A DNA stretch of 64,000 nt, taken from the NCBI RefSeq assembly GCF_000215975.1, contig NC_015682.1, positions 1,364,001 to 1,428,000 of the forward strand. Direction: 5' to 3'. Below are positions 1-64,000 of this stretch, one piece after another; the first letter of the stretch is position 1; every line of letters starts with the position of its first letter. The position numbers were made by a program, and so were the translations under genes. The notes under the pieces were generated by a model, which had not been told where the DNA came from, ran no database searches, and was given only the letters and a program-made list of their open reading frames with translations. Source of the stretch: Thermodesulfobacterium geofontis OPF15. GTDB lineage: Bacteria > Desulfobacterota > Thermodesulfobacteria > Thermodesulfobacteriales > Thermodesulfobacteriaceae.

Positions 1-451
1 TACTCAGCAATTACCTTTAGATGATAGACACATTTATACAGAAGATTATTTGCTAAAGAAAATTACAGTTCTTCTTGGGGGAAGAGTGAGTGAAGAATTA
101 GTTTTCAATAAAGTAAGTAGCGGTGCACAAGACGATTTAAAAAGGGCTACCCAAATTGCAAGAAAAATGGTATGTAATTGGGGAATGAGTAAAAAATTAG
201 GTCCTGTAACCTTTGGAAGAAGTGAAGAACATATTTTTTTAGGTAGAGAAATGTTCCAAATTAAAGATTTTTCAGAAGAAACCGCTCGTATAATAGATGA
301 AGAAGTAAAAAATATTATATTAAGTTGTTATGAAAAGGCTAAAACTATATTAAATCAATATTTACATAAACTTCATAAAATTGCTCAAACTTTGTTAGAG
401 GAAGAAACTATAGATGCAGATAGATTTAAATTAATTCTTGAAGGACATTAA
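1..451 (+). CDS. ftsH: ATP-dependent zinc metalloprotease FtsH, C-terminal part (gene begins before the window)
   Basis: The frame is open from base 2, so this is the 3' end of a longer gene. It encodes the peptidase M41 end of FtsH, the membrane-anchored AAA+ protease that degrades misfolded membrane proteins and short-lived regulators. Visible are the M41 helical segments LLGGRVSEEL, SSGAQDDLKRAT and MVCNWGMS and the usual tail of helices. The HEXXH zinc site and AAA domain lie upstream of the window. The stop is 6 bases before folP, so the two are probably co-transcribed; ftsH-folP is a common order. Any internal start near base 50 is only an artefact of the window edge. Confidence 0.95.
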   Translation, partial: TQQLPLDDRHIYTEDYLLKKITVLLGGRVSEELVFNKVSSGAQDDLKRATQIARKMVCNWGMSKKLGPVTFGRSEEHIFLGREMFQIKDFSEETARIIDEEVKNIILSCYEKAKTILNQYLHKLHKIAQTLLEEETIDADRFKLILEGH

Positions 452-457
452 ACTTTT

Positions 458-1300
458 ATGTTTCCACCTTTAGCCTTAGGTTCTAAAATTTTAGACTGGA
501 AAAATTCTCCCTATTTTGTAGGGATATTAAATGTTACCCCTGATTCTTTTTCAGACGGGGGAAAATACTTAAATATGGAATCTGCCTTAAAAAGAGTAAA
601 AGAACTTTTAGAAGAAGGAGCTGAAATTATTGATGTAGGAGGTGAATCAACTCGCCCTTTTTCTGATCCAGTTCCCGAGGAAGAGGAATTAAAAAGAGTG
701 ATACCTGTAATTAAAGCTATTAAAAGTGAGTTTCCAGAAGCCATTATCTCTATAGATACTTATAAAAGTAAAGTAGCTGAAGAAGCTTTAAAAGCTGGAG
801 CAAATATAGTTAATGATATAAGTGCTTTGCGTTTTGATCCAAAAATGATTGAAGTAGTAAGAGATTTTGGTTGTCCTATTATAATTATGCATATGCAAGG
901 TAATCCAAAAACTATGCAAATTAATCCTACTTATAAGGATGTAGTTAAAGAAATTAAAGAATTTTTAAAAAAAAGAATTGAATTTTTAGTAAAAAAGGGA
1001 ATTCCCTTTGAAAATATAATAATTGATCCTGGTATAGGATTTGGGAAAACTTTCAGCCATAATTTACAAATTCTTAAAAATCTTGATTCTTTTAAAGAGC
1101 TTAATCGCCCTCTTATGATAGGACATTCAAGAAAAAGTTTTATCGGAGAAATCATAAACAAACCCCCTTCTCTTAGAGATGGAGGAACTGTGGGGGTTTC
1201 TCTTTTTGCTTATTTGAAAGGGGTACAATTTTTAAGGGTTCATAAGGTAGATATTAATAAAGATGCACTTTCTACTTTCAAATTTCTAATAGAAAATTAA
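458..1300 (+). CDS. folP: dihydropteroate synthase
   Basis: Joins 6-hydroxymethyl-dihydropterin diphosphate to p-aminobenzoate in folate synthesis. At 280 residues it has normal length and is a cytoplasmic TIM barrel. Seen: the pterin-site signature ILNVTPDSFSDGG near residues 24-36, the loop GGESTRPFSDPV, D-T-Y of the IDTYK strand, NDISALRFD, and the late phosphate-binding motif GHSRKSFIG near residue 221. An AAGGA ribosome site at 441 serves the ATG at 458. It lies between ftsH and cdaA and is probably part of one transcript with both. Confidence 0.97.
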   Translation: MFPPLALGSKILDWKNSPYFVGILNVTPDSFSDGGKYLNMESALKRVKELLEEGAEIIDVGGESTRPFSDPVPEEEELKRVIPVIKAIKSEFPEAIISIDTYKSKVAEEALKAGANIVNDISALRFDPKMIEVVRDFGCPIIIMHMQGNPKTMQINPTYKDVVKEIKEFLKKRIEFLVKKGIPFENIIIDPGIGFGKTFSHNLQILKNLDSFKELNRPLMIGHSRKSFIGEIINKPPSLRDGGTVGVSLFAYLKGVQFLRVHKVDINKDALSTFKFLIEN

Positions 1301-1310
1301 GGAGCTTACT

Positions 1311-2132
1311 TTGAATCTTTACTTTGAAAAATTATGGGAAGTTTCTAAAACCTTAACTATTAAAGATATTTTAGATATAGCTATTGTAACTTTTATTATA
1401 TACAGAATCCTTCTTTTAATTCAGGGAAGTAGAGCTTTACAGATGGCTGCAGGATTAATTATAATAGTTTTATTATATCTTATATCAGATGTTTTTCAGC
1501 TTTTAACTTTAAATTGGATTTTGAACACCTTTATGTCTTCTATTTTTATTCTTATTATTATTGTATTTCAGGATGATATAAGAAAAGCTCTTGCTCAAAT
1601 TGGAAAACCCACTTTTTTAAAAATTCAAACTGAATTTTCTTACGAAATAGAAGAAATTGTAAAAGCTGTCACGACTTTAGCAGAAAAAAGAATAGGTGCA
1701 CTTATTGTTATAGAAAGAGAAATCAGTCTCAAAGATTTTTTAGAGAATGCAACCATAATTGATTCTAAAGTAACTAAGGAACTTTTAATCAGTATTTTTA
1801 ATCCCAAAAGTCCTTTACATGATGGAGCAGTTGTAATTAGTAAAGGAAAAATTCTTGCTGCTGGAGTTATTTTGCCTCTTTCTACCAATCCAGATATAGC
1901 AAAAGATTTGGGAACAAGACATAGAGCAGCCATAGGAATTACTGAAATTACAGATGCAATATCCATAGTAGTTTCAGAAGAAACAGGTTATATTTCCTTA
2001 GCAGTTAGTGGTAAAATAATAAGGGATATCACTCCTGCTACTTTAAGAAAAATGCTTTCTCAACTTTTAGGATTTGAATCTAAAGCTCCTTGGTGGGTAA
2101 GAATAGGTTATGAAATTCAAAAGGGAACATAA
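1311..2132 (+). CDS. cdaA: diadenylate cyclase CdaA (c-di-AMP synthase)
   Basis: Makes cyclic di-AMP from two ATP. The 273-residue protein has three hydrophobic helices within the first 85 residues, which anchor it in the inner membrane, followed by a DisA_N (DAC) domain. The two catalytic motifs are intact: DGAVVIS near residue 172 and RHRAAIG near residue 203. The start is TTG at 1311, supported by an AAGGAG site at 1299-1304; no ATG occurs at an equivalent place. It overlaps the YbbR-type gene by 23 bases, giving the conserved cdaA-cdaR-glmM order that links c-di-AMP with peptidoglycan precursor synthesis. Confidence 0.95.
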   Translation: MNLYFEKLWEVSKTLTIKDILDIAIVTFIIYRILLLIQGSRALQMAAGLIIIVLLYLISDVFQLLTLNWILNTFMSSIFILIIIVFQDDIRKALAQIGKPTFLKIQTEFSYEIEEIVKAVTTLAEKRIGALIVIEREISLKDFLENATIIDSKVTKELLISIFNPKSPLHDGAVVISKGKILAAGVILPLSTNPDIAKDLGTRHRAAIGITEITDAISIVVSEETGYISLAVSGKIIRDITPATLRKMLSQLLGFESKAPWWVRIGYEIQKGT

Positions 2133-2730
2133 ATTAAAAATCATCTCCTTTTTTTTAGCTATTATCCTTTGGTATTTTGTTGTTTTGGGGAAACCTATAG
2201 AAAAGGAACTTGAAATTCCTATAATTAGAAAAAATTTTAACCCCAATTATTTAGTAGAACTAAATCCTTCTGAGGTTGTTTTAAAAGTTGAAGCTACAAG
2301 AAGAATCCTAAGAAATTTTCCTTCTAACAATTTGAAATTAGAAATAGACCTATCAAAATATCCCCCAGGAGTTCACCAAATAAGAGTACCTATAGAAAAA
2401 TTAAACCTACCTTCAGATTTAAAAATAAAGGAGCTTAAACCTGATTCAATAACTTTGATAATAAAAAGATTAGATGTTAAAAAAGTTCCTGTAAAACCTA
2501 TTTATGAAACTGAAGAAAATTTTCCTAAAAGATTTAAACTTATAATTAAACCCTCATATGTAGTTATAAAAGCTCCCATAGAAGTTTTAGTTAATACCTA
2601 TTATATAACTACTCAGCCCTTAGATATTTTAAAACTAAAAATAAAAAAAGAGGTAGAAGCTGAACTAGCTATTCCTCCTGGTGTAATATCTGTGTATCCT
2701 GAAAAAGTGAAAGTCATTTATCATGAATGA
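2110..2730 (+). CDS. cdaR: YbbR-like domain protein (CdaR family, regulator of CdaA)
   Basis: A 206-residue protein with one N-terminal membrane helix (residues about 9-26, ending WYFVVLGKP) and an outward-facing beta-rich part consistent with one to two YbbR repeats. Homologues encoded after cdaA bind the cyclase and modulate its activity. The family usually has two to four repeats, so this copy is short. It overlaps cdaA by 23 bases and ends 12 bases before glmM, so translational coupling with cdaA is likely. The family is clear from position and fold pattern rather than from catalytic motifs. Confidence 0.85.
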   Translation: MKFKREHKLKIISFFLAIILWYFVVLGKPIEKELEIPIIRKNFNPNYLVELNPSEVVLKVEATRRILRNFPSNNLKLEIDLSKYPPGVHQIRVPIEKLNLPSDLKIKELKPDSITLIIKRLDVKKVPVKPIYETEENFPKRFKLIIKPSYVVIKAPIEVLVNTYYITTQPLDILKLKIKKEVEAELAIPPGVISVYPEKVKVIYHE

Positions 2731-2742
2731 GGGGGTATTTCT

Positions 2743-4101
2743 ATGAAAAAGAAATTGTTTGGAACTGACGGAATAAGAGGTGAAGCGAATGTATTCCCTA
2801 TGCTTCCTGAAATAGCTTTACAAGTAGGAAGAGCTATAGGATATTTGTTTAAAAATCATAATGTCCATTTTAGCAAAGTTCTTATTGGAAAAGATACTCG
2901 TCTTTCTGGATATATATTTGAATCTTCTTTAGTTGCTGGTCTTTGTTCTATGGGAGTGTCAACCTTTTTAGTGGGACCTTTACCAACTCCTGCTATAGCT
3001 TTTTTAACTAAAGATATGCGAGCTGATGCAGGAGTAATGATTTCAGCCTCTCATAACCCTTATTATGATAATGGAATAAAAATTTTCGATAAAAATGGAT
3101 ATAAACTTCCAGATGAATTAGAAGAAAAAATAGAAAATCTTATCTTTGATGAAACCTTTTCTACAAAAAGATGTTTAAAAAATGAACTTGGTAAGGCTTA
3201 TAGAATTAAAGATGCTCCTGGAAGGTATGCAGTACATTTAAAGTCAGTAGTTCCTCCTCATTTAAATTTTGAAGGATTAAAAATTGTTATAGATTGTGCA
3301 AATGGAGCTGCTTATCAAATAGGACCTCAGGTTTTAGAAGAACTCGGAGCTGAGGTTATTCCTATAGGATGTAGTCCTAACGGAATAAACATAAATGATA
3401 ATTGTGGAGCTTTGTATCCGGAAAAAACAAAAGAATTAGTTATACAAAATAAAGCCCATCTCGGGATAGCACTTGATGGAGACGGAGATAGAATTGTAGT
3501 AATTGATGAAAAGGGAAATCTAATAGACGGAGACGATATATTAGCTCTTTTTGCTCTTGATTTCAAAAATAAAGGCATTCTTTTAAACAATGTTGTTGTT
3601 GGAACTATAATGAGTAATTTAGGATTAGAAAAATTTTTGGAAAAACAAGGCATATCTTTTGTTAGGACTTCTGTAGGAGATAGGTATGTGCTTATGAAAA
3701 TGAAAGAATTGGGAAGTATATTGGGAGGAGAAACTTCGGGACATATAATTTTTCTTGATAAAGCAACTACTGGTGATGGACTTCTTACAGGAATAAGACT
3801 AATTTCTTTAATAAAAGAAAAAGAAAAACCTCTTTCAGAACTTATTCCCCTTTTTGAAAAATTTCCTCAGGTGATGATAAATGTAAAAGTTAAAGAAAAA
3901 AAACCAATAGAAGAAATAGAGGGGCTTGAAGAAAAAATAAAATTAGCAAAATCTAAATTAGAAAAAAATGGAAGAATTATAATTAGACCTTCTGGAACCG
4001 AGCCTAAATACAGAATAATGGTTGAAGGAGATAAAAAAGAATTAATAGAAGAAATAGCTAAAGAGCTTGCAAATTTTATAAGACAAAAACTTAATAAATG
4101 A
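2743..4101 (+). CDS. glmM: phosphoglucosamine mutase
   Basis: Converts glucosamine-6-phosphate to glucosamine-1-phosphate for UDP-GlcNAc, peptidoglycan and LPS. All four alpha-D-phosphohexomutase landmarks are present: FGTDGIRG near the N-terminus, the phosphoserine loop SASHNP with Ser103, the magnesium loop DGDGDR at 245-250, and the phosphate-binding PSGTEPKYR near the C-terminus. Its 452 residues match the family. The start ATG follows a GAGGGGG site. It is the last gene of the folP-cdaA-cdaR-glmM group, and GlmM is a known binding partner of CdaA. glmS, one step upstream in the pathway, is at 13000-14844. Confidence 0.97.
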   Translation: MKKKLFGTDGIRGEANVFPMLPEIALQVGRAIGYLFKNHNVHFSKVLIGKDTRLSGYIFESSLVAGLCSMGVSTFLVGPLPTPAIAFLTKDMRADAGVMISASHNPYYDNGIKIFDKNGYKLPDELEEKIENLIFDETFSTKRCLKNELGKAYRIKDAPGRYAVHLKSVVPPHLNFEGLKIVIDCANGAAYQIGPQVLEELGAEVIPIGCSPNGININDNCGALYPEKTKELVIQNKAHLGIALDGDGDRIVVIDEKGNLIDGDDILALFALDFKNKGILLNNVVVGTIMSNLGLEKFLEKQGISFVRTSVGDRYVLMKMKELGSILGGETSGHIIFLDKATTGDGLLTGIRLISLIKEKEKPLSELIPLFEKFPQVMINVKVKEKKPIEEIEGLEEKIKLAKSKLEKNGRIIIRPSGTEPKYRIMVEGDKKELIEEIAKELANFIRQKLNK

Positions 4102-4232
4102 AAAAAATTATTCTTTTTTTATGGATCCTTATGTTTATTAGCTTTTTCTTAGGTATAATGTTAGGGGGAAATAATTTTGTAAAAGAAAGAGCTGTAACTC
4201 TTTGTCTTTCCTGTATGGGATTAGAGGAATGA
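4098..4232 (+). CDS. small single-span membrane peptide ending in a CXXC motif (CD1871A-like)
   Basis: A 44-residue reading frame sits between glmM and the polyferredoxin gene. Its ATG overlaps the glmM stop as ATGA (4098-4101) and its TGA overlaps the ATG of the next gene as ATGA (4229-4232), so it is coupled on both sides. The peptide is a lysine start, one hydrophobic helix of about 20 residues, a short charged stretch and a C-terminal CLSCMG motif. Families of very small CXXC membrane proteins (CD1871A type) are known next to NapH-like ferredoxins. I infer that it belongs to the same redox unit as the next gene; the function is unknown. Confidence 0.75.
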   Translation: MKKIILFLWILMFISFFLGIMLGGNNFVKERAVTLCLSCMGLEE

Positions 4233-5101
4233 AAAGAAAATGGTTTCAGTTAGTTTCAACCTTTGTTCATAATGGTTATGTGGGCTTTTTAGCAAATTCT
4301 AATATTTATACCGGATTTCTTAAAAATTTATGCGGACCGGGACTAAATTGCCACTCTTGTCCTGCTAGTTTATTTGCTTGTCCTTTAGGAATTTTACAAA
4401 ATTTTCTTATCTCTATAAGGATCCTTCCTTGGCAGGCTTTGATAGGTTCTTTTTTTTATATTCTTGGTTTTTTTTTATTTTTTGGGCTTTTCTTAGGAAG
4501 ATTTATATGTGGTTGGCTCTGCCCTTTTGGATTTTTACAAGACCTTATATATAAAATACCTTTCTTTAAAAAACAAATTAAATTTCCTCTGCATATAGAA
4601 AATTATTTAAAATTTATATTTCTAATTTTTTTTGTAATCCTTTTACCTCTTTTTATAATAAATGAAATCGGTTATGGAATTTTATGGTTTTGCAAATATA
4701 TATGTCCTGCAGGAACTATAGAAGCTGGATATTTTAATCTTTTTCTCCAACCTTCCTTATTTTTTCTTATAGGTTTTGTTTTTTATCTAAAAACTTTTAT
4801 TTTAGTTATAGTTCTGATTTTATGTTTAATAAATTTTAGATTTTTCTGTAAAAATCTCTGCCCTTTAGGGCTTATATATGGATTGTTTAATAAAATAGGA
4901 ATTTTAAGACTTTCTTTAATTAAAAATAATTGTAATTCTTGCAAGGTTTGTGAAAAAGTTTGTCCTGTAAATTTAAGTCTTCCTGAAGAGATTAACTCTA
5001 TAGAATGTATAAGATGTTTAAATTGTCTTAAAATATGCCCTACTAAGGCTATTAAATTAGAAATATATAAGCCCTATGAAATATCCGATTGTCAAACTTA
5101 A
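4229..5101 (+). CDS. NapH/MauN-type membrane polyferredoxin (4Fe-4S binding)
   Basis: An integral membrane iron-sulfur protein of about 290 residues. It has an early cysteine set (CGPGLNCHSCPASLFACP), several hydrophobic helices, and the NapH-type loops CGWLCPFGFLQD, CPAGTIEAG and CKNLCPLGL. It ends with two ferredoxin clusters, CNSCKVCEKVCP and CIRCLNCLKICP. Such proteins pass electrons across or within the inner membrane. I place the start at ATG 4229, which interlocks with the stop of the CXXC peptide, rather than at an in-frame TTG at 4202 inside that peptide. The partner reductase is not evident here. It overlaps the next gene by 26 bases. Confidence 0.85.
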   Translation: MKRKWFQLVSTFVHNGYVGFLANSNIYTGFLKNLCGPGLNCHSCPASLFACPLGILQNFLISIRILPWQALIGSFFYILGFFLFFGLFLGRFICGWLCPFGFLQDLIYKIPFFKKQIKFPLHIENYLKFIFLIFFVILLPLFIINEIGYGILWFCKYICPAGTIEAGYFNLFLQPSLFFLIGFVFYLKTFILVIVLILCLINFRFFCKNLCPLGLIYGLFNKIGILRLSLIKNNCNSCKVCEKVCPVNLSLPEEINSIECIRCLNCLKICPTKAIKLEIYKPYEISDCQT

Positions 5102-6248
5102 TAAAAGAGGTGTTAAAAAATATTTGGAAAATCATTTGTGGTTTTCTTCTCAAGAGATTTTTCAATTTGAAAAAATTAAAAATGAAATTCCGGCAGGCTC
5201 CTTAGTAAATATAACTTCAGAAGATAATTTCTTTCTTGGGTGTGGATATTTTAACCCAAAAAGTTATTATTCTTTAAAACTTCTTACTAAAGAAAATATA
5301 GTTATCGATGAAGAATTTTTCTTAAAAAGATTTTCTAAAGCCATGGAATTAAGAAAAATTTTTTATCCAAAAGAAAGTTGTTTTAGGCTTATTTTTTCTG
5401 AGGGGGATTTTTTACCTGGACTTATTATAGATATTTATGAAAATGTAGCTGTCGTTCAGATACAAACTCTGGGAATGGAAAAATTGAAGGATTTTATAAT
5501 AACTGCTCTTAAAAAACTTTTTGATTTTAAAGCTATAGTTTTAAAAAACGATTCCTCTAAAAGATTAGAAGAGGGCCTTGAGCTTTATATAGAAATAGCT
5601 TATGGTAAAACAGAAGAAATAATTTTAGCTGAAATGGATGAAATAAAATTTTTGATACCCATTTTAAAAGGACAAAAATCTGGTTTCTTTTTAGATCAAA
5701 GAGAAAACAGAAGATTTATCAAAAATATAGCAAAAAATTGGATAGTTTTAGATGGATTCTCTTATATAGGAGCTTTTGCTTTCTATGCTTTAAAAGGTGG
5801 AGCTAAAAAAGCTTACCTTATTGACAGATCAGATTTTGCCTTAGGTTTAGCTGAAGAGGTAGCCAAAATTAATGGATATAAAGATAAAATAGTACCTATA
5901 CAAGGTGATGTTTTACAAATTCTTAAAAACCCTCCACAATCAAACCTTCTTATCCTTGATCCTCCTGCTTTTATAAAAACCTTTAAAGATATAAAAGCAG
6001 GAGAAAAAAAATATGAAAATCTTTATTTTTTAGGAATCAAAGCTTTAGAAAAGGGGTTTTTATTTGCTTTTTCTTGTTCCTATTTTTTAAAGCTTGAAAA
6101 AATGAAAGGGATAATTAAAAATAGTTTAAAAAGACTAAATAAAGAGGGAACTATTATTTTTCAAGGGTTTCAAGCACCGGATCATCCAATTAATCCTTCT
6201 GTCGAGGAAACTTTTTATTTAAAAGGTTTAGGGATTTATGTACAATGA
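5076..6248 (+). CDS. PUA-domain class I SAM-dependent RNA methyltransferase (RlmI/RlmK-like)
   Basis: A 390-residue protein laid out like the RlmI family. An N-terminal PUA-like RNA-binding domain (residues about 1-80) is followed by a small central domain and a Rossmann methyltransferase. Motif I is the DGFSYIGAF region near residue 225, the acidic ribose-binding strand is AYLIDRSDFAL, and the catalytic DPPAFIK lies near residue 295. These enzymes methylate C5 of cytidine in large-subunit rRNA; the exact target cannot be read from sequence. The start lies inside the polyferredoxin gene, and the stop overlaps the next ATG by 4 bases. Confidence 0.88.
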   Translation: MKYPIVKLNKRGVKKYLENHLWFSSQEIFQFEKIKNEIPAGSLVNITSEDNFFLGCGYFNPKSYYSLKLLTKENIVIDEEFFLKRFSKAMELRKIFYPKESCFRLIFSEGDFLPGLIIDIYENVAVVQIQTLGMEKLKDFIITALKKLFDFKAIVLKNDSSKRLEEGLELYIEIAYGKTEEIILAEMDEIKFLIPILKGQKSGFFLDQRENRRFIKNIAKNWIVLDGFSYIGAFAFYALKGGAKKAYLIDRSDFALGLAEEVAKINGYKDKIVPIQGDVLQILKNPPQSNLLILDPPAFIKTFKDIKAGEKKYENLYFLGIKALEKGFLFAFSCSYFLKLEKMKGIIKNSLKRLNKEGTIIFQGFQAPDHPINPSVEETFYLKGLGIYVQ

Positions 6249-7339
6249 TTTGCAAAGTATGTAAAGAAGAAAAACCCATTATTTCTAAGATTTTAGAAGT
6301 TTGTTTAGATTGTTTAAGAAACTTTCCAGAAAAAACAAAACCTTTTATAGAGAAAGCTCATCAAGAAAGTAGAAAACCCTTTAAGCTTCCTCCATTTCCT
6401 CCTTCTGCAGAAAAGGGTATAAAATGCAAAATTTGTGGAAATGAGTGTAAAATTCCTGAAAATCATTTTGGTTTTTGTGGATTAAGAAAAAATATAAAAG
6501 GAAGACTAATAGGACCAACTTATAAAAAGGCTAAAGTTTCTTGGTATCTTGATCCTTTACCTACTAATTGTGTAGCAGATTGGGTTTGTCCAGCAGGAAC
6601 AGGCTGTGGATATCCTGAATTTGCTTATAAACCGGGAGCTGAATATGGTTACTATAATTTAGCTGTATTTTTTCATGCCTGTAGCCTTGATTGTCTCTTC
6701 TGCCAAAATTGGCATTTTAGAGATCTTACCTTAAGACCCGAAACTAAATCAATAGAAGATTTTTTAAATGCTTTAACACCAAAAGTTGCTTGTATTTGTT
6801 ATTTTGGAGGAGATCCATCTCCGCAACTTCCCTTTGCTATTAAAGCCTCTGAAGAGGCTTTAAAAAATAAAAAGAATAAAATTCTTAGAATTTGTTGGGA
6901 AACCAATGGTCTAATGAACAAAAATATGCTTAAAAAGGTTATTGAACTTTCATTAATTTCTGGTGGTTGTATAAAATTTGATCTAAAAGCTTGGAATGAA
7001 AATCTACATATTGCTTTAACTGGGGTATCAAATAAAAAAATTCTTGAAAATTTTGCGTTTGTTTCTCAATACATAAAGATGAGACCAAAAGTGCCTTTAT
7101 TAATTGCAAGCACTCTTCTTATCCCAGGGTATATAGATGAAAAAGAAATCAATGAACTTTCTAAATTTATAGCTAATTTAAATCCTGAAATTCCTTATAG
7201 ATTACTTGCCTTCTACCCACATTTTTATATGAGAGATTTGCCTTTAACTTCTAAAGATTTAGCTTATCGATGTTATGAAATAGCTAAAAAAAATGGGCTA
7301 AAAAGAGTTTCTATAGGTAATATCCATCTTTTACATTAA
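6245..7339 (+). CDS. radical SAM protein, PflA-like, with N-terminal zinc-ribbon cysteines
   Basis: A 364-residue protein. N-terminal cysteine pairs (CKVCKEE, CLDCLRN, CKICGNECK, GFCG) suggest metal-binding knuckles. They are followed by a radical SAM core with the cluster motif CSLDCLFCQNW near residue 145, that is C-x3-C-x2-C, then the strand CYFGGDPSPQ and the KFDLKAW region. It resembles pyruvate-formate-lyase-activating-type enzymes but has no partner glycyl-radical enzyme nearby. The substrate is unknown. The ATG overlaps the previous stop by 4 bases, and its stop interlocks with the stop of the convergent J-domain gene. Confidence 0.8.
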   Translation: MICKVCKEEKPIISKILEVCLDCLRNFPEKTKPFIEKAHQESRKPFKLPPFPPSAEKGIKCKICGNECKIPENHFGFCGLRKNIKGRLIGPTYKKAKVSWYLDPLPTNCVADWVCPAGTGCGYPEFAYKPGAEYGYYNLAVFFHACSLDCLFCQNWHFRDLTLRPETKSIEDFLNALTPKVACICYFGGDPSPQLPFAIKASEEALKNKKNKILRICWETNGLMNKNMLKKVIELSLISGGCIKFDLKAWNENLHIALTGVSNKKILENFAFVSQYIKMRPKVPLLIASTLLIPGYIDEKEINELSKFIANLNPEIPYRLLAFYPHFYMRDLPLTSKDLAYRCYEIAKKNGLKRVSIGNIHLLH

Positions 7340-8232
7340 AACTCATTAATTTCTCTACTAAAATTATTTAAAGCTTCAATCCTTTTTTCTAAATTAATAG
7401 TTTTGTTTTTAAGTATATCAAAAAACTCATCCTCTTTTAATTTTTCAAAATCTATCACTACTCCTTCTAAAAAGATCTTTTGAAAATCCTCGAAATCATA
7501 AAAAAATATATAAGAATTGGATTTGATCTCTATTTCTAAAAATACAAGACACTCTTTTATAAATGCCTCCTTAGAAATAAAATTTTTAAAACTTTGATTT
7601 TCATCTTTAAATTCCCTTTCTAACAACACCCACGGCTCTAAATATTCTCTTTTTATACAACCAATATATCTATAATTTATAAATTTTGTATAATATTCTT
7701 CATAAGCTTTTCTTTTTAAGACGAAATTTTTAGTTAAAATAAGATCCTTAAAAAACATTTGCTTTTTTGTATTTCTAAAACCTGAAAAATTCATATAAGT
7801 AACTATATCAAAAATTCTAAGTTTTAGTCCCCTACCTTCTTCAAAGGATTTTTCTAAGAATTCAAAACCGTTTTCCAAACATTGCCAAAGTTTTTCTTTT
7901 AAAAGTTCATTATAAAAATTTAGCTTTCTATTTTGTGCTCTCAGTTCTTCTAATTCCTTTTGTAAAGTTTTTCTGGAAAGTCTTTCTATATACTTTTTAC
8001 GATAATTTCTGAAAGTTTCTGGATTCTTTTCTAAATTAAGATTTTCAAAAGCAAGATTAATTTCTAAAGCCTTTTTAGGATCTCCCCCTTTATCAGGATG
8101 ATAGGTTAATTGAAAAACTTTATAAATAGCCTTTATCAATTTAAACAAAACTTCTTCATCAAGTTCTTTAACAATCTGAGGAGAGAGTCCGAAAATTTCA
8201 AAGGGATTTCTTTTTTTATTTCTAATATTCAT
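7336..8232 (-). CDS. J-domain (DnaJ-like) protein with uncharacterised C-terminal region
   Basis: A 298-residue protein. Its first 75 residues form a J-domain carrying the HPD tripeptide (YHPDKGGDP near residue 41), the signature for stimulating DnaK ATPase. There is no Gly/Phe region, no zinc-finger CXXCXGXG repeats and no recognisable DnaJ C-terminal domain, so it is not general DnaJ. The rest is charged, helical and unknown, with a coiled-coil-like stretch around residues 85-115. It is last in a three-gene minus-strand group and starts within the stop region of the nucleoside phosphorylase gene. It probably recruits Hsp70 to one client; the client is unknown. Confidence 0.72.
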   Translation of the reverse strand: MNIRNKKRNPFEIFGLSPQIVKELDEEVLFKLIKAIYKVFQLTYHPDKGGDPKKALEINLAFENLNLEKNPETFRNYRKKYIERLSRKTLQKELEELRAQNRKLNFYNELLKEKLWQCLENGFEFLEKSFEEGRGLKLRIFDIVTYMNFSGFRNTKKQMFFKDLILTKNFVLKRKAYEEYYTKFINYRYIGCIKREYLEPWVLLEREFKDENQSFKNFISKEAFIKECLVFLEIEIKSNSYIFFYDFEDFQKIFLEGVVIDFEKLKEDEFFDILKNKTINLEKRIEALNNFSREINEF

Positions 8233-8915
8233 ATCTTATAATCCAAAAAATCTTTTAATAATTCAAAAACTTTTTGTCTTTTAATTTTAATTTCCTCTTC
8301 AGGTCTTTTCTTAAAAAATTTCCCAACTTCATCAATTATAAAATGTAAAACCATAACTTTTATTTGTAAAGATATACCAATGGAAAATAAAGCTGAAGTT
8401 TCCATATCAAGAGCTTCTATTTTTTTTCTCCACTTTTCTAAATAAACCTTTTTTCTTTCAAAAACAAATGGTGCATCAACAGAAATGATGCTTCCTTTTT
8501 TAAAATCTATACTTCTTTCTATCATTTCTTTTTCTATTCTTTCAAAAAGAGTTTTATCAGGATTAAAAACCCTTTTTTTAGGAAAATAAAAATTACTTGT
8601 TCCTTCCTTAGCATAAGCCTTAAGTGGTAAAAAAAGATCACCTCTATTTATTTTGACACTCAATTTTCCAGCCCATCCTATTCCGATAATCTCTTCTATT
8701 CCCAAAGATTTTAAAACTTCTAAAACTATGCTTAAAAATGGAGCTCCTATTACTGGACCTAAAATAAGAGATTTTTCATTATATTTAATCTGCAAATTTA
8801 AAAAACTTACATTTTTTCCCGTGAGAATTTTTTCTTTTGCGTGATTCCATTCAGGCAAGGTAAAAAATATAACACTTCTTTTTCCTGTTTTAATTTTAAG
8901 TTTTGGTAAAAACAT
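8229..8915 (-). CDS. PNP/UDP-family nucleoside phosphorylase homologue
   Basis: A 228-residue protein with the fold signature of the purine/uridine phosphorylase and MTA/SAH nucleosidase superfamily. Seen are a glycine-rich strand IGIGWAGKL followed by GDLFLP, a SVDAPF segment, and the late ribose-binding motif ALDMETSALFSIG. The WAGKL site is looser than in classical phosphorylases, so the substrate could be a nucleoside, futalosine or another N-glycoside. Its start lies 20 bases inside the SfsA-fusion gene, and its stop overlaps the J-domain gene start by 4 bases. Confidence 0.75.
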   Translation of the reverse strand: MFLPKLKIKTGKRSVIFFTLPEWNHAKEKILTGKNVSFLNLQIKYNEKSLILGPVIGAPFLSIVLEVLKSLGIEEIIGIGWAGKLSVKINRGDLFLPLKAYAKEGTSNFYFPKKRVFNPDKTLFERIEKEMIERSIDFKKGSIISVDAPFVFERKKVYLEKWRKKIEALDMETSALFSIGISLQIKVMVLHFIIDEVGKFFKKRPEEEIKIKRQKVFELLKDFLDYKI

Positions 8916-10053
8916 GGCTAATTTTATTTATTCTATATTCAATAATTAGCTTTTGAAACTCTTCCTTTTCAAGTGGATTATAAGAAAAATAAAAAAGATG
9001 AGATTTGCATTTACAATCTGAAGCACCAAAATCAGGAATTATTTCTTGAGAAAGCAGAGAAAGTTCTTTAGCAATTTCACATTCCCTTTTTTCAAAATCC
9101 CTTATAGGAATAACTTTTAAATTTTCTCCTTTTTGAAGCAAATAATCTATATGCCATTTTAGTTTTTTATTTTTTCTAAGGTGGCGATTAATTCTTTTAC
9201 TAAGACTATTCATAGCAGAGCCTACATAAACATAAAATCCTTTTTTAAAAACTTTCTCTCCTAAATTTCCAATTTTTAGCTTTTCTTTATTTTTTATTTT
9301 AAAGACCAAAAGGTATAATCCCTTATCTTCTATTTTTTCTAAAAAATCAAAGGGTATTTGAAGCTCCTTTATTTCTTTTACATAAGTAAAGGTATCATCC
9401 CATTTTAAAGCGATAGCCCTTATTTCTATTTTATCTTTTACTTCAACTAATGCTTTAGAAAATTGATAATCAATGTGATAGGCAGGTAAAAAATATTTTA
9501 TTTCTGGATTCATAACCACAAAAAGAATACCTCCTCTGAGGTCTTTTCCTCTAAGTTCTGCTAATTTTAAAATGTGTTTTGTTCCTCTTTTAGTTTCTGC
9601 ATCAGGAAACATGGCTATTTCTTTACCAAAAAGCGTACAAGTTTTAATTTCTAAAATCAATTTTTCAAAAGTTCGTTTATCCTCTAAAATAAGATCAAAT
9701 CTTGAAGAATTAAATTTGGTTTCTTCTCTTAAAATTTTATAATTCTTCCAAAAATGAATTTTTTCTTCTTCAATAAGCTTTTTAATAATTTTATTAGTTA
9801 AATGAGTATGGAGAAGAATATAATTAGAATCTTTTTGACAAGCTAAAACAGTATAAGGAAGTTTAGAATTCTTTTTATTTTTAAAAACTAAAAGAGGTTT
9901 TCCGGGTAATAAAAGTTCCCAAAGTCTTCCAGGATTAGGAAGATAGGCTAATTTTTCTTTTTCTTTTAATTTTATTTTTACCACAAAACGATTGATCCTT
10001 TCTAAAAAATTAGCCTTTATCTTTTCAAAATTAAAGGGATAGTTAATTTCCAT
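8896..10053 (-). CDS. fusion of SfsA-type nuclease domain with a GIY-YIG (DUF123) domain
   Basis: A 385-residue two-domain protein. Residues about 1-235 are a full-length SfsA domain: N-terminal OB-like part with LPNPGRLWELL, then a restriction-nuclease-like core with SRFDLIL, EIKTCTL, FPDAETKRGTKH and GGILFVV. Residues about 245-360 match the DUF123 branch of GIY-YIG domains: GLYLLVF, GFYVYVGSA, RINRHLRK, WHIDYLL, and the Cys-rich GASDCKCKSHLFYF end. SfsA proteins bind DNA and cut nucleic acids; E. coli SfsA is about 234 residues and stands alone. The fusion suggests two nuclease modules acting on one substrate. Confidence 0.85.
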   Translation of the reverse strand: MEINYPFNFEKIKANFLERINRFVVKIKLKEKEKLAYLPNPGRLWELLLPGKPLLVFKNKKNSKLPYTVLACQKDSNYILLHTHLTNKIIKKLIEEEKIHFWKNYKILREETKFNSSRFDLILEDKRTFEKLILEIKTCTLFGKEIAMFPDAETKRGTKHILKLAELRGKDLRGGILFVVMNPEIKYFLPAYHIDYQFSKALVEVKDKIEIRAIALKWDDTFTYVKEIKELQIPFDFLEKIEDKGLYLLVFKIKNKEKLKIGNLGEKVFKKGFYVYVGSAMNSLSKRINRHLRKNKKLKWHIDYLLQKGENLKVIPIRDFEKRECEIAKELSLLSQEIIPDFGASDCKCKSHLFYFSYNPLEKEEFQKLIIEYRINKISHVFTKT

Positions 10054-10113
10054 GTATTTATTTTACTACAAAATTAAATTATAATTATAGCAAAAACAAA
10101 GCTTTAAATCTTC

Positions 10114-10671
10114 ATGAATTATAAAAAGCTTGAAGGAGAAGAAATTTTAAAAAAATGGAGAAAAAACCGTCCTCCTGAAAGATTCCCTATTGTTGCAATT
10201 CTTGATAATATAAGAAGTGCTTATAATGTTGGTTCCATGTTTCGTACTGCTGAATGTGCTTATATTTCAAAACTTATTCTATGTGGAATAACACCTTGTC
10301 CACCACATCCAAAAGTTGAAAAAACAGCTTTGGGAACTACAAATCTTGTTCCCTGGAATTATTTTCTTCATACTCTCGATGCTATAAAGAATCTTAAAAA
10401 AGAAGGTTTTAAAATTGCTATTCTTGAAATTACAGAAAAAAGCATACCTATACAACAATTGAAAAAAGAAGATTTTCCTTTAGCTTTAGTAATAGGAAAT
10501 GAAGTTACTGGAGTTGATGAAGAAATATTTTATGAAGGAGATTTTATTTTGGAAATACCCCTTTATGGCGAAAAAGAATCTCTTAATGTTGCTGTAGCCT
10601 TTGGGGTAGCTATATTTTTACTTATTGAGAAACTTAAAGATATCCAAAGTTTTAACTCTTGTAATAAATGA
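10114..10671 (+). CDS. SpoU/TrmH-family RNA ribose 2'-O-methyltransferase
   Basis: A 185-residue SPOUT enzyme with the three family motifs: NIRSAYNVGSMFRTAE near residues 32-47, LVIGNEVTGVDEE near residue 127, and IPLYGEKESLNVAVAFGVAIF near residue 149. These form the trefoil knot that binds SAM. It lacks the N-terminal substrate-binding extension of RlmB, so tRNA or rRNA targets are equally possible. No clear ribosome site precedes the ATG; a TATAAT at 10080-10085 could be its -10. It lies 55 bases upstream of hflX. Confidence 0.85.
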   Translation: MNYKKLEGEEILKKWRKNRPPERFPIVAILDNIRSAYNVGSMFRTAECAYISKLILCGITPCPPHPKVEKTALGTTNLVPWNYFLHTLDAIKNLKKEGFKIAILEITEKSIPIQQLKKEDFPLALVIGNEVTGVDEEIFYEGDFILEIPLYGEKESLNVAVAFGVAIFLLIEKLKDIQSFNSCNK

Positions 10672-10726
10672 AATTTAATTTATTATTTTATTTAAACTTA
10701 AATAAAAAAATTTATTTAGGAGGTAG

Positions 10727-12505
10727 ATGGGCTCTCAAATTTTTGGAAATACTATAGGTTTAAAACCAAGTGAGTTAAAGAAATTAGAAAAATTATATAG
10801 ACGTAAAGTTCCTCCCACATCTATTATCACTCATGAATTAGCTAAGGAAATTTCTCAAATCTCTGCAGAAATAAATCGTCAAGTTGGAATTCTTATAAAT
10901 AGAAAAGGAGAAATTGATTATGTAATAGTAGGTACCTTTAATAGAATTGAAATTCCTGAACTCAAAGGCTATCGTGATCATATAGCAAGACTGAAGGGTT
11001 TAAGATGTATTCATACTCATCTTATTAACTCTCAAAATGACAAAACTAAACCTTCAGGTCTTGATCAGGATGATCTTATTGATTTAGCATTTCTAAGACT
11101 GGATTTGATAGGTGCTTTGGAAGTAAAACCTGATGGAGAACCTGGAAAAATCTATATTGCCCATATATTACCTGATCCTGAATTTTTTAAAGGGGCTCTT
11201 CTTGATCAAGAAGAAAAATTCTTTTATTTTTTAAAACCCTGCTATGTATGGGAACTTAAAGAAAATTTTTTAGAGCTTATCAAAAATTTGGAAGATGAAT
11301 TAGACAGAATTAGACCTCTTAAGGAAATTGGTGAAAATAAAGACCGTGCAATTCTTATTTTTATTAAAGAACCTAAGGATATATATTTAGAAGAAAAAAT
11401 GGAAGAGCTTGAAGAACTTGCAAGGACTGCAGGAGTTAGTGTAGTAGGAAAGGTTGTTCAAAAAAGAGTGTCCCCTGATCCAAAATATGTTATAGGTAAA
11501 GGAAAACTTGTTGAAGTTATGATTTTAGCTATGAGAAATAGAGCTAATTTACTTATATTTGATAGAGAACTTACTCCTTCTCAAGTAAGGGCTTTAACTG
11601 AAGTTACAGATTTAAGAGTTATAGATAGAACTCAATTGATTCTTGATATATTTGCTCAAAGAGCATCTTCAAGAGAAGGAAAAATCCAAGTTGAAATTGC
11701 TCAGCTAAGGTATGCTTTACCTCGTCTTAGAGCTAAAGATGATGCTTTCTCCCGTTTAACTGGAGGAATTGGAGGAAGAGGACCAGGAGAAACTAAATTA
11801 GAAATAGACAGAAGAAGAATTAAAGATAAAATTGCAAAACTGGAAAGAGAGTTAAGCAAAATTTCACAAGAAAGGGAATTAAGAAGAAAAAGAAGAAAAA
11901 AACTTAATTTTAAAGTAGTGTCTCTTATTGGTTATACAAATGCTGGGAAAACAACTTTACTTAATACCTTAGCTAAAACCAATTATCTTGCAGAGGATAA
12001 ACTTTTTGCTACCTTAGATCCTGTTACAAAATTGATAAAAACTAAAAACGGAAAGGTATTTCTTCTTACAGATACAGTAGGATTTATAAGAGACCTTCCT
12101 GAAGATCTTAAAAAAGCTTTTAAAGCAACCTTAGAAGAACTTTATTCAGCTGACATCCTTTTACATATAGTTGATATTTCCCATCCTGATTTTGAAAATC
12201 ATATAAAGGCTGTTGAACAAATTCTCGAAGAAATGGATCTTTTACATATACCCAAAATTTTGGTATTTAATAAAATAGACCTTCTTGAAAATAAAGAAAA
12301 TTTTTCACCTCTTTGGTTAAAAAATTTAGTTTCCAAATATAATGCTATTCCTATTTCTGCTAAAAAGGGAATAAATTTAGATTTACTTATAGAGGCTATA
12401 GAAAATTGGTTAACTATTCTTGAGAAAGAGAAGCCCGAAAATTTTCCTGTCTTTTCCGAGGAGGAAAATCTCCCCAAAGTTCCTCGAGAGCATAGATTTT
12501 TCTAA
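10727..12505 (+). CDS. hflX: ribosome-associated GTPase HflX, long form
   Basis: HflX splits stalled or idle ribosomes using GTP. The protein is 592 residues, longer than the 426-residue E. coli form. An extra N-terminal domain of about 190 residues includes a THLINSQNDKTKPSGLDQDD stretch. Then comes the HflX subdomain with GKLVEV and GGRGPGETKLE, a helical linker rich in Arg/Lys, and the G domain with GYTNAGKTTL (G1), DTVGFIRDLP (G3), NKIDLL (G4) and SAKKG (G5). The AGGAGGT site at 10719-10725 decides the ATG. Its 3' end overlaps the convergent rsfS gene by 92 bases. Confidence 0.96.
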   Translation: MGSQIFGNTIGLKPSELKKLEKLYRRKVPPTSIITHELAKEISQISAEINRQVGILINRKGEIDYVIVGTFNRIEIPELKGYRDHIARLKGLRCIHTHLINSQNDKTKPSGLDQDDLIDLAFLRLDLIGALEVKPDGEPGKIYIAHILPDPEFFKGALLDQEEKFFYFLKPCYVWELKENFLELIKNLEDELDRIRPLKEIGENKDRAILIFIKEPKDIYLEEKMEELEELARTAGVSVVGKVVQKRVSPDPKYVIGKGKLVEVMILAMRNRANLLIFDRELTPSQVRALTEVTDLRVIDRTQLILDIFAQRASSREGKIQVEIAQLRYALPRLRAKDDAFSRLTGGIGGRGPGETKLEIDRRRIKDKIAKLERELSKISQERELRRKRRKKLNFKVVSLIGYTNAGKTTLLNTLAKTNYLAEDKLFATLDPVTKLIKTKNGKVFLLTDTVGFIRDLPEDLKKAFKATLEELYSADILLHIVDISHPDFENHIKAVEQILEEMDLLHIPKILVFNKIDLLENKENFSPLWLKNLVSKYNAIPISAKKGINLDLLIEAIENWLTILEKEKPENFPVFSEEENLPKVPREHRFF

Positions 12506-12785
12506 TAGGTTCATAAAATATGTGAAGAATTACTGTTTCATAATCCATTACAATCCATTGTCCCAATTCTAAACCTTCTATACCAAGTGGTTTAATATCT
12601 AATTTTTCTAATTCCAAGGAAATAAATTCACAAATTCCTTGAGCATGTTTTGTAGAACGGGAACTACAAATTATAAAAAAATCTGCATAATCTACTTTTT
12701 TTCTTACATCTATTAAAGTTATTTCTTCAGCTTTTTTTGATTCTAAAAGGTCTACAATTATTTTAGCTAAACTTTCACTTTTCAT
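12414..12785 (-). CDS. rsfS: ribosome silencing factor RsfS (Iojap family)
   Basis: RsfS binds ribosomal protein uL14 and blocks subunit joining when nutrients are short. The 123-residue protein has the family core DVRKKVDYADFFIICSSRSTKHAQGI, GLELGQWIVMDYETVILHIF and the end LEELWGD, plus a short basic tail. The last 92 bases are antisense to the end of hflX, the ribosome-splitting GTPase, so two ribosome-inactivating genes share complementary 3' ends. It is the last gene of the long minus-strand operon, one base after the DUF6485 gene. Confidence 0.93.
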   Translation of the reverse strand: MKSESLAKIIVDLLESKKAEEITLIDVRKKVDYADFFIICSSRSTKHAQGICEFISLELEKLDIKPLGIEGLELGQWIVMDYETVILHIFYEPIRKIYALEELWGDFPPRKRQENFRASLSQE

Positions 12786-12989
12786 TTATATTTTTCCCTG
12801 CTTAACTAATTTAGCAAATAATTCAAAACTTCTATCATAAGTTTTTTCATATTCAGGAGGGAAACAACAAGCAGGCAATTGTCTCATTTTTAAATGATAA
12901 TGCAAGCATTCACAACACATACCCTTTTTGGGACAGGGTTCATAGGTACAATTACACCTTTTTAAATTTTGCTCTTTTCTACATTCCAT
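12786..12989 (-). CDS. small Cys-rich protein, DUF6485-like
   Basis: A 67-residue protein with nine cysteines, mostly in pairs or short spacings: MEC, RCNC, EPC, KKGMCCEC, then LPACCFPPEYEKTYDRSFE. The pattern resembles the DUF6485 family common in anaerobes and suggests a small metal or iron-sulfur binding protein. Function is unknown. It lies between glmS and rsfS, 10 bases after the glmS stop, with no separate promoter visible. Confidence 0.75.
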   Translation of the reverse strand: MECRKEQNLKRCNCTYEPCPKKGMCCECLHYHLKMRQLPACCFPPEYEKTYDRSFELFAKLVKQGKI

Positions 12990-12999
12990 AATCTACCCC

Positions 13000-14844
13000 C
13001 TATTCTACGGTTACACTTTTGGCAAGGTTGCGAGGTTTATCTACATCACATCCCCTTAAAACTGCCATTTCATAAGCAAAAAGTTGTAAAGGAATTACGT
13101 AAAATATAGGCAAAAATTCATAAAAAGTTGAAGGAATCTCTACTAAATCTTCAGATAGCTTCTTAAATTCCTCTGAATTTTCCGAAACAAAGGCTATAAT
13201 AGGCCCCCTTCTTGATCTCACTTCTTCAGCATTGGCAAGTGTTTTTTCATAAGTTATTCCTGTTTCTTTAGCAGCAAGAACTACAGTTGGGAATTTTTCA
13301 TCTATCAAAGCTATAGGTCCATGTTTCATTTCTCCTGCAGCATATCCCTCTGCATGAATATAAGAAATTTCTTTTAATTTAAGCGCACCCTCAAGGGCTA
13401 TAGGATACAAAATGTTTCTTCCCAAATAAAGACAATTTTCTACATTATACCATTTTTTAGCTATTTTTTTAACTTTTAAATGAACTTCTTTTACAAATTT
13501 TTCAAGCAATTGGGGAAGCTTTATTAAAATATTTATTTTTTCAGCTTTTTCGTTTTCTTTATAAAACATTGCTTTTAAATAAAAAGTTAAAAGAATAAAA
13601 ATTAATATTTGAGTAATAAATGCTTTTGTGGAAGCTACACTAATTTCAGGTCCTGCCTGAGTATAAAGAACTACATCACTTTCTCTGGCAATAGTACTTC
13701 CTAAAACATTACAAATAGACAATATCTTAGCATCAAGTTGCTTAGCAAGTCTTAAGCTTGCTAAGGTATCAGCAGTTTCTCCAGATTGAGAAACAGCAAT
13801 AAATAAAGTATTAGAATTTATTAAAGGATGTCTGTAACGAAATTCAGAAGCAAGATCAACTTCTACTGGAATTTTTAAATTTTTTTCTATCAAATACTTT
13901 GCTACTAATCCAGCATGATAAGATGTTCCACAAGCAACTATAAAAATTTTTTCTATATTTTCAAAAAATTCCTTTTTGAGCCCCTCTTTTGAAAAGTCTA
14001 TAGCTTTTCTATCTAAATCTATTCTACCTAAAAGTGTATGTTTTACAGCTTCTGGTTGTTCATAAATTTCCTTTAAAAGAAAATGTGGGAATCCTCCCTT
14101 TTCTGCAGAAGCAAGATCCCAAGAAATAATTGTAGGAGTTCTTTCTATCTTATTTCCTTCTAAATCAAAAATTTCAACCTTATCTTTAGATAATATAGCT
14201 ACTTCTCCGTCATTTAAAAATAAAACCTTTTTAGTAAAGGGAAGAAGAGCAGGGATATCTGAAGCTAAAAAATTTTCTCCATCTCCTAATCCTATCACTA
14301 CAGGACTAAGATTACGAGCAACCATTATAAGATCGGGATTTTCTTTAGAAATAAGACCAATTGCATAGGCTCCTTTTAGTCTTTTTAACGCTGAAAAAAA
14401 AGCTGTTTTTAGATCTAATTCTTGATTTATGTAATCTTCTACTAAATGAACTATCACTTCTGTATCTGTTGCTGAATTAAATTTATGCCCCTTTTCTTGA
14501 AGCTCCCTTTTTAATTCATAATAATTTTCAATAATTCCATTATGTACTAAAGCAAGTATTCCTTTACAATCAATATGAGGATGAGCATTTTCATCAGAAG
14601 GTTCTCCATGAGTAGCCCAACGAGTATGCCCAAGCCCTGGAGCTTTTGGTTTTTGAGGAAAATTGTTAAAAATTTTTTCTTCTAAATTAAATACTTTACC
14701 TTTTACTTTTATTACTCTTATATTTTCATCTTCTAAAAATACCACTCCAGCAGAATCATACCCTCTATATTCTAATCTTCTTAAACCCTCCAAAAGTACA
14801 GGCAAAACTTGTCTTTCCCCTATGTATCCTATAATACCGCACAT
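13000..14844 (-). CDS. glmS: glutamine--fructose-6-phosphate aminotransferase
   Basis: Makes glucosamine-6-phosphate from fructose-6-phosphate and glutamine, the first step to UDP-GlcNAc. The N-terminal Ntn glutaminase begins CGIIGYIG, so I start at ATG 14844, which puts the catalytic cysteine at residue 2 for exposure after Met removal. An in-frame TTG one codon earlier would bury it, and the AGGAG site is spaced for the ATG. Two SIS isomerase domains follow (FIVACGTSYHAG, AVSQSGETADT, EGAALKLKE-type segment, and the C-terminal LAKSVTVE). Length is 614 residues, as usual. No glmS-ribozyme-like leader is possible, since the HNH gene ends just upstream. Confidence 0.97.
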   Translation of the reverse strand: MCGIIGYIGERQVLPVLLEGLRRLEYRGYDSAGVVFLEDENIRVIKVKGKVFNLEEKIFNNFPQKPKAPGLGHTRWATHGEPSDENAHPHIDCKGILALVHNGIIENYYELKRELQEKGHKFNSATDTEVIVHLVEDYINQELDLKTAFFSALKRLKGAYAIGLISKENPDLIMVARNLSPVVIGLGDGENFLASDIPALLPFTKKVLFLNDGEVAILSKDKVEIFDLEGNKIERTPTIISWDLASAEKGGFPHFLLKEIYEQPEAVKHTLLGRIDLDRKAIDFSKEGLKKEFFENIEKIFIVACGTSYHAGLVAKYLIEKNLKIPVEVDLASEFRYRHPLINSNTLFIAVSQSGETADTLASLRLAKQLDAKILSICNVLGSTIARESDVVLYTQAGPEISVASTKAFITQILIFILLTFYLKAMFYKENEKAEKINILIKLPQLLEKFVKEVHLKVKKIAKKWYNVENCLYLGRNILYPIALEGALKLKEISYIHAEGYAAGEMKHGPIALIDEKFPTVVLAAKETGITYEKTLANAEEVRSRRGPIIAFVSENSEEFKKLSEDLVEIPSTFYEFLPIFYVIPLQLFAYEMAVLRGCDVDKPRNLAKSVTVE

Positions 14845-14847
14845 CAA

Positions 14848-15150
14848 TTAACTCCTATTTCTGTTCTTTAAATTTTTTAAATATTCTTCCCATTCCCAAG
14901 GAAGTAAATATTTCTTTTTGTTATTACATTCTTTACATGCTGGAACTATATTAATTCTCTCTGAAGTTCCACCACGAGATAAAGGAATTTTATGATCCAT
15001 AGTGAGTTCTTCAGGTTTAACTTTTTTTCCACAGTAATAACATATTCCTCTTTCTAATTGTTTTCTCCACCATCTTGTATTTTTGAGTTTTCTTGCTTTG
15101 GCCTTTTCTCTTTTTATAAATTCCTCACAACTTAAAACTTCTTTTTTCAT
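14848..15150 (-). CDS. HNH endonuclease
   Basis: A 100-residue single-domain HNH nuclease. It has a CYYC zinc knuckle, the motif DHKIPLSRGGTSERINIVPAC and a second CKEC pair leading to NNKK. The catalytic DH and the trailing N residues of the HNH fold are in place. A basic N-terminal region of about 45 residues may bind DNA. Small free-standing HNH proteins with this motif are widespread housekeeping-like genes, not necessarily mobile. It stands between cmk and glmS, 14 bases after cmk and 3 bases before glmS, with no repeats or intron nearby. Confidence 0.85.
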   Translation of the reverse strand: MKKEVLSCEEFIKREKAKARKLKNTRWWRKQLERGICYYCGKKVKPEELTMDHKIPLSRGGTSERINIVPACKECNNKKKYLLPWEWEEYLKNLKNRNRS

Positions 15151-15164
15151 ATTCCCTTCAAACT

Positions 15165-15872
15165 TTATTTAATAATTTTTAAAATTTCATTTAAAACTTC
15201 CTCTGGAGTCAAATTGGAAGTGTCTATAATATAAGCTCCTTCAGGAATAATTAAAGGTGCTACCTCCCTCTGACTATCTAATTTGTCTCTAAATTTTATA
15301 TTATTAAAAACTTTTTCATATAAATTTTTATCCTTATAAATCACTTTTCCCATTTTTTCTTTAAGTCTTCTCTGTGCCCTTATTTCTTCATTAGCAGTTA
15401 GAAATATTTTTATATCTGCATAAGGAAAGACAAAACTTCCCATGTCTCTTCCCTCAGTAATTAAGCTATCTTCTTTACCAAGTTTTCTCATAATTTCAGT
15501 TAAAAATTCTCTAACCTTTTTATTTGCAGAAACTTGAGAAACCATATTTTCTACTTCTTCTTTTCTTAGTTCATCTTTTATCAATTTTCCATTCCAATAA
15601 ATAAATGTTCCCTCTGATGTTAATTCTATTTTCACTTTTTGAAAAGCTTCTTTTAAAAAATTAATTAATAAATCTTCATTTTCCATATAAGTTTGGATGG
15701 ATTTTTCTGATTTTATTAAAAGATAAGTTACAAATCTATATAAAGCTCCTGATTCTAATAAGGGGACCTTAAATTTTTGAGCTATCATTTTAGCTACAGT
15801 TGTTTTACCTGAAGAAGCAGGACCATCTATAGTGATGATTTTAAATTTTTTCATCTCCTTTATGATCTTCAA
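15165..15872 (-). CDS. cmk: (d)CMP kinase
   Basis: Phosphorylates CMP and dCMP. The 235-residue protein has the P-loop DGPASSGKTTVAK, LLESGALYR, EGRDMGSFVFP and the LID region RAQRRLKE. The gene starts 32 bases inside nusB. Two starts are possible: ATG 15872, or ATG 15854 six codons later, which would have its AAGGAG site too close. I keep the longer one with low certainty. It is part of the nusB-cmk-HNH-glmS series. Confidence 0.93.
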   Translation of the reverse strand: MKIIKEMKKFKIITIDGPASSGKTTVAKMIAQKFKVPLLESGALYRFVTYLLIKSEKSIQTYMENEDLLINFLKEAFQKVKIELTSEGTFIYWNGKLIKDELRKEEVENMVSQVSANKKVREFLTEIMRKLGKEDSLITEGRDMGSFVFPYADIKIFLTANEEIRAQRRLKEKMGKVIYKDKNLYEKVFNNIKFRDKLDSQREVAPLIIPEGAYIIDTSNLTPEEVLNEILKIIK

Positions 15873-16287
15873 CCTTTATTTTAATTTCCTTTTTATAAAT
15901 ATTATCTAAAACTCCATTTATAAAAGCTGGGGAATCATCAGTTCCATAAAGTTTAGCAAGTTCTATAGCTTCATTTATAGAAACAATCTCTGGAATATCT
16001 GGTCTAAAAAACATCTCATAAATTGCCAATCTAAGGATATTTTTATCTGTAAGATTTAATCTTTCTAAGGGCCAAGAAGAAGGAATATATTTTTTAATTA
16101 TATTGTCTATAAATTCTATATTTTCGTCTACTCCAAGAGCTAATTCTTGGGCAAAATCTAATATTTCATCGTCTTTTACACCAAAATAATTTTTGTAATT
16201 ACTTATAGCTTCATGGATAGGTATTTGGGCTGTTTCTTTTTGATAAAGAATTTGAAGTGCTATTTCTCTTCCTTTTCTTCTCTTCAT
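15841..16287 (-). CDS. nusB: transcription antitermination factor NusB
   Basis: NusB with NusE (S10) binds boxA RNA and prevents early termination in rRNA operons. The 148-residue all-helical protein begins with the typical RRKGREIALQILYQ and has PLERLNLTDKNILRLAIYEM and the ending ELAKLYGTDDSPAFINGVLD. It follows the 408-residue GAPDH gene with a 3-base gap and overlaps cmk by 32 bases. The end is acidic and basic mixed and slightly longer than average. Confidence 0.95.
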   Translation of the reverse strand: MKRRKGREIALQILYQKETAQIPIHEAISNYKNYFGVKDDEILDFAQELALGVDENIEFIDNIIKKYIPSSWPLERLNLTDKNILRLAIYEMFFRPDIPEIVSINEAIELAKLYGTDDSPAFINGVLDNIYKKEIKIKVEDHKGDEKI

Positions 16288-16290
16288 AAA

Positions 16291-17517
16291 TTATATCATC
16301 TTTTCAGCAATAAAAACAGTAAGATCACCCATTAAGTTAGTATAAGACCCTAATTCATTATCATACCATCCATAAACTACTACTTGAGTAATAGGTATTT
16401 CAACATGGGTACAAACAGTTTGACCTATTTCTGGAAGGGCTTTACAAATATCCACCTTAGCTAAAGCTGTGCGGGTATGGGTTTCAGCTCCTTCAATAAT
16501 TGCTGCAGCTCTTGGATAACCTATAATATCTGAGGAGACATTTTGTTCCATAGTAAATATAAGATAATCTTTATATTTTGTGTTTGCTGCTTCCTCATAT
16601 ATTTTATTTATTAAATCCCTGGTAATACGATTTTCCAAACTTTCATCTTGAATATTCACTGTAAGGATAATAAGACTTCCTGTAGTAGTTGGAACTCTTA
16701 CACTTTCAGCCATGAATCCAATTTTTTGCATCTCAGGTATAACAAGTCCCAAAGCTTCAGCTGCACCAGTAGTAGTTAAAATAATATTATTAAAAACACT
16801 CCTCATTCTTCTTAAATCTCCTTTTCCTTCCTTAGGAAGTCTATCCAAAACCACCTGTGAACTTGTAACTGCATGAACTGTAACCATAGAAGCTGAGAGT
16901 ATTCTATCTGAACCAAAGTAATCAAGCAAAGGTTTAACCATATAGGCTAAACAAGTAGTTGTACAAGAGGCTGAAGAAATAATATTATGTTTATTTGGCT
17001 GATAAACCTCTTCATTAATACCATAAACAATAGTTACTGCATCTTCTGGAATTCCCTTTTCCTTATCTCTTATTTTAAAAGGTGCAGAAACTATTACCTT
17101 TTCAGCTCCTGCTAAAAGATGTCCTCTAACTGAACCTTTAGGATCTTCTGGATCTATATTAGGATCTCTAAATTTTCCAGAACATTCTACTACAAGTTTT
17201 ACCCCTTCTTTTCTCCAATCGATCTCTTTTGGATTTCTAGTTTTTCTTAAAATTTTCACCTTAATTCCATCTACATACATGGTTCCTTCTTTTTCGTCTA
17301 AATTTTCAATTACTCTTTTTCCTTTATGTCCATAAAGATATACTTGCAACCATCCATAAGTACTATCTTTTTCTATATAACTTGCTATATCAGAAAAAGA
17401 AGTCCCTACCTCCCTTCCTACATTTACTACTATTTCATCAAAGTATTTTCTTGCTACATGATGCCAAAGTGTTAATTTACCTATTCTTCCAAATCCATTT
17501 ATACCCAATTTTTTCAT
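16291..17517 (-). CDS. glyceraldehyde-3-phosphate dehydrogenase family protein, long form (408 aa)
   Basis: A GAPDH-fold dehydrogenase with NINGFGRIGK-type Rossmann start, catalytic Cys185 in SASCTTTC, the His strand TVHAVTSSQ, the phosphate loop TTTGAAEALG, SVRVPTTTGS and the C-terminal WYDNELGSY. The usual SCTTNC asparagine is Thr here. It is about 75 residues longer than common GAPDH because of insertions in the N-terminal half. I start at ATG 17517, directly after a GAGGGGGG ribosome site, not at an upstream in-frame ATG (17538) that overlaps that site. It lies right after the PPDK-like giant gene, with a second GAPDH paralogue on its other side. Confidence 0.9.
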   Translation of the reverse strand: MKKLGINGFGRIGKLTLWHHVARKYFDEIVVNVGREVGTSFSDIASYIEKDSTYGWLQVYLYGHKGKRVIENLDEKEGTMYVDGIKVKILRKTRNPKEIDWRKEGVKLVVECSGKFRDPNIDPEDPKGSVRGHLLAGAEKVIVSAPFKIRDKEKGIPEDAVTIVYGINEEVYQPNKHNIISSASCTTTCLAYMVKPLLDYFGSDRILSASMVTVHAVTSSQVVLDRLPKEGKGDLRRMRSVFNNIILTTTGAAEALGLVIPEMQKIGFMAESVRVPTTTGSLIILTVNIQDESLENRITRDLINKIYEEAANTKYKDYLIFTMEQNVSSDIIGYPRAAAIIEGAETHTRTALAKVDICKALPEIGQTVCTHVEIPITQVVVYGWYDNELGSYTNLMGDLTVFIAEKMI

Positions 17518-17534
17518 ATTTTCACCCCCCTCTT

Positions 17535-20500
17535 TCATTTTTCTCTATTTTTAGCTAATTCTTCTATTTTCCCTTTAAAAATTTGCCCAGTTATACCATT
17601 TAATGTAATCCAATCGCCTAACTTTAAAATATATCCGTTAATTTTAGCCTCTTTTTTAATTTCATTTATACTTAAATTTTCACAGCCCACTACACACACT
17701 TTACCAAGTCTTGAAGCTACAATAGCTGCATGTGAAGTCTGTCCTCCTCTTGCAGTAAGTATTCCATTTACTAAGGATATTTCTTTAATATTATCTGGAA
17801 CTGTGTCATATCTCAATAAAATTAAAGGTTCATTAGTTGATTTAAATTCTAATATATCTTCCAAAGAAAACACAATTCTTCCAGAGATAAAACCTCCAGA
17901 AACACCTATTCCTTTTCCTATCACCTCTAAATTTTCCAATAATTTCTTATCAAAGAAAGGAATATCTTTTTCTTCTCTTAAAATAATATCTCTTACTTGA
18001 AGAATATAAAGATCTTCAGGATCTTCGCTTTCAAAGGTAAACTCAATTTCTTGATGTCCCCATTCTTTTTCATAAACTAAATAATAAGCAAATTTTAAAA
18101 GGGCTTTATAGATTTCAGGGAAAGCCTCTTCTAAGGATGGACCTTCTCTATTTTCTATTTTTCTTTGTTCTAAAGAGATAGGATAAGCATTAACTAACCC
18201 GGATACAATATCTTCTCCCTGATTATAGGGTGTATAATCTCCCCATAAAATAATTCTTGGAAATTTACCCACAGGTGAAGTGGTTAAAGTAACTCCGGTT
18301 CCTGAAGAAAGCATTTTATTACCAAATACCATCTGCTGAACTATAACTGCTGTTCCCCATTCTTCAGAAAGCTGCATAATTTCTCTATAAGCATTAGCTT
18401 TATAATTATGCCAAGAATTAAAAATAAGTTCTATGCCTTTAAAAAGTTGTTCCCAAGGATCATCTATAATATAGACTCCTAATTTTTCTACGGAGGTTTT
18501 ATATAATAAAGCTAATTCTCTCATTTGTTCTCCAGCAAAATCTTTCTTTTTCTTTACTTTATATTTTCTTTTATGTTCCCTCATAAGATTATTAAAGAAA
18601 TCGCGTGGAATTCCATAAGACATTGCCCAACTTTGAATAAATCTTCTATAAGTATCCCATGCAAACCAGGGATTTTTACTTGTTTCTGCTAATCCCTCTA
18701 TGATCTCTTCATTTACACCTACATTTAAAAGGGTACTCATCATACCTGGCATAGAAAGTGCTGAACCACTTCTTATACTAAAAAGTAAGGGATTTTTTTT
18801 ATCACCAAACTTTTTGTTAGTTAAATTTTCTAAAATTTTCACATGTTCTCTTATTTTTGCTTCATAATCCTCCCAAAGTTCTTTATATTTTTTTATTAGT
18901 TTATAACATCTAAAAACTTCTGTAGTTAAAATAAATCCATAAGGGATCTTTATACCTGTATTTCCTTCTTTAGCAAGAAGGGTAAGATTATAACCTTTGT
19001 TCCCTAAATAAAGAAGGTCATTAACAAAAGGATTAGGTTTATGAATAAGAGAAAGAGTTCTTCTTGAATCATAGCTCATAAGTAGATTCAAATCTTCAAT
19101 ATCAATCCTCTCTGCATAAGAAGAAAATAGATAGTATATTTTTTTAAGAAATTTGTCTAAATATTTTAAAACAAAACCATTATCTATGAGTTCCCTAATA
19201 ATAATCTCACTTATGCAAAAATAGGCTTCTTCTCTATTATGGAGGTTTTTGAAGCATCTTTTATATTTTTCTAAAATATCTTCAGGATTAAGCGCTTCAA
19301 AAACTAAGGGAAATACTTTTAAAAAAGGACTTACATAATAGGCTTGTATAACATGCTGGACTCCATCAATTAGACCTCTAAAAATATCTAAGTATTGTTT
19401 ATAAGAAAGAGGGTAACTTTTTAGTGAACTTTCTAAAAGACTTAAATAGGTATCAAATTTTTGAGAAAGAATACCATCAATATATAAAGCCTTCCTAAAT
19501 AATTTTAAGATTTTTAAAATTCTAAAAAATGAAGCTTTTGTAATAAAACTTAATTCAAAATTATCTAATAGTTTCTCAAACAAATTATTTATTAAATATT
19601 CAATTCTAAAAGTTAAACCGAGCGCATCGAACTTTTTTTCCTTATATCTCCCATACATAGAGGGTATATCAACTGCTATATGTCTTTTAATTAATATCTG
19701 TTCTACAGGAGTAAATTTTTCTGGGGATAAAATGATATTTTCTTTTAAATCCTTTAACCATAACAATAACTTATCTATTTTTTTCTCAATTTCTAATTTT
19801 TTATTGAGAAGCAACTCCCTTAATTCAGAAAGAAAAGAAAACTCATCTATTGAATATTGAGCTAAAAATGTGTCTACATCTTCTAATACACCGTAATATT
19901 TTTGATACTCTAACTTATAAAGATATATAATTAAATAAAGTTTATTCTTATAAATTTGGTCAAAATTTATATCTTCTATATAAGATTTTATCTGATTTAA
20001 TTCTTCTGCTAAAATAGATTTAAGATTCTCTTTACCAGATTTTTCAAGTAAGAGTTTTATTAAACTTTGCATCTTTAAATGGTATTCTTTTTCGTGATTA
20101 ATTATTTTTTCATAGATTTCTTCAGGTAGATATTTTTTAATGAAGTTCCCATCAAGAGTTAACCAATAATTCAAAATGTCTTTAATAAAATTTACTGCTA
20201 AGCTTGAATTTTCTATATGAATAAATTTTCTTAAAAAGTGAATTAAACTATCTTTTCTTTGAAATATTTCATCTACTTCTGTAGAAAGGTCTCTTATTAA
20301 TCCTTCTGCTCCAATCTCATTATAATAAACAGGCAAGATTTTACAAAATTGTTTTACTAAATTATAAACAGGTTTTATAGGGGAGTTTAAAAGGTGGGTT
20401 ATCTCTCTTTGAAAAAGATCGGTATCTTTGATAGATACTCCATATAGTTTTAGATTTAATATAAGTGCTGAAAGAAGACTGCTACACCATTCAGGATTTA

Positions 20501-21695
20501 CTTTAAATATTTCTAACCATGTTTTAATATTTAAGAGATGATTAGAATTTTGCCTAATCCTCCAATTAACATCAATCCCTTTAATTTGCGGAGGTTGGAA
20601 ACCAAATTTTATAATTTCATTTATAAGAACTTCAATCAAATACACATCTTTTTTATTTAAAATGCATATCCCTATATTTTTTATACATTCCAAGGCTGTA
20701 CATGGATAAAGATTAAGTTTTTCTTTTAGAATTTTAAAAAATTGAATTAAAAATTCATCTAAATTCTGAGAAGGTTTTAAATTGATTAAATAAATAAGAT
20801 TTTTATTAACCTCTCTTATTAATTCTTCATGAATAAGTTTAAGGATAGGAGTTTCTATAAGCTTAAATAAAAAAAGAATTTTCTTTTCTTCTGGAAAAAT
20901 AGAATCATCCAAGGAATTGATGAAATGTATAAGGCTCTTTAACTCCCTGAGAAGATCTAAATGGTCTGGTAGCTTAAGTAAATTAGTTAAGTTAAACTCA
21001 GAAGTGAGTAATTTTTCAATTAATTCATTAAAATAGGAAGTTTTTAAAATGAACTTTTCTTTTATATCCGAGATTTCTAACTTATCTATATCTTTTTCTA
21101 CAAATTTTTTCCAAAGATTATAAGTAAAAATATAGGATCTTGTAAGTAAAGCCTTACAAACTTCTTCTATTTCAGGAGATAAATAAAAACGGGTACATTT
21201 AAAAATTAATTTTTTAAAAGAATAATAATTTTCTAAAAAGTTTAAGAAATATTTTTCTGGAAGATTAGTTAAAGCTTTTAAAATTTCTTTAACAACCGGT
21301 GAAATTTCTTTAAATGTATCTTCATCTACAAGATCTATCGTTTTATCAAGAACTGAAAAGATTGTTTCGGCTGTTTTAATATTTAAATCTTCTTCCTCAC
21401 CAAAAAATCTAAATAAAATATCAAAGGTCAACCAATATCCCTGAATCTTTTGATTATGTTTAAGAAGAAGAGGAAGGTTTTTTAAAATAAAACTTCTAAA
21501 TTCTTCTAAAACTAAATTATTATTTTTATAGGGATGAAAAATTTCTCTTAGTAAAAGCTTTATCTGCTTTTGTAAAGCTGGAAAATTAGAAAATATTTCT
21601 AAAAAAATGTTATATTTAGGTTCGTACTGAACTTCTTTTACAAAAGTATGAGTTAAATTAATTAATAGGGCTTTAGAAGTAAATTTATCATTCAT
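17535..21695 (-). CDS. giant PPDK-like protein: ATP-grasp plus phosphohistidine domain, no pyruvate/PEP barrel
   Basis: A 1386-residue protein. Residues about 1-885 are helical, Leu/Lys/Glu-rich and match no family I recognise. Residues about 890-1240 are a PPDK-type ATP-grasp domain: NKGYNLTLL, SIRSGSALSMPGMMST, YRRFIQSW, PWEQLFKGIELIFNSW, IVQQMVFGN, SGTGVTLT, GEDIVSG and a late LQVRD. Residues about 1250-1370 are the swivelling phosphohistidine domain with catalytic His1322 in GGQTSHAAIVASRLG. True pyruvate phosphate dikinase continues with a TIM barrel binding pyruvate/PEP; here the protein ends. It should form a phosphorylated histidine from ATP but has no obvious acceptor site. It lies between two GAPDH paralogues in the rpoN operon. 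The acceptor is unknown. Confidence 0.85.
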   Translation of the reverse strand: MNDKFTSKALLINLTHTFVKEVQYEPKYNIFLEIFSNFPALQKQIKLLLREIFHPYKNNNLVLEEFRSFILKNLPLLLKHNQKIQGYWLTFDILFRFFGEEEDLNIKTAETIFSVLDKTIDLVDEDTFKEISPVVKEILKALTNLPEKYFLNFLENYYSFKKLIFKCTRFYLSPEIEEVCKALLTRSYIFTYNLWKKFVEKDIDKLEISDIKEKFILKTSYFNELIEKLLTSEFNLTNLLKLPDHLDLLRELKSLIHFINSLDDSIFPEEKKILFLFKLIETPILKLIHEELIREVNKNLIYLINLKPSQNLDEFLIQFFKILKEKLNLYPCTALECIKNIGICILNKKDVYLIEVLINEIIKFGFQPPQIKGIDVNWRIRQNSNHLLNIKTWLEIFKVNPEWCSSLLSALILNLKLYGVSIKDTDLFQREITHLLNSPIKPVYNLVKQFCKILPVYYNEIGAEGLIRDLSTEVDEIFQRKDSLIHFLRKFIHIENSSLAVNFIKDILNYWLTLDGNFIKKYLPEEIYEKIINHEKEYHLKMQSLIKLLLEKSGKENLKSILAEELNQIKSYIEDINFDQIYKNKLYLIIYLYKLEYQKYYGVLEDVDTFLAQYSIDEFSFLSELRELLLNKKLEIEKKIDKLLLWLKDLKENIILSPEKFTPVEQILIKRHIAVDIPSMYGRYKEKKFDALGLTFRIEYLINNLFEKLLDNFELSFITKASFFRILKILKLFRKALYIDGILSQKFDTYLSLLESSLKSYPLSYKQYLDIFRGLIDGVQHVIQAYYVSPFLKVFPLVFEALNPEDILEKYKRCFKNLHNREEAYFCISEIIIRELIDNGFVLKYLDKFLKKIYYLFSSYAERIDIEDLNLLMSYDSRRTLSLIHKPNPFVNDLLYLGNKGYNLTLLAKEGNTGIKIPYGFILTTEVFRCYKLIKKYKELWEDYEAKIREHVKILENLTNKKFGDKKNPLLFSIRSGSALSMPGMMSTLLNVGVNEEIIEGLAETSKNPWFAWDTYRRFIQSWAMSYGIPRDFFNNLMREHKRKYKVKKKKDFAGEQMRELALLYKTSVEKLGVYIIDDPWEQLFKGIELIFNSWHNYKANAYREIMQLSEEWGTAVIVQQMVFGNKMLSSGTGVTLTTSPVGKFPRIILWGDYTPYNQGEDIVSGLVNAYPISLEQRKIENREGPSLEEAFPEIYKALLKFAYYLVYEKEWGHQEIEFTFESEDPEDLYILQVRDIILREEKDIPFFDKKLLENLEVIGKGIGVSGGFISGRIVFSLEDILEFKSTNEPLILLRYDTVPDNIKEISLVNGILTARGGQTSHAAIVASRLGKVCVVGCENLSINEIKKEAKINGYILKLGDWITLNGITGQIFKGKIEELAKNREK

Positions 21696-21697
21696 CT

Positions 21698-22699
21698 TTA
21701 AACTTCCTTTTCGCTTATATAGTTTATTAAATCAAGCACTCTCACTGAATAACCCCATTCATTATCATACCAAGCTAATAATTTTATTAAATTTTTACCT
21801 ATTACCTTAGTATTTAGCCCATCAACAATGGTACTATATGTCTCTCCAATAATGTCTGAAGAGACTATAGGTTCTTCGGTATAAGCTAAATATTTATTTT
21901 GATTTTCTTTGAAAAGTTTATTTATTTCTGCAGGAGTAGTTTCTCCTTTTATTAAAATAACAAAATCGTTTAAAGACACATCAGGAACAGGAACCCTTAT
22001 ACAAAAACCTTCAATTTTCCCTCTTAAAATTGGTAAAACCTTTATTATGGTTTCAAAATCTATATTTACGGGAACTATATTTAATGGAGCTGATCTTGCT
22101 CTTCTAAAATCCTTAGGATGAACCATATCCAGAAGTCTTTGGGTATTAGTATAAGCGTGAATGCTACTTAAATAACATTTTTCTATTTCATAGTATTTCA
22201 TTAAAAGATTTAATAAAGGGGTAGCGGCATTGGAAATACATGAAGATGTGGAAATAATATAATGTTTGAGTGGATCATATTTTTCCTCATTTACCCCCAT
22301 AACTATAGTAATATCCTCATTTATAGCAGGAGCTGTAATAATTACCCTTTTAACACCTCTAAGAAAATGTTTTCTTGCTAAGGATCCGTCAGTAAATTTT
22401 CCTGTAGCCTCTATTACATAATCTATTTTTTCTTCATCCCAAGGAATTCTTTCAGGATCAGGTTCTTGAAATATTCTTATTTTTTTATCTCCTATCTTTA
22501 TGTATTCCTTTTTTACTTCTACTTGATAAGTTAACTTTCCAAATACTGAATCATATTTAAACAAATAGGCTAACATCTCTGGAGAAGAAAGATCATTTAT
22601 AGCTACTATGTCAAAATTTTTAAAATCAGGATATTTAAGTTTTGCTCTTAAAATAGTTCTACCAATTCTACCAAATCCATTAATTCCTATTCTTAGCAT
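21698..22699 (-). CDS. GAPDH/erythrose-4-phosphate dehydrogenase family protein with altered phosphate site
   Basis: A 333-residue GAPDH-fold protein: INGFGRIGR, NAD-type AINDLSSPEMLAYLFKYDSVFG, catalytic Cys154 in SSCISNAAT, the His strand SIHAYTNTQ, CIRVPVPDVSLND and WYDNEWGYS. The canonical SCTTNC has become SCISNA. The loop that normally reads S-T-G-A-A has been replaced (NIVPVNIDFETI), much as E. coli Epd has lost it. Residues that bind inorganic phosphate in GAPDH are therefore missing, so ordinary glycolytic activity is doubtful. It could be an erythrose-4-phosphate dehydrogenase or a specialised relative. Its stop is 2 bases before the giant PPDK-like gene. Confidence 0.85.
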   Translation of the reverse strand: MLRIGINGFGRIGRTILRAKLKYPDFKNFDIVAINDLSSPEMLAYLFKYDSVFGKLTYQVEVKKEYIKIGDKKIRIFQEPDPERIPWDEEKIDYVIEATGKFTDGSLARKHFLRGVKRVIITAPAINEDITIVMGVNEEKYDPLKHYIISTSSCISNAATPLLNLLMKYYEIEKCYLSSIHAYTNTQRLLDMVHPKDFRRARSAPLNIVPVNIDFETIIKVLPILRGKIEGFCIRVPVPDVSLNDFVILIKGETTPAEINKLFKENQNKYLAYTEEPIVSSDIIGETYSTIVDGLNTKVIGKNLIKLLAWYDNEWGYSVRVLDLINYISEKEV

Positions 22700-22711
22700 A
22701 ATTCTTAACTT

Positions 22712-23146
22712 TTAAATTTCTTTTACCATTACAATCGCTTCTTCATTACCATAATAATTTTTTCTTCTATACATTTCTTTAAATCCTAATTTCTTATAAA
22801 AATTATAGGCAGATAAATTAGAGGCTTTTACTTCTAAAAATATTTTACTTATATTTTTTTCTTTAGCAATTTCTATTAGTTTTTGCATAAGTTTAGTACC
22901 TACTCCTTTTCTTTGATATTCCTTTCTTACTCCAATTTTTAAAATCTCAATTTCAGGTTCAATTTCTCTAAAAATAAGATATCCGATAATTTCTTCTTTT
23001 TCTTTAAAAACTAAAATTTTTGAAAAATCATTTTTGAACTCTCTTAAAATTTGAAAATAAGACCACTTTTCTTCAAAAAATAGATCTCTTTCTAATTCTG
23101 AAATAATTCGTAAATCTTTTTCTTCTGCCTCATAAATGAGACACAT
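22712..23146 (-). CDS. rimI: GNAT acetyltransferase, RimI-like (ribosomal protein S18 alanine N-acetyltransferase)
   Basis: A 144-residue GNAT domain. The acetyl-CoA loop is VRKEYQRKGVGTKLMQKL near residues 73-90, followed by FLEVKASNLSAYNFYKKLGF and a YYGNEEAIVM end that is typical of RimI. RimI acetylates the N-terminal alanine of S18. A GNAT of this type could have another protein substrate, so the name is probable rather than certain. It starts 17 bases inside rapZ. Confidence 0.8.
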   Translation of the reverse strand: MCLIYEAEEKDLRIISELERDLFFEEKWSYFQILREFKNDFSKILVFKEKEEIIGYLIFREIEPEIEILKIGVRKEYQRKGVGTKLMQKLIEIAKEKNISKIFLEVKASNLSAYNFYKKLGFKEMYRRKNYYGNEEAIVMVKEI

Positions 23147-24008
23147 CTTTTTCTATATCTCTATAGGTTTTAACTATTTCTATATCTGAATATTTCTCCT
23201 CTAATCTTTGAGATAAGATCTCTATAATAGCTGGGGATCTATGCCTTCCACCTGTACAACCAATACCTATAGTTAAATACTTCCTATTTTCTTTACAATA
23301 AAAAGGAATTAACCATTCTAAAAAAGACTCTAAATATTCTATAAATTTTAAAGTTTCAGAAAAATTTAATAAATAATCTATAACTTCTTTATCTTTACCA
23401 CTTAAGGGTTTTAAGGAGGGAATAAAATAAGGATTGGGTAAAAATCTTACGTCAAATAAAAAACTTGCTTCATAAGGAATCCCATATTTATAACCAAATC
23501 CTATAAAATGGAGAATTAAATTTTTGTGAGCCTCCCTTTCCTTATAAAGTCTAAAGATTTCATTTCTTAATTGATGAACATTAAAATTTGAAGTATCTAT
23601 AATAGAGTTTGCTATTTCTTTTAGATCACCTAAAAGCTCCCTTTCTTTTTCAATAGCCTCTTCCAAACTTTTTATTTTTCCTTTCATTAAAGGATGAATC
23701 CTTCTTGTTTGGTTAAATCTAGTAATAATTACATCATTTCTTGCATCTAAAAACAGGATCTCAAAATTATATCCCTTTTCTTTTAAGCTTTTGAAAACTT
23801 CCGGATATTCTTTCAAAAAATATTTATCTCTTATGTCCATTACCAAAGCAATATTTTTATCTTCTAAACTTTCTTTAACTTCTTCCAAAAACTGTAAAAG
23901 AAGTCTTATAGGGAAATTATCAATAGAAAGATATCCAATGTCTTCAAAAGCTTTTAAAGATGTACTTTTACCAGATCCAGAAAGACCTGTAATTATAACT
24001 ATATTCAT
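23130..24008 (-). CDS. rapZ: RNase adapter protein RapZ / YvcJ-type nucleotide-binding protein
   Basis: A 292-residue protein with P-loop GLSGSGKSTSLKAFED, Walker B-like ALVMDIRD, DARNDVIITRFNQTRRIHP, and the conserved C-terminal GIGCTGGRHRSPAI. In E. coli RapZ senses glucosamine-6-phosphate and, through small RNAs, controls glmS; whether this holds here is unknown, though glmS lies in the same gene row. RapZ commonly follows rpoN-hpf-ptsN. Here ptsN is missing and rapZ comes directly after hpf. Confidence 0.95.
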   Translation of the reverse strand: MNIVIITGLSGSGKSTSLKAFEDIGYLSIDNFPIRLLLQFLEEVKESLEDKNIALVMDIRDKYFLKEYPEVFKSLKEKGYNFEILFLDARNDVIITRFNQTRRIHPLMKGKIKSLEEAIEKERELLGDLKEIANSIIDTSNFNVHQLRNEIFRLYKEREAHKNLILHFIGFGYKYGIPYEASFLFDVRFLPNPYFIPSLKPLSGKDKEVIDYLLNFSETLKFIEYLESFLEWLIPFYCKENRKYLTIGIGCTGGRHRSPAIIEILSQRLEEKYSDIEIVKTYRDIEKDVSHL

Positions 24009-24019
24009 AAAAAGGAATT

Positions 24020-24526
24020 TTAAGAAATTTCAGGAACAACAATTACAGGTTTATCTTTTTCTAAATAGATTAGACAAACCTTTTCATAATCGGTATTATA
24101 AAAAAGCATAAAGCTGTCTTTATTTTTTTCAAACCATTCCAGAGCTTCTTGAGTAGACATAGGATTAATTTTTACAGTTTTTATAGTATAACTCTCTTCT
24201 TCTAATATAGGAGAAACTGTTTCAACAGCTCTTTTTCTAAATTCTTTTCTCTTTTCTTTAAATTTCTTAATTTGTTTTTCTAAAGTTTCATATGCTAAAT
24301 CTATAGCTTCATAAATATCTGAAGTTTCTTCTTTAGCAATTATATTTTCTCCGTCTCCACTTACAATTACTTCTACCAGTTCTCTAAATTTTTCTCTTTT
24401 AAAAATTACTTGAATATTAACAGGTCCTTCAAAATATTTTTCAAATTTCCTAAATTTTTTTTCAGCATAGTTTTTAATTGCCTCTGATGAATCCATTCCT
24501 TTAAAAGTAAAATTAAATTCAATCAT
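24020..24526 (-). CDS. hpf: ribosome hibernation promoting factor, long form
   Basis: A 168-residue HPF. The N-terminal S30AE/YfiA domain (residues 1-100) binds the small subunit in the mRNA channel. The C-terminal domain (about 115-168: KINPMSTQEALEWFEKN, FMLFYN, VIVVPE) dimerises 70S ribosomes into 100S particles. The gene overlaps rpoN by 8 bases and lies in the classical lptA-lptB-rpoN-hpf order. Confidence 0.95.
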   Translation of the reverse strand: MIEFNFTFKGMDSSEAIKNYAEKKFRKFEKYFEGPVNIQVIFKREKFRELVEVIVSGDGENIIAKEETSDIYEAIDLAYETLEKQIKKFKEKRKEFRKRAVETVSPILEEESYTIKTVKINPMSTQEALEWFEKNKDSFMLFYNTDYEKVCLIYLEKDKPVIVVPEIS

Positions 24527-25946
24527 AAAATACCCCCCTTTCTCTATTGTTTTTAGAAATCTTTCTTTCTCTTATAGAGGGAATTTGGAGTTCTTCTCTA
24601 TATTTAGTTACGGTGCGTCTTGCAATATTAATTCCGTATTTTTCTTTTAATATTTTAGATATAGCACTATCACTTAAAGGCTTTGATGGATTTTCTCCAT
24701 TTATAATTTCTCTTATATAATCTTTAATAGCTTTTGCTGATAATTCTTCTCCTTCTTTACTTTTATAACCTATAGAAAAGAAAAATTTTAAAGGAAATAA
24801 TCCTTTGGGAGTTTGAACATATTTTTGATTTATAATCCTACTAATAGTTGATTCATGTAAATGGACTTCCTCTGCAACATCTTTTAAAGTTAAAGGCTTT
24901 AAAAATTTTATTCCCTTTTCCAAAAATTCTTTTTGATATTTTAAAATAGCTTCTCCAACCTTATAAAGATTGGAATATCTACTATCTAAAGCTTTCAAAA
25001 GATCTTCAGCATCTTTAAGTTTTTGTTTAAGAAATTTTTTAACTCTGGGATTATTACCAAAATCTTTTTTCTTTTTTAAAAAATTCTTATAATAATTATT
25101 CAATCTAACTATAAATGGACCCTCCTTTACCACTTCCACTTTCCATTCATTTTCTTCCTTATAAAAAATTAAATCAGGTTCTATATAGAGAGTGTTTACA
25201 TCAAAATAATTTCTTGCAGGGTAAGGTTCTAATTGTTTAATTACTTCTAAAGCACTTTCAATTTCTTTTTCATTATATCCATATAAATTTTTGAAATAAT
25301 CTATACCCTTGGGTATTTCTTCTAAATGTTTTTCTACTAAAATATAAGGTATTGAACTTTTATCATAACCTATAAATTCAAGTTGAGTAAGCAAACATTC
25401 TTTTAAATTCAGGGAAGCAACTCCTACAGGATCAAGAAATTTTATAATATTTCTTATTTTTTCTACTTTTTCCAAAGAAACATTAAATTCTTTTGCAATT
25501 TCCTCTAAAGATATTCTTAAATAACCTTTATCATCTAAATTCCCAATAATATAATAGGCTATATCTTTTTCTAAAGGTGTAAGTTCTTTTAAATTAATTT
25601 GCCATAAAAGATAATCTATAAGTTTTTCTTCAGCTTTAAGTGTTTTTTCCCAATTCCACTCTTCTTCAGGTTCCTCTTTACCAAAATAAAATCTTTTCTC
25701 TATCAGTTCTTCCTCAAAATTAACCTCTTCTTTAAGCTTAATCTCTTCAAAATAGCTTTCTTCAATATAATTATTTTCTGGAAGATCTTTATATTCAAGC
25801 TCTAAAAAGGGGTTACTTTGAACTTCTTGAAGTAAAAAATTATGTAAATCTAAAATATTTAATTGTAATACCTTTAAAACAAGCTTAAGCTGAGGTGTAA
25901 GTATTAACTGAGGTTTAAGTTTTAACTCGTTTTTTAACTCTATCAT
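24519..25946 (-). CDS. rpoN: RNA polymerase sigma-54 factor
   Basis: Sigma-54 directs polymerase to -24/-12 promoters and needs an AAA+ activator. The 475-residue protein has the Gln/Leu-rich activator-interacting region I at the start (LKPQLILTPQLKLVLKVLQL), the core-binding region, a helix-turn-helix (LKDVAEEVHLHESTISRIIN), and the diagnostic RpoN box ARRTVTKYRE near residue 445. The 10-base gap to lptB and overlap with hpf place it in one operon. No enhancer-binding activator gene is in the window. Confidence 0.97.
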   Translation of the reverse strand: MIELKNELKLKPQLILTPQLKLVLKVLQLNILDLHNFLLQEVQSNPFLELEYKDLPENNYIEESYFEEIKLKEEVNFEEELIEKRFYFGKEEPEEEWNWEKTLKAEEKLIDYLLWQINLKELTPLEKDIAYYIIGNLDDKGYLRISLEEIAKEFNVSLEKVEKIRNIIKFLDPVGVASLNLKECLLTQLEFIGYDKSSIPYILVEKHLEEIPKGIDYFKNLYGYNEKEIESALEVIKQLEPYPARNYFDVNTLYIEPDLIFYKEENEWKVEVVKEGPFIVRLNNYYKNFLKKKKDFGNNPRVKKFLKQKLKDAEDLLKALDSRYSNLYKVGEAILKYQKEFLEKGIKFLKPLTLKDVAEEVHLHESTISRIINQKYVQTPKGLFPLKFFFSIGYKSKEGEELSAKAIKDYIREIINGENPSKPLSDSAISKILKEKYGINIARRTVTKYREELQIPSIRERKISKNNRERGVFYD

Positions 25947-25956
25947 TTTTTACTTT

Positions 25957-26673
25957 TTACATAAAAAATTTTTCACCTAAAAATTTTTCCTTTACCAAAT
26001 CATTTTCTAAAATTTCTTCAGGAGTCCCCTTTCCTATTATTTCTCCACTTGCAATTACATAACCTTTATCACAGATTTTAAGTGTATCCCTTACATTATG
26101 ATCTGAAATTAATATACCTATTTTCTCATTTTTTAGGGTTTCAAGAATCTCTTTTAGCTGTGCTACACCAATTGGATCTATTCCTGCAAAGGGTTCATCT
26201 AAAAGTATAAATTGTGGTTCAATTAAAAGGGCTCTTACTATTTCAACTTTTCTTTTTTGCCCTCCTGAAAGAGTATAAGTTTTTTGATTTAATATATCCT
26301 TAAGATCAAACAATTCTACATAATATTCAAGTTTATCTTTTATTTTTTTTAGATTATTTTTAAATCTTTCTAACACAATTTTGAAATTTTCAGCTACTGT
26401 AAGTTTTCTAAATACTGAAGATTCTTGAGGCAAATAGATTATACCCTTTTTTGCTCTTTCAGCTACATCTAAATGAGTAATAGGTTCTTCCCTAAGGATA
26501 ATTTGACCATTATCTGGTTTTAAGAAGCCTGCAATAATATAAAAGCAAGTAGTTTTACCTGCTCCATTAGGACCTAAAAGTCCTACAATCTCACCTTGCT
26601 TAATTTGTAAAGATACATCTTTAACTACTAACCTTTTCTTAAAAGATTTTCTTAAATTTTCAGCTTTTAGCAT
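25957..26673 (-). CDS. lptB: LPS export ABC transporter ATP-binding protein LptB
   Basis: The ATPase of the LptBFGC complex that pulls LPS from the inner membrane. In 238 residues: Walker A GPNGAGKTTC, Q-loop YLPQESSVFRKLTV, signature LSGGQKRKVEI, Walker B ILLDEPFAGIDP and H-loop SDHNVRD. The order lptA-lptB-rpoN is widely conserved. lptC, F and G are not in the window; lptE is at 63345. Confidence 0.95.
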   Translation of the reverse strand: MLKAENLRKSFKKRLVVKDVSLQIKQGEIVGLLGPNGAGKTTCFYIIAGFLKPDNGQIILREEPITHLDVAERAKKGIIYLPQESSVFRKLTVAENFKIVLERFKNNLKKIKDKLEYYVELFDLKDILNQKTYTLSGGQKRKVEIVRALLIEPQFILLDEPFAGIDPIGVAQLKEILETLKNEKIGILISDHNVRDTLKICDKGYVIASGEIIGKGTPEEILENDLVKEKFLGEKFFM

Positions 26674-26685
26674 AAATTTCTCAAT

Positions 26686-27153
26686 TTATTCAAAATATAC
26701 ACGAGCCCTTACTCTACCTTGATCTTTAGCTAAAACTTCACTTTTATCTTCATTAAAATATATTACTATAATGTCTCCTTCTACTAAATTTTTATCATGC
26801 CAAACTTTAGGTGTTTCTTCTAGTACTAATTTTTCTTGATTTCTAAAATAAACTGCTTTTCCGGCATAGGCTTTCCATTTTCCTTTTTCTATAATAACCT
26901 TCCCTAAAGCAATAACTTTACTAACTTCTCTTTTACCTTGTTGATTAGTAGTATAATATACATACATTTGATCACACCAAACCTTTAAATCTCCTTTAAC
27001 CCCAAAGACCTTTCCTGTAAATACAACCACTCCCTCACTTTCAAATACTTGCATTTTATCTGAAGTTATATCTATTTCGGAACTATATAAAGTTGGAACT
27101 AACATTAATAAAAGAAAAAAACCTATTATGGATAAAAATTTTAATATTTTCAT
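26686..27153 (-). CDS. lptA: LPS transport periplasmic protein LptA (OstA-like)
   Basis: A 155-residue protein with an N-terminal signal peptide (ILKFLSIIGFFLLLMLV, cleavage expected near residue 25). An OstA/LptA beta-jellyroll follows: ITSDKMQVFESEGVVVFTGKV, GDLKVWCDQMYVYY, VIALGKVIIEKG. It bridges the periplasm for LPS transport. It is the first gene of the long minus-strand operon, with a candidate promoter at 27182-27209. Confidence 0.9.
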   Translation of the reverse strand: MKILKFLSIIGFFLLLMLVPTLYSSEIDITSDKMQVFESEGVVVFTGKVFGVKGDLKVWCDQMYVYYTTNQQGKREVSKVIALGKVIIEKGKWKAYAGKAVYFRNQEKLVLEETPKVWHDKNLVEGDIIVIYFNEDKSEVLAKDQGRVRARVYFE

Positions 27154-27181
27154 AGTGGCTTTTTCTCTTTAATTTAATTTT

Positions 27182-27209
27182 AATATAATCCATATTTTGG
27201 TTTAAACAA
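27182..27209 (-). promoter_or_regulatory. candidate sigma-70 promoter for the lptA-lptB-rpoN operon
   Basis: On the minus strand: TTGTTT, 16-base spacer, TATATT. The -10 is good and the -35 is partial. It lies 29 bases upstream of the lptA start and beyond the groEL terminator. Confidence 0.45.
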
Positions 27210-27286
27210 GCTGAAATTAATGAAAGATCAAGAAAATATTGATAAATTATTGATTTTAGATTAGTGGATTTTTTTGAATTAAAAAT

Positions 27287-27317
27287 AAAAAAGGGGGCTT
27301 TAAAAAGCCCCCTTTTT
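27287..27317 (-). terminator. rho-independent terminator of groESL
   Basis: A G/C-rich inverted repeat (AAGGGGGCTT / AAGCCCCCTT) with a 3-4 base loop and A/T flanks. Read on the minus strand it ends in a T-rich tract. It starts 11 bases past the groEL stop. Confidence 0.92.
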
Positions 27318-27328
27318 ATTTTAGTTCT

Positions 27329-28972
<1,644 letters not shown>

Positions 28973-28978
28973 TTATTT

Positions 28979-29269
28979 TTATTCTTCAATAATAGCTAAA
29001 ACATCATCTTCTCTCATAATTAAATATTCTTCGCCTTTTATTTTAATTTCAGTTCCAGCATATTTACTGAAAAGAATTTTATCTCCTTCTTTAACAGTTA
29101 GAGGTTGTCTTTGACCATTCTCTAACAATCTACCATCTCCAACAGCTATAACTTTACCCATGATCGGTTTTTCTTTAGCTGTGTCTGGGATAATGATCCC
29201 TGATTCTGTTCTTTGTTCCTCTTCAATGCGTTGAACTAAAATACGATCATGCAAAGGTCTGATCTTCAT
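28979..29269 (-). CDS. groES: co-chaperonin GroES
   Basis: The 96-residue lid of GroEL. It starts [18 protein letters not shown], carries the mobile loop [15 protein letters not shown] and ends in the conserved [26 protein letters not shown] region gives a strong ribosome site. The 91 bases upstream show neither a CIRCE inverted repeat nor a convincing heat-shock sigma promoter. Confidence 0.98.
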
Positions 29270-29360
29270 ACCTCCACCTCCCTTTGATATTAATTTTTAG
29301 TAAATTTTATGTTTAGCTGAAAAAATAATCATTTCTTTTTAAAAGACAAGGGGAGAGAAT

Positions 29361-30911
29361 TTAATTTTTTAAAAATTGAAAAATTTTGTTTAACAGATCT
29401 TCTAGAGAATCTGATGTATTGAGGACTAATAAAGGAGAACAATCTTCTGGAAATATAAATTTTTGTTTTTGTGAAAGATAAATGTCCCAAAGTACATCAG
29501 AATAAGTATTTTCTAAGAGTCTTTTGGAAATTCTTTCTTTAATTACTTCATCTTCAGCAGTACATAATATCCAATAAACCTTTGCTTTTACTTTTTTTAA
29601 TTTCTCTTTTAATAAATCTCTAAATTTTTTTTCTCTAAAAGTAGCATCTATAATTACGTCTCTACCATAAGATAATTCTTCTATAGCCATATCTATCATT
29701 TTTTCATAAGTATTAAGAGTTATCTCTGGAGAGTAAATACCTTTTTCAAATTGAGCATAGTAGTGTTTACTTGGATCAAGTTTTAATAAATTCTTTCTAA
29801 TTATATCAGAGGCTAAATAAACAGCTGGCAATTTTTTTAAAAGATTTTGGGAAAGAAAAGTTTTTCCAGTTCCAGAAAGTCCGAAAAAAATAATTATCTT
29901 AGGAATACCTCCTGCATAGTAATAGGCAAGATCAAAATATTTGCGTGCAAAATCAAGGGCTTCTTTCTTTTCCTCTTCAGAGATTTCAGGAGATGCATAA
30001 GTAAAACAACCTATTTTCCCTCTTACATATGCTCTATAACATTTATAAAAATCCAATAACTTATAAATATCTTCATCCTTACTTTTTTCGACATAATTTT
30101 TAATAAAATAATCTGAAAGATCTTTATATCTATGATAATCTAAATCCATTGCTAAAAATGCAATATCACAACATACATCTCCACATCTAAATCTTTCATT
30201 AAATTCGATGCAATCAAATATATAAACTTTTTTTAAATCATCAAAACAGATATTAGCTGAATAAAGATCTCCATGGCCATCTCTTATAAATCCCTCTTTT
30301 ATTCTTTTTTCAAAAAGTTTTTTATTTTGTTCAATAAAGCTATTATTATAATTAACAATATGAGTATATTTTTCTTCTGTTAAAGCAACATTTATAAAAT
30401 TTTTTGTTTGTTCAAAATTTTCATTAGTGTTATAAAATATAGTTTCTATACTTCCATAAGAATTAACTTTTTCTCCTGTTTCTGCAGATTTATAAAAGGG
30501 AACCAAGGTATTTACGATTAAATCTATATGCTTTTCTGTGATTTCTCCCTTTTTAAGAAGTCCCTTCATCATGCCATTTTCAGGAAGCCTTTTCATTTTA
30601 ACAGCATATTCAACTACTTTCCCACTTCCTTCAAATTGAAACTTTCCATTTTTCTCAGTTACAGGGACCACACCTAAATAAATTTCAGGAGAAAGCCTTC
30701 TATTAAGTTCTACTTCTCTTTCGCAAAAATATTTCCTCTTTTCTAAAGTAGTAAAATCAAGAAAACCAAAATTGACAGGTTTTTTAATTTTATAAACTAA
30801 ATAATCTGTTATAAAAACATAAGAAATGTGAGTTTGAATTACCTTAAGTTGAGAGGCTTTAAAGGGAAAAGACTCTAAATTTATAAGTTTATCCCATAGA
30901 AAGTGGCTCAT
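29361..30911 (-). CDS. fusion of an aminoglycoside-phosphotransferase-like kinase and a P-loop kinase
   Basis: A 516-residue protein of two modules. Residues about 1-330 resemble APH-type kinases: YLVYKIKKPVNFGFLDF lysine segment, catalytic HGDLYSANICFDD and metal-binding IFDCIEFN. Residues about 335-516 are a small P-loop kinase: IIFFGLSGTGKTFLSQNLL, LASDIIRK, DVIIDATFREKKFRD, similar to gluconokinase or zeta-toxin-like folds. Such bifunctional proteins are known in many bacteria, but their substrate is unsettled. The gene is upstream of groES on the same strand with a 91-base gap. It is divergent from the SPFH gene. Confidence 0.85.
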   Translation of the reverse strand: MSHFLWDKLINLESFPFKASQLKVIQTHISYVFITDYLVYKIKKPVNFGFLDFTTLEKRKYFCEREVELNRRLSPEIYLGVVPVTEKNGKFQFEGSGKVVEYAVKMKRLPENGMMKGLLKKGEITEKHIDLIVNTLVPFYKSAETGEKVNSYGSIETIFYNTNENFEQTKNFINVALTEEKYTHIVNYNNSFIEQNKKLFEKRIKEGFIRDGHGDLYSANICFDDLKKVYIFDCIEFNERFRCGDVCCDIAFLAMDLDYHRYKDLSDYFIKNYVEKSKDEDIYKLLDFYKCYRAYVRGKIGCFTYASPEISEEEKKEALDFARKYFDLAYYYAGGIPKIIIFFGLSGTGKTFLSQNLLKKLPAVYLASDIIRKNLLKLDPSKHYYAQFEKGIYSPEITLNTYEKMIDMAIEELSYGRDVIIDATFREKKFRDLLKEKLKKVKAKVYWILCTAEDEVIKERISKRLLENTYSDVLWDIYLSQKQKFIFPEDCSPLLVLNTSDSLEDLLNKIFQFLKN

Positions 30912-30941
30912 TTGTTATAAAATTATAACCTGTTTTTTGCC

Positions 30942-30970
30942 TTGACCAATACTTTATTCATAATTAAAAT
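30942..30970 (+). promoter_or_regulatory. sigma-70 promoter for the SPFH/slipin gene
   Basis: TTGACC, 17-base spacer, TAAAAT, about 28 bases before the start codon at 30999. The TTG at 30942 is the -35, not a start codon. Confidence 0.75.
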
Positions 30971-30998
30971 AATTTTAAAAATTTGCTGGAGGAAAAAG

Positions 30999-31745
30999 AT
31001 GAGTTTAGTACTGCTTTTTTTAGTAATCATTTTAATTTTATTTTTACAGGCTTCTATTAAAGTAATAAACGAATACGAAAGAGCTGTAGTTTTAAGATTA
31101 GGAAAATTTTTAGCAGTAAAAGGACCTGGGTTAATTATATTAATCCCAGTAATTGATAAAATGAGAAAGCTTGATTTAAGAATAGTAACCTTAGATGTGC
31201 CTCCTCAAGAAGTTATTACCAGAGATAATGTATCTATTAGAGTTAGTGCAGTAGTATATTTTAGGGTTTTAGATCCAGAAAAAGCTTTTTTACAAGTTGA
31301 AGATTATCACTATGCTACCAGTCAATTAGCCCAAACTACTCTCAGAAGCATATGTGGACAGGCTGAATTGGATGAAATTTTAGCAGAACGAGAAAAATTG
31401 AACATGAAAATACAAGAAATATTGGATGCAGATACAGAACCTTGGGGGGTAAAAGTATCAAAAGTTGAAATAAAAGAAATTGACCTTCCTGAAGAAATGA
31501 AAAGAGCTATGGCAAAACAAGCTGAAGCAGAAAGGGAGAGAAGAGCTAAAATTATTAATGCTGAAGGAGAACTTCAAGCAGCAAAAACACTTCTTGAAGC
31601 TGCTCAAATTATGGCACAAAATCCCATAACTCTTCAATTAAGATATTTGCAAACTTTAACAGAAATTTCTACAGAAAAAAATTCTACTATATTGTTCCCC
31701 TTACCTTTAGAAATACTTAGAGCTTTATCAGGGGCTTCTAAGTGA
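30999..31745 (+). CDS. SPFH/Band 7 protein (slipin / stomatin-like)
   Basis: A 248-residue membrane-organising protein. It has one N-terminal hydrophobic helix (about residues 2-18), then the Band 7 domain: [57 protein letters not shown], ending in the Ala/Glu-rich coiled coil [22 protein letters not shown] start at ATG 30999 because a GGAGG site lies at 30988-30992 and the promoter fits; a longer TTG start would include the -35. A NfeD partner is usual but is not adjacent. Confidence 0.9.
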
Positions 31746-31811
31746 TTTTTAAAAAATTTTTAGATTAAGAGAAATTTTTCACAAATTGGCAATAATTTTT
31801 TTTTATTTAAT

Positions 31812-31817
31812 TATAAT
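31812..31817 (+). promoter_or_regulatory. possible -10 element before the DUF465 gene
   Basis: TATAAT in an AT-rich leader. The nearest -35-like TTGGCA (31786-31791) is 20 bases away, too far for a standard promoter, so this is tentative. Confidence 0.3.
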
Positions 31818-31857
31818 TATAGTTAAAAATAGAAAAATCTTATGAAGGAGGATTTTA

Positions 31858-32082
31858 ATGGATAAAGAGTTAATTAGAAAGTTCAGTAAAAAATATGAAG
31901 ATATAAGGGATTTATTTGAAAAACATCAAGTATTAGAAAATGAGGTAGCTCAAATATCTCAAAAAAATTATTTAACACCTGAAGAAGAATTAAAAGTTAA
32001 ACAATTAAAAAGGGAAAAACTCTATATAAAAGAGCAAATTTATAAGTTAATTAAAAAATACGAAGGAATAGAGATAGATTAA
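31858..32082 (+). CDS. small coiled-coil protein, DUF465 (YdcH-like)
   Basis: A 74-residue, highly charged, helical protein of DUF465 type: FEKHQVLENEVAQISQKNYLTPEEELKVKQLKREKL followed by a Lys-rich helix. The family folds as a helical hairpin and has no known function. A GAAGGAGG ribosome site at 31842-31849 supports the ATG. It stands between the SPFH gene and ilvB. Confidence 0.8.
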   Translation: MDKELIRKFSKKYEDIRDLFEKHQVLENEVAQISQKNYLTPEEELKVKQLKREKLYIKEQIYKLIKKYEGIEID

Positions 32083-32143
32083 AGTTCCAAACTTTTAAAT
32101 TTAAAAAAAGTTTAAAATTCCAAAAATAAGGAGGGGTTTAAAA

Positions 32144-33847
32144 TTGGGTAAAATAATGACAGGAGCTCAAATGGTAATTGAAGCTTTAAAAAGAGAAAAG
32201 GTAGAAGTGATCTTTGGATATCCTGGTGGAGCAGTAATTGATATTTATGATGAACTTTATAAAACACCTGAAATAAAACATGTTCTTGTAAGACATGAAC
32301 AAGGAGCTACCCATGCTGCTGACGGATACGCTAGATCTACTGGCAAAGTAGGAGTTGTTTTAGTTACTTCTGGACCAGGATCAACAAACACTGTAACTGG
32401 TATAGCTACAGCCTATATGGATTCAATTCCTATAGTAGTGTTTACTGGACAGGTACCTACAAAACTTATTGGAAATGATGCTTTCCAAGAAGTTGATACT
32501 ACGGGAATAACAAGACCTATTACTAAACATAATTTTTTAGTTAAAAGAATTGAAGATTTACCAAGAATTTTAAAGGCTGCTTTCTATATTGCAAGTACTG
32601 GAAGACCTGGACCTGTAGTTGTTGATTTGCCTAAGGATATTCAACAAGCCAAGGGAGAATTTGATTATCCAGAAGAAATAAATTTAAGAAGCTATAATCC
32701 TGTTTATGATCCACATATTAAACAAGTAGAAAAAGCATATTCCCTTCTTGAACAGGCTGAAAGACCAGTTTTGCTTCTTGGAGGTGGTGTTATCTCTTCT
32801 GGTGCTTCTAATGAGGCAATTAGATTAGCAGAAACTTTAAATCTCCCTGTTACTATGACTCTTATGGGATTAGGTTCATTTCCTGGTGATCATGAACAAT
32901 CCCTTGGAATGCTTGGTATGCATGGTACTTATTATGCTAATATGGCTGTAGCTAATTGTGATGTTTTATTGGCTGTTGGAGCAAGATTTGATGATCGTGT
33001 AACAGGTAAAGTAGATGCTTTTGCTCCCGGAGCTAAAATTATCCATATTGATATAGATCCTGCTTCTATTCAAAAAAATGTTAAAGTCCATGTACCTATA
33101 GTTGGTGACTGTAAAAGAGCATTAACATGTCTTTTAAATATTATAAAAAACGCTGGTAAACCTAAAAAATATTGGAAAGAAAGATTTAAAGATTGGTGGG
33201 AACAAATTGAGATATGGAAAAAAAGATATCCTTTATCTTATAAAAATGATCCTAATTATATAAAACCTCAATTTGTAATAGAAAAACTCTATGAATTAAC
33301 AAAAGGTGAAGCAATTATTGCTACCGAAGTTGGACAAAATCAGATGTGGACTGCTCAATATTATAAATTTAAATATCCAAGAACTCTTATCACCTCTGGT
33401 GGTTTAGGAACCATGGGATTTGGATTCCCAGCAGCAATTGGAGCTAAAATGGGAAATCCTGATAAATTAGTAATAGATATTGCAGGAGATGGGTCTATTC
33501 AGATGAATATTCAAGAATTAGCAACTGCTATGGAACAAAGATTACCTATTAAGATAATTATTCTCAATAATGGATATTTGGGAATGGTAAGACAATGGCA
33601 AGAATTGTTTTACGGAAAAAGATATTCCCATGTAAAATTTCATGTATTACCAGATTTTGTTAAATTAGCTGAGGCTTATGGAGCAGTGGGAATGAAAATA
33701 ACTAAACCACAAGAAGTTGAACCAGCTCTAAAAAAAATTTTAAATATGGATACTTTAGCAATATTAGATGTTCACATTGCTCCAGAAGAAGATGTTTTCC
33801 CTATGGTTCCTGCAGGAAAAGCAACCACTGAAATGATCTTAGTATAG
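32144..33847 (+). CDS. ilvB: acetolactate synthase, large subunit
   Basis: Catalytic subunit of acetohydroxyacid synthase, first shared step of valine, leucine and isoleucine synthesis. 567 residues with the three ThDP-enzyme domains: [27 protein letters not shown] (catalytic Glu), [12 protein letters not shown], the FAD region, and the ThDP motif [15 protein letters not shown]...[12 protein letters not shown]. The start is TTG at 32144, since GGAGGGG at 32131-32137 is spaced for it; ATG 32156 would be 18 bases away. No leader peptide or T-box is evident. ilvN follows after 21 bases. Confidence 0.97.
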
Positions 33848-33868
33848 ATATAAGAGGAGGTAAAAAGC

Positions 33869-34366
33869 ATGGAAGAAAAAAGACATACTCTTTCAGTTTT
33901 AGTAGAAAATACTCCAGGTGCTTTGGCAAGGATTGCTGGTCTTTTTAGTGGAAGAGGGTTTAATATTGATAGTCTTTGTGTTGCTGAAACATTAGATCCC
34001 ACCCTTTCTCATTTAACTTTAGTAACCCATGGAGATGAATTTATTATTGAACAAATTATAAAACAATTAAGAAGACTTATAGATGTATATAAAGTAGTAA
34101 ATGTTACAGAAGAAAAAGACTATGTAGAAAGAGAAATGGCCTTAATAAAAGTAAGGGCAGAAAAAGATTATAGAGAAGAAATTTTTAGAATATGTGAAAT
34201 TTTTAGATGTAAAATCGTAGATGTAAGTCCACGAAGCTATATAATTGAAGTCACAGGGGATAGGGAAAAACTCCAAGCAGTAATAGAACTTTTAAAACCA
34301 ATAGGAATTAAAGAAATTGCAAGAACTGGGATCATAGCTATGAGAAGAGAAAAGAAAAGTTCATAA
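33869..34366 (+). CDS. ilvN: acetolactate synthase, small (regulatory) subunit
   Basis: The 165-residue regulatory subunit that activates IlvB and carries valine feedback. The N-terminal ACT domain reads HTLSVLVENTPGALARIAGLFSGRGFNIDSL, and the C-terminal domain has the EREMALIKV and FRCKIVDVSPRSYIIEVTGD segments. A strong AGAGGAGG site precedes ATG 33869. It ends the ilvB-ilvN pair. Confidence 0.96.
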   Translation: MEEKRHTLSVLVENTPGALARIAGLFSGRGFNIDSLCVAETLDPTLSHLTLVTHGDEFIIEQIIKQLRRLIDVYKVVNVTEEKDYVEREMALIKVRAEKDYREEIFRICEIFRCKIVDVSPRSYIIEVTGDREKLQAVIELLKPIGIKEIARTGIIAMRREKKSS

Positions 34367-34388
34367 ATTTTTTTTCTTAATTTTCATC

Positions 34389-34416
34389 TTGATTTTTCCC
34401 TTTAACAAGTTATAAA
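34389..34416 (+). promoter_or_regulatory. candidate promoter for transketolase and the tat genes
   Basis: TTGATT, 16-base spacer, TATAAA, 39 bases before the transketolase ATG. Reasonable but not perfect elements. Confidence 0.5.
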
Positions 34417-34455
34417 TGTCTTTTAACTTTTCTAAATCAAAAGGGGAGGATTTTT

Positions 34456-36402
34456 ATGATAAGATTAGATATTAATAAAGAGGATCTATCAAAAGAAGAA
34501 TTACAAGCTTTGGAAGATGCTTTTAAAAGGTGTGCAAGAAGAATTATATTAGCTACTACTTTAGCAGGTAGTGGACATCCAGGTGGTTCTCTTTCATCTT
34601 TAAGTATGCTTTTAGTTATATATGGGATTGCAAAAGTTGATCCTAAAAATCCAAGAGCTGAAAATAGAGATAGAATCGTTATAAGTCATGGACATATCAG
34701 TCCAGGAGTGTATAGTGTTCTTTGTGAATATGGTTTTTTCCCTGAAGAGCCTTTTTTAATGGAATTTAGAAGGGCTGGATCTGCTTTTGCTGGACATGTA
34801 GAACAGGCAGTTCCTGGAGTAGAGTGGAATACCGGAAACTTAGGGCAAGGACTTTCAGCTGCCTGTGGAATGGCTAAAGCTATTAAATTAAAAGGGCTTA
34901 ATAATAAAGTTTTTTGTTTGATGGGAGATGGTGAGCAACAAAAAGGGCAGGTTATTGAAGCAAGACGTTGGGCTGTAAAATTTGGATTAGATAATTTGAT
35001 TGTTTTAATTGATTATAACAAACTTCAAATTGGCGGTGATATATCAAAAGTAATGCCCCAAAAAATTAAGGAAGAAATATTGGCAACTGCTTGGAATGTA
35101 ATAGAAATAGATGGACATAATTATTCTGAAATATTTAAAGCTTTGAAAAAAGTATTAAATAAAGAGGTAGAGAGCCCCGAAAATCCAACTGCTATTTTAG
35201 CTCATACTACAATGGGAAAAGGTATTTCCTTTATGGAAAACGATCCAAAATGGCATGGAATGGCTCTTCCAGAAGATTTGGCAAAAAAAGCTTTAGAAGA
35301 ATTAGGATTTGACCCTAAGGAATTAGATATTCTTAAAGAAAAAAGAAAAAATTGGATAATTTCTTTTCCTCATCAACCACATGATCCTCTTCCAGTTAAA
35401 ATAGAAATTCCAGAACCAACTATCTATTCTTCTGAAACTAAAACTGATTGTAGAAGTGCATACGGAAATGCACTTGCAAAGTTAGCAGAAAAAAACAATC
35501 TTCCTGGCAAACCTCCCAAAATTTTAGGACTAACCTGTGATTTAGAAAGCTCTGTAAAAATGGGAGGATTTAAAAAAATTTCTCCTTCAGCTTTCTTTGA
35601 ATCTGGCATTCAAGAACATCATACTGCTTCGGTATCTGGAGCTCTTTCTAAAGAGGGATTTTTAGTATTTTTCTCAACCTTTGGTGTCTTCGCAATTGAT
35701 GAAGTTTATAATCAAATGAGATTGAATTCTCTTAATAAAACTGCTTTGAAGGTTGTATCTACACATTTAGGAGCTGATGTAGGAGAAGACGGTCCTACTC
35801 ATCAATGCATAGATTATTTAGGAATTTTATTTAATCTTCCAGATTTTGAAATATATATACCTGCAGATCCTAATCAAACAGATCATATAATAAGATTTAT
35901 TGCTAAAAGACCTGGGAATATTTTTGTTGGTATGGGAAGATCAAAAGTTCCTATTATAACTAAAGAAGATAATACACCTTATTTTGATGAAAATTATAAG
36001 TTTGTTCCAGGAAAAGCTGATTGGATAAGGAAAGGAAATAAAGGCGTAATCATTACTTATGGAACTATGTGTCATTATGCTCTTTCTGCTTGGGAAATTC
36101 TTAAAAACAAGGGTATTGAAGTTTCATTACTGAATGTAGCCTCCATAAAACCTTTCCCTGAAGATGACCTTTTAGAAGCTTCAAAATTTAAAAATATAGT
36201 AGTAGTAGAGGATCATTATGTAGAAACTGGTTTAGGAAATAAAATAGCTTCCTTTTTTGCCTTAAAAGAAAAATTTGTTAAACTTAAACTTTTAGGTTTA
36301 AAAGGTCCTCTTTCTTCTGGAAGCCCAAAGGAGCTATTTAAATTATCTGGTCTAAATCCTGAAAATATAGCTAAAACTATGGAAGAATTAATAAATGCAT
36401 GA
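34456..36402 (+). CDS. tkt: transketolase
   Basis: A 648-residue full-length transketolase of the non-oxidative pentose phosphate pathway. The N-terminal ThDP domain has SGHPGGSLSSL, the metal site MGDGEQQKGQVIEARRWA and NKLQIGG. The pyrimidine domain has ESGIQEHHTASVSGAL with the catalytic Glu, then GEDGPTHQCIDYLG, and a C-terminal domain follows. A GGGGAGGA site precedes the ATG. The last codons overlap tatC by 8 bases. A GAPDH/E4PDH-type pair sits elsewhere in the window and would act on neighbouring metabolites. Confidence 0.95.
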   Translation: MIRLDINKEDLSKEELQALEDAFKRCARRIILATTLAGSGHPGGSLSSLSMLLVIYGIAKVDPKNPRAENRDRIVISHGHISPGVYSVLCEYGFFPEEPFLMEFRRAGSAFAGHVEQAVPGVEWNTGNLGQGLSAACGMAKAIKLKGLNNKVFCLMGDGEQQKGQVIEARRWAVKFGLDNLIVLIDYNKLQIGGDISKVMPQKIKEEILATAWNVIEIDGHNYSEIFKALKKVLNKEVESPENPTAILAHTTMGKGISFMENDPKWHGMALPEDLAKKALEELGFDPKELDILKEKRKNWIISFPHQPHDPLPVKIEIPEPTIYSSETKTDCRSAYGNALAKLAEKNNLPGKPPKILGLTCDLESSVKMGGFKKISPSAFFESGIQEHHTASVSGALSKEGFLVFFSTFGVFAIDEVYNQMRLNSLNKTALKVVSTHLGADVGEDGPTHQCIDYLGILFNLPDFEIYIPADPNQTDHIIRFIAKRPGNIFVGMGRSKVPIITKEDNTPYFDENYKFVPGKADWIRKGNKGVIITYGTMCHYALSAWEILKNKGIEVSLLNVASIKPFPEDDLLEASKFKNIVVVEDHYVETGLGNKIASFFALKEKFVKLKLLGLKGPLSSGSPKELFKLSGLNPENIAKTMEELINA

Positions 36403-37141
36403 AAAAATAGAAGAAGAGAAAAAACAAACACTTATAGACCACCTTATTGAATTAAGAGGTTGTTTAATTAAATCTTTTATTGGTTGGGTAATAGGTGCGA
36501 TTGTTTCTTATCTTTTTGCAGAACATATAATTAATTTTTTATTATTTCCTTTATATAAAGTTATTTCTCCTCAGTCTAAGGTTTTTTTTAGAATTTTTCC
36601 AGAAGTATTTGTGGTTTATATAAAATTATCTATCATCGTAGGATTTATAATTTCAAGCCCCTACATTTTTTATCAAGTATGGCTATTTGTAGCTCCTGGC
36701 CTTTATCCCCATGAAAAAAAATGGGTAAAAAGCGTTGTCTTTTTAACTTGTTTTTCCTTTTTAATAGGAGATTTATTAGCTTATTATATTTTTCTTCCAG
36801 CTATTTTAAAATTTTTATATTCTTTTGGAGAAAAATTTCTTGTTTTCAAACCCTTTTTAAATGAATATATATCTTTTGTTTTGAAAATTTTTATTATTTT
36901 TGGAGTACTTTTCCAAATTCCTTCTTTTTTATTTCTTCTTTCCAAATTAGATTTAGTTACCTCTGAACAATTAAGAAATTTTAGACCCTATGCTATTATT
37001 CTATCTTTTTTTATTTCTGCTATTTTAACCTCAGGTTTTGATCCTTTAAATCAAATTCTTTTAGCTATCCCCTTGACACTTCTTTATGAGGTAGGTATAC
37101 TTTTAGTAAGATTAGGAGAATTCAAAAAAAAGGGAGGTTAA
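36395..37141 (+). CDS. tatC: Sec-independent protein translocase TatC
   Basis: The 248-residue receptor subunit of the Tat pathway for folded, often cofactor-bearing proteins. It has six membrane helices and the family marks LIDHLIELRGCLIK near the N-terminus, FPEVFVVYIKLSIIVG and FVAPGLYPHEKKW. It starts in an 8-base overlap with tkt and is followed at once by tatA. Confidence 0.96.
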   Translation: MHEKIEEEKKQTLIDHLIELRGCLIKSFIGWVIGAIVSYLFAEHIINFLLFPLYKVISPQSKVFFRIFPEVFVVYIKLSIIVGFIISSPYIFYQVWLFVAPGLYPHEKKWVKSVVFLTCFSFLIGDLLAYYIFLPAILKFLYSFGEKFLVFKPFLNEYISFVLKIFIIFGVLFQIPSFLFLLSKLDLVTSEQLRNFRPYAIILSFFISAILTSGFDPLNQILLAIPLTLLYEVGILLVRLGEFKKKGG

Positions 37142-37142
37142 T

Positions 37143-37376
37143 ATGTTTCCAAGTTTAGGAAGTCAGGAACTGTTTATCATTCTTTTTTTGGCTCTTTTAA
37201 TTTTCGGTGCAAAAAGGCTACCTGAAGTTGGTGCTGGTTTGGGAAAAGGTATACGTTCTTTTAAAGAGGCTTTAAAAAGTGCAGATGTAAAAGAAGACCT
37301 TGAAAAATTAGAAAATAAAAAAACAGAAACCACATCTCCTTCTTCAGTTGAAAAAAGTTCTTCTAAAGAAGCTTAG
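37143..37376 (+). CDS. tatA: Sec-independent protein translocase TatA/TatE-type
   Basis: The 77-residue pore subunit. One N-terminal membrane helix with LGSQELFIILFLALLIFGAKRLPEVG leads to the amphipathic helix GKGIRSFKEALK and a charged tail. One base separates it from tatC. No tatB is present here; TatA-TatC two-part systems are common. Confidence 0.95.
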   Translation: MFPSLGSQELFIILFLALLIFGAKRLPEVGAGLGKGIRSFKEALKSADVKEDLEKLENKKTETTSPSSVEKSSSKEA

Positions 37377-37382
37377 TTTTAA

Positions 37383-38264
37383 GTGCAAGCTTTTATTCTT
37401 TCTGCAGGAAAAGGCACTCGTCTTTTACCTTATACTAATGTCCTACCTAAACCTCTTTTCCCAATTTTAGGAAAACCAATAATTGAAATTATTTTGGATC
37501 AACTTAAAAATTTAGGCATAACTTTTATAGGAATAAATACTTTTCATTTAAAAGAAAAACTCATAAATTTTCTTAAATCTTATCAAGAGAAAAATCCACA
37601 AATAGAGATAAGGATTTTTGAAGAGAGAGAGCTTATGGGAACAGGAGGCGCTATAATAAATGCTAAAAATTTCTTTAAAAAGGAAACCTTAATTATAAAT
37701 TCCGACATCCTTACAAATTTTAATTTTAAAAAACTTTTTCACTTTTTTAATCAATCTTTTAGCCCTATTGTTATGGTATTATACAAAGGAGAAAATAATA
37801 ATGTTGAAGTTGATATTAACTTTAGAACAATTATTTCTTTTAGAAATCAAAAAGAAAATAATTTTACCTTTGCAGGAATCCAAATAATAGATCCTCAAAT
37901 AATCAGATATTTTCCTTTTAAAAAGGATCTTATTGAAATATATCAAAATTTAATAAACCAAGGTATTAAAATTTCTGCTTATATAGAAAACAATTCCTAT
38001 TTTAAAGATATAGGAAATATTAAAAATTATCTTAAAGCTCATGAGGATATACTTATAAAGAAAGTTAACATCCCAGAAACAGATTTTTATTCTGAACCAA
38101 TTGTAGTTAAAACAAAAAAAATAGGAAATAATGTAGTATTTAAAGATTGGGTATATATTGAAGAGGAAACTTTTATTGAGAAAAATTCTCAATTATCAAA
38201 AGTTGTAACCTGGAAAGGAGCATATATTAAATCTGGTATATATGAAAATCAAGTTTTAATATGA
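37383..38264 (+). CDS. sugar-phosphate nucleotidyltransferase, MurU-like
   Basis: A 293-residue NTP-transferase. The pyrophosphorylase start is AFILSAGKGTRLLPYTNVLPKPLFP, with LGIT, an ERELMGTGGAIINA loop and the acidic ELIINSDI-type strand. The core is about 220 residues and is followed by a short left-handed-helix-like tail. It starts at GTG 37383 and has little ribosome site, so it is probably coupled to tatA. It overlaps the kinase gene by 4 bases. The pair resembles MurU/AmgK, which recycle N-acetylmuramate to UDP-MurNAc in some bacteria. Another sugar, such as a mannose- or heptose-phosphate, is also possible. Confidence 0.8.
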   Translation: MQAFILSAGKGTRLLPYTNVLPKPLFPILGKPIIEIILDQLKNLGITFIGINTFHLKEKLINFLKSYQEKNPQIEIRIFEERELMGTGGAIINAKNFFKKETLIINSDILTNFNFKKLFHFFNQSFSPIVMVLYKGENNNVEVDINFRTIISFRNQKENNFTFAGIQIIDPQIIRYFPFKKDLIEIYQNLINQGIKISAYIENNSYFKDIGNIKNYLKAHEDILIKKVNIPETDFYSEPIVVKTKKIGNNVVFKDWVYIEEETFIEKNSQLSKVVTWKGAYIKSGIYENQVLI

Positions 38265-39196
38265 AAAATTTATTAGAATTTTTGAAAAATTTTAAAATTT
38301 ATCCTAAAAAAATAGAACCTTTAAAAGGAGATGGATCAAATAGAAAATTTTTTCGTTTATATTTTGAAAATTCTTCTCTAATCCTTATTTTCCCTCAAGA
38401 AGGTTCTTATGGATTGAAAGAGGCTAAAGCTTATTACGAATTAGGAAATTTTTTTTATAAAAATAACATATCTGTTCCAAAAATTGAATTTTGGGATCAA
38501 GAAAGTGGGATTTTATTAATAGAAGATTTAGGAGATCTTAAACTTTGTGATATCAAAAATCCTTTCCCTTTTTATTATAAAACTTTAGAGATACTGGTTA
38601 AAATCCAAAAACTTGCTTCTTCTTTTCCTATAAATTCTACTTTAGATACCCCTATTTATGATTTTAATTTTGTATGGAAAAAAGAGATTAATTATTTTTT
38701 TGATTGGTATCTTAAAAAATATAGAAAATTAAAAATAGATCCTTCTTTTAAGGAAGAAATTTATAATTGGGCTAAGGAGAGAAGCAATTTTACTTTTAAG
38801 GTGGTTTTACATAGAGATTTTCAAAGCAAAAATCTAATGATCAAAAAGGGTGAAATATTTGTTATAGATTTTCAAGGGGCAAGATTAGGTCCTCCTTCTT
38901 ATGATTTAGCCTCTCTTTTATTTGATCCCTATGTTAATCATTTTGAGGATCCTAAGCTTTTAGAAAATTTTCTAAAATATTACTTGAGTTTAAATGAATA
39001 TCCAGAAAATGAATTTTTGGAGGAATTTAAATTTTTAGGAATTATTCGTTTGATGCAAGCTTTAGCAGCTTATTGTAAATTATCTAATATAGGTAAAGTA
39101 TGGTTTGAAAAATATATTACTATAGCAGAAAAAAGACTTTTTAAACTATTAAAGACCTTTTATCCTGAACTTTATAAACTCTTTAAAAAGTTTTAA
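38261..39196 (+). CDS. aminoglycoside-phosphotransferase-fold sugar kinase, AmgK-like
   Basis: A 311-residue kinase with the APH fold: G-loop EPLKGDGSNRKFFRLYF, catalytic HRDFQSKNLMI near residue 187, metal-binding VIDFQGARLGPPSYDLASLL. AmgK proteins phosphorylate the anomeric carbon of N-acetylmuramate and GlcNAc. The ATGA overlap with the nucleotidyltransferase argues for a two-step sugar activation. Substrate is inferred from context only. Confidence 0.82.
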   Translation: MKNLLEFLKNFKIYPKKIEPLKGDGSNRKFFRLYFENSSLILIFPQEGSYGLKEAKAYYELGNFFYKNNISVPKIEFWDQESGILLIEDLGDLKLCDIKNPFPFYYKTLEILVKIQKLASSFPINSTLDTPIYDFNFVWKKEINYFFDWYLKKYRKLKIDPSFKEEIYNWAKERSNFTFKVVLHRDFQSKNLMIKKGEIFVIDFQGARLGPPSYDLASLLFDPYVNHFEDPKLLENFLKYYLSLNEYPENEFLEEFKFLGIIRLMQALAAYCKLSNIGKVWFEKYITIAEKRLFKLLKTFYPELYKLFKKF

Positions 39197-39199
39197 AAA

Positions 39200-39224
39200 A
39201 TAAAAAAGGGGGATAACCCCCCTT
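39200..39224 (-). terminator. rho-independent terminator of the dsr operon
   Basis: AAGGGGG / CCCCCTT hairpin with a short ATAAC loop. Only on the minus strand is it followed by a T-rich run, so it ends dsrA-dsrB-dsrD, 30 bases past the dsrD stop. It may weakly serve the convergent kinase gene. Confidence 0.85.
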
Positions 39225-39253
39225 AAAAACTTTTAAAAATTTTAAAAAATAAC

Positions 39254-39517
39254 CTATTCTTCTGTTTCTTCTTTCTTAAAAGCCGTTTCTACTCCAATCC
39301 CTACACCGGGTATCCCAAATAATACTGTACTTCCTGAAGAAAAGTATTCAAGTTTCCCTTCTCTCACTAATTCATTAGCAGCATTTTTTATATCACGAGG
39401 ACTAACATCTGGGAGTTCTCTTTGAATATCTTTTAAATAAACTTTGCTTTTCCCACCTTTTTTAACCTTTTCTTCTATAACTTGTAAAATCTTTTGCTTA
39501 AGTTCTTCTTTTGTCAT
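39254..39517 (-). CDS. dsrD: dissimilatory sulfite reductase accessory protein DsrD
   Basis: An 87-residue winged-helix-like protein: GGKSKVYLKDIQRELPDVSPRDIKNAANELVREGKLEYFSSGSTVLFG closely matches DsrD of sulfate reducers. Published work links DsrD to stimulation of sulfite reduction by DsrAB, and its presence marks the reductive type. It has a 20-base gap after dsrB and a Glu/Lys tail. Confidence 0.93.
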   Translation of the reverse strand: MTKEELKQKILQVIEEKVKKGGKSKVYLKDIQRELPDVSPRDIKNAANELVREGKLEYFSSGSTVLFGIPGVGIGVETAFKKEETEE

Positions 39518-39537
39518 TCCTTCTCACCTCTTTTTAT

Positions 39538-40779
39538 TTATTTTTGAATATAATAATCTTCTAACTTAGTTTTTACATGTTTTGTGAATTTAAATTGAGT
39601 AGTAGTTCTATAAGTAACATAAGCTAATCTATAGTCATCAATACATTTTTCAGTGAAGGGAATATCAGTTAATTCAAAGAATTTTTCCCAGCCAATTCTT
39701 TGGATCCAATCACCCACTCTTTCATATTTTCTTGCATGCTTAGCATATACTTCAAGAATATGTTTTACCCATTTTACAGTAGTTGGCCAACGAGGTGGCT
39801 CATTAGGAATTCCACTAAGGACAACTCTTGAAAATTTGGGTGGAGAGATTCTATTAGATACCTTTCCACCAACTACTATAGTAATACAGTCTCCTTCTCC
39901 ATCAGCAAGTGGCATAGCTGGACACATGGTATAACAGTTTCCGCAGAACATGCAACGCTCTACATTAACTCTTACAGTTTTCTTCTTCTTTCCATCAATT
40001 TCAACTGTTGCTGGTCTAATAGCTCCTAAGGGGCAGGCTGCAATAGTTAAAGGTATTTCACAAACAGCTTCTAATCTCTCATCTTCTACGAAGGGTGGTT
40101 TTCTATGAATTCCTACAATAGCAATATCAGAACAATGTACAGCTCCACACATATTTAAACAACAAGCAAGAGCAAGTTTTGTTTTTGCAGGTAGCTTGTG
40201 AGAACCGAAATATTCAAAAAGTTCATCCATTAAGGATTTTACAATTCCTGAAGCATCAATAGCCGGAGTATGACAATGTATCCAACCTTGAGTATGTACA
40301 ATGTTGCTTACTCCTGCTCCAGTCCCACCAATAGGAAATTTATAAGAACCATTCGGATGTTTTCTATTTTTTAAGTCTTCAAGAAGTGCTTTTAATTTAT
40401 CTTCTGAGTCTACAACAAATTCAACATTATTTCTTGTGGTCCAACGTACATAACCGCCACAATATTTATCAGCAATTTCACAAATTTCTCTTATATAGTC
40501 AGTTGTTTCTAATCTTGGAGTTCCACATCTTACTACATAGATAACATCCCCTGTTTCTGAAACTCTTTTTATTACTCCAGGTTGAATAATTTGATGAGAT
40601 TTCCATTTTCCAAAGTTTTTCTGAACAATAGGTGGCATAAACTGCCAGAAATAGGGAGGTCCAATATCTGTAATTCTATTTTCCATAGGTTTCTGAGGAT
40701 TATATAATTTTGGTGCCAATTCCGGATCATAAGGTTTCTGAAATATAGGATCAAGTTCTTTTAATTTTTCTAAAGCCAT
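39538..40779 (-). CDS. dsrB: dissimilatory sulfite reductase subunit beta
   Basis: 413 residues. DsrAB reduces sulfite with siroheme-[4Fe-4S]. DsrB has [10 protein letters not shown], the siroheme/cluster set [13 protein letters not shown], and the inserted ferredoxin domain [12 protein letters not shown] ... [16 protein letters not shown]. It is cytoplasmic and partners with DsrA and DsrC. dsrC is not in this window. An AGGAGGG site supports the ATG. Confidence 0.98.
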
Positions 40780-40826
40780 AACTCCCTCCTTTTTATTTTT
40801 AATTTTTTAAATTTTTTTCTCCCTAA

Positions 40827-42125
40827 TTAAGCAGGATGACGTTTTCTAAATTCTGCAAGATCCCTTGTCCAACCACCAGGAACTTCTTCCTCTCTCCAGA
40901 AGATATAAGGATCAACACGTGGCATAAGAATATGCTGAGGTATAGGTTGAATTCCCATAACGTCAACTAAAAATCTATTTAATCCAACTCTCTGAATTAA
41001 TTCTCCTACTCTTTCACGGTTCTTACCATTTTCCATCCACCAATCCCAAATCTTATAAACTAAATCCTTAATTTCATCATAGGGAGGTTCTGTTTTCATA
41101 AACGGAATAAGTATAGTTGAAAGCTGAGCACCCTCTAAAATAACTGATTTTGCTCCGATTAAGATACAAACTCCAGTATCTTCCCCTGGTTTTAAAGCTT
41201 CAGGCATAACAGCTATACAATGCATACATCTATTACACTCTTTATTGTTAATGTAAAGTTTCTTTTCTTTTTCATCCCAATACATACACTGAGTTGGACA
41301 AAGATCAATTACTTCTTTTTTAATATCAAAAGGACCCCAATCTCTATCAGAAAAAGCACCTGCATTAGGTGGAAGCTCACCACCTACATAAGCTCTTACT
41401 GCTTCTTGATCAATTCTTATATCATCTCTCCAGGTTCCAATAAAAGACAAGTCTGCCCTTGCAACAGCTGCTACACAATCAAGAGGACACCCTGAAAATT
41501 TAAGTTTAAATTTATATGGAAAAGCGGGACGATGAAGTTCATCCTGAAATGCCATACTTAATTCATAGTCCATTTCTTGAACATCAAATAAACACCATTC
41601 ACAAAGAGAATATCCCATACAACAAGCAGGAGTTCTCATATTAGAACCAGAACCTCCTAAATCCCAGTTAAGTTGATGTGTAAGATCATAAAAAATATAT
41701 TCTAATTGTTCTGTTACTGTGCCAAGAAGAATTATATCACCTGTTGAACCATGAAAATTAACAATTCCACTACCACGATGATCCCACATATCGCACATTT
41801 TTCTTAAGGCAGAAGTATGATACCACTTTGCAGCTGGCTGGTGCACGCGAATGGTGTGAAATGCCCATATAGCAGGGAACATTTCTTGCTGGTCAGAATA
41901 TCTTCCAATAACCCCTCCTCCATAACCAAAAACTCCAACAATCCCACCATGTTTCCAATGAGTTTCCTTGTGCTTATAAGATAACTCTAACTGTCCCATA
42001 ATGTCAAAACAAGCTTGTTTTTTGTGTTTTTCAGCATAGGTATAGATATCATCTACAAAACTTGGCCAAGGACCCTTCTTAAGCTCATCAACCATTGGAG
42101 TATCATGTTTTTTTACTTCACTCAT
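40827..42125 (-). CDS. dsrA: dissimilatory sulfite reductase subunit alpha
   Basis: 432 residues with DsrA marks: HGSTGDIILLG, GGSGSNMRTPACCMGYSLCEWC-type cluster site, FKLKFSGCPLDCVAAVARAD, and the ferredoxin part CPTQCMYW ... NNKECNRCMHCIAVMP. It is the first gene of dsrA-dsrB-dsrD with a good promoter at 42159-42186. The operon defines the organism as a sulfite/sulfate respirer. Confidence 0.98.
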   Translation of the reverse strand: MSEVKKHDTPMVDELKKGPWPSFVDDIYTYAEKHKKQACFDIMGQLELSYKHKETHWKHGGIVGVFGYGGGVIGRYSDQQEMFPAIWAFHTIRVHQPAAKWYHTSALRKMCDMWDHRGSGIVNFHGSTGDIILLGTVTEQLEYIFYDLTHQLNWDLGGSGSNMRTPACCMGYSLCEWCLFDVQEMDYELSMAFQDELHRPAFPYKFKLKFSGCPLDCVAAVARADLSFIGTWRDDIRIDQEAVRAYVGGELPPNAGAFSDRDWGPFDIKKEVIDLCPTQCMYWDEKEKKLYINNKECNRCMHCIAVMPEALKPGEDTGVCILIGAKSVILEGAQLSTILIPFMKTEPPYDEIKDLVYKIWDWWMENGKNRERVGELIQRVGLNRFLVDVMGIQPIPQHILMPRVDPYIFWREEEVPGGWTRDLAEFRKRHPA

Positions 42126-42158
42126 AATTACCTCCTCTTTATTTTTATTGATAACTCT

Positions 42159-42186
42159 ATTTTAAAATTGTCCATCTTTAAGTCAA
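42159..42186 (-). promoter_or_regulatory. sigma-70 promoter of dsrABD
   Basis: Minus strand: TTGACT, 16-base spacer, TAAAAT, 34 bases before the dsrA ATG, with a GAGGAGG ribosome site in the leader. Confidence 0.75.
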
Positions 42187-42338
42187 GAACTAAAATCATT
42201 AATTATTTCGAAAGGTTCTTTAATTTCTAAAAATTTTCTTTGTTTTTTCATTCTTTTTTTATTATTTTTTAAAAAATTTATAAAAATATATTCTAACAAT
42301 TTTATTCTTAATTTCAAAATCTAAAATTTACCCAAATA

Positions 42339-42366
42339 TTGCCTTTTTATAAATATTAACTAAAAT
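42339..42366 (+). promoter_or_regulatory. promoter giving a probable leaderless mRNA for the PilB/GspE gene
   Basis: TTGCCT, 16-base spacer, TAAAAT. The ATG begins 7 bases after the -10, so transcription should start at or next to the start codon; there is no ribosome site. Confidence 0.55.
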
Positions 42367-42372
42367 GAAACT

Positions 42373-44400
42373 ATGGATATGCAAATAAGAAATTTAAAAA
42401 CCTTCATTAATTCGAACCTTTCAAATTTAGAAGTTATAAAAAATACTATAGAGGATTTAGAATCTAAAACACCTCAACTTTATCTAATATTAGAAATTAT
42501 TTTAGATGTTCTTCAAAATAGAAAAATACCTAAGGATATTGAAATTTTTCTTTTAGAAAAAGCTGCTCATATTTGCGAAAAACTTTATGAATTTAATAAA
42601 GCCTTAGAATTGTACAAGAAATTATTTCTCTTAACTTCAAGCTCTAAGTATTTAGATCAAATTGAAAAAATAAAGACATTAAAAATTTTTGAAAGATTAA
42701 AAGATATACTTAAAAAAATTAATCTTTCCTTTGACGACCTTTTAAAAATATACTATCAGTCTTTGGAAACCAATAAAAGCATAGAAGCTATAATAATGGA
42801 AAATTTTAAGATCCATAAAAAAGAAATTTTAGACTCTATAAAAAATTTTTATAAGATTCCTGTTTTTGAAATTACAGATTTGAAAAAATTTAAAAAAATT
42901 CCTCAAGTATTAACTATCAAAAAAGATTTCTTTTTAAATACTTTTTGTATTCCTTTCCAAGCTGGGAAAACTATATACCTTGTATGTTATAATCCTGAGG
43001 ATATAGATACTATTGAAAAAGTTAAAAAAATACTTCAAATTCCCTCATCTGATGTACAATTAGCTTTCGCTATTAAAGAAGACCTTATGGAAGCCATAGA
43101 AATGTATTATTCCTCCATCTCCCCTTATATATCTGAATTTGACTTTGAAGTAGAACCTGTAGAAGAAAGAGAAGAAGAAATTGAGGAAGAGACTTTAATT
43201 GATAGTGCAATTGTTCAATTGGTAAATAAAATCATTGAAGAAGCTTACAAAATGCGTGCCTCGGACATTCATTGGGAAAGTTTGATAGATAAAAAGGGAT
43301 TACAGGTAAGATTTAGAGTTGATGGAGAATGTTTTGTTTATACCACTATTCCAGAACATCAAAAAAGACCTGTAATTTCCCGTATTAAAATTATGGCTAA
43401 TCTCGATATTGCTGAAAGAAGACTTCCTCAAGATGGGAAAATTAAATTTAAAACTAAAGAAGGGAAAACTTTTGAAATAAGAGTTGCTACCGTTCCTACT
43501 ATTGAAAATAATGAGGATGTAGTTATGAGAATTCTCGGAGGAATAGAATTTAGAGAGTTAGAAGAATTGGATTTAACAGAGGAGAATTATAAAAATTTTA
43601 AAAGGATATTGGACTATCCTTATGGATTAATATTAGTAGTTGGTCCTACTGGATCAGGAAAAACAACTACTTTGCATGCAGCTTTAAAATATTTAAATAG
43701 TCCTAATAAAAAAATCTGGACTGCTGAAGATCCTGTAGAAATTGTCCAAGAAGGATTGAGACAAGTTCAGGTAAATCCTAAAATAGGATTAACTTTTGCA
43801 AGAGTTTTTAGAGCCTTTTTAAGAGCTGATCCAGATATTATTATGATAGGAGAAACAAGAGACCAAGAAACTGCCCACACTTTAATAGAAGCTTCTTTAA
43901 CAGGACATTTAGTATTAACAACTCTTCATACTAATAGTGCTCCCGAGACTATTACAAGACTTCTTAATATGGGAATAGATCCTTATAATTTTGCAGATGC
44001 CCTATTAGGAATTTTAGCTCAAAGATTAGCTAAAAGATTATGCAAAAAATGTAAAAAACCTTACAAACCTAATAAAAATGAAATAGAGAGAATTAAAAGA
44101 GAATATGGATATCATCCTGTTAAACCTCTTACAGATGAAATGATAGAAAATGCAACCTTTTTTGAACCTGTAGGGTGTTCAGAATGTAATTATACAGGAT
44201 TTAAAGGAAGATTTGCTATACATGAATTATTAATCCCTGATGATGAATTAAAATCGCTCATTATTAAAAATGCCCCTGCTAATGAAATTAGAGATTTAGC
44301 TATGCAAAAGAGATTTCTTACACTTAAACAAGATGGGATATTAAAGGTTTTAAAAGGAGAAACAACCCTAAAACAGATTTTAGCAGTAACAGTAAGATAG
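42373..44400 (+). CDS. type II secretion / type IV pilus assembly ATPase (GspE/PilB family)
   Basis: A 675-residue motor ATPase. An N-terminal helical part (1-110) precedes an MshEN/GspE-N-like domain (about 130-240). Then follow the second N domain and the ATPase core with VGPTGSGKTTTLHAAL (Walker A), the Asp box ADPDIIMIGETRD, LTTLHTNSAPETITRLL (His box), and a zinc motif CKKCKKPY ... CSECNYTGF. The extra helical N-terminus is unusual. No other pilus or secretion gene is adjacent. No ribosome site precedes the ATG, which fits the leaderless promoter. Confidence 0.9.
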   Translation: MDMQIRNLKTFINSNLSNLEVIKNTIEDLESKTPQLYLILEIILDVLQNRKIPKDIEIFLLEKAAHICEKLYEFNKALELYKKLFLLTSSSKYLDQIEKIKTLKIFERLKDILKKINLSFDDLLKIYYQSLETNKSIEAIIMENFKIHKKEILDSIKNFYKIPVFEITDLKKFKKIPQVLTIKKDFFLNTFCIPFQAGKTIYLVCYNPEDIDTIEKVKKILQIPSSDVQLAFAIKEDLMEAIEMYYSSISPYISEFDFEVEPVEEREEEIEEETLIDSAIVQLVNKIIEEAYKMRASDIHWESLIDKKGLQVRFRVDGECFVYTTIPEHQKRPVISRIKIMANLDIAERRLPQDGKIKFKTKEGKTFEIRVATVPTIENNEDVVMRILGGIEFRELEELDLTEENYKNFKRILDYPYGLILVVGPTGSGKTTTLHAALKYLNSPNKKIWTAEDPVEIVQEGLRQVQVNPKIGLTFARVFRAFLRADPDIIMIGETRDQETAHTLIEASLTGHLVLTTLHTNSAPETITRLLNMGIDPYNFADALLGILAQRLAKRLCKKCKKPYKPNKNEIERIKREYGYHPVKPLTDEMIENATFFEPVGCSECNYTGFKGRFAIHELLIPDDELKSLIIKNAPANEIRDLAMQKRFLTLKQDGILKVLKGETTLKQILAVTVR

Positions 44401-44411
44401 TCATCTAATAG

Positions 44412-45173
44412 ATGGATCCTGTTATTTCCCGAAAAATTATTAAAGTTAAGGAGAATATTATTCAATCTTTAGAAGATTCTATAGCTATAGAAACAAAGAT
44501 AAAAATTTTGGTAAATGATATAGAGATAATCTCTCTTTCTGCTACCCCTCTACACATAAAAGAATTGGTAGTAGGTTACATCCTGACTGAAAATATAATA
44601 AAAGAAAATTTTTGTCCCCAAGAAATTGAAATTATTGAAGAAAAAGAAGAGATAAAAGTAAAAATTTATTCAGCTGGTCCTTTAAATCTAAATGGAAAAA
44701 CTTTAACTTCGGGTTGTATGTCTTCTTTTAGCTTTATTAACGAGTTACCAGAAAGTTATAAAGATAATTTTAAAATTGAAATAGAAAATCTCTTTTTACT
44801 CTTTAAAGATTTTCAAAAAAAATCAGAATTATATAAAAGTACAGGATGTGTCCATTATGCAGGGCTTGCTGAGAAAGAAAAAATTATTTTTCTCGCAGAA
44901 GATATAGGAAGACACAATGCAGTAGATAAAGTTATAGGTTATGCATTTTTAAATAAAATACCATTAGAGGATAAAATACTTTTAATAAGCGGAAGAATAT
45001 CCTCTGAAATGGTATTAAAAACTGGTAGATGGAAAATACCTATTATTGTAAGCAAAAGCGCTCCCACATCCTTAGCTATTGAATTAGCTGAGAAAATAGG
45101 ATTAACAATTATTGGTTTTTTAAGAGGAAATAGATGTAATATTTATACCCATCCTTACAGACTAAATTTGTAA
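44412..45173 (+). CDS. fdhD: formate dehydrogenase accessory sulfurtransferase FdhD
   Basis: A 253-residue protein that passes sulfur from IscS to the molybdenum/tungsten cofactor of formate dehydrogenase. Seen: HIKELVVGYILTEN, TSGCMSSFSF (sulfur-carrying Cys), TGCVHYAGLAE, AEDIGRHNAVDKVIGYA and SGRISSEMV. The usual second cysteine of the CXXC motif (Cys121/Cys124 in E. coli) is absent here. No formate dehydrogenase gene is adjacent. Confidence 0.92.
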   Translation: MDPVISRKIIKVKENIIQSLEDSIAIETKIKILVNDIEIISLSATPLHIKELVVGYILTENIIKENFCPQEIEIIEEKEEIKVKIYSAGPLNLNGKTLTSGCMSSFSFINELPESYKDNFKIEIENLFLLFKDFQKKSELYKSTGCVHYAGLAEKEKIIFLAEDIGRHNAVDKVIGYAFLNKIPLEDKILLISGRISSEMVLKTGRWKIPIIVSKSAPTSLAIELAEKIGLTIIGFLRGNRCNIYTHPYRLNL

Positions 45174-45198
45174 AAACTTTAATAAGGAGTTTTAGAAC

Positions 45199-46596
45199 AT
45201 GGAAATATCTGTAGGATTTTATGGGGGAGCACAAGGTGTTACAGGGAGTTGTTTTTTACTAAATATTAGAGACACTCAAATTTTGGTAGATTGTGGATTA
45301 TTTCAAGGATTAGAAAGTGAAAAAAATTATTTAAAATTTACTTTTGATCCCCAAAAAATTTCTTATTTAATTTTAACCCATGCTCATATAGATCACTGCG
45401 GAAGACTTCCTCTTTTAGTAAAAGAAGGATTTAGAGGAAAAATTATTTGCACTAAGCCTACATCTCAAATTGCAAAAATCATGTTGCTTGATGCAGCAAA
45501 AGTTATGAAAGAACATTATAAAACTCTTTATAAAAAATCCATAAGAAAGGGACTAAACCCTCCTCCACCCCCTCTTTATGAAGAATATGATGTAATAGAA
45601 AGCTTTAATTATTTTAAAATACTCGTTCCTTATGATACTCCTTTGCTTTTAAAAGATAATATTAAAGTAACTTTTAGAGATGCTGGACATATCCTTGGGT
45701 CAGCTTTTGTAGAAATTGAAGATCTAAAAACACACCAAAAAATAACTTTTTCTGGAGATTTAGGAAATAAGAATAAACCTATAGTGAGAAATTTTACTTA
45801 TCCTTCTCAAACTGACTTTTTATTCATTGAAACTACCTACGCTGATAGAAATCACAAATCTTTTGAAGAATCCAAACAAGAATTTTTGCAAGCTATTTTA
45901 GAAACTTTTGAAAAGGGAGGGAATGTTCTTATTCCAACATTTGCTTTAGAAAGGGCACAAGAACTTATTTATATATTAAGAGAATTTTATGAGGAAGGAA
46001 AACTTCCAAGATGTCAAGTTTTTCTTGACAGCCCCTTAGCTATAAAAGCAACTAAAATTTTTAGAGATAATCCTGAATTTTTTGATGAAGAAACTTTTAA
46101 TCTTTTAACCCAAAAAGATCCTTTTGATTTTCCCTATTTAGTATTAACAGAAGATATAGAAGAATCAAAAGCTATAAATAACATTAAATCAGGAGCCATT
46201 ATTATTGCAGGGAACGGAACTCTTACTGGGGGAAGAATTCTTCATCATTTAAAATATAATTTGTGGAGAGAAGAATGTAGCCTTGTTTTTGTTGGATTTC
46301 AACCTAAGGGAACTCTTGGAAGAAATATTATTGATGGAGCTGAAAAAATTCATTTATTTGGAGAAGAAATTCCTGTAAGAGCAAGGATTTATACTATAAA
46401 TGGGTTTTCCTCCCATGCAGGACAAAATGAGTTGATAGATTGGATTTCTAAGCTTGAAAAAGTTAAAAAACTTTTCTTAGTTCACGGAGAACCTGAAAAA
46501 ATGGAAATTTTTAAAAATTTGTTGTTAGAAAACTTCAAAGAAAAATTTGAAGAAATACAAATTCCACCTTTTGGTGAAGTCGTTCAACTTAGTTAA
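45199..46596 (+). CDS. MBL-fold beta-CASP ribonuclease-type hydrolase
   Basis: 465 residues. The metallo-beta-lactamase core has LTHAHIDHCGRLP (motif 2), DAGHILGSAFVEI (motif 3), FSGDLGNKNKPI (motif 4), followed by the beta-CASP insert with ETTYADR and PTFALERAQE and by the C-terminal FSSHAGQNELIDW and LVHGEPEKME. It belongs with CPSF-like RNA nucleases; it lacks a KH domain. It acts on RNA in the cytoplasm; the target is unknown. The stop interlocks with the convergent DUF3108 gene. Confidence 0.88.
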   Translation: MEISVGFYGGAQGVTGSCFLLNIRDTQILVDCGLFQGLESEKNYLKFTFDPQKISYLILTHAHIDHCGRLPLLVKEGFRGKIICTKPTSQIAKIMLLDAAKVMKEHYKTLYKKSIRKGLNPPPPPLYEEYDVIESFNYFKILVPYDTPLLLKDNIKVTFRDAGHILGSAFVEIEDLKTHQKITFSGDLGNKNKPIVRNFTYPSQTDFLFIETTYADRNHKSFEESKQEFLQAILETFEKGGNVLIPTFALERAQELIYILREFYEEGKLPRCQVFLDSPLAIKATKIFRDNPEFFDEETFNLLTQKDPFDFPYLVLTEDIEESKAINNIKSGAIIIAGNGTLTGGRILHHLKYNLWREECSLVFVGFQPKGTLGRNIIDGAEKIHLFGEEIPVRARIYTINGFSSHAGQNELIDWISKLEKVKKLFLVHGEPEKMEIFKNLLLENFKEKFEEIQIPPFGEVVQLS

Positions 46597-47315
46597 AAGG
46601 TTTCTATTTTTCTTAATTTCCCTACCAAGCTACCAAAAATAGGCAATTTTCCTCTTAATTCTAAAGGCACCTTTTTATCTTTTAATAATAATATTTCTAC
46701 TTCTGAAGCTCTCTCAAGCAATTCGCTTTTCTTAGGCAAATAAACTTCAATATATAGACATTCTTTTTTTTCTTTTCCTAATTCGCAATTTTTTATTTCT
46801 TTAAATTCAATTCTTACATATTCTCTCTTCTTTTTAATAAAAAGTGGTAACCTTATTCGGGGGTAAATATTATAGTTTATATAAAATGAAGCGATAAAAG
46901 AGGATAGCTCATCATATATGGGAAATTCTAAAAAAATGTTTTCAGGTTCTTCACAATTAGGTAAAAGTTTTTGATAGACAATTTTATTTTCTTCTTTTTT
47001 AAAATAGATTAATCTTTTCCTTTCTTTTCCTTTTTCATTCGAATAAATAACTGCTTTTTGGGGATATCCCCTTTTATCTACCCAAGTTTCCCACTTTGCA
47101 TAAAAAGGAAAAATTGATTTTGCTAAACCTACACTATATACAATAGCGGTGTATTTTGAAGGAGTTATTTGAATTTCAGACTCTCCAACTTTAAAAGGAC
47201 CATAATAAATTTCATAAAATAACTTTATCTCATTCGCTATGCAATTACCAAGAAGCAATAAATTAAAACTAATACTTATTAAGATAAGGTTAAGTGAATT
47301 TTTTATGTGCTTCAT
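46593..47315 (-). CDS. DUF3108 family exported protein
   Basis: A 240-residue protein with an N-terminal hydrophobic segment that looks like a signal peptide (ending near residue 28, IANEIKLFYE). A DUF3108-type beta barrel follows: YYGPFKVGESEIQI, VYSVGLAKSIFPFYAKWETWVD, KRLIYFKKEENKIVY. The family lies in the periplasm and has no established function. Stop codons interlock with the beta-CASP gene. Confidence 0.8.
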   Translation of the reverse strand: MKHIKNSLNLILISISFNLLLLGNCIANEIKLFYEIYYGPFKVGESEIQITPSKYTAIVYSVGLAKSIFPFYAKWETWVDKRGYPQKAVIYSNEKGKERKRLIYFKKEENKIVYQKLLPNCEEPENIFLEFPIYDELSSFIASFYINYNIYPRIRLPLFIKKKREYVRIEFKEIKNCELGKEKKECLYIEVYLPKKSELLERASEVEILLLKDKKVPLELRGKLPIFGSLVGKLRKIETF

Positions 47316-47367
47316 ATTCTCATTCTAAATTTTAAAAATTAAAAACCAATTTAATAAAAAGTAAAGG

Positions 47368-47395
47368 TTGAAATTTAAAAACTTTGGAATATATT
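47368..47395 (+). promoter_or_regulatory. sigma-70 promoter of rpmB
   Basis: TTGAAA, 16-base spacer, TATATT, 44 bases upstream of the rpmB ATG. Confidence 0.6.
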
Positions 47396-47439
47396 ATTTG
47401 AGTCTTTTTAAGTAACAATTTGAAAGGGGGCTAATAGTA

Positions 47440-47637
47440 ATGTCTAAAATTTGCGAAATATGTGGGAGAAAACCTCATGCAGGAAATCAAATTAGCCATT
47501 CTGCAAAAAAATCTACTAGATGGTGGCATCCTAATATTCAAAAAGTAAGAGTAAAATTACCAGATGGTAGAGTAAAGAGAATGAAAATTTGTACTCGCTG
47601 TTTAAAAGCAGGAAAGGTTCAAAAAGCGGTTAGCTAA
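47440..47637 (+). CDS. rpmB: 50S ribosomal protein L28
   Basis: A 65-residue L28 with zinc-type cysteines CEICGRKP and CTRCLKAGK, and the core NQISHSAKKSTRWWHPNIQKVRV. A GAAAGGGGG site supports ATG 47440. It is a single-gene unit; its TAA interlocks with the TAG of the convergent rel gene. Confidence 0.97.
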   Translation: MSKICEICGRKPHAGNQISHSAKKSTRWWHPNIQKVRVKLPDGRVKRMKICTRCLKAGKVQKAVS

Positions 47638-49811
47638 CCAATTCTTCTCTCTATATTTAAAACACCTTCTATTTTATATATATTAGAAATAATTTTATCT
47701 AAATGATTTTTGTCATTTACTTCTATATAAAATTCAAAGAAGGCTTTTTTATCTGAAGTAGTTCTTACTTCTGCTTTTAATATATTGCTTTCTGCAGCTG
47801 CAATGGCTGAAGAAATATTAGCAAGTAAACCCTTTCTATCTAAACAGATTATATATAAATGAACTGGATAAGTTCTATTATCATACCTTCCCCATCTTAC
47901 TTCTACAAATCTTTCAGAATCAAGATCTTTTAAATTTGGACAATCAATACGATGAACTGAAATACCTTTTCCTCTAGTAATATAACCAATTATCTCATCT
48001 CCGGAAATTGGCTTACAACATTGAGCTAAATGAAATAAAACATCCTTTGTTCCTTCAACTACAATTATATCTTTTGTAGTTTCTAAGAATATTTTTTCTT
48101 TAGGAGCTTCCTTAGGAATTTTTTCTATTAATTCTTCTTCAGAAATAAATTTTCCTGTCTTTTCCGCAAAAATTCTTGCTACATTCTTAGCAGAAACTTT
48201 TGCACTACCTATTTGATAAAATAATTCATCTAAGGTATTTATTTTAAAATTTTCAAGAAAAGAAGAATTTTCATTTATCTCTTGAATAAATGCATTCAAA
48301 GAAGTTTTATATTTTTTTAATTCTTTATGTAAAAGCTCTTTTCCTAAGTTAATTAATTTTTCTTTTTCTTCTCTTTTAAACCATTGTTTTATCCTACTTT
48401 TTGCTCTTCCTGTAACAACAATTTTAAGCCAATCCCTACTTGGTTTCTGGTAAGGAGATGTTTCTATTTTAACTATATCTCCTGTGTTAAGTTTATAATC
48501 AAGCGGAACCAATTTATCATTTACAAAAGCTCTAACACATCTATTACCAATTTCAGTATGTATAGCATATGCAAAATCAAGAGGGGTAGCACCTACTGGT
48601 AAAACAATCACATCTCCTTTAGGTGTAAACACATATATCTCGTCAGGAAACAAATCAAGTTTTAAAGATTCTAAAAATTCCCTGGGATGTTTAAGTTCCT
48701 TTTGTAACTCAATTAATTTGCTTAACCATTCTAAATATTTATAATGTCCATGCTTAGAAGTAAAAATCCCTTCTTTATAAAGAAAATGTGCAGCTATTCC
48801 TTCATTAGCAACTCTATCCATGTATTCAGTTCTAATCTGGATTTCTATTTTTTTACTGTTTGGACCAAGAACTGTTGTATGTAAACTTTGATACATATTA
48901 GGTTTAGGAAGACTTATATAGTCTTTAAATCTTCCAGGAATAGGTGTCCAAAGTGTATGTACTAAACCTAAGGTTTTATAACATTCTTCTACTGTATTAA
49001 CAATAATTCTAAACCCAATTAAATCATAAATTTGATCTAATTCATCAATAGTAAGATTGTATTTTTGCAGTTTTTTATATACACTATAAAGGTGTTTTAC
49101 TCTTCCAAGAACTTTCCCTTTAATATTATTTTTTTCCAATAATTCTTCTAAAATTTTCTTAACATTTTCTACATATTCTTTAGCTTCTTTTACCCTTTTT
49201 TCTACTTCTATTTTTAACCTTTCGTACTCCTTGGGATATAAATATTTAAATGCTAAATCTTCTAATTCACATTTAACCCAATCAATACCCAGCCTTCCTG
49301 CAAGAGGTGCATAAATTTCTAAGGTTTCCTTTGCAATTCTCTGTCTTTTATGTTCAGCCTGGTATTCTAAAGTTCTCATATTATGTAATCTATCTGCCAG
49401 TTTAACTAAAATAACTCTTAAATCTTTTGACATCGCAAAAATTATTTTTCTCAAACTTTCAGCTTGCTGAGTAAGCTTATCTACTGAGCTTGGTAGATTT
49501 TTTAACTTTGTCACTCCATCTACAATAAAAGCTACTTCTTCTCCAAACTCTTTTTTGATATCCTCTATACTGACTTGTGAATCCTCTACTACATCATGAA
49601 GTAACCCTGCTGCAATGGTAGGGAGATCAAGTTTCATTTGAGCTAATATGTAAGCTACTTCCATAGGATGTGAAAGATAAGGTTCTCCTGATTTTCTCAT
49701 CTGACCTTCATGAATACGAGCTGCCCATTCATAGGCTTTTTCTACAATACGAGTGTTGCAACCAGGTAAATAACTCTGTATTTCATCTAAAATTTTACTT
49801 AAAGTAGCCAT
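47634..49811 (-). CDS. rel: bifunctional (p)ppGpp synthetase/hydrolase, Rel/SpoT
   Basis: A 725-residue stringent-response enzyme. The HD hydrolase part has YLSHPMEVAYIL, HDVVEDS and VKLADRLHNMRTL. The synthetase part has IYDLIGFRIIV and the loop GRFKDYISLPKPNMYQSLHTT. The RFKD loop is the form found in bifunctional Rel/SpoT enzymes (RelA has EFDD). TGS (DEIYVFTPKGDVIVLP), conserved-Cys (HLAQCCKPISGDEIIGYI) and ACT (RKGLLANISSAIAAAE) domains follow. It is last in the xseA-xseB-ispA-dxs-rel row. Confidence 0.96.
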   Translation of the reverse strand: MATLSKILDEIQSYLPGCNTRIVEKAYEWAARIHEGQMRKSGEPYLSHPMEVAYILAQMKLDLPTIAAGLLHDVVEDSQVSIEDIKKEFGEEVAFIVDGVTKLKNLPSSVDKLTQQAESLRKIIFAMSKDLRVILVKLADRLHNMRTLEYQAEHKRQRIAKETLEIYAPLAGRLGIDWVKCELEDLAFKYLYPKEYERLKIEVEKRVKEAKEYVENVKKILEELLEKNNIKGKVLGRVKHLYSVYKKLQKYNLTIDELDQIYDLIGFRIIVNTVEECYKTLGLVHTLWTPIPGRFKDYISLPKPNMYQSLHTTVLGPNSKKIEIQIRTEYMDRVANEGIAAHFLYKEGIFTSKHGHYKYLEWLSKLIELQKELKHPREFLESLKLDLFPDEIYVFTPKGDVIVLPVGATPLDFAYAIHTEIGNRCVRAFVNDKLVPLDYKLNTGDIVKIETSPYQKPSRDWLKIVVTGRAKSRIKQWFKREEKEKLINLGKELLHKELKKYKTSLNAFIQEINENSSFLENFKINTLDELFYQIGSAKVSAKNVARIFAEKTGKFISEEELIEKIPKEAPKEKIFLETTKDIIVVEGTKDVLFHLAQCCKPISGDEIIGYITRGKGISVHRIDCPNLKDLDSERFVEVRWGRYDNRTYPVHLYIICLDRKGLLANISSAIAAAESNILKAEVRTTSDKKAFFEFYIEVNDKNHLDKIISNIYKIEGVLNIERRIG

Positions 49812-49863
49812 CTTATATTTAAATTTAAATCTTATTTATAATTTTTACAAGGAAAAAGGATTA

Positions 49864-51729
49864 TTAAGTATTAAGAAGTTCTAAAGCGATTTTTTTGAGA
49901 GTTTCTGAAGTAAGACCATATTTCCTTTTTAAGGTTTTAAGGTCTCCGTGTTCTATAAATTTATCAGGAAGCCCAATCCTTTTTATTTTAACAGGAATAT
50001 TTCTATCTGCTAAAAGTTCGCAAACTGCCGAACCAAAACCTCCTATTAATGTATTTTCTTCTATAGTAATAATTTTACCTGTTTTTTTCGCAAAATCTAA
50101 AATTAAATCTTCATCAAGGGGTTTAATAAATCTCGCATTTATAACTGCAATAGATATATTTTCTTTTTCAAGATCCTCTGCTGCTTTTAAAGCTTGATAA
50201 ACTAAATTACCAATAGCTATTATAGTAAGATCTTTTCCATCTTTTATTAATTCAGCTTTACCAAGAGGTATTTCTTTAAATTCCCAATCTAATTCTACTC
50301 CCTCTCCTGCACTTCTCGGATATCTTATAGCTACTGGGCCTGGATATTTAAGTGCACTATAAAGCATATGTTGTAATTCATTTTCATCCTTAGGTGCCAT
50401 TATGGTCAAATTAGGAATAAGTCTTAGATAAGAAAGATCAAAGCTTCCATGGTGAGTTGGTCCATCTTCTCCTACTAAGCCTCCTCTATCAATAGCAAAA
50501 ATTACCTTTACATTATTCAAAGCAACATCATGAATAATTTGATCATAAGCTCTTTGTAAAAATGTAGAGTAAATTGCACATATTGGAATATATCCTCCTA
50601 AGGCTAAACCTGTTGCAAAAGTTACTGCATGTTGTTCACATATTCCTACATCAAAAAATCTATCAGGATATTTTTCAGAAAAAGCTTTTAATCCTGTTCC
50701 AAGTCTCATTGCAGCAGTAATAGCTACAATTTTTGGTTCCATTTCTGCTAATCTTAAAATTGTTTTTCCAAAAACTTCTGTATAAGAAGGAGCTTCATCA
50801 GATTTTAAAATTTTGCCTGTTTTAATCTCAAACGGTCCTACTCCATGAAAGATTTCCGGATCTTTCTCAGCATATGGATAACCCTTTCCCTTTTTTGTAA
50901 TAACATGAAATAAAATTGGACCTTTCATTCTTTTTATATTTTCTAAGATCTCAATAAGTGTTTCTAAATCGTGCCCATCAACAGGTCCTATATATTCAAA
51001 ATTCAAAGCTGTAAACAAAGCTCCCGGAGTAATAGCCATTTTAAAAATATCTTCTCCCTTTTTTAGTAAACTAATTACACTTTCTCCTCCAGGAAATTTA
51101 TGAGCCATTTTTTCAATTTCTCTTTTTATAAATCTTGCTAAATTTCCTGTTAATCTTTTAGATACAAAAGAGGATAAAGCACCTACACTTGGAGAGATAC
51201 ACATTTCATTATCATTGAGAATAACTATTAGATCTTCTTTGCGATAACCGGCATTATTTAAACCCTCAAAAGCAAGTCCTGCTGTTATCGAACCATCTCC
51301 TATTACTGCTATAACTTTTCCTTCTTCCCCTTTCATTCTTAAAGCTGTAACCAAACCAAGTGCAGCAGATATAGATGTACTACTGTGTCCTGTATCTAAA
51401 ATATCATGAGGACTTTCACTTCTTTTAGGAAATCCTGCTAATCCATTATATTTTCTAAGTGTAGGGAATTGATCTCTTCTTCCTGTAATGATCTTGTGAG
51501 TATAACATTGATGTCCTACATCCCAAATTATCTTGTCTTTAGGAGAATTAAAAACATAATGAAGTGCCAAGGTTAACTCAACTACACCCAAATTTGGTGC
51601 TAAATGACCTCCATTTTTTGAAACTACCTCAATAATATAGCTTCTTATTTCTTCAGCTAAAGCTTTAAGATGAGAAATTTTTAATTTTTTAAGATCTTCC
51701 GGAGAATTAATCATTTTTAAAAATTTCAT
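49864..51729 (-). CDS. dxs: 1-deoxy-D-xylulose-5-phosphate synthase
   Basis: First enzyme of the MEP isoprenoid pathway, 621 residues: HLAPNLGVVELTLALH, HQCYTHKIITGR, VIGDGSITAGLAFEGLNNAG (ThDP metal loop), YIGPVDGHDLETL, DVGICEQHAVTFATGLA (catalytic Glu) and DRGGLVGEDGPTHHG. Start is ATG 51729 or, five codons later, ATG 51714. It lies 3 bases after ispA, a conserved order. Confidence 0.97.
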   Translation of the reverse strand: MKFLKMINSPEDLKKLKISHLKALAEEIRSYIIEVVSKNGGHLAPNLGVVELTLALHYVFNSPKDKIIWDVGHQCYTHKIITGRRDQFPTLRKYNGLAGFPKRSESPHDILDTGHSSTSISAALGLVTALRMKGEEGKVIAVIGDGSITAGLAFEGLNNAGYRKEDLIVILNDNEMCISPSVGALSSFVSKRLTGNLARFIKREIEKMAHKFPGGESVISLLKKGEDIFKMAITPGALFTALNFEYIGPVDGHDLETLIEILENIKRMKGPILFHVITKKGKGYPYAEKDPEIFHGVGPFEIKTGKILKSDEAPSYTEVFGKTILRLAEMEPKIVAITAAMRLGTGLKAFSEKYPDRFFDVGICEQHAVTFATGLALGGYIPICAIYSTFLQRAYDQIIHDVALNNVKVIFAIDRGGLVGEDGPTHHGSFDLSYLRLIPNLTIMAPKDENELQHMLYSALKYPGPVAIRYPRSAGEGVELDWEFKEIPLGKAELIKDGKDLTIIAIGNLVYQALKAAEDLEKENISIAVINARFIKPLDEDLILDFAKKTGKIITIEENTLIGGFGSAVCELLADRNIPVKIKRIGLPDKFIEHGDLKTLKRKYGLTSETLKKIALELLNT

Positions 51730-51732
51730 TAT

Positions 51733-52638
51733 TTAATGCACCCTATATAATACAAATTCTGCTATAGCTTTTAAAGGAAGAGCACTTTTTTCAAAAGGCT
51801 GTAAAGCAGAAATAGCTTTTTCTGTATATCTTTTAGCTAACTCTTTAGTTTTTTCTATTCCAAAAAGGGAAGGATAAGTAAGTTTTTGTTTTTTTACATC
51901 GGAAAAAGTCTTTTTCCCGAGTTTTTTTTCATCCCCTAAAATATCTAAAAGGTCATCAACTATTTGAAAAGCGAATCCTAAATTTTTTCCATAAGAAGAT
52001 AAAGCTTTAAGTTCTTTAGCTTTTGCCCCTCCTAATATAGCCCCACTTAAAACTGAAGCTTCAATTAAACGAACAGTTTTGTTAAGATGTATCCATTTTA
52101 ATATTCTTGGATTACCCTTTTTACCTTCCATAAGTAGATCAACCATCTGTCCTCCTACCATTCCCTCAAAACCAATTGCTTTAGAAATAATATAAATTGC
52201 CTTTAGAAGTTTTGTTTTTTTAACATTTCTGACTAAATCTGGATGAGTAAAAAACTGAAATGCTAAAGCTTGCAAACCATCACCAGCAAGGATAGCAGTT
52301 GCTTCATCAAATGCCTTATGACAAGAGGGTTTACCTCTTCTAAAATCATCATCATCCATACAAGGAAGATCATCGTGAATAAGCGAATAAGTGTGAATAC
52401 ATTCTATTCCTGCTGCAAAAAGAAGGATTTTTCTCCAGTCTCCACCTACAACTTCACAGCTTGCTAAACATAAAATTGGTCTTATTCTTTTTCCTCCAGC
52501 AAAAAGACTATATTTGCCTGCAGAAATAACTCTTTTTCCGTAACCTTCCTCCTTAGGAAAATATTTTTCTAAAATCTCCTCAACTTTTTTTCCTCTTTCT
52601 TTTAAATAAGATTCAAGATTAAATTTATTTGAACCCAT
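51733..52638 (-). CDS. ispA: polyprenyl (farnesyl/geranylgeranyl) diphosphate synthase
   Basis: A 301-residue trans-isoprenyl diphosphate synthase. Seen: GGKRIRPILCLA, first Asp-rich motif DDLPCMDDDDFRRGKPSCHK, GGQMVDLL, FQIVDDLLDILGDEKKLGK (second motif). The fifth residue before the first DDxxxxD is small/polar, so the product length (C15 or C20) cannot be set. It overlaps xseB by 14 bases and is followed by dxs. Confidence 0.93.
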   Translation of the reverse strand: MGSNKFNLESYLKERGKKVEEILEKYFPKEEGYGKRVISAGKYSLFAGGKRIRPILCLASCEVVGGDWRKILLFAAGIECIHTYSLIHDDLPCMDDDDFRRGKPSCHKAFDEATAILAGDGLQALAFQFFTHPDLVRNVKKTKLLKAIYIISKAIGFEGMVGGQMVDLLMEGKKGNPRILKWIHLNKTVRLIEASVLSGAILGGAKAKELKALSSYGKNLGFAFQIVDDLLDILGDEKKLGKKTFSDVKKQKLTYPSLFGIEKTKELAKRYTEKAISALQPFEKSALPLKAIAEFVLYRVH

Positions 52639-52885
52639 TTTTTAAAAGCTCATAAGCTTTCTCTAAATTCTCCAGTTTAAATCCCTCTTTATCTTTTAAG
52701 ATAACTTCTATCCTTGCTCTTGCATTCTTGAGTTTTTCTTCACAAAAATGAATAAGTTTTAACCCCTCTTCATAGAGATTTATTGCTTCTTCCAAATCAA
52801 GTTCTTTATTTTCTAATTGTTTTAAAATTTGTTCAATCTTCCTTAATGCCTCTTCAAAACTTAATGAATTATTCTTAATCATCAT
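52625..52885 (-). CDS. xseB: exodeoxyribonuclease VII small subunit
   Basis: An 86-residue helical hairpin protein with the family line SFEEALRKIEQILKQLENKELDLEEAINLYEEGLKLI. Two bases after xseA. Several copies wrap the XseA subunit to make exonuclease VII. Confidence 0.94.
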   Translation of the reverse strand: MMIKNNSLSFEEALRKIEQILKQLENKELDLEEAINLYEEGLKLIHFCEEKLKNARARIEVILKDKEGFKLENLEKAYELLKNGFK

Positions 52886-52887
52886 AT

Positions 52888-54258
52888 TTATTCCTCCACT
52901 TTTTTAACTTCTACCAAAAGTTTACCTTCGGAAAGGTAAACTTCTAATAATTTTCCTTCTTTCACTTCTTTAGCATTTTTAATAATTTTACCTTCAGGAT
53001 AGGATTTTACTATACTATAACCTCTTTGTAAAATATTTAACGGAGAAAGGGAAATAAGCAATTTTTTTAAATTTTCTAATTTTTTTTCTTTTTCTATAAA
53101 ATAGACCTTTATTGAATAAAAAAGTCTATTTTTAAAAAATTTAAGCCTTTCTTCTCCAAACTTTATATTTTCTTGAGGATGTCTTTTTTTAAGTAGGTTT
53201 TTTATCTCCCATAATTTTTTTTCCTTTAAACTAAAATATTTTTCTGTTTCTAAAACCAGTTTATGATAATAATCTTTAATTTTCCTTTCTAAATGATGAA
53301 TAATTTTAAAAGGATTTTTATTTTCAAGCTCTATTTTAACTTCATAAAGACTTTTTTCTTTTTTAGTAAAAATGACTTCTAAAAGTTGGTCTAACTTTTC
53401 TTTATAAAGTTTTAATTTATGAAGAATATCTTCTTTTGAAGGGATAATTTCTTCTGCTGCAGCTGTTGGAGTAGCACATCTTCTATCTGCAATTAAGTCA
53501 CATATAGTATAATCTATTTCATGCCCCACTGCTGAAACAACAGGTATTTTAGAATCTTTTATTCCTAAAATTATATCTTCAGTATAAAATGGAGCTAAGT
53601 CTTCAAAAGATCCTCCGCCTCTTGTTATTATAATTACTTCTACATCACTAAAACAATTGTTTATATCCTTTATGGCTTGAACTATTTCTTTTTCAGCACC
53701 CTCTCCTTGAACTCTTACTGGATAAATAAGGATTTCCAATTCCCATCTATCTTTACTAACCTTTAAAAAATCCTGCAAAGCTGCTCCAAAAATAGAAGTT
53801 ATAAGCGCAATCTTTTTCGGATAAAGTGGAATAGCTCTTTTTCTATTAGGATCAAACAAAGGTTGATATTTTCTTATAAGCTCTTCTTTCTTTAAAGTTA
53901 AAAGCCCCTTTCCTAAAGGTTCAACCCTTCTAACTATAAAATAACACTCCCCTGAACGAGGATAAAAGCTAAGTTTACCAAAACACAAGACTTTTAGTCC
54001 ATTTTTTAAATAAGGAGTAATTTCAATATCTTTTTGGTAACTAAAAATTATGGCTTTAAGAGATGCTTCTTCTTCTATTAGATTAAAATAGATATTTCCA
54101 TTATGAGCGTATCTTAAGTTAGCAACCTCTCCCTCTATCCATAATAGAGGAAATTTAGCTTCTATAAAAGTTTTTAATTCCTGAGTAACCTCCTTTACAG
54201 TGAAATATAATTTTTCTCTTTCTTCTATATCAACTTTTACTTCCTCTAATTCATTCAT
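52888..54258 (-). CDS. xseA: exodeoxyribonuclease VII large subunit
   Basis: 456 residues. N-terminal OB-fold (LWIEGEVANLRYAHNGNIYFNLIEEEA) and catalytic domain with KKIALITS, VQGEGAEKEIVQAI, IITRGGGSFEDLAPF and SAVGHEIDYTICDLIADRRCATPTAAAE. Long helical C-terminus and ending LQRGYSIVKSYPEGKI. It degrades single-stranded DNA from either end. It opens the xseA-xseB-ispA-dxs-rel operon, with a promoter at 54302-54330. Confidence 0.96.
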   Translation of the reverse strand: MNELEEVKVDIEEREKLYFTVKEVTQELKTFIEAKFPLLWIEGEVANLRYAHNGNIYFNLIEEEASLKAIIFSYQKDIEITPYLKNGLKVLCFGKLSFYPRSGECYFIVRRVEPLGKGLLTLKKEELIRKYQPLFDPNRKRAIPLYPKKIALITSIFGAALQDFLKVSKDRWELEILIYPVRVQGEGAEKEIVQAIKDINNCFSDVEVIIITRGGGSFEDLAPFYTEDIILGIKDSKIPVVSAVGHEIDYTICDLIADRRCATPTAAAEEIIPSKEDILHKLKLYKEKLDQLLEVIFTKKEKSLYEVKIELENKNPFKIIHHLERKIKDYYHKLVLETEKYFSLKEKKLWEIKNLLKKRHPQENIKFGEERLKFFKNRLFYSIKVYFIEKEKKLENLKKLLISLSPLNILQRGYSIVKSYPEGKIIKNAKEVKEGKLLEVYLSEGKLLVEVKKVEE

Positions 54259-54301
54259 TTAACTCTTTCTGCTTAAAATTTTGTAAGTTTTTATATTAAA
54301 A

Positions 54302-54330
54302 ATTATATCTGTTATTATGCTTAAATTCAA
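54302..54330 (-). promoter_or_regulatory. sigma-70 promoter of the xseA operon
   Basis: Minus strand: TTGAAT, 17-base spacer, TATAAT, 44 bases before the xseA ATG. Confidence 0.65.
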
Positions 54331-54397
54331 GCTCTTTTAAATAATATAAAAGTTTTTTATTTATTTGCACTATAAAACTAATGCAACTATAAATCCC

Positions 54398-54425
54398 TTG
54401 ACAATTTCCAAAAATTGAATATGAT
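54398..54425 (+). promoter_or_regulatory. strong sigma-70 promoter of the ORP-like cluster
   Basis: TTGACA, 16-base spacer, TATGAT, 37 bases before the first gene of the cluster. A Fur-box-like operator overlaps its -10. Confidence 0.8.
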
Positions 54426-54435
54426 TATCATTATC
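54417..54435 (+). promoter_or_regulatory. Fur-box-like operator 1
   Basis: GAATATGATTATCATTATC matches 17 of 19 positions of the classical Fur consensus GATAATGATWATCATTATC. It covers the -10 and start site of the promoter, a position suited to repression by an iron-loaded Fur-family protein. No fur gene is in the window. Confidence 0.7.
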
Positions 54436-54461
54436 AAAAAATATAGGAGGTTAAAAAAAAA

Positions 54462-54821
54462 ATGAGAGTTGCAATTGCAACTGAGGGTGATTTTGTTGCA
54501 CAACATTTTGGTAAATGCCCTGGCTTTACGATAGTTGACATTGAAAACGGAAAAATTACCCGTAAAAACTTTGTAGAAAATCCCAGTTATAAGTCTCATC
54601 AGCCAGGTGCTGTGCCAATGTTTTTGAAAAACCAAAATGTTGATTATGTCATCGCAGGAGGTATGGGACCAAAAGCAATTATGATGTTTGAATCTTTCGG
54701 AATAAAAGTATTCGTTGGAGTAACAGGTAAAATTGAAGAAGTTATTGAGGCTTTTATCAAAGGTACATTAACTACCGGAGAAAGTCTTTGTGAACGCGGG
54801 GAACATCGTTGCCAGCATTAA
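54462..54821 (+). CDS. NifX/ORP-like dinitrogenase cofactor-type protein (first copy)
   Basis: A 119-residue protein of the Nif_cofactor-like (NifX/NafY/MTH1175) fold: MRVAIATEGDFVAQHFGKCPGFTIVDIENG, NPSYKSH, VDYVIAGGMGPKAIMMFESFGIKVF, and a Cys/His tail CERGEHRCQH. The family binds metal clusters, such as the Mo/Cu sulfide of Desulfovibrio ORP. No nif genes are present, so nitrogen fixation is not implied. It follows a Fur-box promoter and opens the 54462-58059 cluster. Confidence 0.85.
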   Translation: MRVAIATEGDFVAQHFGKCPGFTIVDIENGKITRKNFVENPSYKSHQPGAVPMFLKNQNVDYVIAGGMGPKAIMMFESFGIKVFVGVTGKIEEVIEAFIKGTLTTGESLCERGEHRCQH

Positions 54822-54885
54822 AAATTATTTTGATTAAAGTTATAAACTTGACTTTTAAAAAGAAGTGTTAAATTTTAAATTAAAT

Positions 54886-54900
54886 TGAAAATTATTTTCA
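54886..54900 (+). promoter_or_regulatory. Fur-box-like operator 2 (perfect 7-1-7 inverted repeat)
   Basis: TGAAAATTATTTTCA is a perfect 7-1-7 palindrome, close to the Fur-family 7-1-7 consensus TGATAATNATTATCA. It lies just downstream of a TTGACT -35-like element (54848-54853) and 28 bases before the DUF5320 ATG. Confidence 0.6.
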
Positions 54901-54928
54901 TTATAAACAAAAAGGGGGGTGAAAAAAG

Positions 54929-55267
54929 ATGCCTTGGGGAGACAGAACTGGACCTCTTGGATTGGGTCCAAAAACAGGTAGAGGTTTAGGATTTTGCTCT
55001 GGTTATGATATTCCTGGATATATGAATCCAGGACCAAGATTAGGGTTAGGTTGGGGAAGAGGAAGAGGTTGGAGATGGTGGTGTAGATGGTTTGGAGGAT
55101 TTGGAAGAGGTTGGAGATGGAGATGGTTTTGGAGAATACCTTTTTTCGGAGGAGCTTCTTTTGGAGATGAAGCAGAACTACTTAGGCAGGAAGCAGAAAT
55201 TCTCAAGAAAAATCTTGAAGCAATTGAGAAACGTTTAAGCGAGCTCGAAAAGAAAAAAGAATCTTAA
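54929..55267 (+). CDS. DUF5320 protein, Gly/Arg/Trp-rich
   Basis: A 112-residue protein. The start MPWGDRTGPLGLGPKTGRGLG is typical of DUF5320. The middle (residues about 38-75) is almost only Gly, Arg, Trp and Phe, with repeating GRGRGWRWW-like units. The end is a Glu/Lys coiled coil (residues 80-112). The family is found beside NifX/ORP-like proteins in anaerobes and has no known function. The GGGGGG ribosome site is strong. The composition suggests an interaction or self-assembly segment rather than an enzyme. Confidence 0.8.
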   Translation: MPWGDRTGPLGLGPKTGRGLGFCSGYDIPGYMNPGPRLGLGWGRGRGWRWWCRWFGGFGRGWRWRWFWRIPFFGGASFGDEAELLRQEAEILKKNLEAIEKRLSELEKKKES

Positions 55268-55283
55268 CTAACCAAATAGTTAA
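55264..55283 (+). repeat. inverted repeat at the DUF5320 stop codon
   Basis: TTAACTA-6-TAGTTAA, 7-base arms starting at the stop codon. AT-rich, so weak as a terminator; may slow decay or transcription. Confidence 0.4.
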
Positions 55284-55317
55284 TTTAAGAAATTTATTTT
55301 TTAAAACCTTGGAGACT

Positions 55318-55333
55318 TTACCTCCAGAGGTAA
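55318..55333 (+). repeat. inverted repeat before the second NifX/ORP-like gene
   Basis: TTACCTC-2-GAGGTAA, 7-base perfect arms with a 2-base centre, 26 bases before the next start codon. The tight centre favours a protein-binding palindrome over an RNA hairpin; an additional TGGAG/CTCCA pairing overlaps it. Confidence 0.45.
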
Positions 55334-55359
55334 TTTAAAATTTAAAATGGGGGAAAATT

Positions 55360-55677
55360 ATGAAAATTTGTATTACTTCTCAAGGTAAGGATTTAGAATC
55401 AGAAATTGATCCAAGATTTGGGCGTTGTAAATATTTTATTTTTTATGATACAGAAACAAATCAATATGAGGTAGTTGAAAATCCTTGGAGAGAAGCTCCT
55501 AAGGGAGCTGGAACACAGGCTGGTCAATTTGTTGCCTCTAAGGGAACTAAAATTTTAATAACAGGAAATGTGGGTCCTGGTGCAGAATGGGTTATAATAT
55601 CAGCAGGAATAAAAATTGTAGAAGCTAAAGGTAAAGTAATAGATGCAATAAATAAAGCTAAGAGGGAAATTGAATAA
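55360..55677 (+). CDS. NifX/ORP-like cluster-binding protein (second copy)
   Basis: A 105-residue protein: MKICITSQGKDLESEIDPRFGRCKYFIFYD, AGTQAGQFVASKGTKILITGNVGPGAEWVI, AGIKIVEAKGKVIDAI. It fits the NifX/MTH1175/ORP fold better than the first copy, with the DPRFGRC motif. ORP in Desulfovibrio gigas binds a mixed Mo-Cu sulfide cluster. It lies 17 bases before the methyltransferase gene. Confidence 0.87.
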   Translation: MKICITSQGKDLESEIDPRFGRCKYFIFYDTETNQYEVVENPWREAPKGAGTQAGQFVASKGTKILITGNVGPGAEWVIISAGIKIVEAKGKVIDAINKAKREIE

Positions 55678-55694
55678 AAAGATAGCTTTTTAAA

Positions 55695-56366
55695 ATGGAC
55701 CAATCTAAAAATATACTCTACCCTTTTTCTGCTTTTGCTGAAAAATATGATGCCTGGTATGATTCTGAAGAAGGCAGGATTTTGTATGAAAACGAGAAAA
55801 AATGCCTTGAGCTTTTGATTAAAGATTGTGAAAAGGTTTTAGAAATAGGTGTGGGAACAGGAAGATTTTCTGTTTTAGCAAATCAAGCTATTGGCGTTGA
55901 TATCGCTTTTCCTCCACTAAAAATTGCTAAAAATAGAGGAATTTTTGTTATTCAAGCAAGGGCAGAGAGATTACCCTTTAAAGATAAAACTTTTGAATGC
56001 ATTATGTTTATTGTTACACTAAGTTTTGTTGAAGATTTAGTGAAAGCTTTGCTTGAAGCTAAAAGGGTTTTAAAAAAGAATGGTAAAATTATCATTTGCG
56101 AAGTTTTTAAAGAATCTGAGCTTGGAAAACTTTATGAAGAAAAAAAGAAAAAAAGACATCCCTTTTATAGCTATGCTACTTTTTATAGTTTTACTGAATT
56201 TAAAAAAATTTTAGAAAATTGTGGACTAAAAATTAATAATATCTACGGAACACTTGTAAATTATCCTTGTAAGCCTCCAAATTTAGAATCTCCATTAAAA
56301 CTCTCTTTAGAAAATCCCTATTTTAACAAATTACCCGGATTTGTTTGTTTAGAAGTGATACCATGA
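55695..56366 (+). CDS. class I SAM-dependent methyltransferase
   Basis: A 223-residue Methyltransf_11-type protein: FAEKYDAWYDSEEG, motif I VLEIGVGTGRFSV near residue 57, GVDIAFPPLKIAKNRG, RAERLPFKDKTFECI, ALLEAKRVLKKNGKIII. The substrate is unknown. It ends in an ATGA overlap with the first ATPase, so it belongs to the cluster and may modify a small molecule or protein there. Confidence 0.85.
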   Translation: MDQSKNILYPFSAFAEKYDAWYDSEEGRILYENEKKCLELLIKDCEKVLEIGVGTGRFSVLANQAIGVDIAFPPLKIAKNRGIFVIQARAERLPFKDKTFECIMFIVTLSFVEDLVKALLEAKRVLKKNGKIIICEVFKESELGKLYEEKKKKRHPFYSYATFYSFTEFKKILENCGLKINNIYGTLVNYPCKPPNLESPLKLSLENPYFNKLPGFVCLEVIP

Positions 56367-57205
56367 TTATTTCAGTTGCCAGCGGAAAAGGTGGTACAGG
56401 AAAAACTACTGTTGCAGTTTCTCTTGCCTTAAGTATTGAAAATTCACAAATAATTGATTGCGATGTAGAAGAACCAAATGTTCATTTATTTTTGAATCCA
56501 GAAATTAAAGAAAAAATTAAAGTAAAAACTCTCATTCCTGAAGTAGATAAAAATAAATGTAATTATTGTGGTTACTGTAGTCAAATATGTGTCTATAATG
56601 CTCTGGCTGTGCTAAAATTTAATTCAACTGGAGAGGTTTTACTCTTTCCTCATCTGTGTCATGGATGTGGGGGATGTATTTTACTTTGTCCTGAAAAGGC
56701 TATAAATCAAGGTTTTAGAGAGATTGGAGAAATTACAATAGGTTATAGGGAAAATGTAGAATTTGTAGAAGGAAAACTTAACATATCAGAAGTGCTTGCT
56801 CCTAAAGTGATTGAAAAAGCAAAAAATTTTATAAAACCTGATAAAATAGCTATAATTGATGCACCACCAGGAACAACTTGTCCTACAGTGTCTGCTATTA
56901 AAGGTTCTGATTTTTGCCTTCTTGTTACAGAACCAACTCCTTTTGGACTACATGATCTTGAACTTGCTTATGAAGTTACTAAGGCATTAAAAGTCCCTTC
57001 AGGTGTAGTAATTAATAAATCCGAAGATGATAAAATTATTGAAGATTTCTGTAAAAAAAATAATCTTCCCATTTTAATGAAAATCCCTTTTAAAAGGGAA
57101 ATTGCTGAACTTTATTCTAAAGGAGTGCCTTTAGTAGTTGGCATGCCTAAATATAAAGAAAATTTTCAAAAACTTATTACTTTAATAAAAAATTTCAAAA
57201 AATGA
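56363..57205 (+). CDS. MinD/ParA-type ATPase with two 4Fe-4S sites (first of pair)
   Basis: 280 residues. The deviant Walker A is SGKGGTGKTTVAVSLA; a ferredoxin insert follows with CNYCGYCSQIC and CHGCGGCILLCP, then switch II IDAPPGTTCP and VTEPTPFGLHD. I start at ATG 56363, which interlocks with the methyltransferase stop, instead of the upstream in-frame TTG at 56345 that would add six residues before the P-loop strand. Relatives are the paired ATPases of the ORP system and Mrp-like cluster carriers. Confidence 0.9.
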   Translation: MIISVASGKGGTGKTTVAVSLALSIENSQIIDCDVEEPNVHLFLNPEIKEKIKVKTLIPEVDKNKCNYCGYCSQICVYNALAVLKFNSTGEVLLFPHLCHGCGGCILLCPEKAINQGFREIGEITIGYRENVEFVEGKLNISEVLAPKVIEKAKNFIKPDKIAIIDAPPGTTCPTVSAIKGSDFCLLVTEPTPFGLHDLELAYEVTKALKVPSGVVINKSEDDKIIEDFCKKNNLPILMKIPFKREIAELYSKGVPLVVGMPKYKENFQKLITLIKNFKK

Positions 57206-58059
57206 AACAAATTTTAGTAATAAGTGGAAAGGGCGGAACAGGAAAAACCTTTTTTGCAGGTTGTTTAGCTGTTTCATTACCAAACAAAGTAATTGTTGAT
57301 TGCGATGTTGATGCAGCCAATCTTCATTTAATTTTGCATCCAAAAATTGAACAATCCTTTGAATTTATTGGTGGTAAAATCGCTTTTATTGATGAAGAGA
57401 AATGCACAACTTGTGGAGCCTGTAAGGAAGTATGTCAATTTTCCGCTATAACAGAGGATTTTCAAATTGATGAATTTTCTTGTGAAGGTTGTACTATCTG
57501 TAGTTATGTATGTCCTACCTCTGCTGTTATTATTAAAGATAGAATATCAGGAAGTTATTTTATTTCAAATACTGATTATGGTAAAATGGTTCATGCAAAG
57601 CTTGGCATTGCTCAAGAAAACTCAGGAAAGCTTGTTACAAAATTAAGAGAGATTGCTAAAGAAATTGCTGAAACGAATGGTGCAGATTTTATTATTATTG
57701 ATGGACCACCTGGTGTTGGATGTCCTGTTATGGCATCAATGACGGGGGTTGATCTTGTTCTTGCAATAACAGAACCAACAGTATCGGGATTTCATGATTT
57801 AAAAAGAGTCATTGACCTTGCCAAACATTTTAAAGTTGAAATAAAAGTAATTATTAACAAATATGATTTAAACATAGAGATGAGTAAGAAAATAGCTAAG
57901 GATCTTGAAAAATTAAATATTAAAATTATAGGAATGATACCTTTTTCTGAAGAAATCCTTGCCTCTGTAAAAGCAGGAGTCCCCTTTTTAAAATTTTCAA
58001 AAAGCAAACTGTCAAAAGATATTGAAAAATTAATCCACAAAATCTTAGATTCTCTTTAA
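57202..58059 (+). CDS. MinD/ParA-type ATPase with two 4Fe-4S sites (second of pair)
   Basis: 285 residues, paralogous to the previous gene: SGKGGTGKTFFAGCLA, CTTCGACKEVC, CEGCTICSYVCP, IDGPPGVGCPV, ITEPTVSGFHDLKRV. The P-loop has F-F where T-T is usual, so ATP use may differ between the pair. The ATGA overlap shows coupling. In Desulfovibrio such a pair is encoded with ORP and influences cell division, so I infer a heterodimer that carries or senses iron-sulfur clusters. Confidence 0.9.
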   Translation: MKQILVISGKGGTGKTFFAGCLAVSLPNKVIVDCDVDAANLHLILHPKIEQSFEFIGGKIAFIDEEKCTTCGACKEVCQFSAITEDFQIDEFSCEGCTICSYVCPTSAVIIKDRISGSYFISNTDYGKMVHAKLGIAQENSGKLVTKLREIAKEIAETNGADFIIIDGPPGVGCPVMASMTGVDLVLAITEPTVSGFHDLKRVIDLAKHFKVEIKVIINKYDLNIEMSKKIAKDLEKLNIKIIGMIPFSEEILASVKAGVPFLKFSKSKLSKDIEKLIHKILDSL

Positions 58060-58065
58060 TTATGA

Positions 58066-58102
58066 TTTCCTCATTTGGGGAAATTATTCCCCAAATGGGA
58101 AA
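58066..58102 (+). terminator. long hairpin after the ATPase pair
   Basis: An 11-base perfect stem CATTTGGGGAA / TTCCCCAAATG with ATTA loop, extended by TTTCC/GGAAA with one bulge to about 16 pairs. The following bases are not a run of T, so termination is probable but not certain. Confidence 0.65.
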
Positions 58103-58146
58103 ATCTTAAAATTTTTATAAACTACTTAAATCATTTAAAATTAATC

Positions 58147-58175
58147 TTTAGCGGGTTTTTAAAAATAGGTATACT
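58147..58175 (+). promoter_or_regulatory. tentative promoter for the Lys-rich secreted protein
   Basis: TTTAGC, 17-base spacer, TATACT. The -10 is acceptable, the -35 weak. Confidence 0.35.
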
Positions 58176-58219
58176 TTTTGCAATATTAAAAAACAAAAAT
58201 TTAAAAAGGGGGGTTAGTT

Positions 58220-58441
58220 ATGAAGAAGGTACTTAGTTTAATTACTGCTTTAATTCTTTTTGCATCACCTGTTTTTGCAACTAAACAAGCTGGTTCTGTA
58301 GCTGGAAATGCTACAAATGCTACTGCTACTCAGGAAGTTAAAAAACCTGTAAAGAAAGTTAAAAAAGTAAAGAAAGTAAAGAAAGTAAAGAAAGAAGAAA
58401 AGAAAGAAGAAGGTACAACAGCAGCTCCTGAGAAAAAGTAA
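58220..58441 (+). CDS. small secreted Lys/Val-repeat protein
   Basis: 73 residues. A clear signal peptide (MKKVLSLITALILFASPVFA, cleavage after residue 20) precedes a mature part of about 53 residues with a run of four KKV units, KKVKKVKKVKKV, then Lys/Glu. It has no enzyme motif. The cationic, disordered export could bind nucleic acid, LPS or peptide, but this is open. Strong GGGGGG ribosome site and own terminator (58457-58490). Confidence 0.75.
   Translation: MKKVLSLITALILFASPVFATKQAGSVAGNATNATATQEVKKPVKKVKKVKKVKKVKKEEKKEEGTTAAPEKK
58352..58396 (+). repeat. 9-base coding tandem repeat (KKV)
   Basis: Five near-identical 9-base units (AAGAAAGTA type), each encoding Lys-Lys-Val; slippage could change the number of units between strains. 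Confidence 0.8.
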
Positions 58442-58456
58442 ATTTATTTAAACTTT

Positions 58457-58490
58457 AACCCTCTGGGATTTCCCCAGAGGGTTTTATTTT
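58457..58490 (+). terminator. rho-independent terminator of the Lys-rich protein gene
   Basis: AACCCTCTGGG / CCCAGAGGGTT, 11-base perfect stem with ATTTC loop, followed by TTATTTTAT. The stop codon of the convergent 146-residue gene lies in the T tract. Confidence 0.93.
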
Positions 58491-58924
58491 ATAACATCAT
58501 CCAATTTTATACCTAAGTCTTTAGCTTTTTTGAGCATTTCTAAAAGTTGAATTTTTAATTTTTCTTTTTCTTCAATTTCAGTTTCTTCTATCTTTGTTTC
58601 TTTTTCCATAAAATAAATTTTAAAACTTTCTAATGGTTTCATCTCCATTACTTCAATTGTCACAGAAATAGGTTTGAATTCATTATTCGGTGTATCTTCA
58701 TATTCTATAGTTATTCTTGTAGGTTTCTCAGAAGCTTCCCTTTTATTCATTTCTTCGATAAGTCTTCTTGAAAGCTCAAGCCATATATTTTTATTTTTTT
58801 CTTTAATATCTTCAGACACATTTTTTCCGTAAAATAATGAATAAAACCACCTTTTTAATCTGAATATAGCTCCTCTACCTGTTGGTGCAATTTTAAATCT
58901 TTGTTGTTTTATCTCCATAATCAA
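58484..58924 (-). CDS. hypothetical protein, 146 aa
   Basis: I do not recognise this protein. It is 146 residues, with a basic start (IKQQRFKIAPTGRGAIFRLKRWFYSLF), a central beta-like part (RITIEYEDTP, FKPISVTIEVMEM) and a Glu/Lys coiled-coil end. No signal peptide or membrane helix. It lies between the Lys-rich protein and the Rrf2 gene. It may be co-transcribed with cydA-cydB-rrf2, as the gap to that gene is 25 bases. Confidence 0.65.
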   Translation of the reverse strand: MIMEIKQQRFKIAPTGRGAIFRLKRWFYSLFYGKNVSEDIKEKNKNIWLELSRRLIEEMNKREASEKPTRITIEYEDTPNNEFKPISVTIEVMEMKPLESFKIYFMEKETKIEETEIEEKEKLKIQLLEMLKKAKDLGIKLDDVIK

Positions 58925-58949
58925 TATTATACATTATAATTTTAAAAAC

Positions 58950-59369
58950 TTAAGTAGTTACATCTTGTGTTAAAAGACTCAAAAAATTAATCTCTTTTAG
59001 AGCTTCGATCAATTTATTTCTTACTTTAAACCATATAGGATGAACAGGGCATTGAGAAGAAAGGTTACAAATTTCTCTATTAATAACGCATCTATTTAGG
59101 GTAATAGCTTTTTCTATAGCCACAATAACATCATAAAGGGTTATATCTTTTGGTTTTTTGACTAATTTTACCCCCCCTGATACCCCCCTTTTAAGTTTCA
59201 GTAAACCTGCCTTTTCAAGTTGTTTTAATATTTTCATTAAAAACTTTTTTGGAATTTGCATTTCATTTGAAATCTCTTCAGCTTTTGAAGTATAATTTTC
59301 TTTTTTTGAAAGACAAAGCACTGTTCTTATTGCATAATCTGTTTCTCTTGTAATCTGTAACCCCTTAAT
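58950..59369 (-). CDS. Rrf2-family regulator, probable ATT start
   Basis: The winged helix-turn-helix of Rrf2 proteins begins ITRETDYAIRTVLCLSKKEN, then IPKKFLMKILKQLEKAGLLKLKRGVSGG. Cysteines RCVINREICNLSSQCP (C-x6-C-x5-C) match Fe-S-binding Rrf2 sensors such as NsrR and IscR. The conserved N-terminus lies upstream of the only ordinary start (GTG 59321). An in-frame stop follows a few codons further up, and no ATG/GTG/TTG lies between. An AAGGAGG site at 59376-59382 is 6 bases before ATT 59369, giving MKGLQITRE; I choose that. The ATT overlaps the cydB stop, so re-initiation is likely. Probable role: oxygen/NO-responsive control of cydAB. Confidence 0.75.
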   Translation of the reverse strand: MKGLQITRETDYAIRTVLCLSKKENYTSKAEEISNEMQIPKKFLMKILKQLEKAGLLKLKRGVSGGVKLVKKPKDITLYDVIVAIEKAITLNRCVINREICNLSSQCPVHPIWFKVRNKLIEALKEINFLSLLTQDVTT

Positions 59370-60387
59370 AGCCTTCCTCCTTAAGTTCTTCTTCTGTTAT
59401 TTTATACATAAATGTTTTATATGTCCAAGCCTGATATAAGAGAACAATAGGGACAAAAATTATCACTACAATGGTCATCACTTTCAAAGTATAGGGACTT
59501 GAAGAGGAATTAAATATGGTAAGATTATATTTTGGATCAATTGATGAAGGAATTAAATTTGGATATAGTCCTATCACTCCGCTAAAGACAAGAGCAATAA
59601 TAAATAGAAAAGAAAATAAAAATGCGCTCCCGTTTTTATTTTTCATAATATAAGACCCAGTAAGAAGTAGGCAAACTAAAGCCAAAGCTGGAACAATAAA
59701 CCATATAGGCATTTTTATAAAGTTATCATAGAGATTTGTAAATAGGGCTGTAAAAACAAAAAATAATACAGCAGTAATTGCCTGTAAAAACCAAAATTTC
59801 TTTGCTATTGAAAGTGCACGGTTAGCTAATTCCTCAGGGACTCTTAATGATACCCACAGTCCTCCATGAACTATAAAAGTAAAAAGAAAGAGTAACCCTA
59901 CAAGCAATCCATAAGGATTAAGGAGGCTAAAAAAAGTTCCATAGTAGCCAGAATCATCAAAGGGAAGTCCTTTAAAAATGTTTCCAAAGGCAACACCAAA
60001 AAGTAGAGCTGGAATAAAACTGCCTACAAATAACCAAAAATCCCAAAATTTTTTCATTCCTTCAGAAGTTGATTTTCCTCTAAGTTCCACAGCAACACCT
60101 CTAAATATTAAAGCAAAAAGTATTATTAATAAAGGAGTGTAAAGATAGCTAAACATATAAGCATAAGTTGTAGGGAAGGCAGCAAAAGTAGCTCCTCCTG
60201 CAGTAATTAACCATACTTCATTGCCATTCCAAACTGGACCTATAGCATGTAGCACTGCTCTTTTGTCAATTTCACTTTTACTAATAAAAGGGTAAAGAAT
60301 ACCTGCTCCTAAATCAAATCCATCAAGGGCAAAATAAACTGCCCAAAGTAAACCCCATAAAACAAACCATATAATTTGGAATTCCAT
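59365..60387 (-). CDS. cydB: cytochrome bd oxidase subunit II
   Basis: A 340-residue, eight- to nine-helix membrane protein: ALDGFDLGAGILYPF, AIGPVWNGNEVWLITAGGATFAAFP, FRGVAVELRGK, and the late YQAWTYKTF. It pairs with CydA to reduce oxygen to water with quinol. 2 bases after cydA. Its stop overlaps the Rrf2 start. Confidence 0.95.
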   Translation of the reverse strand: MEFQIIWFVLWGLLWAVYFALDGFDLGAGILYPFISKSEIDKRAVLHAIGPVWNGNEVWLITAGGATFAAFPTTYAYMFSYLYTPLLIILFALIFRGVAVELRGKSTSEGMKKFWDFWLFVGSFIPALLFGVAFGNIFKGLPFDDSGYYGTFFSLLNPYGLLVGLLFLFTFIVHGGLWVSLRVPEELANRALSIAKKFWFLQAITAVLFFVFTALFTNLYDNFIKMPIWFIVPALALVCLLLTGSYIMKNKNGSAFLFSFLFIIALVFSGVIGLYPNLIPSSIDPKYNLTIFNSSSSPYTLKVMTIVVIIFVPIVLLYQAWTYKTFMYKITEEELKEEGY

Positions 60388-60389
60388 TT

Positions 60390-61694
60390 TTACACCTCCT
60401 TTGGTTCAGGTCCTTTTTTTGCATATTTTGAAAGAAGATAAATATCGATAATTCCAAGAGCGCTATAAAAAATTGTAAATCCAATAAGAGAAGCTATAAC
60501 CTGTATAGGCTCCACTGCTTTGGAAACAGCATCAGAAGTTCTCAGTAATCCATAGACAATCCAAGGTTGTCTGCCTACCTCTGCTACAATCCAGCCAAGT
60601 TGTGCTGCTATATAAGGAAGCGGAATTGACCATAAAAGAATTCTTAAAAGTGTTGTGCTTTGCTCAATTTCTTTAAATTTAACCAAAGCTAAAAAGGAAA
60701 GAAGAATAAAAAGAAAACCAAATCCTACCATTAATCTAAAACTTACAAAAGTAAGTGTTACTGGGGGTCTATCTTGAGGTGGAAATTCCTTAAGTCCTTT
60801 AATTTCTTTCTTCCCAGCTAAAAAACTAAGCAAACCTGGAATTCCTATTGCCTCAACTAAATTTTTCTCATTTTTTGGGTCAGGAATAAGCAGGAGATAC
60901 ATTGGTGCATCTTTGGTAGTTTCCCAAAGAGACTCCATTGCAGCAATCTTTGTTGGTTGGGTATGGGCAACTTCATGAGCATGAAAATGACCAATAAACG
61001 CAACTAAAATAGAACTTATAAGTGCAAAGGTGGCTCCGATCTTAAAAGATTTTTTAAAAAATTCAGTTTCATTTTTTCTCAAAAGATGATAAGCAGAAAC
61101 TCCCAGAATAAAAAATCCTGCTACAACCCAGCCTGACATAACAGTATGGAAAAATTTAAGTATTGCATAGGGATTAGTTACAACTGCCCAGAAATCAACC
61201 ATTTCTGCCCTTCCATTTCTTATTACATAACCTACAGGATTTTGCATCCAGCCATTGGCAATTAAAATCCATAAAGCAGAAATATTAGTTGCTAATGCTA
61301 CAAGCCATATTGAAAAGGCATGAAGTTTAGGTGAAATTCTATTCCATCCGAATATCCAAACACCAAGAAAAGTAGATTCAAGAAAGAATGCCAAAGTTGC
61401 TTCAATAGCAAGGGGAGAACCAAAAATATCTCCAACATAGCGAGAATATTCTGCCCAGTTCATTCCAAATTGGAATTCCATTGTTATTCCTGTAACTATT
61501 CCTAAGGCAAAATTAATCAGAAAAAGTACTCCCCAAAACTTTGCCATCCTTAAATAATCTTTATCTCCAGTTGCTACATATTTGCTTTCCATATAAGCTA
61601 CAAGAACTGAAAGCCCCAAAGTAAGAGGAACAAAAATAAAATGAAAAGCAGCGGTTATGGCAAATTGAAGCCTACTTAACAAAACAATATCCAT
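60390..61694 (-). CDS. cydA: cytochrome bd oxidase subunit I
   Basis: 434 residues, shorter than the E. coli 522, so the Q-loop is of the short type. Seen: RLQFAITAAFHFIFVPLTLG (heme b595 His), ITMEFQFGMNWAEYSRYVGDIFG, FHAHEVAHTQPTKIAAMESLWET, and GRQPWIVYGLLRTSDAVS. In a sulfate reducer it serves oxygen detoxification rather than aerobic growth. Promoter at 61788-61815. Confidence 0.96.
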   Translation of the reverse strand: MDIVLLSRLQFAITAAFHFIFVPLTLGLSVLVAYMESKYVATGDKDYLRMAKFWGVLFLINFALGIVTGITMEFQFGMNWAEYSRYVGDIFGSPLAIEATLAFFLESTFLGVWIFGWNRISPKLHAFSIWLVALATNISALWILIANGWMQNPVGYVIRNGRAEMVDFWAVVTNPYAILKFFHTVMSGWVVAGFFILGVSAYHLLRKNETEFFKKSFKIGATFALISSILVAFIGHFHAHEVAHTQPTKIAAMESLWETTKDAPMYLLLIPDPKNEKNLVEAIGIPGLLSFLAGKKEIKGLKEFPPQDRPPVTLTFVSFRLMVGFGFLFILLSFLALVKFKEIEQSTTLLRILLWSIPLPYIAAQLGWIVAEVGRQPWIVYGLLRTSDAVSKAVEPIQVIASLIGFTIFYSALGIIDIYLLSKYAKKGPEPKEV

Positions 61695-61707
61695 TTTTTA
61701 CCTCCTG

Positions 61708-61725
61708 TAATTTTATTATTAATTA
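61708..61725 (-). promoter_or_regulatory. candidate operator repeat A in the cydA leader
   Basis: TAATTTTATTATTAATTA (plus strand). It forms a direct repeat with 61770-61787 (17 of 18 bases) and has inverted ends TAATT/AATTA. It lies just upstream of the cydA ribosome site. Confidence 0.5.
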
Positions 61726-61769
61726 CTTCTATTATCAACTTTTAAAATTTTATAAAGAACAATTTTTTC

Positions 61770-61787
61770 TAATTTTATTATTGATTA
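61770..61787 (-). promoter_or_regulatory. candidate operator repeat B at the cydA -10
   Basis: TAATTTTATTATTGATTA (plus strand), directly next to the -10 (61788-61793). Same spacing and ends as repeat A. A suitable position for an Rrf2-type repressor. Confidence 0.5.
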
Positions 61788-61815
61788 ATTTTATCCACTT
61801 TAAAAAATTTGTCAA
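61788..61815 (-). promoter_or_regulatory. sigma-70 promoter of cydAB-rrf2
   Basis: Minus strand: TTGACA, 16-base spacer, TAAAAT. A perfect -35, and a strong overall match. Confidence 0.8.
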
Positions 61816-61844
61816 GAGAAATTTTTTATCAAAGGTATCTATTT

Positions 61845-62226
61845 TTATCTTAAGTTGTTAATTAGCTTTTCTACTTTCTTTTTTATCTCCTCTCTTACTT
61901 TTCTAAAAACTTCTAATTTTTCTTCTTCTGAGCCTTCTGCCTTTGCTGGATCTGGAAGACCCCAATATTCCCTATATGCAGTAGGTATATAAGGACAGGT
62001 TTCTGCAGAATCTTCACAAAGGATTATCACTATATCAAGTTCATTATAGGGTATATTTTCAATAGACTTTGGATAATGAGAGGGAAGGATTAACGTTTAA
62101 TGCTGGAGAAGAACCTGCAGAATAAATTTCTACTTGCTTTCCATACAACTTAGCAAAATATTTAACATATCCTTCTGCCATTTGACTTCTTGCTGAATTT
62201 CCACTACATATAAAACCTATTTTGAT
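61845..62226 (-). pseudogene. arsC: arsenate reductase (LMW-phosphatase type), broken by deletion and start loss
   Basis: Two frames carry one ArsC. The N-part (from about 62226) has the phosphatase loop ICSGNSARSQMAEG and IYSAGSSPALNVNP. The C-part (to 61845) has KSIENIPYNELDIVIILCEDSAETCP and WGLPDPAKAEGSEEEK. They meet near 62079-62088, where about 14 residues normally lie between the NP and SHYPKS segments. The missing ~40 bases shift the frame. The N-part has no ATG/GTG/TTG; at the expected Met, the sequence has ATC. Thus it is probably inactive, although both key cysteine motifs remain. A sequence error could explain the frame shift but not so easily the missing segment. Confidence 0.8.
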
Positions 62227-62260
62227 ATCCTAATTAAAATTTTATCAAAAAAAATTTAAA

Positions 62261-62289
62261 TTGTAAAAAACAAAATTCGGGATTATAAT
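62261..62289 (+). promoter_or_regulatory. sigma-70 promoter of the 103-residue secreted protein
   Basis: TTGTAA, 17-base spacer, TATAAT, 40 bases before the ATG. Confidence 0.65.
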
Positions 62290-62329
62290 TTAAAAGGCCA
62301 AAAATATCAAATAAGGAGGAGGTGAAAAG

Positions 62330-62641
62330 ATGAAGAGATTTGTAGCCTTTTTAGTTGGAGTTTCTCTTTTAGGCTTATCTGCTGTTTATGCTAAAGGTCC
62401 TCAAGGTGGACCAGAAAAAGCTGGTCCTAAACCTTATCAAGGAGCTGGAATAGGTAAAGAGGTTAGCAATGCCACTAAGGAATTAAAGGGACAGGAAGAA
62501 AAAAAAGGATTTGGGCAAACTGTTAGAGAAAGAGCACGTGAAAAGTCAAGAATTCAAGAACATAAAGAGCTAAAGAAACAACAAAAAATTCAAAAACAAA
62601 TCAAACCAAAAGCTGGTACTGGCAATGCAACCTCTCAATAA
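62330..62641 (+). CDS. small secreted basic protein, 103 aa
   Basis: Signal peptide MKRFVAFLVGVSLLGLSAVYA (cleavage after about residue 21), then a Gly/Pro/Lys-rich mature part with EVSNATKELKGQEEKKGFGQ and a Lys/Gln-rich end. No known domain. It shares style with the 58220 gene: short, exported, Lys-rich and NAT-containing. A strong AAGGAGGAGG site supports the ATG. Function unknown. Confidence 0.72.
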   Translation: MKRFVAFLVGVSLLGLSAVYAKGPQGGPEKAGPKPYQGAGIGKEVSNATKELKGQEEKKGFGQTVRERAREKSRIQEHKELKKQQKIQKQIKPKAGTGNATSQ

Positions 62642-62728
62642 TCTAATTTAGATAATTTTAAAACATTAATAAAACACTCTAATCTTTTAGGCATACTTAG
62701 TTATTTCTTAAAGGTTAATTATCGATTC

Positions 62729-62756
62729 TTGACTTAAATTTTTAAATTTTTAAAAT
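62729..62756 (+). promoter_or_regulatory. promoter giving a probable leaderless mRNA for the PIN protein
   Basis: TTGACT, 16-base spacer, TAAAAT; the ATG begins 7 bases after the -10 and no ribosome site exists. Geometry is identical to that at 42339-42373. Confidence 0.6.
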
Positions 62757-62762
62757 TATGTT

Positions 62763-63344
62763 ATGGAAAAGGAAAGGCTTGTTCCTGATACAAGTGTATT
62801 TACTAATCCTAATGTTTACACACAATTTGGAAAAAATCCTTCAGAAGCTTTTACCAATTTTCTTTTAATGGTTGCTGAGTTAGAAGGTGATGTTGCGGTT
62901 TATATTCCTACCTCGGTTTTTGAAGAATTAAAAAGAATGCTAACAGATCTTAAACTTCCTCCGAAAGCTCGTTCAGTCTTAAAAGTAAAATCTCCCAAAA
63001 AATATGAGCTTTATATACCTGCTTTTTTAATGTATGAATTTATTGAAGAATTAAGAAATAGAATTAATAAAGGTTTAAGAGTTGCTGAGGAAGCTGTAAA
63101 AGCATCAACTTATAAAAAGCCTGAAGAAGTTTTAAAGTTTTTAAGAAAAAGATATAGAGAAGTTTTAAGAGAAGGAATTGTAGATAGTAAAGAAGACCTG
63201 GAATTAATTCTTCTTTCTTTAGAACTTGATGCAATAGTTCTTTCTGCTGATAAAGGAGTTTTAAATATGGCAGATAAATTAGGATTAAGATATTTAGAAC
63301 CAAAAGATATAAAAGATACTTTAGAAGGTTTTAAACTTTGGTAG
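62763..63344 (+). CDS. RNA ligase partner protein, PIN-domain (MJ1548 family)
   Basis: A 193-residue PIN-like protein: VPDTSVFTNPNVYTQFG, VYIPTSVFEELKRML, DSKEDLELILLSLELDAIVLSADKGV, with acidic residues for metal. It matches the family found beside Pab1020-type RNA ligases (TIGR03875). No RNA ligase gene is adjacent here. It may be a ribonuclease. There is no ribosome site before ATG 62763. The stop abuts that of lptE. Confidence 0.85.
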   Translation: MEKERLVPDTSVFTNPNVYTQFGKNPSEAFTNFLLMVAELEGDVAVYIPTSVFEELKRMLTDLKLPPKARSVLKVKSPKKYELYIPAFLMYEFIEELRNRINKGLRVAEEAVKASTYKKPEEVLKFLRKRYREVLREGIVDSKEDLELILLSLELDAIVLSADKGVLNMADKLGLRYLEPKDIKDTLEGFKLW

Positions 63345-63887
63345 CTATTTAATTTCTAATTCTTTAAACATAATATCCTGTAGGATAAGTTCTGCTAAAT
63401 CCTTAGCTAAAATCTTTAAAGCCTCTTCTCTTCCAGGATCAAGAACATTTGAGGTAACTTCAATAGGAACGCGATATATCTCATATCTACTTAATTTGCC
63501 CTCTAAAATAACTTTACCTTCTTTTTTTTCTATAAGCTTATACTTTCCTTCAAATTCAATTTTTCTTTCCTTAGTTTGAATAAAGGTTTCATAAGCTACA
63601 GGAACTAAATATACTTTCGTTATTTCTCCTTTTAATATTAAGTCAGCTCTTGATTCATCATATACAGGCATTAAAAATTTCCCCTCAGCTAATTTATGTC
63701 TTAGTTCATAAGCGAGCATCTCTCCTAAGGCAGTTTCTGAAGTAAAGTTTTTCCAAGGGGCAATATAAACAGTTTGCCATTCAGGCTTAAAATAGGAAGG
63801 TCTTTCTTGAAATTGGTAACCACAGGAAAAAAAGAAAAAACTAAGAAACAACAAAATTAACCAATTTCTTAGGCACAAATACCACAT
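63345..63887 (-). CDS. lptE: LPS-assembly lipoprotein LptE
   Basis: A 180-residue outer-membrane lipoprotein. A hydrophobic signal ends in the lipobox FFSC near residue 22; the LptE fold GYQFQERP, VYIAPWKNFTSETALGEMLAYELRHKL, ADLILKGEITKV follows. It plugs LptD. It starts 47 bases inside leuS, a conserved leuS-lptE order. Confidence 0.87.
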   Translation of the reverse strand: MWYLCLRNWLILLFLSFFFFSCGYQFQERPSYFKPEWQTVYIAPWKNFTSETALGEMLAYELRHKLAEGKFLMPVYDESRADLILKGEITKVYLVPVAYETFIQTKERKIEFEGKYKLIEKKEGKVILEGKLSRYEIYRVPIEVTSNVLDPGREEALKILAKDLAELILQDIMFKELEIK

Positions 63888-64000
63888 TTTTTAAATTCTT
63901 TCCCTCCAAATATTTTTTTATTTTTGGACGCTCTTGAGCTAATCTTATAATTTCTTCCTTAGAAAGCTCAACAGGAACCTCTATCTGATCTCTTACTTTA
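63841..64000 (-). CDS. leuS: leucyl-tRNA synthetase, C-terminal end (gene begins outside the window)
   Basis: Reading on the minus strand gives about 53 residues ending in a TAG at 63841-63843: KVRDQIEVPVELSKEEI, ERPKIKKYLEG, NVVFVPKKLVNFVVS. This is the typical tail of LeuRS. The rest is beyond base 64000. It overlaps lptE by 47 bases. Confidence 0.92.
   Translation of the reverse strand, partial: KVRDQIEVPVELSKEEIIRLAQERPKIKKYLEGKNLKNVVFVPKKLVNFVVS

Follow-up and report, generated by a model that had tools for sequence, protein, structure and literature searches.

Judged from sequence, the only plausible start codon of rrf2, a regulator gene behind cydB in the hot-spring sulfate reducer Thermodesulfobacterium geofontis OPF15 (PMC3624685), is an ATT at positions 59367–59369 that shares a base with the cydB stop codon. 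Genome comparison confirms this start/stop arrangement as real and kept in 13 genomes of two phyla. As the best explanation of the locus as a whole, we consider it highly probable that rrf2 is started at AUU by coupled reinitiation, within a self-regulating cassette of operator, cydA, cydB and rrf2. The new point is the conserved overlap of the '−5' class, AUU starting as such being already known. All positions refer to the window, that is, the whole stretch of 64,000 nucleotides that was analysed.

The rrf2 start region and its overlap with cydB

The genes lie on the minus strand in the order cydA, cydB and rrf2, and the start region of rrf2 reads CTTAAGGAGG-AAGGCT-ATT-AAG-GGG-TTA-CAG-ATT-ACA. 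Its features are as follows.

60390–61694, minus strand: cydA, cytochrome bd oxidase subunit I, an open reading frame; gene order the same in Thermodesulfovibrio
59365–60387, minus strand: cydB, cytochrome bd oxidase subunit II, named by resemblance and synteny
59376–59383, minus strand: extended Shine–Dalgarno (SD) sequence TAAGGAGG, 6 nt before ATT, within cydB codons 335–337
59367–59369, minus strand: ATT start codon, its third base being the T of the cydB stop; invariant in 13 of 13 genomes
59365–59367, minus strand: cydB stop codon TAA, overlapping the rrf2 start; TAG in genome G067
59358–59360, minus strand: rrf2 codon 4 (TTA), an ordinary Leu codon where other Rrf2 genes carry ATG or GTG
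58950–59369, minus strand: rrf2, an open frame of 139 codons plus stop, read from ATT

The rrf2 frame is closed upstream by an in-frame stop at 59397–59399, and its first ATG, GTG or TTG is the GTG at 59321, codon 17, with none of the three between these two points. The protein matches PF02082 with 109.8 bits (Pfam scan; cut-off 30) and TIGR00738 with 104.2 bits (cut-off 73.3). The PF02082 match starts at codon 6, upstream of that GTG, which bears out the claim of an earlier note on this DNA that the conserved N-terminal helix lies in frame before the first normal start. No in-frame canonical start can thus yield the conserved Rrf2 protein, as is characteristic of a conserved non-canonical start. 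The protein stays below every named-subtype equivalog cut-off, scoring 63 against 207 bits for IscR, 80 against 193 for RirA, 53 against 182 for NsrR and 43 against 195 for CymR.

The ATT stands 6 nt after AAGGAGG and overlaps the cydB TAA by one base, both as described in the earlier note, whose coordinates were all exact; that note had neither recognised the class of this overlap nor seen the operator, the horizontal transfer or the conservation. Taken as open reading frames, cydB and rrf2 overlap by 5 nt. The pair shows the structural hallmark of translational coupling, an overlapping stop and start with the SD inside the upstream gene. Since the third base of the start is also the first base of the cydB stop, an NTG codon is impossible at this place; indeed, changing ATT to ATG would convert the cydB TAA to GAA and erase the stop. 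The first two bases of the start (AT) derive from TAT, which encodes the Tyr at the end of CydB. Because the Tyr codon and the stop partly hold these bases in place, the invariance of ATT alone is a weak argument; it is the synonymous pattern downstream of ATT that carries the argument. Tyr is the final CydB residue in every Nitrospirota genome sampled and in the majority of those from the window's own order; CydB ends differently in its own genus.

Scanned on both strands, the window gave no second site with the same anatomy. None of the 55 other SD–ATTRR sites in the T. geofontis genome convincingly pairs the end of a long upstream open reading frame with a downstream gene that lacks a start; one start-less candidate was dropped, as it resembled an antisense frame of another gene, seen in a relative too. 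The survey of genome G066 covered 26 of 71 matches. Within its family, the exact SD–ATTAA pattern without mismatch occurs in the T. geofontis genome only. A search for RNA structure forcing the coupling or hiding the SD found none (z about 0).

Conservation and translation of the first codons

A scan of GTDB genomes returned four close rrf2 orthologues, all from Thermodesulfovibrio or the same genus group, and a search of the genus brought these to 12. The comparison of the same locus in relatives, which the earlier note had proposed, shows ATT-AA or ATT-AG at the rrf2 start in 12 of the 12 Thermodesulfovibrio genomes found with the gene and, with the window, in 13 of 13. The spacer between SD and ATT measures 6 nt in all of these but G072, where it is 3 nt, and rrf2 is conserved from codon 1 in the 12 relatives. 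Codon 4 is TTA, TTG, CTT or CTA in 12 genomes and GTG in G072, and at the aligned place almost every other sampled member of the Nitrospirota has ATG or GTG.

On a tree of 12 sequences, codons 2–5 have undergone 15 nucleotide changes with a single amino-acid change (14 of 15 synonymous, against an expectation of 28% for random change; P about 2e-7). Codon 2 is partly constrained by the cydB stop, hence a separate count for codons 3–5, outside that stop, which gave 11 changes, all of them synonymous (P about 2e-6); both P values come from a simple parsimony count with one assumed transition weight. Translation thus covers codons 2–5, and initiation must lie at or before the ATT. Codon −1 of the same frame, in turn, varies in amino acid (Ala, Val or Thr), so that the constraint begins at the ATT. 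An in-frame TAA stands five codons before the ATT in G067, G073 and G074, which share the run TAA-AGG-AGG-AAR-NNT-ATT; here the ATT is the only near-cognate start between that stop and codon 2. In several relatives the rrf2 frame is open for about 30 codons upstream with TTG codons inside cydB, which the window does not have. The SD codons of cydB are likewise fixed: Lys336 (AAG; excluding G072) and Glu337 (GAG) are codon-invariant, whereas cydAB uses 26% AAG and 42% GAG and 36% of conserved twofold columns are codon-invariant. Conservation in 13 genomes, synonymous-only evolution downstream and the lack of an alternative start in the relatives together uphold the earlier proposal that this ATT is the only fitting start.

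A start at codon 4 (TTA, CTT, CTA, TTG or GTG), the position used by relatives, or else at codon 6 (ATT, ATA or ATC) is very improbable. Codon 4 aligns with the ATG or GTG of other Rrf2 genes, and is GTG in G072 and TTG in G065, but none of CTT, CTA and TTA is a usual start codon, codon 4 varies freely among synonymous Leu codons and it lies 15 nt from the SD; codons 2–5 are under an amino-acid constraint that would be pointless were they untranslated. Initiation at GTG 59321, which would give an Rrf2 without its first helix, is scarcely credible: it is the first canonical start in the window, but in most relatives codon 17 reads GTA, GTC, GTT, ATT or CTG, G062 and G063 offer no canonical start after ATT until codon 37, and the Pfam domain already begins at codon 6.

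The main rival, very improbable in our judgement, is a programmed +1 frameshift at the cydB stop (TAT TAA), by which a CydB–Rrf2 fusion would arise and ATT would be no start codon. The rrf2 frame is indeed the +1 frame right at the stop, with an SD-like element ahead of it as in prfB, and codons 2–5 would be translated under a frameshift too. However, the P-site tRNA-Tyr, whose anticodon is GUA, cannot re-pair, the shift from UAU to AUU giving two mismatches; in 12 genomes a distance of 5 nt separates the SD from TAT, as against 3 nt in prfB; and the cydB stop is UAA in 12 of 13 genomes and UAG in the remaining one, the weak UGA not occurring. In other Nitrospirota, rrf2 stands apart from cydB as a gene that starts at an ATG of its own, and a fusion would tether a DNA-binding regulator to the membrane. 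The rarity of ATT starts could suggest a sequencing error or a decayed gene, but the chance of this is negligible, as the arrangement is identical in 13 separate genomes, the rrf2 frame is intact and under purifying selection, and the T. geofontis genome was sequenced at over 3,700x Illumina coverage (PMC3624685). The escape left by the earlier note, an error that had hidden an ATG, is excluded both by the 13 genomes and by the loss of the cydB stop that an ATG would entail.

With initiation at the ATT retained as the preferred reading, genome G072, the sister of all others, suggests how this start may have arisen. Its GTG at codon 4 is 12 nt and its ATT 3 nt from its SD, and G072 may start rrf2 at that GTG, as G065 may at its TTG in the same place. 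In many other Nitrospirota, rrf2 lies close behind cydB with its own ATG. We infer that G072 is near the ancestral state and that the start later moved to ATT in the Thermodesulfovibrio line, codon 4 becoming an ordinary Leu codon. A first Rrf2 tree suffered from badly cut family rows and very long branches, and only its Thermodesulfovibrio subtree and the cydB tree were used.

Transfer and predicted regulation of the cydAB cassette

The cydB gene of the window is 89% identical to that of Thermodesulfovibrio sp. N1 and 51–53% identical to those of its own genus, and full-length matches from its own family reach 59% at best. In the cydB tree, the window sits inside Thermodesulfovibrio, adjoining N1. 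The best Rrf2 match from the window's own genus is situated upstream of cydB. Upstream of cydA, two further elements were predicted.

61788–61815, minus strand: predicted sigma-70 promoter of cydA, TTGACA (61810–61815), 16 bp, TAAAAT (61788–61793)
61782–61796, minus strand: operator predicted for Rrf2, GGATAAAATTAATCA, extending over the −10 box and conserved in Thermodesulfovibrio cydA promoters

In seven genomes of Thermodesulfovibrio, G074 being slightly deviant, the cydA promoter takes the form TTGACA-17-TAAAAT, with a spacer of about 17 bp, and carries GTGGATAAAATTARTCAAC over its −10 box. The cydB identities, the cydB tree and this shared promoter argue that the cassette crossed phyla keeping its ATT start; on these comparisons, the whole of it (promoter, operator, cydA, cydB and rrf2) is horizontally transferred from Thermodesulfovibrio. 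The operator has a single perfect match in the T. geofontis genome, at cydA. In other Nitrospirota, the same palindrome, with the consensus GGATAAAATTAGTCC, is found 19–34 nt before rrf2 at six loci without cydAB seen alongside.

All 13 Rrf2 proteins compared contain the motif Cys-x6-Cys-x5-Cys-xx-His, which probably carries an Fe–S cluster. Operator and cysteine pattern point to a local, autoregulated repressor whose cluster would sense oxygen, NO or iron. Like IscR, NsrR and RirA, this protein has the Rrf2 fold, three cysteines and a following His (as in IscR), and a predicted operator over a promoter; it differs from them in its scores below the equivalog cut-offs, in its Cys spacing (x6, x5) and in its local target, the cyd operon.

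Several further observations concern the surroundings of these genes. An operator-like sequence, GGGGGTAAAATTAGTCAAAAA, lies inside rrf2 (59155–59175, minus strand) and, with 3 mismatches, is the only other match in the genome. The DNA between operator and cydA (61700–61770, minus strand) contains what seems to be a degenerate duplicate of the promoter region (TTTATAAAATTTTAAAAGTTGATAATAGAAGTAATTAATAATAAAATTA), which Thermodesulfovibrio lacks. Farther upstream lies a broken gene (61845–62240, minus strand) that reads IKIGFICSGNSARSQMAEGY and, after a frame change, ILCEDSAETCPYIPTAYREYWGLPDPAK; by motif only, it resembles a low-molecular-weight phosphatase/arsenate reductase. Directly 3′ of rrf2, a gene at 58484–58924 (minus strand) for a protein of 146 amino acids without Pfam or NCBIfam match may be co-transcribed with rrf2.

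Proposed coupled reinitiation at AUU and comparison with known systems

The simplest reading of the overlap is that ribosomes initiate at the AUU immediately after termination at the UAA which overlaps it. Ribosomes finishing cydB at UAA would sit on the extended SD with the AUU in place, and a fraction of them would restart there and produce Rrf2. This AUU is made up of bases from the final cydB codon (TAT, for the conserved C-terminal Tyr) and the T of the stop, and is the best near-cognate codon available there; Rrf2 would thus be produced in a small, fixed dose relative to CydB. The protein, probably Fe–S-bearing, would then bind GGATAAAATTARTCM over the −10 box and repress its own operon. 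Under the best model from these sequence features, Rrf2 would be a low-dose, coupled, autoregulating Fe–S repressor of the bd oxidase. We consider the odds even that the −5 overlap (ATTAA/ATTAG) is, beyond this, a genuine selected coupling, in which a ribosome on finishing termination would start anew at an AUU composed of last sense codon and stop and so set a low fixed repressor dose, even after transfer to the ribosomes of another phylum.

The infC genes of Thermodesulfovibrio have no ATG, GTG or TTG before the conserved N terminus in five of five genomes examined, and in all five appear to start at ATA after GGAGGT; a non-canonical infC start in the donor genus counts in favour of the ATT start at rrf2. 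An ATT start of infC in T. geofontis was ruled out, this gene starting at ATG, and a link of the rrf2 start to IF3 autoregulation is for that reason not seen in the host.

AUU starts, with low expression, are known from infC and pcnB of E. coli. These share their start codon with rrf2, but infC serves IF3 autoregulation, and neither is known to form a −5 overlap with an upstream stop. The low, controlled expression that ATT starts can give according to the earlier note would agree with the efficiencies measured elsewhere for AUU and AUA: about 10% of AUG for such starts with extended SD in S. aureus (PMC13009471), and about 0.3% of AUG for AUU in one E. coli survey, a value cited second-hand in PMC10666635. 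A lowered Rrf2:CydB ratio would follow from such weak initiation. The sigR gene of Streptomyces, with a GTC start limited by IF3 (PMC5472188), similarly yields a regulator at low dose, which for rrf2 would be the inferred outcome, through a conserved non-canonical start and a strong SD; sigR is, however, the first gene of its pair and experimentally proven, whereas rrf2 is the last gene and its AUU would be coupled to the upstream stop. S. aureus cvfC1 (AUU) and ccpN (AUA) resemble rrf2 in their conserved AUN starts, extended SD and regulator-like character, but cvfC1 is first in its operon and the portion of the source available to us describes no stop/start overlap (PMC13009471).

The rrf2 overlap shares with the −4 (NTGA) and −1 (TRATG) termination–reinitiation overlaps its common stop/start bases and an SD in the upstream gene (PMC10666635, PMC6728339), but belongs to neither class. 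Overlaps of −5 are over 1,000-fold rarer than those of −4 and have been suggested to reflect annotation errors and/or rare non-canonical starts (PMC10666635). That register was held incompatible with start codons in a large overlap survey (PMC10666635), and ATT could form it with all three stops, as ATTAA, ATTAG or ATTGA (PMC10666635). Two of these forms, ATTAA and ATTAG, occur among our 13 genomes, and the locus thus gives the −5 overlap evolutionary support from two phyla, TAG variant included. No description of the cydB–rrf2 locus was found in the literature searched, which left most subscription journals outside its scope.

Nature supplies here a clean test of whether start codons are tolerated more widely by reinitiating ribosomes than by free ones, and of whether IF3 plays a part in this. 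Gene callers limited to ATG, GTG and TTG would lose 16 residues of Rrf2 in the window and 36 in each of two relatives, a loss that reaches into the DNA-binding domain.
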